Of a DNA stretch of 38,799 nucleotides, positions 1-38,799 are shown in pieces (within the stretch, counting starts at the first letter, position 1; each line of letters opens with the position of its first letter). The notes beneath the pieces were generated by a model. It was given only the letters and a program-made list of their open reading frames with translations. It searched no databases and was not told the origin of the DNA. Made by a program: the position numbers and the translations under genes. Location: IMG/VR virus record IMGVR_UViG_3300050015_000174, positions 1 to 38,799 of that record, one strand, 5' to 3'. Source of the DNA: a virus.

Positions 1-351
1 CGCCGACAGGATTGCAGACGTATCATCATGCGTCCCGTTGCCAACCGCGCCAAACGATTTAATGTTTAGAAGCGTTGTAGTCGGCACCGCCGCACCACCC
101 GCCCCTGGATAGACCGGCCCTTGCCCTACCGTCGCCGCCGCCTGCGAGGCGCCGAGGCCGCCGTTGGCAAGTGGGAGGAACTGTTCGTTTCCTAAAATGC
201 CGGAGTTGTTGTAGAGCAGGTATGAACTGATGCCTCCAGTAATTGTGGTTGAACCAATCGTCAGGCCGCTGCCGGCCCCCGGCAATACCAACTGCGCCTG
301 TGCGCTCGTCGCAAGCAGCGCGAACAGCAGTCCCGCGATAATTCTTTTCAT
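1..351 (-). CDS. Tail spike/fibre with pectate-lyase-type beta-helix start (partial, 3' end beyond left edge)
   Basis: The frame opens at an ATG at 349-351 and stays open to base 1, so the first 117 residues are present. Residues 1-20 read as a Sec signal peptide: MKR, a Leu/Ala core, and an ATSAQAQ cleavage site. Residues 44-56 (YLLYNNSGILGNE) resemble a short element common in phage tail fibres. Residues 100-111 (FGAVGNGTHDDT) match the opening of the pectate-lyase-3/right-handed beta-helix family, whose phage members bind or cut surface polysaccharide. I infer a receptor-binding depolymerase spike. It starts 8 bases after the stop of the upstream gene and closes the visible late operon. 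A signal peptide on a virion spike is unusual. The catalytic part is outside the window, so enzyme activity is unknown. Confidence 0.75.
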   Translation of the reverse strand, partial: MKRIIAGLLFALLATSAQAQLVLPGAGSGLTIGSTTITGGISSYLLYNNSGILGNEQFLPLANGGLGASQAAATVGQGPVYPGAGGAAVPTTTLLNIKSFGAVGNGTHDDTSAILSA

Positions 352-359
352 GGCACCGC

Positions 360-1214
360 TCACTGATAATCGGCTGAGATAGCACCCGTATCGGTGCCGG
401 TGGTGTAGGTGTAGGGCGTAACGGCGGAGGTCAGCAGGATAGTTATGCCCGCCGAGTAATTCGCCGCCAGCGGGATGCGACTAAGCGAGCAGCCGCGCGC
501 CGTGGTGTCGAAGTAGCAGAAGTCGAGAACAAGCGTGCCGGTCAATGCGCCTGTGCTTGGGGCCGTCGTTGCATTGTAGGCGATGCAATAGCCTGCTGCA
601 CCGCCAGTGATAGCCGTGCAATTATATGCGAACAGATTTCCTGGTGAGGCTTTGACGACGAGGGACGTGCCGAGCGCGGACGTTGAAGCGTGGGGAACAG
701 GGTAGGGGGGGATCGGAGCCTGTACACCAGCCAATATCGCCGCCGCACTGGCCTCCGTCACATTGAGCAGCGAGGCGGTGGGTTGGGTGACGACGCCGCC
801 GCCGCCTCCACCACTTCCAGAACTCCCGCAACTAATCGGTGCCGCGCCGTTGTACTGAATCACACGCAGCGTCGAGGTGCTTGATGCAGTAATGGCCGCA
901 ACATTAGTTGCCCCGTTGAGCCACACGCCGATGCAATATCCGGCCGGAAGTGGATACGACGACGTAGTCGCCGTCACCGACGAATTGCCGGGGTTGTAGA
1001 ACACCTCGTTGGCACCGTCGTTGATCAGCAGCGCGGAGCCAAACGGCACCAGCGATCCGGTGAGAGCCACTCGCCCTGTGGTGTTGGTGACTGACAACGA
1101 CACCGGGGAGGAGGCAACCGAGATTGGTGCCGGGGTTGGCGTGCCGCTCTGCGCCAAGGCAGGAGCCGCCAGGACCGCGAGTAACAACGCAACGGCTATG
1201 CTTCTCATCTTCAT
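360..1214 (-). CDS. Signal-peptide-bearing Ser/Thr/Gly-rich protein of the tail region
   Basis: 284 residues if started at the ATG at 1214 (MKMRS), one base after the upstream TGA. I chose this start because a clear signal peptide follows at once (basic MKMR, hydrophobic IAVALLLAVLAA, site near ALAQ, residues 1-22); in-frame codons further upstream are shadow sequence. The mature part is rich in Ser, Thr, Ala and Gly, with a poly-Gly linker at about residues 130-140 that separates two beta-rich halves. Each half contains an AGYCI motif (residues 91-95 and again after the linker), suggesting a duplicated module. I do not recognise a named family. Position between head-tail genes and the spike suggests a virion-associated or exported adhesion or decoration protein; this is inference. 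Confidence 0.7.
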   Translation of the reverse strand: MKMRSIAVALLLAVLAAPALAQSGTPTPAPISVASSPVSLSVTNTTGRVALTGSLVPFGSALLINDGANEVFYNPGNSSVTATTSSYPLPAGYCIGVWLNGATNVAAITASSTSTLRVIQYNGAAPISCGSSGSGGGGGGVVTQPTASLLNVTEASAAAILAGVQAPIPPYPVPHASTSALGTSLVVKASPGNLFAYNCTAITGGAAGYCIAYNATTAPSTGALTGTLVLDFCYFDTTARGCSLSRIPLAANYSAGITILLTSAVTPYTYTTGTDTGAISADYQ

Positions 1215-1215
1215 A

Positions 1216-1749
1216 TCAAGATCCTGTCGAACCTTGCGCGTTGCACCGGATGCCTGCTGTGGCAGCGCCTGCCGTGAACGTGAAGGCAGTGGCTGTAGCC
1301 GTTGATACCAGCGGCGTTGGTAGCGATAAAACAACTTTGTCATAGCCCTGCACGACGATGACCGTCGTGGCCGAATCATTGAACGTCACCGTAGTGCCGA
1401 CCGGGCCAGTGTTGAAGCATTGAATCGATGTCACGTAGATGTTGAGGCCGGCTGCCGGCGCAGCAATAATCGTAGTTGCAGCCGTAGTCGTCGCACTCGC
1501 CGAACCGCGCACCATATTTGCAGTGATGCCAATCACATCAACATAAAACGGATTTGTTGACGTGCCGAACGCAACGCCATTTCCGTCGGCCGGCGTCATC
1601 TGCGGACAAATCACACCCAAGCAATTAAACGCCTTGATGGTCTGTAACGCGTTGTTGCCGTCGCGAATGACGTAATCCGCCGACGCCGGCATCAGCGATG
1701 TCAGCAGCAGGGCCGCGGCGGCCGCCAGAGTTCGCTTGGCCTTGAACAT
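1216..1749 (-). CDS. Signal-peptide-bearing hypothetical protein of the tail region
   Basis: 177 residues from the ATG at 1749 (MFKAKR); an in-frame ATG at 1767 would add six residues and cannot be excluded, since the GGAGG at that point lies about 11 bases before the 1749 ATG. The N-terminus is a signal peptide: basic MFKAKR, an Ala/Leu core, and a MPASA-D cleavage site near residue 25. The rest is Thr/Ala-rich predicted beta structure with a few Cys residues. No family recognised. It is the first of three adjacent genes with export signals. It directly follows a GIY-YIG endonuclease, so its ribosome-binding region was probably rebuilt by that insertion. Confidence 0.65.
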   Translation of the reverse strand: MFKAKRTLAAAAALLLTSLMPASADYVIRDGNNALQTIKAFNCLGVICPQMTPADGNGVAFGTSTNPFYVDVIGITANMVRGSASATTTAATTIIAAPAAGLNIYVTSIQCFNTGPVGTTVTFNDSATTVIVVQGYDKVVLSLPTPLVSTATATAFTFTAGAATAGIRCNAQGSTGS

Positions 1750-1768
1750 CTTGAATATGCCCTCCATT

Positions 1769-2359
1769 TCAAGCGCCGTCTTGCAAAGGGATATGGCCGA
1801 ATTTCCTGCCCTTCCAGAACGCGGACAGTTTTGCTCGAGCTGCTAGAGATAACGACTTCCCAGTCCTGTTGGCGGCGATGCGCTTTCTTACTTCAATGGA
1901 GCGAACCTTGCCGCTATTGGCGGCGGATATTTTAGCTCTTGTTTCAGCCGAAACCAGACGACCAATCATTGCCTCTGCGCGCTTTCTACACGTCTCTGGT
2001 GATTGTTTTTTGCCTCGCTTCGCCAAGGAGTTTTTGAGTTTTGACTCCGCAGTATGCCGAAACCCAAGTTGACTTCCGGCAACTGGAGAAGCGTTATATT
2101 CTGGCTTTAATGAATCAATCGCCAACTGCTCAAACATGAGCAGGTCGCTAGGCCGACAGATAAGCAATTTGGAGAAAACCAGACTTTCAATCCCGTATTT
2201 CACGCAGGCGCGCTGGAGAGGCTGATTGTGGTGGTTTCCTTTTCTCAATTCATGTCGGTGTTGACGCCAGCGATTACGGAAATCAACGGCGCTCCCGACG
2301 TATCTCGATCCAGACGGTGCAGTTATAGTATAAATTCCTGATTTCACTTTACGATCCAT
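1769..2359 (-). CDS. Free-standing GIY-YIG homing endonuclease (copy 1)
   Basis: 196 residues from the ATG at 2359, which overlaps the end of the upstream gene; a GTG at 2371 would add four. Residues about 8-35 carry the GIY-YIG core (SGIYTI, then [14 protein letters not shown] with the catalytic Arg). The C-terminal half is a run of short basic helix repeats (for example [12 protein letters not shown] and [11 protein letters not shown]) of the NUMOD type found in homing endonucleases. Such enzymes cut an allele lacking the gene and spread by repair. Its last codons (LQDGA) echo the end of the upstream gene (LQDGS), which hints at the insertion point. It is more AT-rich than the structural genes around it. 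Confidence 0.85.
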
Positions 2360-2951
2360 CTTGCAATGCACAAATTACCTTAGTCCATCCCGCCGTCATA
2401 GACCACGGTTCAGGCACGAGCGTAACTAGCCAAGTCCAGCCATTTGGTGTGACCACCAAGTCACCGCCCTTGAGCAGTACCCGCACCACACCGTTGATGT
2501 CGCCGGTAACGTACATCGCGCGATAGGTCCCTTGAAGATTCAACCCCTCCATCTGCCGCAAATCGCGCGTCGTCATCGCCTGTATCTGCGCCAGCACCGT
2601 GAGCGACGTCGTCATCGCCTCCGAGGCCACGGTCTGCGGCTGATTGACCGAATAAGTCCCGATTCCGCCCGGTGTCCCGCCAATCTGGTCCGTAATCGTC
2701 GTTCCCGGCAGTAAGGAAGGCCCCGTATCCGCCAGCGCCTGCCCCGCAGCTAGGTAGCCGGAGGCGACCGCCGTCACCGTCAGGGTCGTGCCGGAAACCG
2801 AACCAGTGAGGCTCCCAGGGGTTTCGTAGGCCGGCGTCCTGGAGCCGTCCGGATTGGTCACGGTTCCCACGCTGATCCGGACCGTGACCGGAATACTCTG
2901 GTTAACCGCGCCTATCACTGGCGAAACGATGGCGTGAAGGTTAAGCCCCAT
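2349..2951 (-). CDS. Head-tail connector/tail-completion-type protein with an inserted beta module
   Basis: 200 residues. The two ends resemble a small phage neck/tail-completion family: [17 protein letters not shown] at the start, and [18 protein letters not shown], then a [10 protein letters not shown] strand and [12 protein letters not shown] near the end. Residues about 48-117 look like an inserted beta-rich module ([12 protein letters not shown], then [11 protein letters not shown] and [15 protein letters not shown]) of the kind decorating many phage structural proteins. A similar pattern occurs twice in the cement protein at 7511-8452. The ATG at 2951 lies inside the 3' end of GIY-YIG copy 2, and the stop overlaps GIY-YIG copy 1, so the gene is bracketed by two homing endonucleases. 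The connector role is inferred from family feel and position. Confidence 0.7.
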
Positions 2952-3681
2952 AGAGAATCCATTCTGTGCTTTTTTCCAGAACGGCCTTCCGAGTTCTTTC
3001 GCAAGCGTATTTTATCTCTCTAGTCGCCGCACTTTTTTGTTTCGATTCTGGTGACAAATTTCTAAAAGTGGTCGTTCTGCTTCGGTACGCACGCTCTTCT
3101 TCGGACATCGGAGGTCGCTTTTTAGCAGCTTCGCGAAGGACTGCACTCATCTTGGCGCGTCCTTCAGGTGTCCTTTTCCAAGCCTGTGCTCGTCCTATTG
3201 CATCTCTTGTTTCTCTTGATCTTTTTAATCCAGTAATCCTTGCCGCAATCTTAGCTTTGCGTTCTGGTGATGCTGGCGTTCCAGCACCAGTTTTTGTGCA
3301 TTTAGTCCAAAGATTGTAAAGAGTGTCTATGTCGTGAGCATCCACGGCCGCTTGTTCGTAAAGTGCCAAAATTTCTGCATTTCTTTCGCAAACGATGAGA
3401 ATTTCGAATGCGAGCGATTTAATACCATATTTGACAAAATCGGATTGCATCTCTCCATTCCAATGATCACCGCGCCTCAATAGATGGAGATGGGAGGCCC
3501 ATCTTTTTGAGATGTTGACGCCCTGCCCTATATAAAACTTAGGCGGTAGATCGCTTCGATTTATCGCAATGCGATAGATACCGGCCCCCTTAGCTAGGGG
3601 GCCGTATCGTTCAAGAAAGAAAGCTTTTGTATCGCTCACTTCCACTGGGGATGGCAGGTTCACGTTCTCAGCCTCCGGCAT
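2941..3681 (-). CDS. Free-standing GIY-YIG homing endonuclease (copy 2)
   Basis: 246 residues. The start at 3681 has an AAGAGG Shine-Dalgarno three bases upstream. Residues about 33-62 hold the GIY-YIG core (AGIYRIAIN, then [14 protein letters not shown]). NUMOD-like basic repeats follow ([37 protein letters not shown]), and these normally wrap the target DNA. Its stop overlaps the start of the next gene by 11 bases, so the downstream ribosome-binding site lies within the endonuclease. Composition is visibly AT-richer than the neighbouring structural genes, consistent with an invading element. Confidence 0.85.
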
Positions 3682-3689
3682 CGACCTCT

Positions 3690-4508
3690 TTATGCGGCCA
3701 AGTTGTACGAGAACGAGAACTCGTAGTCATTTATGCCGGCGGTGCCGGGCGCCGTCGTCGGCGCAATGGTGCGAGCAACGGCGTCGACCGTGGCGGTTGA
3801 TGCCACATCGTCAGTGACCGCACGCGCCCACAACACGTCGGCTGCAGTCGAGCTCGGCGTGAACGTCGTGATGATCTTGCTCGCTTTGACGATGGCAAAG
3901 TTTGAAACCGTGCCCTGCCCGGTCGAGATGCCGAAGTCATTCGATGGCCCGAGGCCAACCGTGTTGCCTGTACCAGAACCGTTCGCCGCGTAGGCCGAGA
4001 CGGTTGCCGACGTCAAAGTGGCGTAGGCGTGCGCGCTCTTGAGGGTGGCGCTGGTATTCGCAATAAGGCTGACGTTCTCGGTAACAGCGTTACCGTCCTG
4101 GTCGATGCCAACCAATGCGAGATTGCCCGCAGTGATCGCGGTCGTGGTCGTGGTGCCGACGACAACCCTGATCTGAAGCTTACGAGCCTGCGGGGGCTGA
4201 GCCGCGATCGTCAGCGCAACATTGCTCGGCGTGACGGCATTGACGACGGTCGTGAGGTCGGCCGGCAGCGGAGCCAAGATAACTGCCTTCGCAACCACGG
4301 TCTGTCCGGCACCGGCAATGGCCTCGACCGCTGCTGTGAACCCGGCACCGCTGACCGCACCAGTCAAAACGCTGGCACCACTGGCGTTTAAGGTTGTGGC
4401 CGCCACCGGCGCTGGGGCTGCCACCATGATAGCCGCAATCGCCGCCGCGTTTAGAACGCGATCGCCGATGGCGGTGTCGAGAAGGTTGAAGTTCGGGTTC
4501 GCGCTCAT
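3690..4508 (-). CDS. Putative tail structural protein, Ala/Thr/Val-rich
   Basis: 272 residues, starting MSANPNFNLLD with a GGAG eight bases upstream. The protein is mostly predicted beta strand, rich in Ala, Thr and Val, with central segments such as RKLQIRVVVG and LALVGIDQDGNAVTEN that resemble immunoglobulin-like folds of phage tail or decoration proteins. It lies right after the HK97-gp10-like gene, where a major tail protein often sits, but I cannot recognise a specific family. A decoration protein is the alternative. Confidence 0.6.
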   Translation of the reverse strand: MSANPNFNLLDTAIGDRVLNAAAIAAIMVAAPAPVAATTLNASGASVLTGAVSGAGFTAAVEAIAGAGQTVVAKAVILAPLPADLTTVVNAVTPSNVALTIAAQPPQARKLQIRVVVGTTTTTAITAGNLALVGIDQDGNAVTENVSLIANTSATLKSAHAYATLTSATVSAYAANGSGTGNTVGLGPSNDFGISTGQGTVSNFAIVKASKIITTFTPSSTAADVLWARAVTDDVASTATVDAVARTIAPTTAPGTAGINDYEFSFSYNLAA

Positions 4509-4531
4509 GTTTTATTCTCCGATGATGATGT

Positions 4532-5023
4532 TCAGGCTTCCACTTCGTATGAAACTGAGGCTAACAGGTTTCCGGTGTCGATCAAAGGTTTCGCGCCGAA
4601 CGTCGCCGGCTTCTCCGGATCGTACTTCATGCCGGGCGCGACGCCACGGGCGCGTAGAGTCGATGCCTTCAAGGACGGATCATTAGTCTCAATGATCGAG
4701 CGGCGAAGTTGTCCGGCAATCACTTCGCCGGTCTGTTGCAGCGTGCGGAGCGCATCATAGTTGTTGTCTTTCAAAAGATTACGAATGGCCGTTGGCCACT
4801 CGCCCTTCTTGGCTCTGATTGCATTAGAAAAGAAGGGACGAGGCGGTATTCCAACGGCGGGCGCCCCCCAGTTCTGAATCGCAGCAATCATGGCAACCGG
4901 CGTCCCGTCGGGGTAAGAACTTCCGGATAAAAATCCCACCTTCACGTCGCTCGCGTTGGTGACCTGCCGGGCGATGCCCTGCAATTTATCTCTGAGACGA
5001 TCGCCGCCGCTGACTTCCACCAT
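4532..5023 (-). CDS. HK97 gp10-like head-tail/tail-completion protein
   Basis: 163 residues from the ATG at 5023, which overlaps the upstream stop as TGATG; the longer open frame to 5152 is upstream coding sequence read in another frame. The pattern VGFLSGSSYPDGTPVA, AAIQNWGAP, PPRPFFSNAIR and a late LIDTGNLLASVSYEV is typical of the HK97-gp10-like family, which joins head to tail. Residues PRPF followed by a helix and the terminal TGxL-SxxYEV motif are the clearest marks. The coupling and the DUF4054 neighbour fit a head-tail joining module. Confidence 0.8.
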   Translation of the reverse strand: MVEVSGGDRLRDKLQGIARQVTNASDVKVGFLSGSSYPDGTPVAMIAAIQNWGAPAVGIPPRPFFSNAIRAKKGEWPTAIRNLLKDNNYDALRTLQQTGEVIAGQLRRSIIETNDPSLKASTLRARGVAPGMKYDPEKPATFGAKPLIDTGNLLASVSYEVEA

Positions 5024-5508
5024 CACCAGTACCGCCGCGCGTAGGGATAGCCGATCGAGGGATAGGCACGGTTCGGAATGAAGGACGGGATCCCAGGGAC
5101 GTATCGAGCGGTTCTGAATTGGGCCTTCGCCTGCCAAAAGGCACTTCCCCAAGGAGTCTGGATGAAAAACGCCTCCGAAGGCGATCCGCTACCGTCCCAC
5201 GTCAGCGTCACATTGACGGAGCCTTCACTCGCGGCGCTGATGCGACCGACCGTCTGCGGAGCCGGTAGTGTTCCCGTCGAACTCGGAAGACCGTTGAGGT
5301 CGCGCAGCGCAAACAACCACGCGAGATGGCAGGTCAGAAGATTGAGCATCCGTGGTGCCTGCGGAAGCGCGCCGGTCCAACCGCAGTTAGCAAAATAGCT
5401 ATCCGCCCAGCAGAAGTATTCCGTCGCTTCCGGCTGCAAGATATTCTTGAACGTCGGGTAGGCGGCGACCCAGGCCGAATAATTGAAGATTACAGTCGGG
5501 GTCGCCAT
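5023..5508 (-). CDS. DUF4054 head-tail connector protein
   Basis: 161 residues. The order FNYSAWVAAYPTF, then LLTCHLAWLFALRDLNG, a GRISAASEGSVNVTL strand and the QTPWGSAFWQAKAQFRTARYV segment is characteristic of DUF4054 connector proteins that attach at the portal or neck. The aromatic C-terminus (PNRAYPSIGYPYARRYW) is also usual. It is translationally coupled to the gp10-like gene downstream (TGATG). Confidence 0.8.
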   Translation of the reverse strand: MATPTVIFNYSAWVAAYPTFKNILQPEATEYFCWADSYFANCGWTGALPQAPRMLNLLTCHLAWLFALRDLNGLPSSTGTLPAPQTVGRISAASEGSVNVTLTWDGSGSPSEAFFIQTPWGSAFWQAKAQFRTARYVPGIPSFIPNRAYPSIGYPYARRYW

Positions 5509-5517
5509 TGGTCATCC

Positions 5518-6048
5518 TTACGCCGCGGTGCGCGGCTCAGTTGCGACCTGAGCAACCGACGTATTTGCGGGCCGCGGATTGCGCCGATCGCCGTCGGGGT
5601 TCAACGGGCCGATGCCACTGTCGAGCTTTGCGTGCTCGGCCGCGTCGGCCATCAAACTGTCGAGATCGGCCTGGACCTTGATGATCCCGCTGATGACCAT
5701 GTCGGTGCTGGCGTTCTGCGTCATCCACTCTTCCATGAAGTCGGCCGGGATGTTCGGCGTCAGCGCGTAGCCGCCAGCCTCGTCCTCGATCATATCGGGA
5801 CGCTTCGGAAAGCCCTTCGGGGGCTTGTTGACCGGATAGGCGGTGCCGCGGATGACGTAGGTCTTCCCGGTCGGCACGAAAATGGTTTCCTCAACCGAGC
5901 CGAACTGGCCCGTCACTCGGCCAGAACGTGGTTGGCAGAGCTGGAGCTGAAGATTCATCGGTAGCTTCGACGCCACCGTCACGTACTTCGCCTTGCTCGG
6001 TGTATGGACCGACGGGGCCGCCGGGGTGTCCGGCTTTTGCTTCGTCAT
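5518..6048 (-). CDS. Conserved hypothetical structural-operon protein
   Basis: 176 residues, with AGGAG seven bases before the ATG. The N-terminal tail is Pro/Thr-rich (KPDTPAAPS). A compact middle (KLPMNLQLQLCQP, VFVP-like IFVPTGKTYVIRGTAYPVN) is followed by an acidic helical stretch with FMEEWMTQNAS. The C-terminus is low complexity. No named family recognised. The position between capsid and DUF4054 suggests a head-associated or neck role. Confidence 0.65.
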   Translation of the reverse strand: MTKQKPDTPAAPSVHTPSKAKYVTVASKLPMNLQLQLCQPRSGRVTGQFGSVEETIFVPTGKTYVIRGTAYPVNKPPKGFPKRPDMIEDEAGGYALTPNIPADFMEEWMTQNASTDMVISGIIKVQADLDSLMADAAEHAKLDSGIGPLNPDGDRRNPRPANTSVAQVATEPRTAA

Positions 6049-6058
6049 CGGGATTCTC

Positions 6059-6295
6059 CTATTGATCTGGATCAGCTTCTTGGATGATGAGCCTGCCCTT
6101 CATGAGCGGGCTCTCTTTGTTGCCGTCTAGCCATCGGCGCCACAAGTCGGCGTCGACTTCATTTCGGCCGCGATGGAGGGCGATCTCGCCAACCTGCTTG
6201 GCCGTCTTGATACCGAAAACATCCGCGACCATCTCGTCGATCCGCAGGACGAGCGGATGGAGGGTGTCCATGTGAACGACGATCTTGTCCGCCAT
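6059..6295 (-). CDS. Small conserved hypothetical protein after the capsid gene
   Basis: 78 residues, started at the ATG at 6295 with AGGA eight bases upstream. It contains HPLVLRIDEMVADVFGIKTAKQV and RGRNEVDADLWRRWL in two predicted helices, with no Cys and no membrane segment. Family unknown. It is the first gene after the terminator that follows the capsid gene, so its expression may be lower than capsid or read-through dependent. Confidence 0.65.
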   Translation of the reverse strand: MADKIVVHMDTLHPLVLRIDEMVADVFGIKTAKQVGEIALHRGRNEVDADLWRRWLDGNKESPLMKGRLIIQEADPDQ

Positions 6296-6304
6296 CAGCA
6301 GTTT

Positions 6305-6343
6305 CCTAAAATAAAGGCCGGCCGCCTGTTTAGCCGCCGGCCC
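6305..6343 (-). terminator. Rho-independent terminator downstream of the major capsid gene
   Basis: Read on the minus strand, a strong GC hairpin (arms built from GGCCGGC and GCCGGCC around a TAAACA-type loop, 6316-6343) is followed immediately by TTTATTTTA (6307-6315). It starts 31 bases after the capsid stop. Partial termination here would leave capsid mRNA in excess over the connector genes downstream, a common phage arrangement. Confidence 0.75.
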
Positions 6344-6373
6344 TCGAACTTCTACGCGGGTAGAACCGCGGTA

Positions 6374-7468
6374 TTAAACGCCAATCATTCCACTGACGGC
6401 GACCGGGCTGCGAAGAATCGTACCCCACGTTCCAGACGTCTGCTTTTGCTGCCAGGCCGACAATTCCGGCACGATTTTGTGCGAGCGGAGTTTCTCGTTG
6501 TAGGCGGCGTAGGCAACGGTCTGCCCTTGAATCTTATCGGCGATGAGCTGCAGGACGTTGCCGGCGGTCGAGTAGCCCTGCGGGTTCGTCGCCGACTGCG
6601 TGCCGTACTGCGGAGCCGTCTTCACCTTGACGTTCGGATAGCCCTTCTTCATCAGGTCGGCGACGGAAACGCCGAACGAGTTGGTGAAGGTCATCGCCAC
6701 TTCGCTCTGCGGCGACATCGCCAGCGTCATCGGCGACTTGACGTTGAGCGCGCCGTTGCTCTGCGCGACCAGTTTGGTCACCAGCGCGATGACGTCGTTG
6801 TAGACCTCGTTCGCCGTGGCGTTCGGGGTGTTGCCGTTAAACCAACCGGTGCCGCCAGCGGCCTTCGTCGCCGGGGTCAGGAACGCCGAGAGGTACGGGT
6901 TGTTGATAATCCCATAGTTCTGCAGGTCCAGCACGCCAAAGGCGTAGGTCAGGTTCTGATAGGTGTTGAGCAGCAGCGCGGATGCGAGGCCGAGCTCGGC
7001 GATCAGGCTGATCTTCGCGAGGCCAACGCGGTCGATCTCGCGCTCGCCGTACTTCACGATGGTCTGGAACAGATAGGACTGGAACGCCGGGTAGTTGAAG
7101 TTCACGCCGGCGCGGCCGTTGTTGTTGAAGTCCCCGTAGCTCGAAACCTCGCCGGTGCTTTCCACGATCGGGAACAGGCGGGTGTCTTCGACCCAGTTGC
7201 CGGCCTGACGCTCACCGAGGATGTCGCCAAACTCGAGAGGTGAGAAGATGACCTTGATAATCTCGGGATCGATCGTCGTAGTGAGGATCGTCGGCAACGC
7301 CGAGTTCGGATCGGTCGAGAGCGGCCCCGGAAGGGCATCCATCGCAATCCGGTCGTCGCGCTTCTCGTCGTCGGTCAGATACCGCTGAACGCCGGGAAGG
7401 TAGATGCCGAGCTTCTCCAAGCGAGATTTATCGGCCACCCATTGAGACCGCGCCTCATGTACGTTCAT
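6374..7468 (-). CDS. Major capsid protein, DUF2184 family
   Basis: 364 residues. An N-terminal helical arm (EARSQWVADKSRLEKLG) precedes ITTTIDPEIIKVIFSPL-like sequence and the GEVSSYGDFNNNGRAG patch. Further on come a REIDRVGLAKISLIAEL helix and the MTLAMSPQSEVAMTF segment, the usual features of DUF2184 capsid proteins with the HK97 fold. A GAGGAG Shine-Dalgarno stands before the ATG at 7468. It follows the cement gene and is followed by a terminator, as expected for the most abundant late product. Confidence 0.88.
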   Translation of the reverse strand: MNVHEARSQWVADKSRLEKLGIYLPGVQRYLTDDEKRDDRIAMDALPGPLSTDPNSALPTILTTTIDPEIIKVIFSPLEFGDILGERQAGNWVEDTRLFPIVESTGEVSSYGDFNNNGRAGVNFNYPAFQSYLFQTIVKYGEREIDRVGLAKISLIAELGLASALLLNTYQNLTYAFGVLDLQNYGIINNPYLSAFLTPATKAAGGTGWFNGNTPNATANEVYNDVIALVTKLVAQSNGALNVKSPMTLAMSPQSEVAMTFTNSFGVSVADLMKKGYPNVKVKTAPQYGTQSATNPQGYSTAGNVLQLIADKIQGQTVAYAAYNEKLRSHKIVPELSAWQQKQTSGTWGTILRSPVAVSGMIGV

Positions 7469-7510
7469 CGAAATCTCTCCTCGATTTTCAGTGTTGCGCT
7501 GTCCCGCCGA

Positions 7511-8452
7511 TTAACCAGTTGGCTGTGAAGACATCTTGATGAGTTCGCCGGTGAGGCCAGAGCTCATGGCGGTCCACTTCGTCTGGACCAATGAACTGCC
7601 GACGATGGTCGTGCTGGACACGGCGGTGTTCGGATTGGTCACCATCGTGCCGCTCGTTGCGCCACCAGTGATGGTGTCGGTGATCACCGTGCCGGCAACA
7701 ACTGCGGTGCCGGTAAGCGTCATACCGATGGCAAACGGGCCACCAGTGACGGTGCCGAACGTGATGACGCCGTACACGCCGCCGATCGTGGTGCCGGCCG
7801 CGACGGCCTGCTCACCCTCGGACAACAGATAGGTGCCAGCACCATGGGCGCTGCCGGTGAGCTGCTTGACCACGGAGCCCGCAGCATTGGAGTTCAGGAT
7901 GGCGCCGTTGTAGACGGAACCCGCCGAAACCGATGCAACGGAAAGAATGTTGCCTGATACGCCGCCCACAAGAGTAAGCGTCGTGGATACGATGGCCGAA
8001 GTTGCCCCGGACGCTCCGCCTGGGACCGATCCAGCCGCGGCGAACGAAACAGCGCCGGTGGCTAGGTTGGCGAACGCATTCTGCCCGATCTCCGCCTGCG
8101 CTGCGCCTGCGTTGACGACCCAGAAGTCGCCGCCGGTAAACACCGTGACCGGAAGGCCAGACAGGATCGTCATGCCCGCGTCCGAGAGGAACGTCGAGTT
8201 GAGACCCTGCTGAGCGCGTTGGACAAAGCCGGCAACCGGTCCGGCGCCGGAGCTGAGCGCAACCATCGGCGCGCTGTTCGGATCAAGCGGCGCGTAAACC
8301 CACGCGAAGTTGCCGATGGTGACGCCGGCAGCACCAGCGACTAGACCGCCAGGGCCTGCGTCGTAGGTGAAGTAGGGATTCGTAGATGCAAAATCCCCCG
8401 CAACCCCTTGTGCTGGTTGATTAAAAACTTGCGTTTGGAACGGACCGCTCAT
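7511..8452 (-). CDS. Structural cement/decoration protein (Gp24-like) with two extra beta modules
   Basis: 313 residues. The start (FQTQVFNQPAQGVAGDFA) and the AGPGGLVAGAAGVTIGNFAWV stretch match the phage cement protein family that clips capsid subunits together; the end (TKWTAMSSGLTGELIKMSS) is the usual tail of that family. Between them, about residues 158-218 and 226-288 look like two extra Gly/Thr/Val-rich modules (TLTLVGGVSGNILSV with GAGTYLLSEGEQAV, and YGVITFGTVTGG with AGTVITDTITGG). They resemble the module in the 200-residue connector. AAGGAG precedes the ATG at 8452, touching the stop of GIY-YIG copy 3. Confidence 0.8.
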   Translation of the reverse strand: MSGPFQTQVFNQPAQGVAGDFASTNPYFTYDAGPGGLVAGAAGVTIGNFAWVYAPLDPNSAPMVALSSGAGPVAGFVQRAQQGLNSTFLSDAGMTILSGLPVTVFTGGDFWVVNAGAAQAEIGQNAFANLATGAVSFAAAGSVPGGASGATSAIVSTTLTLVGGVSGNILSVASVSAGSVYNGAILNSNAAGSVVKQLTGSAHGAGTYLLSEGEQAVAAGTTIGGVYGVITFGTVTGGPFAIGMTLTGTAVVAGTVITDTITGGATSGTMVTNPNTAVSSTTIVGSSLVQTKWTAMSSGLTGELIKMSSQPTG

Positions 8453-8464
8453 CTTGGTATCTCC

Positions 8465-9136
8465 TTATGCAGCCATCGTCGACCGTTGATAGCGAACCGA
8501 ATTTTGTGTGGCCCACATTGGTGAAACTTTTACCTTCGCGCGCGCGTCTTGCCTCATCCGCGCAAACTTAATCACGAGAATTGTCTCTGGTGAATGCTTG
8601 TGGCCGGTATGGCCGCGATTATTTTGCCGCTGCTTTGCTCGGCCTTCTTCGGTCGCCCACCAACCTGATTTGTTCTTGATTCCATGTCGTGCAGCTGCTG
8701 CCGCTGCAATATGGGAATCTGCCTTTGGCTTACCCTTCAGCGCGGCACTGATAGCCGCACACCATTCTGGTGAAAGTTTCCGCCCTCTGCGTTTTGCACC
8801 ATGTGCTTCGCGTTGCTCTGGTGTGTAACGATAACCACTCGCTCCATCACCGCCGTCTGTAAGATTAACAAGTGGCCCGCCATTAGCTTCGCGACCGACA
8901 AGATGGATCAGGTCTAGCTCGATCTGCATCGCTTCGGCATCCGTCAATCCTTCGACTAACTTGATGCAAGGCAGATCAAGGCCGATCGCCTTCGCCTGCG
9001 CGCGAATGTTCAAAAAGTGCTTATTCCGCCCATACTTCCCGCGATGCCGCCAACGCTCACCCTTTCCCTTCCCGACATAGCACGGCGTGCCGTCGAGACG
9101 GAAATAAGCGTAAACGTAGAAGGCTTCTTTGGTCAT
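8465..9136 (-). CDS. Free-standing GIY-YIG homing endonuclease (copy 3)
   Basis: 223 residues. The core is YVYAYFRLDG, then PCYVGKGKGERWRHR, with the catalytic Arg after the YVG motif. A conserved Glu lies in the AMQIELDLIHLVGR helix, and NLTDGGDG follows, as in many phage GIY-YIG proteins. NUMOD-like repeats (YTPEQREAHGAKRRGRKLSPEW) make the C-terminal half. It sits between scaffold and cement genes, and the next gene's ribosome-binding site overlaps its stop. It is a different subtype from copies 1 and 2, which are closer to each other. Confidence 0.85.
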   Translation of the reverse strand: MTKEAFYVYAYFRLDGTPCYVGKGKGERWRHRGKYGRNKHFLNIRAQAKAIGLDLPCIKLVEGLTDAEAMQIELDLIHLVGREANGGPLVNLTDGGDGASGYRYTPEQREAHGAKRRGRKLSPEWCAAISAALKGKPKADSHIAAAAAARHGIKNKSGWWATEEGRAKQRQNNRGHTGHKHSPETILVIKFARMRQDARAKVKVSPMWATQNSVRYQRSTMAA

Positions 9137-9166
9137 CTGTTCTGTTCTAGTCGATTCTGCTGGCCG

Positions 9167-10090
9167 TCAGGCGGCTGATCTGATGCGTTCCGATCCTGGG
9201 AAGCGATCCACGAAACTCTTCGAGCTTGCCGCATCCATCGCGATGTGGGCGCCTTCGACCGGCCGCGCGCCGGCCTTCTGTTGAACCGCAAGCACCGCAT
9301 CGAGCGCATCGGCGTGCAGCGTCTTGGCGTTCTCAACGCCGAGCATGGTCAGCGCATGGCGCTTGACGTCAGCCCCGCTGTCGAAAGCCATCGTCTCGGG
9401 CAGTTCGCCAACGTAGGGACGAACTTGGGCGATGGCGGTCCGGATGCCGCGCTCGGCCTCGCGAGCCGACTTGACGGCGAGGACGATTGCCGCGTCCATC
9501 GCGGGCTTCTTGACCATGTCCTTCATCTCGGCGTCCTTCGCTTTGATTTCTTCGGCGGCGTCATGGGCCTTCTTGTCGGCCGCAGCCTTGATCTCTTCGT
9601 CCTTGGCCGCCTTCGCCTTTTTCTCTTCCTCGGTCTCCTCGGCGTCCATTGCCGACTTCGGCATCATGTCCATCGCCTTCGCGATGTCCGCGTCGTTGAC
9701 GCCCTTTTCCTTCAAGAACGCCTTGAACGGTTCCGCGTCGTAAGCCTTGTCCTTGTCGTCTTCCTCGGCGTCGCCGGCGGACGCGGCCTTCTCCATCGCC
9801 TTCTTCTCCGGCTCGGAGGCGGCCTCATCGGCGCCTTCATCGGCCTTCGCGCGCTCGAGATGATCGAGCATCTCGGTGACATGCGAAATATCGGCGTCCT
9901 TCGCCAGCTTGCCCTTGAGCGCGCTGTCGAGTGCGTTGGCGGCAAATCGGGTCGGCTTGCTCATGAGATTCTCCGGGGTGGCCTTAATCAAGGATTCGTC
10001 TAACCCGAGTGCCTTGAGTGCATCGCCGGGCGTTTTGAATTTTTCACGAAGCGCGGCACCCAAGTTGGTCAAGGATTCGTCCCTCTCCAC
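9167..10090 (-). CDS. Putative capsid scaffolding protein (separate C-terminal part of a DUF2213-type module)
   Basis: Up to 307 residues. It is highly charged and helical, with long Lys/Glu/Ala runs (about residues 80-200) typical of a coiled-coil scaffold, and it ends in SFVDRFPGSERIRS, a tail commonly seen on DUF2213 protease-scaffold proteins. Start is unclear: the GTG at 10090 lacks a ribosome-binding site, a TTG at 10072 has GGAGAGG nine bases upstream, and the ATG at 9963 has GGAG six bases upstream. The region before 9963 (REKFKTPGDALKALGLDES) looks like real protein. It is in the same frame as the protease gene upstream, separated by stop codons. Confidence 0.72.
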   Translation of the reverse strand: MERDESLTNLGAALREKFKTPGDALKALGLDESLIKATPENLMSKPTRFAANALDSALKGKLAKDADISHVTEMLDHLERAKADEGADEAASEPEKKAMEKAASAGDAEEDDKDKAYDAEPFKAFLKEKGVNDADIAKAMDMMPKSAMDAEETEEEKKAKAAKDEEIKAAADKKAHDAAEEIKAKDAEMKDMVKKPAMDAAIVLAVKSAREAERGIRTAIAQVRPYVGELPETMAFDSGADVKRHALTMLGVENAKTLHADALDAVLAVQQKAGARPVEGAHIAMDAASSKSFVDRFPGSERIRSAA

Positions 10091-10150
10091 TTGGGCTAAC
10101 AGACGGATTTTTTATAATCAAGGGCTTGGGCGTGCAGACGCCTTTGGCCA

Positions 10151-10972
10151 CTATGGGTGGGATAGACCAAGGAGCGCCACCTCTAGGGTGCCCCATTGAA
10201 TTTCTTCGGCGCTGTCACCAATCAAGATTCCTGGCTGACGACCGGCCGATACGATGGCCAAATGGTTAAACTCTATGGCGGTCATCTTGCCGTCAAAGTT
10301 TTCTCCGTCCGGGGTAGTTCCGGCCTCCATCACAGGCACATAAAAATAGCCCGGACTCAATTCTCGTTTTTTGCCTGATTTGATTTCTTCAATATCATCG
10401 GCTGACCAAATCGTCAGGCCATTTTGAATAAACGGATCAACAAATTTTGCTGTCGTTCCGACTGCGCCGACCACATCCCACGGCATGTGATCCTCGGAAT
10501 TGACCGGGGTATGCTTCCGCAAAATCTGTATACCATTGATTGTTGGAGTTGCCGTTTTGAGAACGTCCGGCGGCCGATACATTTGATAAACGCGGCCTGG
10601 ATCAAGATTCAAGTTTTCCCAGCCTGGTATTTCAGACCCCTTGTACGGCGATACACAAGCCTTGCAAATGTTTGCTGTGGCGATGTGGAGGCGCCCCTCC
10701 TTATCGAACTCGCGCACCGAATCTCGGTCCAGTGCGAGCAATGGGCGCACGAGCGCCGCATCAGAGGCGGCGAGTTCTTGCTCGTTAGCCTCATCCTCTT
10801 CGTCTTGCAGCGCCTTAATCATTTGCTCCAATAGCGACTTGTAATCTTCATCCTTCGCTCCTTCGCCAGCCGCATGATAAGCAGCGGCAATACTTTGGGC
10901 TCTCGGATGACCGGCCTTGATCATTTCCGAAATGTTATGTCCGATGTTTTCTTTGCCCTGAAGTAGCGGCAT
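10151..10972 (-). CDS. DUF2213-type prohead protease
   Basis: 273 residues. The second half carries the family signature: GKKRELSPGYFYVPVM, then DGENFDGKMTAIEFNHLAIV and SAGRQPGILIGDS, in which the His of NHLA and the Ser of LSPGY are candidate catalytic positions by analogy with phage head maturation proteases. The N-terminal part has a helical region (MIKAGHPRAQSIAAAYHAA) also common in phage proteins of this type. GAGG precedes the ATG at 10972. It lies upstream of the scaffold, as expected for a protease that degrades scaffold during head maturation. Confidence 0.78.
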   Translation of the reverse strand: MPLLQGKENIGHNISEMIKAGHPRAQSIAAAYHAAGEGAKDEDYKSLLEQMIKALQDEEDEANEQELAASDAALVRPLLALDRDSVREFDKEGRLHIATANICKACVSPYKGSEIPGWENLNLDPGRVYQMYRPPDVLKTATPTINGIQILRKHTPVNSEDHMPWDVVGAVGTTAKFVDPFIQNGLTIWSADDIEEIKSGKKRELSPGYFYVPVMEAGTTPDGENFDGKMTAIEFNHLAIVSAGRQPGILIGDSAEEIQWGTLEVALLGLSHP

Positions 10973-10987
10973 CGCTGCACCTCGCCA

Positions 10988-11167
10988 TCAATCCGATAGA
11001 ACACGAAACGTGATTTTCGGCAAGGTCACTGGCTTCGCGCCGCCCTTCTGCTTCCGCTCGCCGGCGACCGTGCGGGTGTTCGAGGCCATCGCCGTCGCCC
11101 TGCGGATCATCGCACGCTTGCGGTCTTCCTTGTTCGCGTACCGCTTCATCCCAAGCTCGACGCGCAT
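10988..11167 (-). CDS. Small basic protein
   Basis: 59 residues, started at the ATG at 11167, which overlaps the upstream stop as TAATG. It is rich in Arg and Lys (KRYANKEDRKRAMIRRA) and ends PKITFRVLSD. No family recognised. The tight coupling at its start and the 15-base gap to the protease gene support a real gene in the morphogenesis operon. Nucleic-acid binding is possible from its charge but unproven. Confidence 0.6.
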   Translation of the reverse strand: MRVELGMKRYANKEDRKRAMIRRATAMASNTRTVAGERKQKGGAKPVTLPKITFRVLSD

Positions 11168-11358
11168 TAGGCCGTGCCCTCTGGCATAATCGCGTGCAAC
11201 ACGAACGCCGCGGCGCGCAGCCTTAGCTTGATCTCGTCGATCCGATCGGCCGATACTTCCCCGTCCTTGATAAGCTCCAACTCTTCATCGCTGGTTCCAA
11301 CTCGTGAAGCGACCGCCCATATCGACGCGCCGCCTTCGAGGTCGAGCTGGCAATTCAT
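11167..11358 (-). CDS. Small conserved hypothetical protein
   Basis: 63 residues, started at the ATG at 11358, which overlaps the stop of the DUF6527 gene as ATGA; the longer open frame is the shadow of that gene. The sequence GASIWAVASRVGTSDEELELIKDG, then VSADRIDEIKLRLRAA, looks like two or three helices. Family unknown. Coupled on both sides. Confidence 0.6.
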   Translation of the reverse strand: MNCQLDLEGGASIWAVASRVGTSDEELELIKDGEVSADRIDEIKLRLRAAAFVLHAIMPEGTA

Positions 11359-11726
11359 CGGGACGCCATCCAGATCGATGTGGCGTATTTTCCTTCTGGA
11401 ATATCCGGCAGGTCCACGGTTTGACCTTTGAGGGCGTGCGTGCAGTCGCCGCAATATATGATCTTTCCGTCCGTGATGAAGTAGTGGCAGACGCCGCTGT
11501 GATCGTGGCCCGGCTCCGGCTTGTAGTTCGGATCGGCAAACGTTCCCCATCGACCGTTGATGCTCGGTGTAAACGTAGGTCTTTCAAGATTACCGTTGAA
11601 TCCCCACTTCGCGCCGCTTCCGTTCGGTTGCTCGGTGTCAATCTCGTGGCCAGACTTGCACCCCGGACACCAATGGCCGTAGCCGCCGCGTGGCCAATAA
11701 TGCGTGTCGAGTTTGACGAGCTTCAT
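11355..11726 (-). CDS. DUF6527 family phage protein
   Basis: 123 residues. It has a zinc-ribbon-like start (WCPGCKSGHEI), the WGFNGNLERPTFTPSI segment, and CHYFITDGKIIYCGDCTHALKG followed by VDLPDIP. These are the usual landmarks of DUF6527, a family common in phage head-gene clusters with no known function. Cys and His residues suggest metal binding. The start overlaps the MuF stop by four bases (ATGA). Confidence 0.8.
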   Translation of the reverse strand: MKLVKLDTHYWPRGGYGHWCPGCKSGHEIDTEQPNGSGAKWGFNGNLERPTFTPSINGRWGTFADPNYKPEPGHDHSGVCHYFITDGKIIYCGDCTHALKGQTVDLPDIPEGKYATSIWMASR

Positions 11727-12547
11727 GTAAAGCCCTTAATCACTGCCGCGCTCACGCACCTGCACCCCGGGAGCTGACCTGGAAGTATCCACTCACCACG
11801 AAATCCGCCGCCGCGGACGCGATAAGCCTCAGGATCGTACCATCCGACAGCAGGATTATATTCCTTTCCACTCTCGGCGACGTGGGTGCGACGAGGCTCT
11901 TTGCCCCCGTGAGAATGTAGCCATTTGCATTTTGTGATCCCCACCTCGTTTTGCCGCGCCGCAGTCATGCTCGAAGTTGCGAGGTTGTTCTGAGATCGCG
12001 CGATAATGGCCGCCCGCCGCCGCGTGACGCCATAATGCTCCTCTAATTCTTTTGCCAGCGAGCCGAGATCGCGGCCGGTCTGGACCGACCGCATTACCGC
12101 GCCTTGAACTTGCGTGAGATAGGCTTCGGGAATCGATTTGATGAGCTGCACATTTTGCTCGATCGTGGCCCGCAGAATATCGCGCATCGCCGGGCTCATT
12201 TGAAACTCGACGCTAATCCCGGAACGCCGAAGAATGGCGCGGAGCGCGTCGTCCGATCGCCGCGACGCCTTGGTGGCAAACCACTTGGCTAGGTCAATTG
12301 ATCCTTCCTTGAATCGCCGGCGCCATTGCTTGGTGAGTTCGTCGATCGCCTTTTGAAGCTCGGCGGCCGGCACCTCGTCTTGGGCGATGGCTGGCTCGTT
12401 GGCGCGATAGGCAGCCTTAAGCCAGTAATCAAAACTGCGGTGCATATCGTCGACAAGGGCGCGGAGCCTGCGCCGATATGCTGCCTCCAATCCGACGTTT
12501 GGATGAACGGCCGGGAGTATCTTCTCACCTTTGCGACGAATGCTCAT
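11723..12547 (-). CDS. MuF-like head morphogenesis protein
   Basis: 274 residues. The C-terminal third is the conserved MuF domain: TRRRAAIIARSQNNLATSSM, then KCKWLHSHGGKEPRRTHVA, and GEWILPGQLPGCRCVSAA at the end. The N-terminal two thirds are helical and basic. MuF proteins bind portal and DNA and enter the head in small copy number. Both ends are coupled by ATGA overlaps, to the portal upstream and DUF6527 downstream. Confidence 0.88.
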   Translation of the reverse strand: MSIRRKGEKILPAVHPNVGLEAAYRRRLRALVDDMHRSFDYWLKAAYRANEPAIAQDEVPAAELQKAIDELTKQWRRRFKEGSIDLAKWFATKASRRSDDALRAILRRSGISVEFQMSPAMRDILRATIEQNVQLIKSIPEAYLTQVQGAVMRSVQTGRDLGSLAKELEEHYGVTRRRAAIIARSQNNLATSSMTAARQNEVGITKCKWLHSHGGKEPRRTHVAESGKEYNPAVGWYDPEAYRVRGGGFRGEWILPGQLPGCRCVSAAVIKGFT

Positions 12548-15500
12548 TCTCTTTTTTTCGCGTATCGCGCGAAAATCTTCATCACTTCTTCAGGATATTC
12601 TATTCCAGCCTGCATTCCAGCGTGAACTTCAGAAACAAACTCCTTTGGATTCATTGCAGCATATCTTGATACTAATTTTCTCGCCACATCTTGTTCGTCA
12701 ATTACGCTCATGAAGTTATCTGGAGCATCATACAGCGCATGGCCAGATTCATGATGAATGACGTGTTCTGGACTGTTGGATGAAAGAAACCCGCTCTCTT
12801 TCTGTAATTTCATTTTCTCAACTGGATCGGACCAAAACTTATGAGCGGCATTGATGCTGATCGCTCCGTGCGAATAATAAGCAGCTCCAGATGCTTTAGG
12901 ATTAGAATAAGCCTCTGTTTTATGTCCCAAACTGGCCGCTAATTTTCTAGCCTCCTCGGCATTTGCTTTCTTATTCTTCCCCCATATTGGCTTGTAAATT
13001 TCGCCGCCCGCACCGCCCGCGCCGCCTCCAATGCCAAATTTTCCATCTTCTTCGCGTGGATGGTCTGATTCGTTAAATTCAGCATCACATGAGAGAATCT
13101 CTTCATCTTCAGTATCGACGAAAGGGAACGGGGCCGCGTCCTGGCCGCCGCCCTCCTTTGGTTTAGTGCCGCCTGCGGCCGGTTCAGCTAGAGGATCGGG
13201 CCTTCCTCCAGCAGGTTCGAGGCCGCCTATCTCTTCCTCTTCCCTGAGGTCAGGCACGTCCTCAACATCAAGATCAGCATACGGCAATTCCGGATCATTC
13301 GCGATCTTCTTGCGAACCTCTTCAGGCCACAACACGCCAGTGTCGATATAGATCTGATCGCGCTCGGCTTCGGCCTTCTGCTGCTCGCCGCGTTCCTTCT
13401 CTGTCATCACGCGCAGCGGCTCGAACACGATGCCGATCTGTGGGTCGATCTCACCCCATAGCGACAGTTGCTCGAAGTTTACTACGCGAGTCAACTCAGG
13501 CCGAAAAAGCCTGTTCTGATAAGCACTTATGGTGTCATCATAGCAAGAAATTTCTCCCTCCGACGAGGCATTTAATCCTGACGGAGTCATGCCAGTGAAC
13601 TTCACCAGGGGAATGCGCGCGATAGAATTATGCACCAAAATTCCGTTTGCATAGAACTCCGGTAAAAACCCATCATCAACTTCGATGTTGTAAACCGGCT
13701 GACGCGGCACGCTTATTTTGGAGACCATCGTGACGGGCACGGCGTTTGCAGTCGCCAGAACAGAATTGGACATCAATTCGCGTGGCGGTAAACTTTGTTC
13801 CACATTGTAAGCATTGTTTGTCGAGCGATCCACGGATGCGTCTGTAACGGGCGCACTGCATACACGCGCTAGAGCAGAATCGTGTATCGACGCGCTTGGC
13901 TGTGAATGACTTTCCGCATTGCTCGCATGACCGAGCGTAGGAAGCTGGCCCCCACCCACATCGAAGTTTGTAAGCCTTGGTTCTGCAAGCCTGCGAACAA
14001 TAGATGGATCGTTCAACAATCGCGCATTTGAATTTAGTTCCGCAAATCTTGCAATGCTTGACGTGCTTTCGTTCGTAGACGCGGATGTGACGAGCCTTGT
14101 GTTCGATACGAGTGAGTAATTCAAGATTCTCCCAGCCGTTGCTTGTGCCGTCGTCATCTCCGTGATGGATTTCGTAACCCTCAGGGATAGGGCCGCGATG
14201 CGTTTCCCACATGACGCAATGAAGCAGACCACCAGCTTTTTGATTTCGGTAATAACCCTCTTTTGTCTGCCACCACCATCGGCCACGCCAAGCGACGGAC
14301 TGTCCGTATTTACCTGGAAAGGTGTTTTGAGCGCGAGCAGGCGGTGGGAAGTCGAGACATTCTTTGCATCGACAAAAACTTGATTTGATTCCGACCATAT
14401 CGGATGGCTTTCGGTAGTTGCTATTACGGAATCCCCTGCTTCGATCTTAACCAAAGTGTCAGAATGTCCCGTAACTCCTACCCATCTTATAGGAGCAAAA
14501 CCGTTGCGCGTCAAAACACTATCTTTCAGAGTAACCTTTTCGATTGGAACCTGCCCGCGATCAGTCTCGATAAGAATCCCGGCGGGCAAACAAGCAATGT
14601 GTTCTTGAGCCTGTGCTTGCAGCTCGTGCAGTCCGGCCAGCGATGCCGAGACGTTCTTGAAATCTTCGCTCGCCTTGTTGACGACGAAGGTCCCGTCATT
14701 ATCGCGCAGCGCATTGAACATCGCCACGCGCGCCATCAATGCTTCGGCGTTATTCCCCTGCATGATCGTCTGCAGGTCAGTCATCAGCACCATCACGGAG
14801 AACGAGTGAATCAGATCGGCAACGCTCTTCTTGGTGTTGAGCCAAATATCAACGTACGGCATTGCCATCTGCGACATTGAGAGGCCGCCGAAAGCATAGG
14901 CCGGTTTCATTATATCGGGGACTGGCCGACCGACGAATGTCAGCAAGCGGGACCGATCAATCTCACGGCCCATGACGTACCAGACGGCAGGGTCATACCA
15001 ATTCGGCGCCAGCGGGTTCGTCGCGTTGTAACTCGTCGGATAGCACCAGATCGGCTCGATGACTTTGAGTTCGTTGAATGAGCCCTTCTTGATCTTGCCC
15101 TTGCTCATCTTGTCGCGACCGTTGCCGATTGGAGATTTCAACTCGGCTGGGTCGCCGTTAATGTCGGTGCCGAAATTGAGGTAGAGATGGCTGCGGCCGA
15201 AGAAGCCGTCATTGCGCGAGATCTGATAGAACCGGTCTCGCACATCGAGCCGCTCCTGGTCGTCCTTGAGCGCCTTTACCTTGTCGGCTTTGCCAGCGGC
15301 TTTGACGCGCTTCTGGCGCTCGTCAGGGTCGGCCTGCCGCTCGGCCTCACCATCCGGATCGTTATCGGCGCGGCGTTTTTGGTCGTCCTGCTCGGTCTCG
15401 TCGCCGGTGATCTCGAAGTCGATCCATTTGCGGGTCGAGTCGTCCGCGATGGTCTCCGAGATGATGCGATATTCAGGGCGCTGGGCGAGCTCGGAGAGAT

Positions 15501-15855
15501 ACGGATAACCGAGGAACAACAGCCCTTGCGATTGAAGTCCGGCGAACGAGGCGGCAGCCCACTCGCCGCTCGCCCAGTTCATCGAGTCGTCCATCGCCAT
15601 CTGTAGATTTTTTGGAGGCGTGGCCTGGGGCGGGAACGCCGGCAACTTGAATGGGTCGAAGGTGGTGTCCTGCTTGCGCGCCTGAGCGGCGTTGCGGCTG
15701 GCCTCGGCTACCTGCCGCATGACCATCGCCGAGAGGGTCAGCGCACGCGATTGATCTTTCGGCTCGGCAGCAATCTTGGTCTTTGCGCCCTTCTCCTTGT
15801 CGGTCATCTTGCGACGCCCGGCACCCGGTCGCGCACCGCCCCACTGTCCCGTCAT
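12544..15855 (-). CDS. Portal protein (DUF1073) interrupted by an intein and fused to a C-terminal zincin-like domain
   Basis: 1103 residues before splicing. The extein is a DUF1073-type portal: residues about 50-421 include DSMNWASGEWAAASFAGL, RPEYRIISETIAD and RNDGFFGRSHLYLNFG, and after the intein IPLVKFTGMTPSGLNASS and the DPQIGIVFEPL segment. The intein occupies residues 422-743 (Cys1, TxxH, final HN before Ser+1). Splicing would join QAQEHIA to SIARIPL, restoring a normal portal. From about residue 927 comes an FNESDHPREEDGKFG linker, then a domain with HESGH at 1035-1039 and EFVSE at 1072-1076, a metallopeptidase-like (zincin) pattern. That last part (about 12544-13077) is visibly AT-richer than the portal body, suggesting separate acquisition. 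A 4-base ATGA overlap links it to MuF. Confidence 0.88.
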   Translation of the reverse strand: MTGQWGGARPGAGRRKMTDKEKGAKTKIAAEPKDQSRALTLSAMVMRQVAEASRNAAQARKQDTTFDPFKLPAFPPQATPPKNLQMAMDDSMNWASGEWAAASFAGLQSQGLLFLGYPYLSELAQRPEYRIISETIADDSTRKWIDFEITGDETEQDDQKRRADNDPDGEAERQADPDERQKRVKAAGKADKVKALKDDQERLDVRDRFYQISRNDGFFGRSHLYLNFGTDINGDPAELKSPIGNGRDKMSKGKIKKGSFNELKVIEPIWCYPTSYNATNPLAPNWYDPAVWYVMGREIDRSRLLTFVGRPVPDIMKPAYAFGGLSMSQMAMPYVDIWLNTKKSVADLIHSFSVMVLMTDLQTIMQGNNAEALMARVAMFNALRDNDGTFVVNKASEDFKNVSASLAGLHELQAQAQEHIACLPAGILIETDRGQVPIEKVTLKDSVLTRNGFAPIRWVGVTGHSDTLVKIEAGDSVIATTESHPIWSESNQVFVDAKNVSTSHRLLALKTPFQVNTDSPSLGVADGGGRQKRVITEIKKLVVCFIASCGKRIAALSLRVTKSITEMTTAQATAGRILNYSLVSNTRLVTSASTNESTSSIARFAELNSNARLLNDPSIVRRLAEPRLTNFDVGGGQLPTLGHASNAESHSQPSASIHDSALARVCSAPVTDASVDRSTNNAYNVEQSLPPRELMSNSVLATANAVPVTMVSKISVPRQPVYNIEVDDGFLPEFYANGILVHNSIARIPLVKFTGMTPSGLNASSEGEISCYDDTISAYQNRLFRPELTRVVNFEQLSLWGEIDPQIGIVFEPLRVMTEKERGEQQKAEAERDQIYIDTGVLWPEEVRKKIANDPELPYADLDVEDVPDLREEEEIGGLEPAGGRPDPLAEPAAGGTKPKEGGGQDAAPFPFVDTEDEEILSCDAEFNESDHPREEDGKFGIGGGAGGAGGEIYKPIWGKNKKANAEEARKLAASLGHKTEAYSNPKASGAAYYSHGAISINAAHKFWSDPVEKMKLQKESGFLSSNSPEHVIHHESGHALYDAPDNFMSVIDEQDVARKLVSRYAAMNPKEFVSEVHAGMQAGIEYPEEVMKIFARYAKKRE
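13627..14592 (-). other. Intein inside the portal protein (Hint domain, 322 residues)
   Basis: The first intein codon is the TGT at 14590-14592 and the last is the AAT at 13627-13629, followed by Ser+1. N-terminal block A is CLPAGILIETDRG and block B is VIATTESHPIW (TxxH). C-terminal block F is VYNIEVDDGFLPEFY and block G is ANGILVHN. All residues needed for standard splicing (Cys1, block-B His, penultimate His, terminal Asn, Ser+1) are present. Between blocks B and F, where an endonuclease domain would normally sit in frame, the intein frame encodes about 230 residues of low-complexity Ser/Thr/Ala-rich sequence; the real endonuclease is in another frame of the same DNA. Confidence 0.9.
13676..14398 (-). 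CDS. HNH homing endonuclease nested out of frame inside the portal intein
   Basis: 240 residues, same strand as the portal but shifted by two bases. After a short start come RWWWQTKEGYYR, LLHCVMWETHRGPIPEGYEI and HHGDDDGTSNGWENLELL with a closing EHKARH, the HNH_3-type nuclease core (about residues 42-110). Three zinc-finger-like modules of the form C-x2-CG-x-(K/S)-F-x7-8-(Y/F)C-S-x2-C follow. The ATG at 14398 has only a weak GAAAG upstream and lies inside intein block B; the stop lies inside block F. So the gene fills exactly the slot of an intein endonuclease without being part of the intein chain. Expression would need internal initiation or frameshifting, which is not shown. Confidence 0.85.
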   Translation of the reverse strand: MVGIKSSFCRCKECLDFPPPARAQNTFPGKYGQSVAWRGRWWWQTKEGYYRNQKAGGLLHCVMWETHRGPIPEGYEIHHGDDDGTSNGWENLELLTRIEHKARHIRVYERKHVKHCKICGTKFKCAIVERSIYCSQACRTKAYKLRCGWGPASYARSCEQCGKSFTAKRVDTRFCSSACMQCARYRRIRGSLDKQCLQCGTKFTATRIDVQFCSGDCKRRARHDGLQNKRAASAGLQHRS

Positions 15856-16034
15856 CGTGATGTTTCCTTAACTTCGGTCTTGGCCGCCGCTGCCCGCACC
15901 CTGTCTCGTTCCGCCGTGTAGCATCGCTGACAAAGCACGTGATCACCATCCTTCGGGAGCGCGTACCGGCTGCGCCCGAGCCCCTTGCGTATGATGATGC
16001 GGCGACCGCAGTCGCAGTAGCGTCTCGCCGACAT
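15852..16034 (-). CDS. Small zinc-ribbon-like protein between terminase and portal
   Basis: 60 residues from the ATG at 16034 (MSARRYCDCG) with AAGG about nine bases upstream; an in-frame TTG at 16058 would add eight. Two Cys pairs (YCDCGRR and LCQRCY) about 31 residues apart suggest one zinc site. It ends in an ATGA overlap with the portal start. Family unknown. Position hints at an accessory of packaging or portal assembly. Confidence 0.65.
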   Translation of the reverse strand: MSARRYCDCGRRIIIRKGLGRSRYALPKDGDHVLCQRCYTAERDRVRAAAAKTEVKETSR

Positions 16035-16088
16035 CTTGAAATCCTTGATTCCTTTCAAGGTAATTCAAAATAGGGTTCAACGCAAATT

Positions 16089-17774
16089 CTACCGCCGCCA
16101 GGGACGCGGGTTGCCGCGGCCGTGACGACCGAACTGGCCGGCACCACGCACGACCTGCGCTATCATCTCCTGCGTGATCTCTGGCGGTCCAGACTCGTTC
16201 TCGGCGAACTCGATCATCGCGCAGTCCGCCAAGTTCGGCGATTTCATGCCGTCCGGCTTTTTGTCGATCACCAGTTTGCCGACGCCATTAACCGAGTATG
16301 TCGGTTGGCTGAGCTCGCTCATAAGCCGCAGGTAGAGAGGCATCTTCGAGCTGATCGAGATAATCTCATCGGCCTTGCACGCGACGCCCTCGACCACCCA
16401 GCGATGGGTCTTCTGAAACCGCTTGCGGATCGACCACCAGCCCTGCGCCTTGCGGTTGGCGAAGTAGTCCTTATTGAGCCGCCCCTTGTCGAGGCCAATG
16501 CCGATCGTGCCGTCGACGATACCCTCCGGATTGAACACCGCATCGGAGCCGCGGAAACCCTCAACCTTGAGCATCCGGCCGCCATTGAGCCGACGCTGAT
16601 CGTTGATAATGCGGGAGTCGCCACGCACGCCGGCGCCGAGCCCATCGGCGTCATAGCGGAAGCCCTCATAGCCCTGTTCATCGCATATCCCGAACGCACG
16701 CTGCACAGTCCCGAAGATGTCGCTGCCTTTGCCGCTCCACTCCTCGAGGAAGTCGATCTTAATGCCGTAGCGACCGAGCGCCGCGTTCTTGTCGACGCCC
16801 TCGTCAGCAACGTCCAACGACATGCTGTGCTTGCCGGTCGGACCGAGGCCGAGTTTAAGGTCGGCGTCGATCGCCGAGCGCGCCCATGCCGCTGGGATCA
16901 CCACACCCTCAACCGAGGCCGAGTAGTCCCTATCGATCTCCTGCGCCACCACCACGGGGTCGAGCTCCGCCACCTGCTTGTCGTACCAGGCTTGATCCTT
17001 GCGCGGGTCGTCGCGCCAGTCCCAGGTGAACACGTCGACCTTGCCGGAATGGCGTCGTACAGCAAACGAATTGTTCATGCCGTTGACCGATGAAACGTCG
17101 ATCCGGCAGTTCGTCGTTTGCGATAGCGCGGCGTCGACCAGCATTGGGCGGGCCAAATGCGCGGCCTCGTCGATGAAGAATATCCCTGTCCGATCGCCTC
17201 GGCCAATATCATCACCGGCCTCGCCGCCCATGAACGATCCGGTCTCCGGGAATTTTAGCCGCATGTAGGGGGCATCTACCGTTTCACGCCATCCTGCCCT
17301 GAACTCCTGCGGCAAATGGCGCATGAAGAACCGGGCCTTCCAGAACAACGATTTCGGATTGTCTGTCTTGTCGACGTATTCTTCCTTGCGCGAGCCATAT
17401 CCAATGGCCATGCCGTCGTACAGCACACAAAGGGCGCATCCGATCCCCACGCACAGCCACGAAATGCCGCCGTCACGGGACTTCTCGGCCAAACCTGGCG
17501 TTTGCTCATGCCAATGCCGGACCACCCAATCGACAAACTCACGCTGCTTGGGGAATAGAATGAAGGGGACAACCGCCGACCTGCCAACCTCGATGGCGCG
17601 CGGATCGTAGGTTACGCCAAAATCTTCAATGAAGTCGGCCACGTTCTGCCGATAGTAAAGCTTAATATCGGCCAGCGTTGATGGAGACGCTCGTATCTGC
17701 TCGACCATCTTCCATCGCGCCTTGGCGATAGGGAGATAGTCTGGCTTTTTCCAATTTATTTCTTCAAGCCACAT
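16089..17774 (-). CDS. terL: Terminase large subunit
   Basis: 561 residues from the ATG at 17774, just after the small-subunit stop (TGAGATG). The ATPase has a Walker-A-like loop AEKSRDGGIS at residues 97-105 and Walker B IFFIDEAAH near 198-206. The nuclease half shows MSLDVADEG, FRYDADGLGAG and a late NLADCAMIEFAE, the acidic clusters of an RNase-H-fold nuclease. It drives ATP-dependent DNA packaging through the portal. The longer open frame to 17855 is small-subunit sequence in another frame. Confidence 0.9.
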   Translation of the reverse strand: MWLEEINWKKPDYLPIAKARWKMVEQIRASPSTLADIKLYYRQNVADFIEDFGVTYDPRAIEVGRSAVVPFILFPKQREFVDWVVRHWHEQTPGLAEKSRDGGISWLCVGIGCALCVLYDGMAIGYGSRKEEYVDKTDNPKSLFWKARFFMRHLPQEFRAGWRETVDAPYMRLKFPETGSFMGGEAGDDIGRGDRTGIFFIDEAAHLARPMLVDAALSQTTNCRIDVSSVNGMNNSFAVRRHSGKVDVFTWDWRDDPRKDQAWYDKQVAELDPVVVAQEIDRDYSASVEGVVIPAAWARSAIDADLKLGLGPTGKHSMSLDVADEGVDKNAALGRYGIKIDFLEEWSGKGSDIFGTVQRAFGICDEQGYEGFRYDADGLGAGVRGDSRIINDQRRLNGGRMLKVEGFRGSDAVFNPEGIVDGTIGIGLDKGRLNKDYFANRKAQGWWSIRKRFQKTHRWVVEGVACKADEIISISSKMPLYLRLMSELSQPTYSVNGVGKLVIDKKPDGMKSPNLADCAMIEFAENESGPPEITQEMIAQVVRGAGQFGRHGRGNPRPWRR

Positions 17775-17775
17775 C

Positions 17776-18282
17776 TCAGGCAGCTTGCGAAGATCGGATA
17801 AGCCGCAAATAGGTCTCCGTGGCCTTTTCAGGCTCACGCTTGGATTGGAGGTCAATCATCTTCGCGTCATCGCCAGGCTGTGGGACTTCTGCCAGCACAA
17901 TCGCCTTGAACGTCGGGCTCTCGTATGTAGCCAGCTTGAAGCAGGTATCAACAAACAACCGCATCCAGTCCTTGAGATCCCCAAGGTCAGCTTCCGGCTG
18001 AATAACTAGGCTGCCGGTTTCTGGATTCAGCGCCGACACTTGCTGTTGGTAGTGCGCGACTATCCCTTTGATTATCGGGATGGCTTCTTTGATTTCGTCC
18101 TTCGCCAGTCTGCGGCCTTCTATGGCTTTGTGGAACGCGATACCAGTTGCCGACGCACCGATCTCCGTAGCTACCTGTTCGGCTATCTTCTCGCGCTCCA
18201 GCCGTTCTCGCGTCTTTATATTCAGCGAGCCCTTCAGCCGGCCGCCGCGACGTTCGCCTGGTTTTGATCCGCCGCGTGACAT
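17776..18282 (-). CDS. terS: Terminase small subunit (putative)
   Basis: 168 residues from the ATG at 18282 (MSRGGSKPGERRGG). The Gly/Arg-rich start followed by GSLNIKTRERLEREKIAEQV is typical of small terminase or phage DNA-binding subunits, and a helical core and acidic C-terminus follow. It recognises phage DNA and hands it to the large subunit, whose gene begins two bases after its stop. A cluster of TAGCCA-type repeats lies just before its start. I see no good Shine-Dalgarno at this ATG; an in-frame ATG at 18324 is the alternative. Confidence 0.75.
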   Translation of the reverse strand: MSRGGSKPGERRGGRLKGSLNIKTRERLEREKIAEQVATEIGASATGIAFHKAIEGRRLAKDEIKEAIPIIKGIVAHYQQQVSALNPETGSLVIQPEADLGDLKDWMRLFVDTCFKLATYESPTFKAIVLAEVPQPGDDAKMIDLQSKREPEKATETYLRLIRSSQAA

Positions 18283-18283
18283 A

Positions 18284-18319
18284 TTGGCTATATTAGCCGG
18301 AGATAGCCAAAATAGCCAG
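18284..18319. repeat. Cluster of TAGCCA/TGGCTA repeats upstream of the small terminase gene
   Basis: TTGGCTAT (18284-18291) and ATAGCCAA (18303-18310) form a perfect 8-bp inverted repeat, and ATAGCCAG (18312-18319) is a further direct copy; a partial TTAGCC lies between. The spacing and position, next to the terminase small-subunit start, suggest a protein-binding site such as a packaging recognition site or an operator. Function is inference. Confidence 0.45.
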
Positions 18320-18346
18320 CCCATTGATGCTGTTCATGGTGGCCAC

Positions 18347-18592
18347 CTATCTCGTGATCCTGATATCGTCCCTGTTTCCGAAGCCGGCCATTCGAGCGAT
18401 GTGAACTATCGCGTCGACCCATACGGCAATGACAAACGCCCATACGGCTAAGCTGAAAAAACCGTCGCTTGGCGGTATTAGGCCAGTCAAATACAGGACC
18501 GCCAGGATGAGGACCGTCAGTGCAGTGAATGGCATAAAGCGACAGACCAGCAGGAAACAAAGGAAAAAGATGATCAGGAAAATGATGTGCAT
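18347..18592 (-). CDS. Small membrane protein (possible holin-like)
   Basis: 81 residues with GGAG eight bases before the ATG at 18592. Hydrophobic residues 2-37 (IIFLIIFFLCFLLV, then LTVLILAVLYLTG) and 46-65 (FFSLAVWAFVIAVWV) suggest two or three membrane helices. A charged C-terminus follows (GNRDDIRITR). Size and topology would fit a holin, but there is no endolysin next to it, so the role is undecided. Confidence 0.6.
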   Translation of the reverse strand: MHIIFLIIFFLCFLLVCRFMPFTALTVLILAVLYLTGLIPPSDGFFSLAVWAFVIAVWVDAIVHIARMAGFGNRDDIRITR

Positions 18593-18613
18593 GGTCGGTA
18601 CTCCGTTGTTACG

Positions 18614-18904
18614 TTAGGCCGCTTTAGAAGTTTGCAGCCGATCAAGGCGGTCTATTTCGGCAACTATCAAAGCGGCCGCCCGCACAAGATCGCGGCGTCG
18701 ATCTTTCGGCTTCCACCATTTACGATCCCAAGGCCACAGAAGGCCGACCATCACCTGAAAATCGGACGACGCTCTTGGAATTGCGTAGCAAGCGGCGGCG
18801 CGGGCCATCTCTCCTAAAGAGTGTGCGCTGTCGTGCTGTGGCGACCACCCCTCGCTTTCGATCTGTCTCTTGCGCTCGGCGGCCACGTCCTCAATCGCTG
18901 ACAT
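18614..18904 (-). CDS. Conserved phage protein with ERxRQ-EGW motif
   Basis: 96 residues. The start IEDVAAERKRQIESEGWSP, then HDSAHSLGEMARAAACYAI and a WPWDRKWWKPKDRRRDLVRAAALIVAEIDRL end, is a pattern seen in many tailed phages and annotated there only as hypothetical. The order of motifs is well conserved, so I am confident the gene is real. GGAG lies about nine bases before the ATG at 18904. Function unknown. Confidence 0.72.
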   Translation of the reverse strand: MSAIEDVAAERKRQIESEGWSPQHDSAHSLGEMARAAACYAIPRASSDFQVMVGLLWPWDRKWWKPKDRRRDLVRAAALIVAEIDRLDRLQTSKAA

Positions 18905-18919
18905 TCCAAAGTCTCCATT

Positions 18920-19171
18920 TTATTGGTTAGGGGTTGCTGGAATCCGATATTGACAAGTATATGGCCCCATCCGTTTTCTTTCGGCCAAGCCATCGGAAAC
19001 CAGAATGTCTGCATCGGCGAATAGACCATTTTCGCTAACGTAGCCTGGTTGACCCTTGCACGTCAGATCGCAGCCGCGCCAGCCGCCAAAGTCTTGCGGG
19101 AGAGCCCAGCCGTCGTAACCGGCCGCTATTAAATTTCTAGTCGCGCGCCTCAGTTCACTGAGATAATCCAT
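18920..19171 (-). CDS. Hypothetical protein
   Basis: 83 residues from the ATG at 19171 (MDYLSELRRA), preceded by GGGAG with an eight-base gap; the longer open frame overlaps the next small gene and is unlikely. It contains NLIAAGYDGWALPQDFGGW, with Cys residues further on (GCDLTCKGQPG). Family not recognised. Confidence 0.55.
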   Translation of the reverse strand: MDYLSELRRATRNLIAAGYDGWALPQDFGGWRGCDLTCKGQPGYVSENGLFADADILVSDGLAERKRMGPYTCQYRIPATPNQ

Positions 19172-19184
19172 CGCGTCGGCTCCC

Positions 19185-19355
19185 TTAATGTTTGCGCTTG
19201 GATTTGCCGCGCATCGTTTTGCGTAATGGTCCGCGCCGTGGATTATCACTATTCAAATACGCCATTAGATTGCCCCCGCGAATTGTCGGTTCCGTTGGAC
19301 CGCGATCAAGCTTGCGGATCAATCGCACAAACTCCGGTTTGTATCTCTCAATCAC
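19185..19355 (-). CDS. Small basic protein
   Basis: 56 residues, GTG start at 19355 with GGAG five bases upstream. It is Arg/Lys-rich, especially the end (RRGPLRKTMRGKSKRKH). It fits neatly between its neighbours, with 20 bases on one side and 13 on the other. Family unknown; nucleic-acid binding is possible from the charge only. Confidence 0.55.
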   Translation of the reverse strand: MIERYKPEFVRLIRKLDRGPTEPTIRGGNLMAYLNSDNPRRGPLRKTMRGKSKRKH

Positions 19356-19375
19356 GGCGGCTCCGTTCTTGTTCG

Positions 19376-19699
19376 TCAGCCGATGGTAAAGCTAACAGTT
19401 TTGCCATTATTTTTAGCCGCCTCACGCGCTCGCTTGAGCAATGCAGCCGCTAGGTTCGCCGCGTATTGCGGGTTCATTCCGACCCACGCGACCGGTGTGC
19501 CAAAATCGAGAATAACCTTTCCATCTTTAACGCCAATGCCAAACTGAATAGCCCCCTCGTCGGTGTCTGAAACCTTGCCTTCGGGAAAGTCACCGAGTGC
19601 GCCCCGAAATTTCGATGTGTCGAAAAGTTCGCGTTTCATTTTCGCAATTTGTTCGAGCCGCTTCGGATCGTCGAACGGATCGCTGCCGTGATGTCCCAT
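19376..19699 (-). CDS. Conserved hypothetical phage protein
   Basis: 107 residues from the ATG at 19699 (MGHHGSDPFDD) with AGAGG six bases upstream. The C-terminal half, IQFGIGVKDGKVILDFGTPVAWVG then NPQYAANLAAALLKRA, recalls a small family often found in phage accessory regions. No enzymatic motif. Follows the HAD gene by two bases. Confidence 0.6.
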   Translation of the reverse strand: MGHHGSDPFDDPKRLEQIAKMKRELFDTSKFRGALGDFPEGKVSDTDEGAIQFGIGVKDGKVILDFGTPVAWVGMNPQYAANLAAALLKRAREAAKNNGKTVSFTIG

Positions 19700-19701
19700 G
19701 A

Positions 19702-20070
19702 CTACCTCTTGTTCCAGGGTTTGAAATTCTTGAGTGCGTCGATTGCCGGCCACGTTCCGTCGAATGTCAGTGCGCGGTCGTCAATCGTAACCATTGCCGC
19801 CGGCTTTTCGAGCGGCCATTCAAGCCCCACGATGGGATCGTGAAAACCCATTTCGCTGTTCAGTGCGATGTAGTCCTTCATGGCGTCCAAGCCGCCAGGC
19901 TGGTGGCTGCGACTTGAGAAGATGGCAACCGTGAAATGCTTGAGAGCTTCCCGAATGAAAGACATTGCACCATCCACGGGAGGGTCAGGGATTACATTCG
20001 CGCCCTTCCACCCGCTTGTGTAGCTGTGGATCACGCCATCGAAGTCTAGACACAAAATCGGCTTTGCCAT
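19702..20070 (-). CDS. HAD-superfamily phosphatase/hydrolase
   Basis: 122 residues from the ATG at 20070 with AGGAG five bases upstream. Motif I is LDFDGVIHSY near residues 7-16, motif II is IFSSRSHQ with the Ser/Thr position, and VTIDDRAL near the end is the motif III/IV acidic pair. This is a compact HAD fold of the type seen in phage polynucleotide 3'-phosphatases and related hydrolases. Substrate cannot be read from sequence. It could process nucleotides or DNA ends before packaging. Confidence 0.75.
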   Translation of the reverse strand: MAKPILCLDFDGVIHSYTSGWKGANVIPDPPVDGAMSFIREALKHFTVAIFSSRSHQPGGLDAMKDYIALNSEMGFHDPIVGLEWPLEKPAAMVTIDDRALTFDGTWPAIDALKNFKPWNKR

Positions 20071-20078
20071 TGTCGCTC

Positions 20079-20285
20079 CTATTTCGCCTGTGACATTCCG
20101 AGAAGTTTTGCAGCGCGTCGAAGATGGCCGAGGTTGAAGCACGCTTTAGCGAACGTCTGTTGCTGGCGCGGCTCAGTCATGCCTGGACGGTAGCTGTTGC
20201 TAACACTATCAGCCCAAGTAGCTGCTTCCTCGGCAAAGGGCCGTAGTGCTGTTTCAAGTTTTCTGATGCGCTGATTAGGTGTCAT
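20079..20285 (-). CDS. Small helical hypothetical protein
   Basis: 68 residues from the ATG at 20285, which overlaps the upstream stop as ATGA and has GGAGG seven bases upstream. The sequence IRKLETALRPFAEEAATW, then QQTFAKACFNLGHLRRAAKLLG, is nearly all helix. Similar small proteins occur in many phages; function unknown. Confidence 0.6.
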   Translation of the reverse strand: MTPNQRIRKLETALRPFAEEAATWADSVSNSYRPGMTEPRQQQTFAKACFNLGHLRRAAKLLGMSQAK

Positions 20286-20620
20286 TTCGCGGCCTCCAGT
20301 TGCGGTGAAATCCTCTTGTATTCCGGACTCGCCAGCTTGACGCACTCGATCTTGGCGCGGGCAAAATCGGGTTCCTCATATGACCGCCGCATCTTCTGCG
20401 CGCGGGCAATCGCGGCTTGCACGACGGCCTCCCAGATGTTTGGAAGCATGACTTGGTTCTTGGCGACGAGCTGCAGGCAACAGCGTCGGCATAGCTTTGC
20501 GCCGAGCATCATTGCGTAGTCGAGGCGTGGGTCCGGTTTCGCCCCGACAAAACGCGGGACCGTCAGCCGCGGCGCGACATCAGCTATTCGCTTGCAACGC
20601 TGGCGATCGCAGACAGCCAT
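20282..20620 (-). CDS. Hypothetical protein with Cys pairs, first gene of the late operon
   Basis: 112 residues from the ATG at 20620 (MAVCDRQRCKR), chosen because GGAGAGAACC precedes it and the promoter lies just upstream; the longer open frame to 20773 would start inside that promoter. It has C-x4-C near the start and LCRRCC near residue 45, suggesting a metal site. Family unknown. Confidence 0.6.
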   Translation of the reverse strand: MAVCDRQRCKRIADVAPRLTVPRFVGAKPDPRLDYAMMLGAKLCRRCCLQLVAKNQVMLPNIWEAVVQAAIARAQKMRRSYEEPDFARAKIECVKLASPEYKRISPQLEAAK

Positions 20621-20647
20621 ATATGGTTCTCTCCAAACTCGTCGCAG

Positions 20648-20676
20648 TTTATATAGTTCCTGACGGTATTTAGCAA
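20648..20676 (-). promoter_or_regulatory. Putative sigma70-type promoter for the leftward late operon
   Basis: Minus strand: TTGCTA (20671-20676), 17-base spacer, TATAAA (20648-20653). It lies 28 bases upstream of the first gene start at 20620 and divergent from the plus-strand gene at 20748. Confidence 0.5.
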
Positions 20677-20683
20677 TAGCCCT

Positions 20684-20713
20684 TTGACTTTCCCCCAGTT
20701 TAGTTGGTAGGCT
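20684..20713 (+). promoter_or_regulatory. Putative promoter for the plus-strand pair 20748-21348
   Basis: TTGACT (20684-20689), 18-base spacer, TAGGCT (20708-20713), 34 bases before the ATG at 20748. The -10 is weak, so activation may be needed. It lies back to back with the minus-strand promoter. Confidence 0.35.
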
Positions 20714-20747
20714 TGCCGCCTGTGGATAAATCGGTAGGAGTAGCCCA

Positions 20748-21128
20748 ATGTCAGCCCGCGGAATCATCAACAAGCTATCAAAGCCACAACGGGATTCCCT
20801 TATGGCCCATGCCGACGGGCCGCAGCCGATAGTCGTCAGTCCGGAAATACTGACGAGGTCCGCGCTGATTGATCGCGGCTTGATCCGCTATGTCATTCCG
20901 GGAGGCGTCCCGACCGCACGCCCGCACCGCACCGCCCTCACCGAGATCGGCCGTGAAGTGCTCTGTGTCATGCTAGGCGACTTGGCCGATACCTTAACCC
21001 GCAATGCCCTGCAGGAGCCGGCAGAAATCAAGCTGAAGAGGCCACCGAAGGTTGTCCACCACCCGCGCGGGATCGAGGCAGAACACGATCTAGCCATCGG
21101 ATGGAGGAACGGATTAACCGGCCGTTAA
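20748..21128 (+). CDS. Putative winged-helix-type regulator
   Basis: 126 residues with GGAG before the ATG. The segment INKLSKPQRDSLMAHADG, then EILTRSALIDRGLIRYV and RTALTEIGREVLCVML, has the helix-helix-wing layout of small phage winged-helix proteins (first helix, recognition helix SALIDRG, then a beta wing). Its divergent position beside the late promoter fits a late-gene regulator, but this is inference. A basic C-terminal tail follows. Confidence 0.55.
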   Translation: MSARGIINKLSKPQRDSLMAHADGPQPIVVSPEILTRSALIDRGLIRYVIPGGVPTARPHRTALTEIGREVLCVMLGDLADTLTRNALQEPAEIKLKRPPKVVHHPRGIEAEHDLAIGWRNGLTGR

Positions 21129-21165
21129 CGTCTGCCCGGTATTCTCCGGCCGAATGGAGGATACC

Positions 21166-21348
21166 ATGAGCCAATCAAATATAATCAAGTTGCCCTGCGG
21201 TTGCCGCTTAGATGGCCGCTATATCTGCCACGAACACGAACGAACGAGCGTAGCTCGGTTTATAGCCGACGAGGCCCTAAGGCTGGTAGCCGTTGGGCTG
21301 TTTATCGCCATGCTGGCGGTATGGGCTGCAATCCTTGGAACCGGCTAA
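21166..21348 (+). CDS. Small zinc-motif plus single-membrane-segment protein
   Basis: 60 residues from the ATG at 21166, which has GGAGG five bases upstream; an in-frame ATG at 21154 lies before that ribosome-binding site. The N-terminus has LPCGCRL and ICHEH (possible metal ligands), and residues about 39-58 (RLVAVGLFIAMLAVWAAIL) form a membrane segment at the C-terminus. Function unknown. Confidence 0.55.
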   Translation: MSQSNIIKLPCGCRLDGRYICHEHERTSVARFIADEALRLVAVGLFIAMLAVWAAILGTG

Positions 21349-21524
21349 AAGCCTCACAGGCGGCCGCTGGCGCGTTTTGGAGGATAGGCCACTACCCATG
21401 TGCCGGTTTCTCGTTCTAACGCACGAAAGTGCAGCCGGTGGCCCAACAGGGGGGATCAAAGGCCAACCGGCTGCGGGGCGCTGCGCCGGAGAGAACCACC
21501 CCTCAACGCGGCCCACCTAGAAGC
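21349..21524. other. Gap between converging genes
   Basis: No convincing gene. A 40-codon plus-strand frame from 21399 has no good ribosome-binding site. The notable content is the inverted repeat at 21431-21474. Confidence 0.5.
21431..21474. terminator. Inverted repeat between converging genes, possible bidirectional terminator
   Basis: GCAGCCGGT (21431-21439) pairs with ACCGGCTGC (21466-21474), extended inward by GGCC/GGCC. It lies between a plus gene ending at 21348 and a minus gene ending at 21525. No U-run follows on either strand, so it would be an inefficient intrinsic terminator or a different structured element. Confidence 0.4.
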
Positions 21525-21725
21525 CTACGTTCTTTCCTCGGGCTTTTCCAGCCTGCTCGAATAGATGCGATTAAACATCGCCTGTGGCTCGGTTGGTTTG
21601 CACGGAACGATGGCCGTGCCGTTCTCGACCCATTTCATGAATCGCAGCGCAGCCAGCGCAAGCAGCACGCGGTCTAATTGGACTAGGCGCAGATTGTCGC
21701 CAACATTGGGCTGATCAAGAGTCAT
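21525..21725 (-). CDS. Small hypothetical protein, last gene of the leftward early operon
   Basis: 66 residues from the ATG at 21725, overlapping the upstream gene by 11 bases. It contains a helix LDRVLLALAALRFMKWV. Family unknown. The overlap with a well-started upstream gene supports it being real. Confidence 0.5.
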   Translation of the reverse strand: MTLDQPNVGDNLRLVQLDRVLLALAALRFMKWVENGTAIVPCKPTEPQAMFNRIYSSRLEKPEERT

Positions 21726-21885
21726 GACTATCTGATGCTATTGGGTTAATAGGTATCAGCGGAATAAGGCGAACCGATCCGTCGTCCTGCCGATCTTCGT
21801 ACCACCATGCCTCGCCAACCGACGTTTTGGCTTCGCCAAAAAACTCACAATCCCAATGGTCCTTTAATCTTGGTTGCTTCGTCAT
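21715..21885 (-). CDS. Small hypothetical protein
   Basis: 56 residues from the ATG at 21885, overlapping the upstream stop (ATGA) and preceded by GAGGAG. Sequence features are WDCEFFGEAKTSVGEAWWYEDR and an Ile/Pro-rich end. Family unknown. Confidence 0.5.
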   Translation of the reverse strand: MTKQPRLKDHWDCEFFGEAKTSVGEAWWYEDRQDDGSVRLIPLIPINPIASDSHDS

Positions 21886-22106
21886 GCCGCCATCTCCTCG
21901 TCCACGGCCGCCAGTCGATAGACTGTGCTATAATTTGATCCTCCCCTCACCACGCGACCTTCCTCGCGAAGCTGTGTTAATGCGCTCCGTACCGTCCGCA
22001 GCTTTCCACAATTCGCACGCTCGGCGATTGCGTGAATTGGCATCCATGACTCGTGGTCGAGAACCTTCACCACCGCGTCCATTGCTGCTCTACTGACTAA
22101 GCCCAT
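21882..22106 (-). CDS. Winged-helix DNA-binding protein
   Basis: 74 residues from the ATG at 22106, overlapping the upstream stop as TGATG, with GGGGAGG seven bases upstream. The layout is helix (MDAVVKVLDHESW), helix (MPIHAIAERANC), recognition helix (KLRTVRSALTQLREEG) and wing (RVVRGGSNYSTVYRL), a classic small winged helix. It could regulate early or middle genes; target unknown. Confidence 0.65.
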   Translation of the reverse strand: MGLVSRAAMDAVVKVLDHESWMPIHAIAERANCGKLRTVRSALTQLREEGRVVRGGSNYSTVYRLAAVDEEMAA

Positions 22107-22417
22107 CACGCGACCTCCCCGCAGATAATATCGAGTGCAACGCCGAGCGGACCGCAAGCTTTCCCTTTTACGTCGCGCATCAGCGCGTGCCGGATAACCT
22201 CGAGCGGTGTCCCAAACTGCAAGGCGATCGAACAGACGACAGCCGCGTCCCGCGCATTGACGTCGGCCATGCTGTTGATTTTATGATTATTAAGAAACAC
22301 CTCGGCTATGCCGCCGTCCGACATCCGGCTAATCGTCGCCGTGTATTGCATTCTCTCACATTCAAAGTTGAATGTTTCAGATAGACGGCGGTTGTCTAGC
22401 CTAGCGCGATTCGGCAT
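22106..22417 (-). CDS. TSCPD-domain protein (ribonucleotide-reductase-associated domain)
   Basis: 103 residues from the ATG at 22417 (overlaps the upstream stop as TAATG). After SETFNFECERMQYTATISR come DGGIAEVFLNNHKINSMAD, ARDAAVVCSIALQFGTPLEVIRHAL and KGKACGPLGVALDII. This order matches the TSCPD domain that usually ends class II ribonucleotide reductases; alphaproteobacterial phages carry stand-alone versions. Here no reductase is visible, so it may act on the host enzyme or have another job. The family call is from motif order by eye. Confidence 0.65.
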   Translation of the reverse strand: MPNRARLDNRRLSETFNFECERMQYTATISRMSDGGIAEVFLNNHKINSMADVNARDAAVVCSIALQFGTPLEVIRHALMRDVKGKACGPLGVALDIICGEVA

Positions 22418-22626
22418 TAAAATTCCCCCTTCGGAGGCCGGATGTTGCGCCCGAGCATTTTTAGAAGCGACGGGGAAGTACCGCGCGCCGGGTCGACGCC
22501 AGCGGCGGCGCATTCTCGCTCAAATATCTTTTTGTTGGTGGCGGCGATGGCCGCAAGCGAGACCACCATCCTCGCATCATCGCTCGCTTTGATAGAATCC
22601 TGCATCTTGTCCCATTCGGCGCTCAT
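22417..22626 (-). CDS. Small hypothetical protein
   Basis: 69 residues from the ATG at 22626 with AAGGA seven bases upstream. It is helical and charged (WDKMQDSIKASDDARMVV) with a short tail (LLKMLGRNIRPPKGEF). Family unknown. Coupled to the TSCPD gene. Confidence 0.55.
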   Translation of the reverse strand: MSAEWDKMQDSIKASDDARMVVSLAAIAATNKKIFERECAAAGVDPARGTSPSLLKMLGRNIRPPKGEF

Positions 22627-22639
22627 GCTCAATTCCTTT

Positions 22640-23287
22640 TTATATTCTCTGAATCGCCTCGCCGTGCGGTAGAACTGCCGCCAACTTTTCTCGCATCAAA
22701 GTGCAGTGCTCGGCCGAATGATCTATCAGCGGCTCCGCTGAAATAAGATGCTCTAATTGGCCGAGACGACGCCCCAGCTTTTGCGCCTCGATCATAGAAA
22801 CTTCCCGCAATTCGTTCGGTCCTGGAGCCCACCGATAGTCGCGGTCCTTACCGAACTCGCCGCGATACCAACCGCGGATGGCCCCCTCAACCGCCCAACT
22901 CGGCACATCTCCTAGCGCCATCATGTAGGCGTCACCCTTGGCCTCGGCGCCGACATCGTTGGTCTTCGATGTTGGCAGCACCAAGAGCATCTTCGTCACC
23001 AAGACGATGGTAGCCTTCCCGAAAGCATCATCATTGTCCGGCGTCATCCGGCAGTATTTATCGAGCTCGGAAAGGTGTGATCGAACGACTGACTTTTGGT
23101 CAGTGGTCAGCAGCTTTTTTTCCGGAAGCGCGTAAACCTCCCGCCAGCGTCCCGTTTTCGGGTCCGGCTGCGTCGTTAGTTCCATCATATCGAGCCGCAA
23201 CTCTACCCATTCCGGCAAGGACTGCATCCGCGTGGGACGGCGGCGATCGACCGTTGTAAGCGGCTCTATTTTGGCCAGCGCGTTCAT
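22640..23287 (-). CDS. Putative replication-associated protein
   Basis: 215 residues from the ATG at 23287, with AAAGG upstream. A central part reads MALGDVPSWAVEGAIRGWYRGEFG then YRWAPGPNELREV, a pattern I associate with phage proteins encoded next to replication proteins, possibly loader-like; this link is weak. The first about 62 codons overlap the 3' end of the next upstream gene in another frame, an unusually long overlap, and both frames look protein-like. Confidence 0.6.
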   Translation of the reverse strand: MNALAKIEPLTTVDRRRPTRMQSLPEWVELRLDMMELTTQPDPKTGRWREVYALPEKKLLTTDQKSVVRSHLSELDKYCRMTPDNDDAFGKATIVLVTKMLLVLPTSKTNDVGAEAKGDAYMMALGDVPSWAVEGAIRGWYRGEFGKDRDYRWAPGPNELREVSMIEAQKLGRRLGQLEHLISAEPLIDHSAEHCTLMREKLAAVLPHGEAIQRI

Positions 23288-23525
23288 AGCCGTTGCCTTT
23301 CATTCTTTTAGCTTCGCGTCTCATCCAGCCCTTAAAGGCTAGAGACCAATTTGCCTTCCTAGCAATCTGGCGGTTTGCGTTTGCGCCGGCCCATAATCGC
23401 ATGTCTTCGGCCATTGAATCAATTTGCTCGTCTGTCAGGAACTGCGGCAAAGCGCGGCCATATTCCCGGTCGCCGTCTGATGGTTGCCAATCTTCAGATA
23501 AAACAGACCCAATTGTTTTCTTCAT
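23100..23525 (-). CDS. DnaT/helicase-loader-like replication protein
   Basis: 141 residues from the ATG at 23525 (ATGA overlap with the upstream gene). The segment LSEDWQPSDGDREYGRA, then LTDEQIDSMAEDMRLWAGAN and KANWSLAFKGWMRREAKR, follows the plan of the DNA-binding domain shared by phage replication proteins and DnaT (a W-x-P-S-D start and a W-x(4)-F-x(2)-W-x-R end). It probably binds single-stranded DNA and helps load a helicase. Its last 188 bases overlap the following gene. Confidence 0.65.
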   Translation of the reverse strand: MKKTIGSVLSEDWQPSDGDREYGRALPQFLTDEQIDSMAEDMRLWAGANANRQIARKANWSLAFKGWMRREAKRMKGNGYERAGQNRAAYNGRSPPSHADAVLAGMGRVAARYDGTNDAAGPENGTLAGGLRASGKKAADH

Positions 23526-23950
23526 GCGAAGGATTCCAATAGTCTGCTCGGTGCTGCCATCTTGGACCATCTCTTAAATTCATCTTTCAAATCGCCTAGT
23601 GTCAGTTGCTTCGATGCATGAAATTTACCGCCGTAACAAATCTCTCGTTTTTCCACTGTCATTGCTTTGGGGTCGCCAGTCACTAGATAAACGATGAATT
23701 TTTCGTTTTGTGTCATCTTCTCAAACATTATTCGTTGCCCGTCTGGGATGGCAACACCTGGTTTCTTCCACTCAACCAAAAGAAAATGACCGCCTAATTC
23801 AACAATTCCATCAAGATCACTCATGGCTATTCTCCCCGGAAAACAGTCGCTAAACAATTCTATCGCTGGGCTATAATCTCTTTTCCAACAGTGAACGGCA
23901 CCATCGTCACATTTCTGATAAATTGGGTTATAGTTACTCGGCAATGTCAC
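23522..23950 (-). CDS. PD-(D/E)XK-type nuclease-like protein
   Basis: 142 residues. The core SDLDGIVELGGHFLLVEWKKPG shows the Asp and the E-x-K pair of a PD-(D/E)XK nuclease (the EWK strand near residue 60), followed by a helix (DGQRIMFEKM) and a strand (KFIVYLVTGD). Small phage versions of this fold serve as junction resolvases or DNA-processing nucleases. Coupled on both sides by ATGA. Activity not proven. Confidence 0.65.
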   Translation of the reverse strand: MTLPSNYNPIYQKCDDGAVHCWKRDYSPAIELFSDCFPGRIAMSDLDGIVELGGHFLLVEWKKPGVAIPDGQRIMFEKMTQNEKFIVYLVTGDPKAMTVEKREICYGGKFHASKQLTLGDLKDEFKRWSKMAAPSRLLESFA

Positions 23951-24864
23951 GGCATCACCACAAAACCTATTGAAGAAAATACCTTCTTAAATTCAGCAAC
24001 ACGTCTTCCAAAGTAAAAGAACGCCTGTCCTTGTGTCGGCGCGGCGACCTCTCCATCACCATTATAAAACTTAACACGTCCGCGTGTGAAGCAAATCGCC
24101 GAGCAGAATCTAGCGCCAGCGTGAAACCATTCCGTATCAGTGTAATTATGCGTCAACATTATAGCCTCGACCGTGCGGCCGGCAGATACTTCATCCACCA
24201 TCTTTGCCATGAACTTAGCGATGTGCGGCTGCATATACGGCGGATTGAGCCACACCTTGCCGTTCCATTCTTGCGTCAATCCATCGGTTTTAATTGTGAA
24301 AAATTTATCGGCCTTGACGATCTTTTGCGCCCTGTCGCTGCTGGCTGGATCGAGATCGATCATACCCAAAACATCGCGCACCAAATCCAGATATTCATCA
24401 GGGGTGTACCACTCCACCTCGCCGGTAGATTCTGACTTTGGATGTGCTGCCTTGCCAATGGCACTAGCAGCGGCTTCGGCCAAATCTACCTGTCGGTGAA
24501 TCTTAGCTTCATACTTTTCTTCCGGCATGGCCGCCGCCTTGCGGGCGCGATCTGCGAGGTGCTTATCGATACCTTGTTTTACAAATGGAATTGACGCGGG
24601 TCCGACCGCGACCCGCGTCGTGCCTCTTTTGGTTCCTGGTTCGCGCGCGCCCTCAGCCTTCGGCTGCTCTGCCATTAGCTCGCCAAGGCGTCGTTCGGCG
24701 CGCAATCTGATCTCGGTAGCGTGGCGGCTAAGTTCGGTATCTTTGGCCATGATTGCATATTTTTGCATGGCCTCTGCCTTGTCGCGGATATCCGTAACCT
24801 CATCTATTTTGTGAGCTGCGGCTAGTGCCGTACGTGCGGCATCGTATTTCAAAAGCTTAGTCAT
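23947..24864 (-). CDS. Phage Dam-type N6-adenine methyltransferase with helical N-terminal domain
   Basis: 305 residues; a strong GTGGAGGG precedes the ATG at 24864. The C-terminal half has EWYTPDEYLDLVRDVLG, LDPASS near residue 171 and VWLNPPY near 204-210, the NPPY catalytic motif of the phage Dam family. The first 145 residues are helical and basic, with RHATEIRLRAERRLGELM, probably for DNA or partner binding. It methylates adenine in DNA, protecting phage DNA or altering gene control. GcrA lies about 500 bases upstream. Confidence 0.88.
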   Translation of the reverse strand: MTKLLKYDAARTALAAAHKIDEVTDIRDKAEAMQKYAIMAKDTELSRHATEIRLRAERRLGELMAEQPKAEGAREPGTKRGTTRVAVGPASIPFVKQGIDKHLADRARKAAAMPEEKYEAKIHRQVDLAEAAASAIGKAAHPKSESTGEVEWYTPDEYLDLVRDVLGMIDLDPASSDRAQKIVKADKFFTIKTDGLTQEWNGKVWLNPPYMQPHIAKFMAKMVDEVSAGRTVEAIMLTHNYTDTEWFHAGARFCSAICFTRGRVKFYNGDGEVAAPTQGQAFFYFGRRVAEFKKVFSSIGFVVMP

Positions 24865-24942
24865 TTTCCCTCCACAAACTCAGACTGAATCTTTCTATTT
24901 TAACTTCTTGAATGCTACTTAAACGCTAATCACAAAAGAACA

Positions 24943-25233
24943 CTAAAAACCAAGGGGGCGATTTACAATCACCTCCCAAAATTGGTCGGGGGCAACGTGC
25001 CATGCCGACCGCTTATTCAGACTTTGCGCGACACTATCCGGCAGCCCTGTTAGCGACTGGCCCCTGTCGTCGGTATTGCCCTCCCCAGCGTAATTCTTTG
25101 TGGGGATTCGCCGTAGCCGGTTTCCCTGCCGATCATAAGCTATCGACAAGCAGCCCCTTGAGAGCTGACGCGCATCGTTCCAAACGATTTGGGTGATTTT
25201 TGGGAGGCTAAACCTTGACCGGAAGGCTGCCAT
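24943..25233 (-). CDS. Doubtful hypothetical ORF
   Basis: 96 residues from the ATG at 25233 (longer with a GTG at 25323). The sequence (LPKITQIVWNDARQ, then RRIPTKNYAGEGNTDDRG) could be real protein, but neither start has a ribosome-binding site. The 530-base stretch 24865-25395 otherwise holds no gene that I can support, only an AT-rich leader before the methyltransferase and a plus-strand terminator-like hairpin. Confidence 0.25.
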   Translation of the reverse strand: MAAFRSRFSLPKITQIVWNDARQLSRGCLSIAYDRQGNRLRRIPTKNYAGEGNTDDRGQSLTGLPDSVAQSLNKRSAWHVAPDQFWEVIVNRPLGF

Positions 25234-25290
25234 TTGGCATAAAAGGCCGGTTACAAGGTCTGGTTTCCCGCGAGGAAATCCACCAGATCG

Positions 25291-25330
25291 GCCCGCACAC
25301 GGTTTGCGCCGTGAGGCGGGCACTCTTTTT
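25291..25330 (+). terminator. Terminator-like hairpin on the plus strand
   Basis: GCCCGC-A-CACGG, loop TTTGCG, CCGTG-AG-GCGGGC (25291-25321), followed by ACTC and five Ts (25326-25330). It points along the plus strand although the genes here are all on the minus strand, so it may end an antisense transcript or a small RNA. Confidence 0.5.
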
Positions 25331-25395
25331 ATAGGCCCGATTCCTCTGAGTCTTCAACACTTTTTGCGACTCGCCAGATAACAACGGGGACAACG

Positions 25396-25920
25396 CTATA
25401 GGTTGGGGGTCTGCCGATAAAACGGCACTACGGATTGAGCGAATAATCGCGCTGGCTGCGTCGCCCGCAGGTAATGCGCCCGGCAATACGGGCCGTCTTC
25501 CATCGGTACGGCACCGCAGAAAAACAGGTCCGGCGATCGGCTATCACCAACTGGCCAGCGGCAATTCTTCGGGCCGAGCTCGAGCAGGGTTCGGCGTTGC
25601 TCGATCGGAATATCAAGATCGCTGGCGGCCGGCGACGGATCAAATTCCATCGGTGGCTGCGGTGTAGGGCTATGGGTTCGTCTGATCGCCGGCGCGCGGC
25701 GGGGAAGTCGTTCACCAGTCTGTGATAGAACCCTGTGGACGGCCCTCTTTTCTCGGTGTGGCCGATTGAGTGGCGTGTTCGGAGTTTGCCAGTGATTTCG
25801 ATTAACAATACCACAGATAGCGTTTCTGCTGGTGTGGAGCTCTACGGCTATGGTCCGTGCACTAACACCGGCCTCCCATTTTTCTTTGACGAAGGCTTTT
25901 TGTGCTTCGGTCCAGATCAT
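25396..25920 (-). CDS. gcrA: GcrA-family cell-cycle regulator
   Basis: 174 residues from the ATG at 25920 with AGGTGG upstream. The N-terminal homeodomain-like helix-turn-helix is clear (WTEAQKAFVKEKWEAGVS, then ARTIAVELHTSRNAICGIV, residues 3-39). A variable Pro-rich linker follows, and the C-terminus has CRWPVGDSRSPDLFFCG and GPYCRAH (residues 120-149), the Cys/His cluster of GcrA. In Caulobacter, GcrA binds sigma70-RNA polymerase and activates promoters with methylated GANTC. A phage copy beside two adenine methyltransferases suggests control by methylation. A 9-codon leader and a hairpin precede it. Confidence 0.85.
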   Translation of the reverse strand: MIWTEAQKAFVKEKWEAGVSARTIAVELHTSRNAICGIVNRNHWQTPNTPLNRPHREKRAVHRVLSQTGERLPRRAPAIRRTHSPTPQPPMEFDPSPAASDLDIPIEQRRTLLELGPKNCRWPVGDSRSPDLFFCGAVPMEDGPYCRAHYLRATQPARLFAQSVVPFYRQTPNL

Positions 25921-25945
25921 TGAGTTATTCCACCTGAATCTTAAT

Positions 25946-25975
25946 TCAACGTTTCACGGCGTAATCAAAGTCCAT
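25946..25975 (-). CDS. Nine-codon leader ORF upstream of gcrA
   Basis: MDFDYAVKR then stop, with a strong GGAGAGAACC ribosome-binding site before the ATG at 25975. It ends 25 bases before the gcrA ATG. Either a leader peptide that affects gcrA translation or the remnant of a lost gene. Confidence 0.35.
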   Translation of the reverse strand: MDFDYAVKR

Positions 25976-26002
25976 GGTTCTCTCCGTTTTTGTTTGGCGA
26001 AA

Positions 26003-26028
26003 GGTGGGAAGCATTTGCGCTTCCCACC
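26003..26028 (-). promoter_or_regulatory. Ten-bp perfect hairpin in the gcrA leader
   Basis: GGTGGGAAGC (26003-26012) pairs with GCTTCCCACC (26019-26028) around a six-base loop. On the minus strand it is followed by TTTCGCC, too few Us for a strong terminator. It lies about 28 bases before the leader ORF start, so it may be a weak terminator or attenuator. Confidence 0.5.
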
Positions 26029-26090
26029 CGGAGAAGTCCTGCCACGCTTGGCTGCGCTCTCAGACTTCAACTCAAATATATTCCGGCGAC

Positions 26091-26198
26091 TCAGTAATTC
26101 AAACTTTCGTCTGAATCACTCCCACCGTTACCGCGATGGGTAGCTCGGAGCATAAAGTCGCCGGGCGTCTGCGCCTTGTCCGGCCCAAGATCACTCAT
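26091..26198 (-). CDS. Possible small hypothetical protein
   Basis: 35 residues from the ATG at 26198 (MSDLGPDKAQTPG) with a loose GAGAG upstream; acidic and Gly/Ser-rich. Coding status uncertain; the only candidate between 26029 and 26255. Confidence 0.3.
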   Translation of the reverse strand: MSDLGPDKAQTPGDFMLRATHRGNGGSDSDESLNY

Positions 26199-26255
26199 GG
26201 ACCACTCTCACCCGAAGATGAGCAGCGTAAAGGCCAAAGGCAGACAATTCCTCCG

Positions 26256-26393
26256 TTATTGAGCACGCATTTTGAATGCGCGGCGTTCTAGCAATAGCCC
26301 CCAATGCTCAACCCAGAGGCCAGGAGCGGCTAGAACGACGCCAATTATTTGCAAGAGCTGCCCTATCGCGTCAATCAGCCGATACGTTTTCAC
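26256..26393 (-). CDS. Small single-membrane-segment protein
   Basis: 45 residues, GTG start at 26393 with GGGAG five bases upstream. Residues about 8-33 (DAIGQLLQIIGVVLAAPGLW) are hydrophobic enough for one membrane helix, then LLLERRAFKMRAQ. Similar small membrane proteins are common in phage early operons; function unknown. Confidence 0.5.
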   Translation of the reverse strand: MKTYRLIDAIGQLLQIIGVVLAAPGLWVEHWGLLLERRAFKMRAQ

Positions 26394-26445
26394 AATCGCT
26401 CCCTATCGTGCTTTAATCGTGCTTATCCGGTTTAGACACACAGCC

Positions 26446-26817
26446 CTACCTATAGAATGCGAGCCACATGGTCGCGGCCAGCGTTAGTTGATGGGTTAAT
26501 TGGTCGAAGCCGATCACAACGAAAAAGTTATGCCAGTCCTGCTTTGCATATAGCCGCGAACTCCATCGGCTTGTGCAGTAATCGGTTCCAAAGTGAAGCA
26601 GTCCATTTCCGACCACAAAAAGCAGCCAAACCGGGCCAAGACCAAATAAAAGCGCCGAAACTGCCCCTAAACAGGTGGTATAGACCAACACATGCCGCGA
26701 GAGCGCGACGTTGTTTTTGCTCTTGTTTGATGCCTGCCAGTGAGTTTGCAGCACAAAATCAGCGATCCAGTGCATAACCAAAAGCGTAAGATAGGCGGCG
26801 AGTATGGGCATCAACAT
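26446..26817 (-). CDS. DUF3307-like membrane protein
   Basis: 123 residues. HWIADFVLQTHWQASNKSKNN at residues 16-36 is the conserved DUF3307 opening (DF-x-LQT-x-W-x(4)-K). Four hydrophobic stretches follow (YTTCLGAVSALLFGLG, VWLLFVVGNGLLHFG and two more), with FGTDYCTSRW between. It is an inner-membrane protein of unknown role; phage copies are frequent. Start at the ATG at 26817 is inside the end of the upstream gene. Confidence 0.75.
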   Translation of the reverse strand: MLMPILAAYLTLLVMHWIADFVLQTHWQASNKSKNNVALSRHVLVYTTCLGAVSALLFGLGPVWLLFVVGNGLLHFGTDYCTSRWSSRLYAKQDWHNFFVVIGFDQLTHQLTLAATMWLAFYR

Positions 26818-27098
26818 CTAGTGGTCCTCAGCGTTTGTGTGTGGCAACCGGATAAGCATGGAACTGCCAATCTTTCACGGCCTTCACGTGCATCAAGCCG
26901 AGATTGAGCCATCCTCTTCCGTGTCCGCGCGCCTTTCAAGCTGGCGGCCCGGCTTATCGTAATGGATCGTACTCGTCGTGGCTTGATCTGCCGCGGTCTG
27001 GTGCGTTTGCGCCATTCCCTCATGTAAGCGGCGTGGCAAACATGACAGTACCAAGATTCAGTCTCTCGCGGACCACCACAATTTGAGCAAGTCGGCAT
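26811..27098 (-). CDS. Zinc-ribbon basic protein
   Basis: 95 residues with AGAGGT before the ATG at 27098. CSNCGG and WYCHVCHAAYMREWRKR form a C-x2-C...C-x2-C zinc site at residues 4-21, then a long Arg-rich tail. Such small Cys4 proteins with a YMREWR segment occur widely in phages. Nucleic-acid binding is likely from charge; target unknown. Confidence 0.65.
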   Translation of the reverse strand: MPTCSNCGGPRETESWYCHVCHAAYMREWRKRTRPRQIKPRRVRSITISRAASLKGARTRKRMAQSRLDAREGRERLAVPCLSGCHTQTLRTTRC

Positions 27099-27131
27099 TA
27101 TTTTACCTCTATTCTATACCACTAATGGTGG

Positions 27132-27758
27132 TCAGGCTGCCGATAAGACGCTAGGGAATGTGCCGGCCTCATAGCCGCGGCAGATCCATCCCGGCCGCTC
27201 CGCACGCGAGAAAAGGTCGAGATAGGGGCCGACGCAATACTGCTCGATCCGTTCCCGCGTTTCATCTGGCTTGCGCGAATGCTCGCGCCGCGGAGAAAGG
27301 ATCAGCTCGCGCACGCTCTTGGAAAGGCGCCGGGCATTGCCACGCCGAGCCAAAAGACAAAATTCTGAATTTTTCCTAGTCGTAAAACCTAACCCGACAT
27401 GGAAATCACGGTCGGCCGTTGGCAAGACGCGGAGCTGGTTAGGGTCAAAAGATTTACGCAGTTTGATCCACGTAAAGGCGATCCCACTGTATTTGAACCC
27501 CCACGCCGAAATCACCTCTAGCGCCAAGGGCAAATTTGGCCCCGTCGCCCAAAGGAAAAGATGGCAGCCGCCCGGACTGGCTAATTCAGCGATCGGCAAT
27601 GCCTTTATGTCCGAGGATCGCATCGTTTTGTAATGCCTTTCGACATTACGCGAGGATTGCGGATTTTGGCTCTGCGTCCAGGTCTTGTAGACCCAAGGCG
27701 GATCGGCCAGAATCGCTCCGAAATGGTGTTTTGGTAGACCGCCGAGCAATGACGTCAT
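27132..27758 (-). CDS. MT-A70-family adenine methyltransferase
   Basis: 208 residues from the ATG at 27758, with GAGGAA seven bases upstream; the longer frame to 27803 overlaps the previous gene. The catalytic DPPW is at residues 19-22 (AILADPPWVYKTW). Other MT-A70 landmarks are HYKTMRSSDIKALPI, CHLFLWATGPNLP, LGFTTRKNSEFCLLARRG and REHSRKPDE near the end. It methylates adenine at N6 in DNA. Target site unknown. Second adenine methyltransferase in the same operon. Confidence 0.87.
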   Translation of the reverse strand: MTSLLGGLPKHHFGAILADPPWVYKTWTQSQNPQSSRNVERHYKTMRSSDIKALPIAELASPGGCHLFLWATGPNLPLALEVISAWGFKYSGIAFTWIKLRKSFDPNQLRVLPTADRDFHVGLGFTTRKNSEFCLLARRGNARRLSKSVRELILSPRREHSRKPDETRERIEQYCVGPYLDLFSRAERPGWICRGYEAGTFPSVLSAA

Positions 27759-27777
27759 ACGCAGATTCCTCGGATAA

Positions 27778-28206
27778 TCAGAACTCTTCGACTTTCCACC
27801 CACCGCCTCGCTTCTTTGCCTGTACTTGGACGGCGATAAACTTGAACGGGTAGAGCGAGGCAGCCACCTTTATTTTGACCCTGGCATCGTCGGCCCAGAA
27901 ACCTTTGACTTCGTGAAGTTCCAGCACGCCAGATTTAGGCAGGACGGCAAAATCGCACGTAAAGAAGGTATTATCGGCCAATCGGAGCTTAATCCCCTCA
28001 AAACGGTGCCAGAGTACCTCACCGGCGTAGCGAAGCTGCCAGAGGCGCGCATCATAGGCAGCCTCAGTCTTGTTCATCTTGCCTACGGGAAGCCTCCCCA
28101 GCGCCAGCCTAGCGTGTCCTGGGGCCGTTTGTAGGGGCACCGGAGGGGGCGAATTTACCCCCTTCCGGGCTCGATGCTCCGCAAGCTGCTTTTCGGTCCA
28201 GTTCAA
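27778..28206 (-). CDS. DUF1064 family protein (predicted PD-(D/E)XK nuclease fold)
   Basis: 142 residues, TTG start at 28206 with GAG six bases upstream; an ATG lies at MNKTEAAYDARL further in. The core is MNKTEAAYDARLWQLRYAGE, HRFEGIKLRLADNTFFTCDFAV, LELHEVKGFWADDARVKIKVAA and YPFKFIAV: the CDF Asp and the EVKG Glu/Lys mark a PD-(D/E)XK site. Family members are common in phage replication regions, perhaps as resolvases. Confidence 0.8.
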   Translation of the reverse strand: MNWTEKQLAEHRARKGVNSPPPVPLQTAPGHARLALGRLPVGKMNKTEAAYDARLWQLRYAGEVLWHRFEGIKLRLADNTFFTCDFAVLPKSGVLELHEVKGFWADDARVKIKVAASLYPFKFIAVQVQAKKRGGGWKVEEF

Positions 28207-28209
28207 GGC

Positions 28210-28632
28210 TTACTCGGCTACCGCTGCCGCCTTGGCCCTGAATTGAGGCCGGGAGACGTTGGCCTCGGGTTCCGCTTCCGGTTCGTTTTTGTCAGAGCCC
28301 TCGGCCTCGGCGTCCATCGGCAATTCGCCCTGCGCCTCGATCTCCTTCATCAGACCGGTCATGTCCATGTAGATCAGCAGCGTCGGCCAGACAGCGGCGA
28401 GCTTCGCCGGATGCCACTTCTTGAACTTCTTGATTAGTTGATAAGCGTCCTTATCAAGATGATGTTTCAAACAGGCGTAGGCAACCTTCTCGCGCAGCCC
28501 ATCGGTTAACTCGCCAATGTCGTCACGGATGCCAGTGTCGGCCCGGAGTAGGCTGTTCAGGGTTTTCGCGGTGATAATGACAGGATCTTCCACATGGTCG
28601 GCTTCGACTTCTTGCTTCGGCTTCTTACTCAT
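28210..28632 (-). CDS. Conserved hypothetical phage protein
   Basis: 140 residues. A middle helical block (ACLKHHLDKDAYQLIKKFKKW, then HPAKLAAVWPTLLIYMDMTGL) recalls proteins common in alphaproteobacterial phages, followed by an acidic, Pro-rich tail. Function unknown. Four bases separate it from the DUF1064 start. Confidence 0.65.
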   Translation of the reverse strand: MSKKPKQEVEADHVEDPVIITAKTLNSLLRADTGIRDDIGELTDGLREKVAYACLKHHLDKDAYQLIKKFKKWHPAKLAAVWPTLLIYMDMTGLMKEIEAQGELPMDAEAEGSDKNEPEAEPEANVSRPQFRAKAAAVAE

Positions 28633-28654
28633 GGTATCTCCTTGGTTTGTTTAG

Positions 28655-28876
28655 TCAATTTAGCTTTCTGCTGGTAGGCATATTTTCAATGTCGGAACGC
28701 AGTGCCTTGCAGGCACGCATGTAATCCCGCAGCACCGCCACCGCGATAATCGGGACCGGCGCGTCGACTTCCTGGGCCTGCTCTTCGAGCCAGGTCACGA
28801 GCTCATCGTCGAGCCCGGCGCTGGCGCCGAGAACGCTGATGATCTTGGTGGTCTTGGCCATAGATGTGGTGGTCAT
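28655..28876 (-). CDS. Small hypothetical protein
   Basis: 73 residues; an in-frame ATG six codons later could be the true start. DDELVTWLEEQAQEVDAPVPIIAVAVLRDYMRACKAL suggests two helices. Family unknown. It is the second gene of the leftward early operon. Confidence 0.5.
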   Translation of the reverse strand: MTTTSMAKTTKIISVLGASAGLDDELVTWLEEQAQEVDAPVPIIAVAVLRDYMRACKALRSDIENMPTSRKLN

Positions 28877-28896
28877 ATTGAGTTCCAGATCAATAT

Positions 28897-29079
28897 CTAG
28901 TGCCGGTAAAGGTCAGGGCGCAACTTCTCACGCGCAATACCTGATGCTTTCTCCACAGCAACTACCCGCTCTGCTGGTACGCGCTTCCAAAGATAAATCA
29001 CTGCACGCGACAGATTAAGCGCCCTAGCAAGGGCAGCCCGGCCGCCTACTTTCTCAATAGCCTGTTCCAGCGGTGTCAT
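28897..29079 (-). CDS. YdaS/Cro-like repressor
   Basis: 60 residues. MTPLEQAIEKVGGRAALARALNLSRAVIYLWKRVPAERV is a textbook helix-turn-helix of the YdaS/Cro type (recognition helix SRAVIYLWKR), followed by VVAVEKASGIAREKLRPDLYRH, the usual ending of the YdaS family. First gene of the leftward operon and next to an inverted repeat, so it most likely binds there. No upstream Shine-Dalgarno is visible, and the -10 box is only about 8-15 bases away, so the message may be leaderless. Confidence 0.8.
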   Translation of the reverse strand: MTPLEQAIEKVGGRAALARALNLSRAVIYLWKRVPAERVVAVEKASGIAREKLRPDLYRH

Positions 29080-29086
29080 TGGTCAT

Positions 29087-29115
29087 CTTTTATAGTAGAC
29101 CGAATAAATTGTCAA
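29087..29115 (-). promoter_or_regulatory. Putative leftward early promoter
   Basis: Minus strand: TTGACA (29110-29115), then a TATAAAAG region (29087-29094) at 15-17 bases. The start point would fall near 29080, almost at the ATG at 29079. Confidence 0.55.
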
Positions 29116-29127
29116 ATCCCCTTGACA
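29110..29127. promoter_or_regulatory. Operator-like inverted repeat at the divergent promoters
   Basis: TGTCAA (29110-29115), spacer of six bases, TTGACA (29122-29127): a perfect inverted repeat. Each arm is also the -35 box of one promoter, so a dimer bound here would shut both. The adjacent Cro-like protein is the obvious candidate. Confidence 0.6.
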
Positions 29128-29150
29128 CCCCCTGGAAATAGGTATCTAGT
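29122..29150 (+). promoter_or_regulatory. Putative rightward early promoter
   Basis: TTGACA (29122-29127) and a TATCTAGT-like -10 (TATCTA at 29143-29148, 15-base spacer; or TCTAGT with 17). It lies about 80 bases before the first plus-strand gene at 29230. Confidence 0.5.
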
Positions 29151-29229
29151 AATTTAGACAGAAATTGCGCCATGCGGCGTCGGGCTTCCTTCACTTCGCA
29201 CCGATGCCGCCGAGATAGAGGGCATCGAC

Positions 29230-29349
29230 GTGCAGAACCTAACCGTAATCAACATCATCAAAATGGCGGCGCTCGCCGGTGTCCTTACCGCAGTGCTGAC
29301 GATCCTTGCCTTTTTTGCAATCGGTCTACGGACCGGGATTTTGCTTTAA
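29230..29349 (+). CDS. Small membrane protein
   Basis: 39 residues, GTG start at 29230 with GAGGG seven bases upstream. MAALAGVLTAVLTILAFFAIG (residues about 12-32) is one membrane segment; the tail is LRTGILL. First gene of the rightward operon. Small early membrane proteins of phages sometimes block superinfection, but nothing here proves that. Confidence 0.5.
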   Translation: MQNLTVINIIKMAALAGVLTAVLTILAFFAIGLRTGILL

Positions 29350-29350
29350 C
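29333..29350. repeat. 18-bp direct repeat, copy 1
   Basis: CCGGGATTTTGCTTTAAC, followed by GGGAG, just before the start at 29362. The second perfect copy is at 29592-29609, followed by AGGAG before the start at 29621. So the same leader, including the end of the upstream reading frame, stands before two different genes. Confidence 0.7.
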
Positions 29351-29361
29351 GGGAGAGAACC

Positions 29362-29562
29362 ATGTCCTATCGCAGCCAAATCCAAGAAATCGCACCTGCC
29401 TATGACCCGCGCCACATCGAGGCGTTTATGCGGGTTGAGCATTCGACACTTGACGGCCTTACCCCGTCGCGGTTCCGCAGTGAGGTCAAAATTGCCTCCA
29501 TGTGCGTCGATGAAGGCGGCAAGGAAAACGCCGAACTTATCGCTAAATCGTTCGGCTTCTAA
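29362..29562 (+). CDS. Small conserved rhizobial-phage-type protein
   Basis: 66 residues with GGGAGAGAACC before the ATG. AYDPRHIEAFMRVEHSTLDG, then SRFRSEVKIASMCVDEGG and AELIAKSFGF, recalls small proteins frequent in phages of Rhizobiales, of unknown role. Nearly all helix. Confidence 0.65.
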   Translation: MSYRSQIQEIAPAYDPRHIEAFMRVEHSTLDGLTPSRFRSEVKIASMCVDEGGKENAELIAKSFGF

Positions 29563-29591
29563 AACTCGAAAAAGGGCGCCCAATGAGTGAT

Positions 29592-29609
29592 CCGGGATTT
29601 TGCTTTAAC
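29592..29609. repeat. 18-bp direct repeat, copy 2
   Basis: Perfect copy of 29333-29350, directly upstream of the ribosome-binding site of the gene at 29621. Confidence 0.7.
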
Positions 29610-29620
29610 AGGAGTTTTCA

Positions 29621-29800
29621 ATGCCAAGACGTTTTGATGAATGTCGAAGTGAAATGTCACGCATCTACGGAACGCCGGCACAATTTACCGTTCTGATGCA
29701 AGATAATGTGCGCCGAGGGTGGCATACGCAAGAACAGGTAAATGAGGCCATCCGTGTCTATAAATTAGAATGGGAAACAGCACAGGAGAGAACCCAATGA
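29621..29800 (+). CDS. Small hypothetical protein
   Basis: 59 residues; AGGAG six bases before the ATG at 29621 and an ATGA overlap with the next gene. MPRRFDECRSEMSRIYG and WHTQEQVNEAIRVYKLEW suggest two helices. Family unknown. Confidence 0.5.
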   Translation: MPRRFDECRSEMSRIYGTPAQFTVLMQDNVRRGWHTQEQVNEAIRVYKLEWETAQERTQ

Positions 29801-30258
29801 ACGCGCGACTGATTTTGATAGTTGGACTTTTGGCTGCTTTCATTCTGCCTGCCCAAGCAGAGACTCCTTGGACTTCGCTGGTAGTCCGACATGACGGAAC
29901 CTTTGATCTGCACGAAGGGATCAAGTCAGAGAAGTCATGCCGGGAATCTCTTTGCTACGTGCAATGGAACGTGAGTTGTGCATCCCACGTCGAACAAGTA
30001 GCGGAGCAAAAACGAAAAGACGAACTTGCTGCCATTGAGCAGCAAAAGCGCGAGTTGCTCTACCGCCAAGATCATCCATGCAAGATCGAGAAAGACGGCA
30101 GCAAGACTTGTCCGACATCGATCTGTTCGTCTGAGAATTTTGACAAAGATGGAAAGTCGACCGGCATGTCGACAGTATGCTTTGGCTCGATGACGATGTC
30201 CCCGGTTTATGGGATGGATAGGTCAATCTCTGTAGTCGCTTGTTTCCAAGCCAAGTAA
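29797..30258 (+). CDS. Secreted Cys-containing protein of the early operon
   Basis: 153 residues from the ATG at 29797, overlapping the upstream stop (ATGA) with GGAGAGAACC upstream. A signal peptide (MNARLILIVGLLAAFILPAQA) is followed by a charged, Cys-containing domain (SEKSCRESLCYVQW, CKIEKDGSKTCPTSICSS). Eight Cys residues after the signal would favour disulfides in the periplasm. Family not recognised. An early secreted phage protein could act in superinfection exclusion; this is inference. Confidence 0.65.
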   Translation: MNARLILIVGLLAAFILPAQAETPWTSLVVRHDGTFDLHEGIKSEKSCRESLCYVQWNVSCASHVEQVAEQKRKDELAAIEQQKRELLYRQDHPCKIEKDGSKTCPTSICSSENFDKDGKSTGMSTVCFGSMTMSPVYGMDRSISVVACFQAK

Positions 30259-30283
30259 GTCGGTTTTAATCAAGGAGAGAACC

Positions 30284-31195
30284 ATGAACGCACTAGCCGA
30301 AAACCCGCGCGCCGTCCTTGGCGACAATGAGCCGCCACTGGCGAAAGTAATCTCCGAACAAGAGGACTTCGCACAGACCGTCACCGACTTCCTAAACGAT
30401 GAGTTTGCCGAGCGGCCGAAGACCGTCGCTGAGCTGCTAGACGAGGCCCGCAATCTGCCGCCAGAGATTGTTGATGATGCGACCCGCGCGCCATACCCCG
30501 GCGTGATCAAGCGGATCAGGGACGAAGCCAAGCTGCTGGTCGCCCTGCAGGAAAAGGAAAAGACCCCGTATCTGCGAGGCGGCCAAGCCGTCGACCAGTT
30601 CTTCTTCGGGCTGATAGACCGGCTCGCGCGTCGCGACAAAAAGAACAAGCCAGGCGCCGCTGACGTTCTAAATTCTCGCCTCACCGCCTACGATACCAAG
30701 GTGCTCGAAGAGCGTCAGGCCGAGGCACGGCGGCTGGCGCAGGAAGCCGAACGGGTCGCCCGCGAAGCGCAGGAGAAGGCTTACCGCGAAGCCCGCGAAG
30801 CCGAAGAGAAGCGCCTTGCCGCCGAGCGCGCCCGCAAGCCTGAGATCGTCGAACAGAAGGCAGCCGTTGCCAACGCCGCCGAGGTTGCCGCCAGTTCGGC
30901 CGCCGCCGCTGCTGCCGTCGCCGCCAACCAAGCCGAGGCGGCTCATGTCGATACCTTACGCAGGGCTTCCGACATTATGCGGGACCGTGGCGGCGATGGA
31001 ACGCTGACGACGATGGCGACTGAGCCATACGCCGAGATCGAGGACGAATCGAAGTTGGACCGGAATGCGCTTTGGGCCTTCATCAACCTCGATGCCAAGG
31101 AAAAGGCGTTGCGTAGTTGGGCAAAAAATACAGGTTACACGAAACAGATGGACGGCGCGAAGATTGGCAAGCGCCAGAAGTCGGTAGTGCGATGA
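30284..31195 (+). CDS. Coiled-coil conserved phage protein
   Basis: 303 residues; GGAGAGAACC before the ATG. N-terminal part with TVTDFLNDEFAERPKTVAELL, a long charged coiled coil at about residues 140-225 (EERQAEARRLAQEAERVARE), then a C-terminal segment EDESKLDRNALWAFINLD and YTKQMDGAKIGKRQK. Such proteins accompany ERF-type recombination genes in phages; a direct DNA role is not shown. The ATGA junction couples it to the HIRAN gene. Confidence 0.65.
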   Translation: MNALAENPRAVLGDNEPPLAKVISEQEDFAQTVTDFLNDEFAERPKTVAELLDEARNLPPEIVDDATRAPYPGVIKRIRDEAKLLVALQEKEKTPYLRGGQAVDQFFFGLIDRLARRDKKNKPGAADVLNSRLTAYDTKVLEERQAEARRLAQEAERVAREAQEKAYREAREAEEKRLAAERARKPEIVEQKAAVANAAEVAASSAAAAAAVAANQAEAAHVDTLRRASDIMRDRGGDGTLTTMATEPYAEIEDESKLDRNALWAFINLDAKEKALRSWAKNTGYTKQMDGAKIGKRQKSVVR

Positions 31196-31542
31196 ACAAC
31201 CGCTTCAGCATCGTCGGAATGCAGCATAGAAACTCCGAGGTCGTCGTGGATGCGCTTGCGGTCGGTACTGTGCTTACCTTAGTGCGGGAGCCGACCAACA
31301 AGTACGACCCAAACGCCGTCATGGTTTGGGCCGACGGGATTCACATCGGTTACATTCCAAAGACACAAAATAAACCGCTGGCGGCGCTAATTGATTCCAA
31401 GGGGAGGCGGTGGACTGCCTCGGCGGAGGTTCTTGCGCTCGATGGAACGGGACTGGAAAGCGCGACCGTTCATCTGGCACTCGATGCCACGTTCGTCAGG
31501 TCACCCAACTCTTCCTACCCGATGGCCGAGATTACGAAATAA
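31192..31542 (+). CDS. HIRAN-domain protein
   Basis: 116 residues from the ATG at 31192 (ATGA overlap). NRFSIVGMQHRNSEVVVDAL, GTVLTLVREPTNKYDPNAVMV, then HIGYIPKTQNKPLAALID, matches the HIRAN domain (residues about 3-75). In other proteins this domain binds single-stranded or 3'-ended DNA. A stand-alone phage form near ERF fits a role in replication or repair. Confidence 0.75.
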   Translation: MNNRFSIVGMQHRNSEVVVDALAVGTVLTLVREPTNKYDPNAVMVWADGIHIGYIPKTQNKPLAALIDSKGRRWTASAEVLALDGTGLESATVHLALDATFVRSPNSSYPMAEITK

Positions 31543-31579
31543 TGCGCAGCGGCGCGGTGGTTAAGATTTGGCCAGCCCT

Positions 31580-32317
31580 ATGGTAAAAAAGAAATGCCTC
31601 GGATGCGGAACCAAAATGCTGGTGAGGGCCAGCAGGCAAAACTTTTGCCGCCCGGCATGTTGGCATCGCCATAATCAAAAATTGACCCGATGGCAAAAAG
31701 ACTGTTCGCAATGCGGCCAACACTTCGAGACAGTCTTTCAAGATCAACGGTTTTGTTGCCTGCCGTGCTATTACGCATCGAGGGCGGTCAGTATGGAGCA
31801 GTCGATTGCTAAAAAGAAAGAATATGCTCGTGGATATAAAGCTGATGGGCGTCGAGCCGCCACCGCCCGTCGCTATCGTTTGAAGCACAGGGACATAATT
31901 CGCATCAAAAGAAAAAATAGGCCGCTCACCGCGGGACAGAGGGCTCGCAAGAATAAAACGAGATCAGCTTGGAGACGGTCGAATCGAGAAAAAGAGAATA
32001 CACAGAAACGCCGTTCATATTGGAAAAACCCAGAGCGCGCCCGCAAGAATAGAAGAGAGGGGGCCAAACGTCGTCGACGGGAAAACCCATCACTCATTCG
32101 CGCAAGAGATAAAACAAAGCGATTGCAGAAACGAGAGAATATCAGGAGAATCAGTGCAAAATACACTTCTAAAAATCTTAACAAGATTAGGCAATGGAAC
32201 AACCGTCGTTATCACGATCTGAATTATCAGATCGATACCTTGCTGCGAGGCATCGCGCAGCTTTGTGTCGAGCATTCAGCGATGCCAATAGGAGAGACCT
32301 ACGATGGAAATCCGTGA
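31580..32317 (+). CDS. Zinc-finger, Lys/Arg-rich protein (related to homing endonuclease modules)
   Basis: 245 residues from the ATG at 31580; a TTG at 31568 is the alternative and neither has a clear ribosome-binding site. Two Cys modules (CLGCGTKMLVRASRQNFC, then CSQCGQHFETVFQDQRFC) have the same plan as the fingers of the HNH enzyme nested in the intein. The rest is very basic with weak repeats (RRSYWKNPERARKNRREGA). No HNH or GIY-YIG core is visible, so it may be a nuclease-less relative or a DNA-binding protein. AT-richer than its neighbours. Confidence 0.6.
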   Translation: MVKKKCLGCGTKMLVRASRQNFCRPACWHRHNQKLTRWQKDCSQCGQHFETVFQDQRFCCLPCYYASRAVSMEQSIAKKKEYARGYKADGRRAATARRYRLKHRDIIRIKRKNRPLTAGQRARKNKTRSAWRRSNREKENTQKRRSYWKNPERARKNRREGAKRRRRENPSLIRARDKTKRLQKRENIRRISAKYTSKNLNKIRQWNNRRYHDLNYQIDTLLRGIAQLCVEHSAMPIGETYDGNP

Positions 32318-32543
32318 CACAGAGAAGCTACGCGATGAAATCGCCGATCTGCGCGACAAATTGCGTGATGGCAAGATAAGCAACAGCGTTGCTCGCTCAA
32401 TTATCTTGGCGGCGCGGTTTGAGTTGGAAAGTCTCAAGGCTGAGATGGAGGCCGTTCGGCTAGGCTCGTCGTTCGGCCCCGTCAGCTATCACTCTGAACA
32501 TCGTCAGAGCGATGGAAAACCGAAACTGAAACGAGTGGCCTGA
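32304..32543 (+). CDS. Small coiled-coil protein
   Basis: 79 residues, overlapping the upstream gene by 14 bases, GGAGAG before the ATG. IRDTEKLRDEIADLRDKLRDG and FELESLKAEMEAVRL form heptad-like helices. Family unknown. Confidence 0.55.
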   Translation: MEIRDTEKLRDEIADLRDKLRDGKISNSVARSIILAARFELESLKAEMEAVRLGSSFGPVSYHSEHRQSDGKPKLKRVA

Positions 32544-32559
32544 TCGGCTAAAAATATAT

Positions 32560-32587
32560 CTCTGGCGTGGCATCCGCTACGCCAGAG
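32560..32587 (+). other. Strong 12-bp hairpin in a gene-poor leader
   Basis: CTCTGGCGT (32560-32568) pairs with ACGCCAGAG (32579-32587), and the pairing extends inward to an ATCC tetraloop. No U-run follows, so it is not a standard terminator. It may protect or regulate the mRNA of the genes that follow. Confidence 0.5.
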
Positions 32588-32634
32588 CCTATCCATCAGG
32601 AGAGAGTTGTCACCGTGCTAAAAAACTACGACGC

Positions 32635-32751
32635 ATGTTAAGGCGCGGACCGTCATTTGTCTGGTGGCTAGAGCGATACAAGTTACGAAATATCTATAAG
32701 CGATCATGCTTATTCGGCTGCCACATGCAGAAGCTAGATGTTGATGACTGA
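32635..32751 (+). CDS. Possible small basic aromatic protein
   Basis: 38 residues (MLRRGPSFVWWLERY, then RLRN-like KLRNIYKRSC) with no good ribosome-binding site. It overlaps the next gene by eight bases. Aromatic and Arg-rich composition resembles small phage proteins, but coding status is unsure. Confidence 0.35.
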   Translation: MLRRGPSFVWWLERYKLRNIYKRSCLFGCHMQKLDVDD

Positions 32752-33091
32752 AACTGTCCAAGTTTTAGACCTGCGCTGGATACGCGGCAAGACCGGAGAT
32801 TGGGGTAACACTATCCGCGAGATTGAATTGCTCGCGGCTGAAATCATGGTCAAAGAAGGTAACGAACTTGACCCATCGGACACCGGATGCAGTATCGAAT
32901 GGGCTGCAAAGTATATTCGTAAGGCCGGCCAAGAGCCGCATCAAGGCGATTGCCATCTCTGCCGATCATGGCTAACTGCGCCGATTACATGCGATGCCTG
33001 CGTTTACGATGAATACATGCTTAAAGCATGGGCTAAGAAACGAGAGGCCATCGAGGCCGCTAATAGTATGCTGCATGTGTCAAGCGGATAA
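32744..33091 (+). CDS. Hypothetical protein with Cys cluster
   Basis: 115 residues from the ATG at 32744 (an in-frame ATG lies at 32738). The N-terminal half is helical (WGNTIREIELLAAEIMVKEG); the end has CHLCRSWLTAPITCDACVYDEYM, a C-x2-C...C-x2-C zinc-type site. Family unknown. Confidence 0.55.
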   Translation: MTETVQVLDLRWIRGKTGDWGNTIREIELLAAEIMVKEGNELDPSDTGCSIEWAAKYIRKAGQEPHQGDCHLCRSWLTAPITCDACVYDEYMLKAWAKKREAIEAANSMLHVSSG

Positions 33092-33183
33092 GCATTTAAG
33101 CGATAAGGGAAACCCTGCTAGGCCACCAACTATGCAGTAAGCATGTGTGCGAATTTTACCTCAATTAAATAGGATTCTAGACG

Positions 33184-33420
33184 ATGCCAGACAGGCTGAC
33201 GTTCACTAAAGACGGCAAAGATATTCTGGAAGGCATTGAACTTCGCAACGGCAAAGCCAATCCGTTTGGATGGTCACAGCATGAAGTCTGGTTAGTCGAG
33301 TTCGGCGGCGAAACAATGGTTGAACATTGTATTGGTGGCCTCGACTGCGGCGTGCCGTTTGGTATGGCCGATGGCTATGGCTTCAGAATTGAACGCGAAA
33401 CAAAACCACGTCAAAGATAG
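33184..33420 (+). CDS. Hypothetical protein
   Basis: 78 residues; LTFTKDGKDILEGIELRNGKA, then WSQHEVWLVEFGGET, and CIGGLDCG near the end. Beta-rich. Family unknown. A 92-base spacer before it holds no gene. Confidence 0.5.
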   Translation: MPDRLTFTKDGKDILEGIELRNGKANPFGWSQHEVWLVEFGGETMVEHCIGGLDCGVPFGMADGYGFRIERETKPRQR

Positions 33421-33438
33421 CAACTGAGGACCGACATA

Positions 33439-34476
33439 GTGGCAAAAGTCATAAACAAACTGACTAAGGAACAAGAAGCTAGGTTTCCTGAGTTCACGCG
33501 CAAGTGGATCGAGATTGGGCTTTCAACAAAGCCTGCCGACCGCGACAGGGCAGAGAAAGCCATTGTCGGCCTGTATCGTCTTGCCAAACTTAAAGAGCCG
33601 CGCGTGATCTGGCTGCCGTGCCCGATCAGTGCGGCTTTGAGCGCAGTTGTTTACGCTAAGATCATTCAGCACAGACTTGAGCCAAAAGCTAAAAAGGCGG
33701 TGGACTCGGCGGTGGGCTCGGCGGTGGACTCGGCGGTGGACTCGGCGGTGTACTCGGCGGTGGGCTCGGCGGTGGACTCGGCGGTGCGCTCGGCGGTGTA
33801 CTCGGCGGTGGGCTCGGCGGTGGACTCGGCGGTGGGCTCGGCGGTGGGCTCGGCGGGAAGGTCTTTTTTTGGTGGTTCTATCTGGAACGTCGGATACTCG
33901 GCATGGGCCGACTACTTCAACGAGGTCTGCGGAATTGCTATTGATCGCAACTTCCTAGAAATGACGGAAAGTTGCGGATTTTACTGGACGCTCGACGATA
34001 TTTGTTTTGTCTCGGAGCGTCCGTCAGAAATTCACAGAGACGGCGAAGGTCGTCTGCACAGTGAAGCAGGAATGTCGATCCGATATGCTGGTACTGGATG
34101 GGGCCTTTATCACTGGCACGGAACGAAAGTGCCGGGCGAGTGGATCACAGATCGCGCCAAACTGACGCCAAAGATTGCGCTGACGTGGACCAACATCGAG
34201 CAGCGGCGCGCGGCCTGTGAGATATTAGGATGGGATCGCATTCTAACCGAACTAAAAGCCAAAACCATCGATCTAGACGGTGATCCTGAGATCGGTGAAC
34301 TTGTTGAGGTAGAGCTACCGGAAATAGGCAGGGAGAAATTCTTGCGCGTGCTATGTGGCACAAAAAGACAATTCGCTTTACCTGTTCCGCCGACCATGAA
34401 AACTGCACTAGAGGCCCAGGCATGGACGTGGGGCTTAGATAAAAAGACGTTCATCAAACCGGAGATACGAACATGA
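33439..34476 (+). CDS. DUF6745-like protein with a SAV-type tandem repeat
   Basis: 345 residues, GTG start at 33439 with GAGGA eight bases upstream. Residues 87-138 are a perfect four-residue repeat (AV-x-S, with x = D, G, Y or R). The C-terminal domain reads FYWTLDDICFVSERPSEIHRDG, then RLHSEAGMSIRYAGTGWGLYHWHG and TKVPGEWI, typical of DUF6745, a family of unknown function in phages. A four-base ATGA overlap links it to the next gene, a frequent partner in other phages. Confidence 0.75.
   Translation: MAKVINKLTKEQEARFPEFTRKWIEIGLSTKPADRDRAEKAIVGLYRLAKLKEPRVIWLPCPISAALSAVVYAKIIQHRLEPKAKKAVDSAVGSAVDSAVDSAVYSAVGSAVDSAVRSAVYSAVGSAVDSAVGSAVGSAGRSFFGGSIWNVGYSAWADYFNEVCGIAIDRNFLEMTESCGFYWTLDDICFVSERPSEIHRDGEGRLHSEAGMSIRYAGTGWGLYHWHGTKVPGEWITDRAKLTPKIALTWTNIEQRRAACEILGWDRILTELKAKTIDLDGDPEIGELVEVELPEIGREKFLRVLCGTKRQFALPVPPTMKTALEAQAWTWGLDKKTFIKPEIRT
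33697..33852 (+). repeat. 12-bp minisatellite, 13 units, within the DUF6745 gene
   Basis: Unit GCGGTG-NNC-TCG, 13 perfect copies in a row; a degenerate copy follows at 33853. Nine of 12 bases plus the C of the third codon never change; only two bases vary, giving GAC (5), GGC (5), TAC (2) and CGC (1). A YGD order recurs at units 5-7 and 9-11. Confidence 0.9.
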
Positions 34477-34811
34477 GAACCTTCAAGAACTTCTGCGCAC
34501 AGGGTGACATCTACATTCGCCGCGTCGATGTGCTTCCTACAGGGGCCGTCGCCGTCAAGTCTGAGAACAACCGTGTCATCGTGACGCACAGTGAGACAGG
34601 CCACCATCACGTCATGGAGGCCGAAGGCGTCACGATGTATCGGCTGCCTGACTCAATTATGGATTGCCTGTTGGTAGTCGATAAGGCCACTGCGCTTGAG
34701 CATCTGCGCGAGTTCGATCAGCACGAACCGATCATGTTTGACAAAGGGATTTATCATGTAAGGCGTCAGAGAGAATATACGCCAGAAGGCCTGCGGCGCG
34801 TCGAAGATTAA
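34473..34811 (+). CDS. Conserved phage protein, partner of DUF6745
   Basis: 112 residues. GDIYIRRVDVLPTGAVAV, then IVTHSETGHHHVMEAEGVTMY, a HEPIMFDKGIYHVRRQREYTP stretch and EGLRRVED. The HSETGHHH motif looks like a metal site. It resembles proteins found beside DUF6745 in other phages. Function unknown. Confidence 0.65.
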   Translation: MRTFKNFCAQGDIYIRRVDVLPTGAVAVKSENNRVIVTHSETGHHHVMEAEGVTMYRLPDSIMDCLLVVDKATALEHLREFDQHEPIMFDKGIYHVRRQREYTPEGLRRVED

Positions 34812-34840
34812 AACGAAAAAGCAGAGTCAGGAGATCCACA

Positions 34841-35758
34841 ATGACGAAACCCGCCGTTAAGGAAAAGGACACCACGCTGTTCGGCGAGATCGAGCCGGTT
34901 ACGCTGAAGGTCGGCGACAAGATAACCGGGCTTGAAAAGGGCAAGACGCATACTATCGGTGGCATAGCGACCGGCAAGAACTCGAAGCCTAAGTCCCCTG
35001 CGAAGAAGAACGAGGTCGCCATCCGCGCCCCGGCGAATACAAAAACGACCCCGATGGAATTGCTTAAGCAGGCCATCGCGGGCGGCAATGTAGAGATTGC
35101 TGAGAAGATGATGGGCCTGCAGGAACGATGGGAGAAAAACAACGCGCGCAAGGCTTTCGATGCAGCGATGGCCGATGCGAAAGCCAAGATTCCCGTGATC
35201 AATAAGAACCGCAAAGTGGACTTTACCAGCGCGAAGGGCCGCACCCACTACAAGCACGAGGACATGGCGGAGATAGCGCGCACCGTCGATCCGCTGCTTA
35301 CCGATCAGGGCCTTTCATATCGCTATCGGACCTCGATCGAAGGTGCCAACGTCACCGTGACCTGCATCATCTCGCACCGGCTCGGCCATTCCGAGGAAAC
35401 GACGCTCTCCGCCGGCCGTGACGAGACCGGAAACAAGAACAGCATTCAAGCGGTCGGCTCGACGGTGACCTACCTGCAGCGATACACGTTGAAGGCCGCG
35501 CTCGGCCTCGCGGCCTCCGATGATGATGACGGCAAGTCCGCGGGCAAGACAGCCACCAAGACCGATGCAGTTGACGACAAGCCGATCACGCCAGATCAAG
35601 CGAAGACGCTAATCGAGTTGGTGGATACTTCCGGCGTCGGCGGCAAACGGTTCTGCGAGAAATACGGGTTGGAGAAGGTCGGTGATCTTCCGGCGAAGTC
35701 TCTCGCCGAGGCCACTAAGGCGCTAGAAAATTACGCCGCCAACAACAAGGCGACGTGA
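34841..35758 (+). CDS. erf: ERF-family single-strand annealing protein
   Basis: 305 residues. The ERF core spans about residues 80-225: ERWEKNNARKAFDAAMADAK, GRTHYKHEDMAEIARTVDPLL, DQGLSYRYRT, VTCIISHRLGHSEETTL, then QAVGSTVTYLQRYTLKAALGL. A Lys/Ala-rich tail and a C-terminal helical domain follow. It pairs complementary single strands made by the exonuclease next to it. The first about 60 residues are a flexible basic leader. Confidence 0.88.
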   Translation: MTKPAVKEKDTTLFGEIEPVTLKVGDKITGLEKGKTHTIGGIATGKNSKPKSPAKKNEVAIRAPANTKTTPMELLKQAIAGGNVEIAEKMMGLQERWEKNNARKAFDAAMADAKAKIPVINKNRKVDFTSAKGRTHYKHEDMAEIARTVDPLLTDQGLSYRYRTSIEGANVTVTCIISHRLGHSEETTLSAGRDETGNKNSIQAVGSTVTYLQRYTLKAALGLAASDDDDGKSAGKTATKTDAVDDKPITPDQAKTLIELVDTSGVGGKRFCEKYGLEKVGDLPAKSLAEATKALENYAANNKAT

Positions 35759-36432
35759 AGATGCCGAAGGCAGCGCAGAAGAAGGCCGCCCCGGCGCCGA
35801 AGTCGACGGTCGAGATCATCGAGGTCGAACAGGGAAGCGAGGCTTGGTTCGAGGCCAAGTTAGGCATCCCGTCGGCCTCCCGTTTTGCCGACATCATGGC
35901 CGGTGGCGAAGGCAAAATGCGGACGCGCTACCTGCGCGAGCTCGCCGGCGAGATCATCACCGGGCGACCAGCGGAGACCTTCAAGGGGGCCGCGATGGTC
36001 AGAGGAAACGAGATGGAAGCGCAGGCGCGCGATCACTACGCGCGGACGAGGTTCGCCGATCTCCGCCAAGTTGGGTTTGTAAAAAACTCCGGACTAATGC
36101 GCTACGCCGTTGTGGGAGCCAGTCCAGACGCCCTGATCGGCGAAGATGGCGGCTTGGAGATCAAGACCATGATCCCTGCGCTGATGATCGATCTGCTTGA
36201 GAAGGGTTCTGCCATGCCGCCCGAGCACCGCGCCCAAGTCCAGGGAAATATGTGGGTCTGCGAACGTGAGTGGTGGGACTTCAAAATCTACTATCCGAGG
36301 ATGCCAGACTTCACCGTTCGTGTGATGCGCGAAGACACATTCATCGCCGATATTCAAAAGGCGACGGAGATTTTTTCATACGACCTCAAAGTGCTGGTAG
36401 ATAAGTTGAGGAAGATGGGGGCAACGGGATGA
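35755..36432 (+). CDS. YqaJ/lambda-exonuclease-type recombinase exonuclease
   Basis: 225 residues from the GTG at 35755 (overlaps the ERF stop as GTGA); an ATG at 35761 is equally possible. EQGSEAWFEAKLGIPSASRF, a basic loop, then ARDHYARTRFADLRQVGFV, VGASPDALIGEDGGLEIKTM (the D-x(n)-E-x-K site) and HRAQVQGNMWVCERE are the ordered motifs of the YqaJ viral recombinase family. It resects DNA 5' to 3' to give substrate to ERF. Confidence 0.88.
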   Translation: MKMPKAAQKKAAPAPKSTVEIIEVEQGSEAWFEAKLGIPSASRFADIMAGGEGKMRTRYLRELAGEIITGRPAETFKGAAMVRGNEMEAQARDHYARTRFADLRQVGFVKNSGLMRYAVVGASPDALIGEDGGLEIKTMIPALMIDLLEKGSAMPPEHRAQVQGNMWVCEREWWDFKIYYPRMPDFTVRVMREDTFIADIQKATEIFSYDLKVLVDKLRKMGATG

Positions 36433-37202
36433 AGCCGCGCCCGGTAATTTTTACATGGAGTGACGATGGGACGATGGTCCCGCAGCCGCGGTTCCTTCAA
36501 CTCTGTGATAAGCAATACGTTATCGGCGCCGAGTACACGCTTGAGGTAGTTGAGCCTCGCAGCATGAAAAATCACTCCCACTACTTTGCCTGCATCCATA
36601 CGGCTTGGGATAATTTGCCGGATCAGTTTCAGAAGAAATATCCGACCGAAGAGGCGCTGCGCGCGAAGGCGCTCGTCGCAACTGGGTTCTCTACCGAGCG
36701 TGATTATGTCTGCGATTCTCCTGCAAAGGCCGCTTATCTCGCCAGGATCATCCGCGCTTACGCCGAATACGCAGTGATCAAGGTCAGTGGAAACGTCGTC
36801 AAGGTTTTCGAGGCGAAGTCGCAATCGGTCGCCGCTATGGGCAATGATGAATTTAAGGCGTCGAAGGAAGCCGTCTTGGACTGGATTCAGGCATTGAACC
36901 CCGGCCTAGAGCTGACTGTCATCAAGAAGGAGGCCGCCAAGGTAGCCCCGCCCGAGCCTAAGCCAAAGACCGCACCAGCGGCCGCCCCAGCCCCGCTGCC
37001 GGCCAACCGCCCGACCACCGCCCCGGCCTATTTCGCCTACGCCAGGTCGTGGATACTCGGTGCCACAGACAAGGAAGGCGCAGGGTGGAAATGGGACGGT
37101 GAGCGCGATCTGCGCGATCAGCTTCGAGTGTCGATCCCGAACCGGCGCGAGCTCAAAGGTCTGCTGGCCAGGCAATTCGAGGAAGCGGAGGCCGCGCGAT
37201 GA
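36429..37202 (+). CDS. Conserved recombination-region protein
   Basis: 257 residues, ATGA overlap with the exonuclease. VIFTWSDDGTMVPQPRFLQLCDKQYVIG, then EPRSMKNHSHYFACIHTAWDNLP, TEEALRAKALVATGF and VKVFEAKSQSVAAMG make a pattern I have seen in rhizobial phages, without a defined role. A Pro/Ala-rich linker (about residues 178-195) leads to a C-terminal helical tail. Perhaps a recombination partner. Confidence 0.65.
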   Translation: MKPRPVIFTWSDDGTMVPQPRFLQLCDKQYVIGAEYTLEVVEPRSMKNHSHYFACIHTAWDNLPDQFQKKYPTEEALRAKALVATGFSTERDYVCDSPAKAAYLARIIRAYAEYAVIKVSGNVVKVFEAKSQSVAAMGNDEFKASKEAVLDWIQALNPGLELTVIKKEAAKVAPPEPKPKTAPAAAPAPLPANRPTTAPAYFAYARSWILGATDKEGAGWKWDGERDLRDQLRVSIPNRRELKGLLARQFEEAEAAR

Positions 37203-37411
37203 GTTTACCAGATCGCATACAGATCACGACTGACGACGTAACCCTCTACGATCATCTCCTCAGTCTTGCCCAACGAAACAAATTCTTCAAATTGTTCGGC
37301 AGGAAGTGGTTCGTTCAGCGGATCGATCAAGGGGACGTTAGTGTTTATCCATATAGATATTCAGCCACGCTTAACAGCGTAGTGCCGATCGAGAAGGATG
37401 CCGCAGTATGA
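37199..37411 (+). CDS. Small hypothetical protein
   Basis: 70 residues, ATGA overlap at its start and end. LYDHLLSLAQRNKFFKLFGRKWFVQRI and a Tyr-rich beta end. Family unknown. Confidence 0.6.
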   Translation: MSLPDRIQITTDDVTLYDHLLSLAQRNKFFKLFGRKWFVQRIDQGDVSVYPYRYSATLNSVVPIEKDAAV

Positions 37412-37752
37412 GCCGAATTGCACAACACTATCTTGGGGACGGATACCCAAACTCCGCCGGCTACAGCGAACCGACAACGTCACGGTCGGCGGCCGAGGCA
37501 ATCAACGCCACGCTCACCGAGCGCCAGCGCGAAGTTCTCGACGCCATGCGTGAGGCCGGGGACCTGGGACTAACCGCCGATGAAACGGCTGCCAAGATTG
37601 GGCGCGACGTGCTGGCCGTGAGACCGAGATTAACCGAGCTCGGCAAGCACAAGGGATTGATCGAGAAGACAGGTGAACGACGCCGGAACGAGTCGAGCCT
37701 GCTGGCCGCGGTATGGCGTCTGCGGAAGGAACACGAATGCCCAGGACTGTAG
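37408..37752 (+). CDS. Winged-helix protein
   Basis: 114 residues. LTERQREVLDAMREAGDLG, then LTADETAAKIGRDVLAVRPRLTELGKHKG and LIEKTGERRRNESSLLAAVWRL give helix, helix, recognition helix and wing. Probably a DNA-binding regulator or replication accessory. The following gene starts inside its end. Confidence 0.65.
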   Translation: MSRIAQHYLGDGYPNSAGYSEPTTSRSAAEAINATLTERQREVLDAMREAGDLGLTADETAAKIGRDVLAVRPRLTELGKHKGLIEKTGERRRNESSLLAAVWRLRKEHECPGL

Positions 37753-37916
37753 ACAGGCTCGCACTCTACCGCCTCGCCAAAAAGAGGCTAACGGTGTGGC
37801 AGATTTTCACTAGCGGTCTCCGCATATACTTTGCGATGGGGGTTTACTCCTACTGGAAGTGTCTTAGGGAACGCGGTCGGGTAGCAAGGATAAACAAGCC
37901 GAAGAGAAAAGCATGA
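37737..37916 (+). CDS. Small basic protein
   Basis: 59 residues from the ATG at 37737, with AAGGA six bases upstream, overlapping the end of the winged-helix gene. Arg/Lys-rich with a hydrophobic middle (VWQIFTSGLRIYFAMGVYSYW). Family unknown. Confidence 0.5.
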   Translation: MPRTVDRLALYRLAKKRLTVWQIFTSGLRIYFAMGVYSYWKCLRERGRVARINKPKRKA

Positions 37917-38329
37917 CCGAAGTCGATACCGAAACCAAACTGCAGCGGATCGAGCGTGACATCGTCGTGCAGAAGCGGCTGCGCCGCCGGAAACTCGCCG
38001 AGCGCCGACCCATTACCGCCGAGGACGCCGAGATCGACAAGCTTGTGACTCAGGCTCTCGCCATTCGGCACACAATGCGCCAGCAGAGAGGCAGCGGGAT
38101 GACCGCCGTTGAGGAGCTGCGTTGCTACTGGAATGCTTTTTGTGACGCCGATCAGTACCCGGAAGGATTCGAGGACCGCATGGAAGCCGCCGGGTTTGCC
38201 GAAGTGACACCTGTCACCGACGACGATCTGCATCAGTCGTTCGCGGCCGAACGCGGGATCGAGCGTGGTGGGATGATGTGGTGTCTGACCGATGCCGGAC
38301 ACGAAGCCTTCAATGAAGGGGTGAAATAA
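37913..38329 (+). CDS. Hypothetical protein
   Basis: 138 residues, ATGA overlap at the start and TAATG at the end. A basic coiled N-terminus (IERDIVVQKRLRRRKLAERR) is followed by an acidic aromatic C-terminal half (WNAFCDADQYPEGFEDRMEAAGF). Function unknown. Confidence 0.55.
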   Translation: MTEVDTETKLQRIERDIVVQKRLRRRKLAERRPITAEDAEIDKLVTQALAIRHTMRQQRGSGMTAVEELRCYWNAFCDADQYPEGFEDRMEAAGFAEVTPVTDDDLHQSFAAERGIERGGMMWCLTDAGHEAFNEGVK

Positions 38330-38496
38330 TGAAAGCTCCAACGCCAAAATTAGATGCGCTTCGAGAAATGCGCGAAAGAAATTATGAGCGATCACACGCG
38401 GCGGAGAAGCGCAAGCAAGTCCCGGCATTGCGCGCGGCCATTTCGGCTGTGCCAGTGAAGCGAGCGCCGAAGGTAAAGCGGGAAGTCAAACCATGA
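38329..38496 (+). CDS. Small basic protein
   Basis: 55 residues; TAATG start and ATGA end. Helical and Arg/Lys-rich (KLDALREMRERNYERSHAAEKRKQ). Family unknown, supported mainly by the exact coupling on both sides. Confidence 0.5.
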   Translation: MKAPTPKLDALREMRERNYERSHAAEKRKQVPALRAAISAVPVKRAPKVKREVKP

Positions 38497-38799
38497 GTCG
38501 CAAGCAGGCTGATTATATTGCGTCAACATCAAACGAGTTCTTCCCACGTAAATGTGGGACACTGGAAGAACGATTCTGGTCCAAGATTTCTCCTGAACCA
38601 AATACTGGTTGTTGGATTTGGTGCGGCGACAGCAATGGAAATTATGGATCGTTCGGTGTCTATGACGTAAAAACCAACACACATCGCAATGAATATGCTC
38701 ACCGTTTTTCCTATCGCCTACATAAGGGTGAAATACCACTGGGTTTTCAAATAGATCATTGCTGTCGCATGAAGCTATGCGTAAACCCAGTGGTATTTC
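38493..38799 (+). CDS. HNH homing endonuclease (partial, 3' end lost)
   Basis: 102 codons to the window end. ERFWSKISPEPNTGCWIWCG, then YGSFGVYD, YAHRFSYRLHKGEIPLGFQIDHCC and MKLCVNP are the HNH_3-type core. The last residues read CVNPVVF where the family has NP-x-HL; the change falls exactly where an inverted repeat begins, so the end is probably not native. AT-richer than upstream genes. Confidence 0.8.
   Translation, partial: MSRKQADYIASTSNEFFPRKCGTLEERFWSKISPEPNTGCWIWCGDSNGNYGSFGVYDVKTNTHRNEYAHRFSYRLHKGEIPLGFQIDHCCRMKLCVNPVVF
38730..38799. repeat. 17-bp inverted repeat ending exactly at the right window edge
   Basis: GAAATACCACTGGGTTT (38730-38746) and its perfect reverse complement (38783-38799), 36-base spacer. 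The right arm is the last base of the window and breaks the HNH motif, suggesting a fold-back assembly or amplification artefact; a true hairpin end is the alternative. Confidence 0.7.

What the first reader, a model, noticed from the sequence alone, without database searches (positions are those of the whole stretch)
13627..14592. HNH homing endonuclease encoded out of frame inside the portal intein
The intein has intact splicing blocks (Cys1, TxxH, HN, Ser+1). Between blocks B and F, where an in-frame endonuclease normally lies, the intein frame has only low-complexity sequence, while the same DNA in a frame shifted by two bases encodes a full HNH core plus three zinc-finger modules (13676-14398). 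The two frames overlap for the whole 240 codons. The intein frame stays open throughout; with a few percent stop chance per codon, that is unlikely by accident (rough estimate, 1 in 1000 or less). This looks like an endonuclease separated from its intein by overprinting, letting the portal mature without a fused nuclease. I know of no standard description of this layout.
Basis: partly seen in the sequence, partly recalled or inferred. Interest (0 to 1): 0.92.

Follow-up and report, generated by a model that had tools for sequence, protein, structure and literature searches.

The report
Homing nuclease hidden inside intein
A phage portal gene carries a self-splicing protein insert (intein), and the DNA-cutting enzyme that probably spreads this insert is written in a shifted reading frame of the same DNA; more than 130 related phage sequences share this layout, so it is a widespread design rather than an oddity.

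Summary
The portal ORF (15855-12544, minus strand) contains a 322-aa intein (14592-13627) with Cys1, TxxH, HN and Ser+1. A 240-aa HNH nuclease with three zinc modules (14398-13676) lies in the -1 frame of the same DNA, and both frames are open. A strain contig with SNPs but no indels (L009) and more than 130 relatives exclude a sequencing error.

It is not unique. Relatives of this HNH, and separately relatives of the splicing domain, come from phage terminase (TerL) and portal inteins in which the HNH is always in the same -1 frame: 83 non-redundant loci from the HNH search and 73 of 80 from the intein search. None of this family is in frame. Stops in the intein frame are purged (0 of 219 vulnerable Leu/Val sites, against 102 of 196 in free-standing homologues). 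Changes fall on HNH third positions, and splicing residues are conserved in about 98%. Some relatives have lost the HNH (mini-inteins); others are split in the overlap (trans-splicing type).

Best reading: a mobile intein whose homing nuclease is translated separately from an internal start while the same mRNA gives the splicing precursor. Closest published case: the out-of-frame HNH 'ShiLan' insertion, which has no intein.

The parts
12544..15855 (-). Portal ORF holding the intein (N-extein 15855-14593, C-extein 13626-12547)
13627..14592 (-). Intein, 322 aa, Cys1 ... TxxH ... HN | Ser+1
   Evidence: for boundaries; empty portal alleles L267, L268 confirm the insertion point
14323..14592 (-). 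N-terminal splicing half (intein residues 1-90)
   Evidence: AlphaFold2 pLDDT about 97; Foldseek hits mini-inteins
13627..13758 (-). C-terminal splicing half (intein residues 279-322)
   Evidence: AlphaFold2 pLDDT about 97
13759..14322 (-). Intein-frame linker (residues 91-278), predicted disordered, only kept free of stops
   Evidence: pLDDT about 47; intein-frame identity 0.25 between relatives against 0.48 for the HNH frame
13676..14398 (-). HNH endonuclease ORF, 240 aa, -1 frame relative to the portal and intein
   Evidence: AlphaFold2 pLDDT 86.6; best solved structure I-HmuI 1u3e, probability 0.91
14096..14224 (-). HNH catalytic core (HNH_3, residues 59-101; His78, His79, Asn87, Asn91 and His100 invariant among 58 relatives)
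13985..14053 (-). Zinc module 1 (C116, C119, C134, C138)
   Evidence: invariant
13862..13927 (-). Zinc module 2 (C158, C161, C175, C179)
   Evidence: invariant
13748..13813 (-). Zinc module 3 (C196, C199, C213, C217), overlapping the start of the C-terminal splicing half
   Evidence: invariant
14396..14398 (-). ATG start of the HNH, inside the HPIW motif of the splicing domain; no clear Shine-Dalgarno here; upstream HNH-frame stop at 14447-14449
   Evidence: an ATG at this place in window relatives L015, L016, L017 and L018

Best explanation
This is a mobile intein whose homing endonuclease is not fused into it but nested out of frame. One mRNA is read in two ways. Ribosomes in the portal frame read straight through and make a portal-intein precursor; its two splicing halves fold around a long disordered loop, excise themselves and join the portal. 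Ribosomes that start inside the intein, just after splicing block B, read the -1 frame and make a separate HNH zinc-module endonuclease. The nuclease would cut intein-free portal (or TerL) alleles at the insertion site, so that repair copies in the whole cassette. Shown here: both frames, their conservation, stop purging in the intein frame, conserved splicing and HNH residues, enriched start codons and ribosome-binding sites, empty sites, HNH loss to mini-inteins, and much higher intein than extein similarity. Inferred: translation of the HNH, splicing, DNA cleavage and homing.
For: Recurrence: 84 non-redundant records (83 loci; L033 counted twice) with the HNH in the -1 frame, intein frame open throughout, against 3 in-frame cases with only weak matches to this HNH and 1 in the +1 frame. 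Survey started from the splicing domain: 73 of 80 loci have the -1 HNH, 7 are mini-inteins, none in frame. Stop purging: 0 of 219 Leu/Val+A sites use stop-forming codons against 102 of 196 in free-standing homologues, Fisher p 3e-42; Met+A 0 of 115 against 31 of 91. HNH under purifying selection: substitutions at positions 1/2/3 = 26981/23735/41305; third-position rate falls from 0.477 to 0.331 where the HNH overlaps the C-terminal splicing half. Splicing residues: Cys1 144, TxxH 145, terminal Asn at least 143 of 146. Internal start: an ATG near the HNH start in 114 of 146 (19 expected), any start codon 140 of 146; strong Shine-Dalgarno 21% against 5% in controls. Structures. Mobility: empty portal sites; TerL and portal hosts at several sites, with two adjacent portal sites both filled in L015; median identity Hint 0.39 and HNH 0.37 against extein 0.17.
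Against: No expression, splicing or cleavage data. The window's own HNH start has no clear Shine-Dalgarno sequence. Slippery heptamers are somewhat more frequent than in the extein control (13 against 2.7 of 146), so frameshifting may contribute in a minority. Higher intein than extein identity could partly reflect stronger constraint. HNH distances follow extein distances as well as they follow Hint distances, so long-term co-inheritance in phages is not separated from homing.
Confidence: 0.82

Rival explanations
1. Programmed -1 frameshifting: the HNH is reached from the intein frame by slippage and made as a HintN-HNH fusion; the constant -1 offset would be the signature.
For: The offset is -1 in all 146 analysed cis loci of this HNH family; slippery heptamers in 13 loci against 2.7 expected.
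Against: 133 of 146 have no slippery heptamer, 140 of 146 have a start codon, and ribosome-binding sites are enriched. In split relatives HintN is in any of the three frames relative to the HNH. The -1 frame is also the alternative frame with fewest stops (free-standing homologues 5.2 against 17.1), which explains the constant offset.
Confidence: 0.08
2. The HNH frame is a decaying remnant of a free-standing gene that landed in a mini-intein; only the intein frame matters.
For: Decayed or deleted copies exist (13 of 80; L033).
Against: 67 of 80 keep an intact HNH; third-position bias and invariant catalytic and zinc residues.
Confidence: 0.04
3. The intein frame is open by chance or composition; the protein is really made in pieces (trans-splicing) in all members.
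For: At this one locus an open frame by chance is about 30%; 21 relatives are truly split.
Against: 0 of 219 stop-forming choices, including in AT-rich genomes where the other frame has 20-34 stops; deletions that remove the HNH leave HintN and HintC in one frame.
Confidence: 0.04
4. Sequencing or assembly error: paired indels hide an ordinary in-frame HNH intein.
For: None found.
Against: Independent strain contig with SNPs and no indels; same frame relation in more than 130 other loci including complete genomes of cultured phages.
Confidence: 0.01

Closest known systems
[quoted passage not shown]
   Same: HNH ORF hidden in the third (-1) frame of an insert that adds no stop to the host gene; internal start proposed; spread like a homing element.
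   Different: ShiLan has no intein splicing motifs and is thought to stay in the protein. Here the nuclease sits in an intein with splicing residues conserved. The phage searches with three HNHs of this family listed no mycobacteriophage.
Canonical bifunctional inteins with an in-frame endonuclease, such as mycobacteriophage TerL inteins (PMC5050341)
   Same: Same position between blocks B and F, same host gene type (TerL), homing logic.
   Different: There the LAGLIDADG endonuclease is fused in frame and excised with the intein. Here it is a separate protein from another frame.
Fractured genes with split inteins and an intervening endonuclease gene (Dassa 2009, cited in PMC10448857; AceL NrdHF, PMC7891396)
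   Same: Endonuclease encoded separately between two splicing halves; 21 relatives here are of this kind, with the IntC ORF opening inside the HNH gene.
   Different: The window intein is one continuous ORF, expected to splice in cis.
I-HmuI-type HNH homing endonucleases (PDB 1u3e)
   Same: HNH core; best solved-structure match.
   Different: I-HmuI is intron-encoded (own knowledge); here the host element is an intein, and the nuclease has three zinc modules.

Membership tests
Class 1 intein | Cys/Ser1, TxxH block B, C-terminal HN, Cys/Ser/Thr+1 | tested here: met
   Cys1 144/146, TxxH 145/146, Asn at least 143/146 in relatives
Class 1 intein | HINT fold | tested here: met
   (mini-inteins, probability 1.00)
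Class 1 intein | Protein splicing activity | not testable with these tools
   needs expression
Canonical in-frame homing intein | Endonuclease in the same frame between blocks B and F | tested here: not met
HNH homing endonuclease | HNH motif and zinc modules | tested here: met
HNH homing endonuclease | Cleaves the empty allele | not testable with these tools
   empty alleles exist; cleavage not assayed
ShiLan-type hidden HNH | HNH out of frame, host frame open | tested here: met
ShiLan-type hidden HNH | Insert without splicing domain | tested here: not met
Fractured gene / split intein | IntN and IntC on separate ORFs | tested here: not met
   one ORF in the window; 21 relatives are split
Group I or II intron | Rfam intron match | tested here: not met
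   no intron family at E<=1

The most novel reading that the evidence does not exclude
A widespread architectural class of inteins in which splicing and homing functions are two separate proteins encoded in overlapping frames of the same DNA. It works in cis, and it stands at the hinge between mini-inteins (HNH deleted) and natural split inteins (stop in the overlap), so nested out-of-frame endonucleases would be a route by which split inteins and fractured genes arise.
Probability: 0.6. Interest if true: 0.88.

Novelty: new variant of a known kind. Interest (0 to 1): 0.8.

Why it matters
Textbook homing inteins fuse the nuclease into the splicing protein. Here nuclease and splicing domain share DNA but not polypeptide, so each can evolve, be expressed and decay separately. 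It explains why many phage TerL and portal inteins would look like endonuclease-free inteins with a long odd linker: the nuclease is in the other frame, where standard gene calling hides it. It gives long, verifiable overlapping coding (about 600 nt) in more than 130 loci, a clean set for studying dual coding. It also makes the origin of natural split inteins testable, because nested, mini and split forms occur in one family.

Tried and rejected
Paired-indel artefact: rejected by L009 and relatives. Self-splicing intron: no Rfam match. In-frame HNH relatives: sought, only three found, with weak matches to this HNH (L165, L167, L169). Programmed frameshift as general mechanism: most loci lack slippery sites. 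PDB sequence search of the HNH: no match. HintN alignments A6 and A7 were too diverse for a collection scan; A8 worked. Some IMG/VR rows are repeat retrievals of one contig; counts use de-replicated groups where stated (the 146 loci are de-replicated at 90% only for the first set; the second set of 73 holds 64 non-redundant groups, 2 of them already in the first). The preprint most likely to overlap (bioRxiv 2025.01.02.630785, cited in PMC11855218, on non-canonical intein architecture in actinobacteriophages) and Dassa 2009 are not held; nine literature searches found no description of an intein with an out-of-frame endonuclease.

Full report
Observation. The portal ORF of this viral contig (15855-12544, minus) contains a 322-residue intein at 14592-13627 with Cys1, TESH (block B), HN and Ser+1. 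Pfam Hint_2 and NCBIfam intein_Cterm agree, Hint_2 just below its cut-off. A second ORF, 14398-13676, 240 aa, is in the -1 frame and matches HNH_3 (1.6e-13) and several HNH PHROGs. Both frames stay open in an independent strain contig (L009) with SNPs but no indels inside the intein. Portal genes without the intein (L267, L268) run on without a gap exactly at the predicted insertion point, QAQEHxA|SxxRIPLV.

Structure. AlphaFold2 on an alignment of nested inteins gives two confident splicing halves, residues 1-90 and 279-322 (pLDDT about 97), joined by 188 residues of pLDDT about 47. Foldseek finds mini-inteins with probability 1.00. The HNH frame folds with mean pLDDT 86.6; its best solved-structure match is I-HmuI at probability 0.91, E 0.015. 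So the intein frame across the nuclease encodes a disordered loop, while the other frame encodes a folded nuclease. The HNH start codon lies in the HPIW motif behind block B, and the HNH end overlaps the C-terminal splicing half, so both ends are truly dual-coding.

Relatives. Phage hits led to three TerL genes with the same layout: Tetrasphaera phage TJE1, Acinetobacter phage Highwayman and Vibrio phages 1.238/1.245. The annotations treat the first two as plain terminases; in the Vibrio phages the intein is split. IMG/VR, GTDB and phage loci were then classified by script with HMMs for HintN, HintC and HNH. Of 169 non-redundant HNH groups, 84 (83 loci) are nested in an open intein with the HNH in the -1 frame, 1 in the +1 frame, 21 lie between split halves, 56 have no intein nearby, 3 are in frame and match this HNH only weakly (2 complete, 1 partial), and 4 are otherwise partial. 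A second scan used only the splicing domain as query: 73 of 80 loci carry the -1 HNH and 7 are mini-inteins; none is in frame. In 6 of the 73 the HNH is truncated while the intein stays in frame. Hosts of the representatives tested are TerL at several conserved sites, or portal at two neighbouring sites; L015 has both portal sites filled.

Is it more than chance? Across loci it is overwhelming. At Leu/Val codons followed by A, where a codon ending in TG or TA would create a stop in the intein frame, nested members use such codons 0 of 219 times, free-standing homologues 102 of 196 and split members 52 of 83. The same nested genes use these endings 262 of 639 times where no stop would arise. 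Free-standing homologues have on average 5.2 stops in this frame and 17.1 in the other, which also explains why the -1 offset is the one used.

Selection. Between nested pairs, substitutions concentrate at HNH third positions, which are second positions of the intein frame; mean identity is 0.48 for the HNH and 0.25 for the intein frame. The third-position rate drops from 0.477 to 0.331 where the HNH overlaps the C-terminal splicing half, the expected mark of double constraint. Splicing residues are kept: Cys1 144/146, TxxH 145/146, terminal Asn at least 143/146. HNH and zinc residues are invariant in alignments of 51-58 sequences.

Expression of the HNH. A start codon lies at the HNH beginning in 140 of 146 loci (ATG in 114, 19 expected). 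Strong Shine-Dalgarno matches occur in 21% against 5% in controls, and in 50% against 11% in split members. Slippery heptamers occur in only 13 of 146. Internal initiation is therefore the best-supported route. The window's own ATG lacks a clear Shine-Dalgarno sequence, so its efficiency is open.

Mobility and life cycle. Inteins and HNHs from distant hosts are far more alike (median identity 0.39 and 0.37) than the exteins (0.17). Empty sites, filled sites, truncated HNHs and mini-inteins coexist, as in a homing cycle of invasion, decay and loss. Split members have lower extein GC than nested ones (median 0.46 against 0.58, p 0.0009); a plausible inference is that AT-rich genomes cannot keep the long overlap free of stops and move to trans-splicing. 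On the quick HNH tree, nested, split and free forms are interspersed (26 changes in all), so the forms have probably interconverted several times; the direction is not determined. The tree has many weakly supported forks.

Comparison with the literature. The closest report is the ShiLan domain (PMC11855218): an out-of-frame HNH in a phage methylase, with the host frame open, but without splicing motifs. Mycobacteriophage TerL inteins (PMC5050341) carry in-frame LAGLIDADG nucleases. Fractured genes with split inteins (AceL NrdHF in PMC7891396; Dassa 2009, cited in PMC10448857) place the nuclease gene between separate halves. No held paper describes a cis intein with its endonuclease out of frame. 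A 2025 preprint by the ShiLan group on non-canonical actinobacteriophage inteins could not be read and may overlap.

Verdict. Observation confirmed; interpretation supported with corrections. A new, widespread variant of homing intein. Shown by sequence: architecture, conservation in both frames, stop purging, presence/absence polymorphism. Inferred: splicing, separate translation of the nuclease and homing.

Noticed in passing
L015:2804-4669: Two nested inteins with out-of-frame HNH ORFs sit in tandem in one portal gene, at two neighbouring conserved sites.
   Followed up: partly
L183 (Lactobacillus phage CL2) 455-2771; L181 (Brochothrix phage BL3) 709-2604: TerL genes of these cultured phages appear to be split-intein genes: annotated TerL ends in HintN, and HintC plus a short C-extein is a separate or unannotated ORF opening inside the HNH gene.
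   Followed up: partly
L003/L185 (Vibrio phages 1.238.A, 1.245.O) 3-3485: One TerL gene seems to hold two inteins: an upstream one with an in-frame LAGLIDADG-like insert and a downstream split one with the HNH.
   Followed up: no
L108/L109 288-3641: A portal intein with an HNH ORF in the +1 instead of the -1 frame, apparently an independent origin of the nested layout.
   Followed up: no
window 12544-13155(-): The portal protein has a long C-terminal tail with a HESGH (zincin-like) motif; no Pfam family matched.
   Followed up: partly
window 13233-15487 versus L009: Divergence between the two strains is low in and upstream of the intein (5 SNPs in 966 nt) but rises to about 10% just downstream of it, suggesting recombination or gene conversion.
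   Followed up: no
L006, L007, L176, L179, L184: Free-standing members of this HNH family sit directly beside terL or terS in cultured phages, hinting at exchange between free-standing and intein-nested forms.
   Followed up: partly
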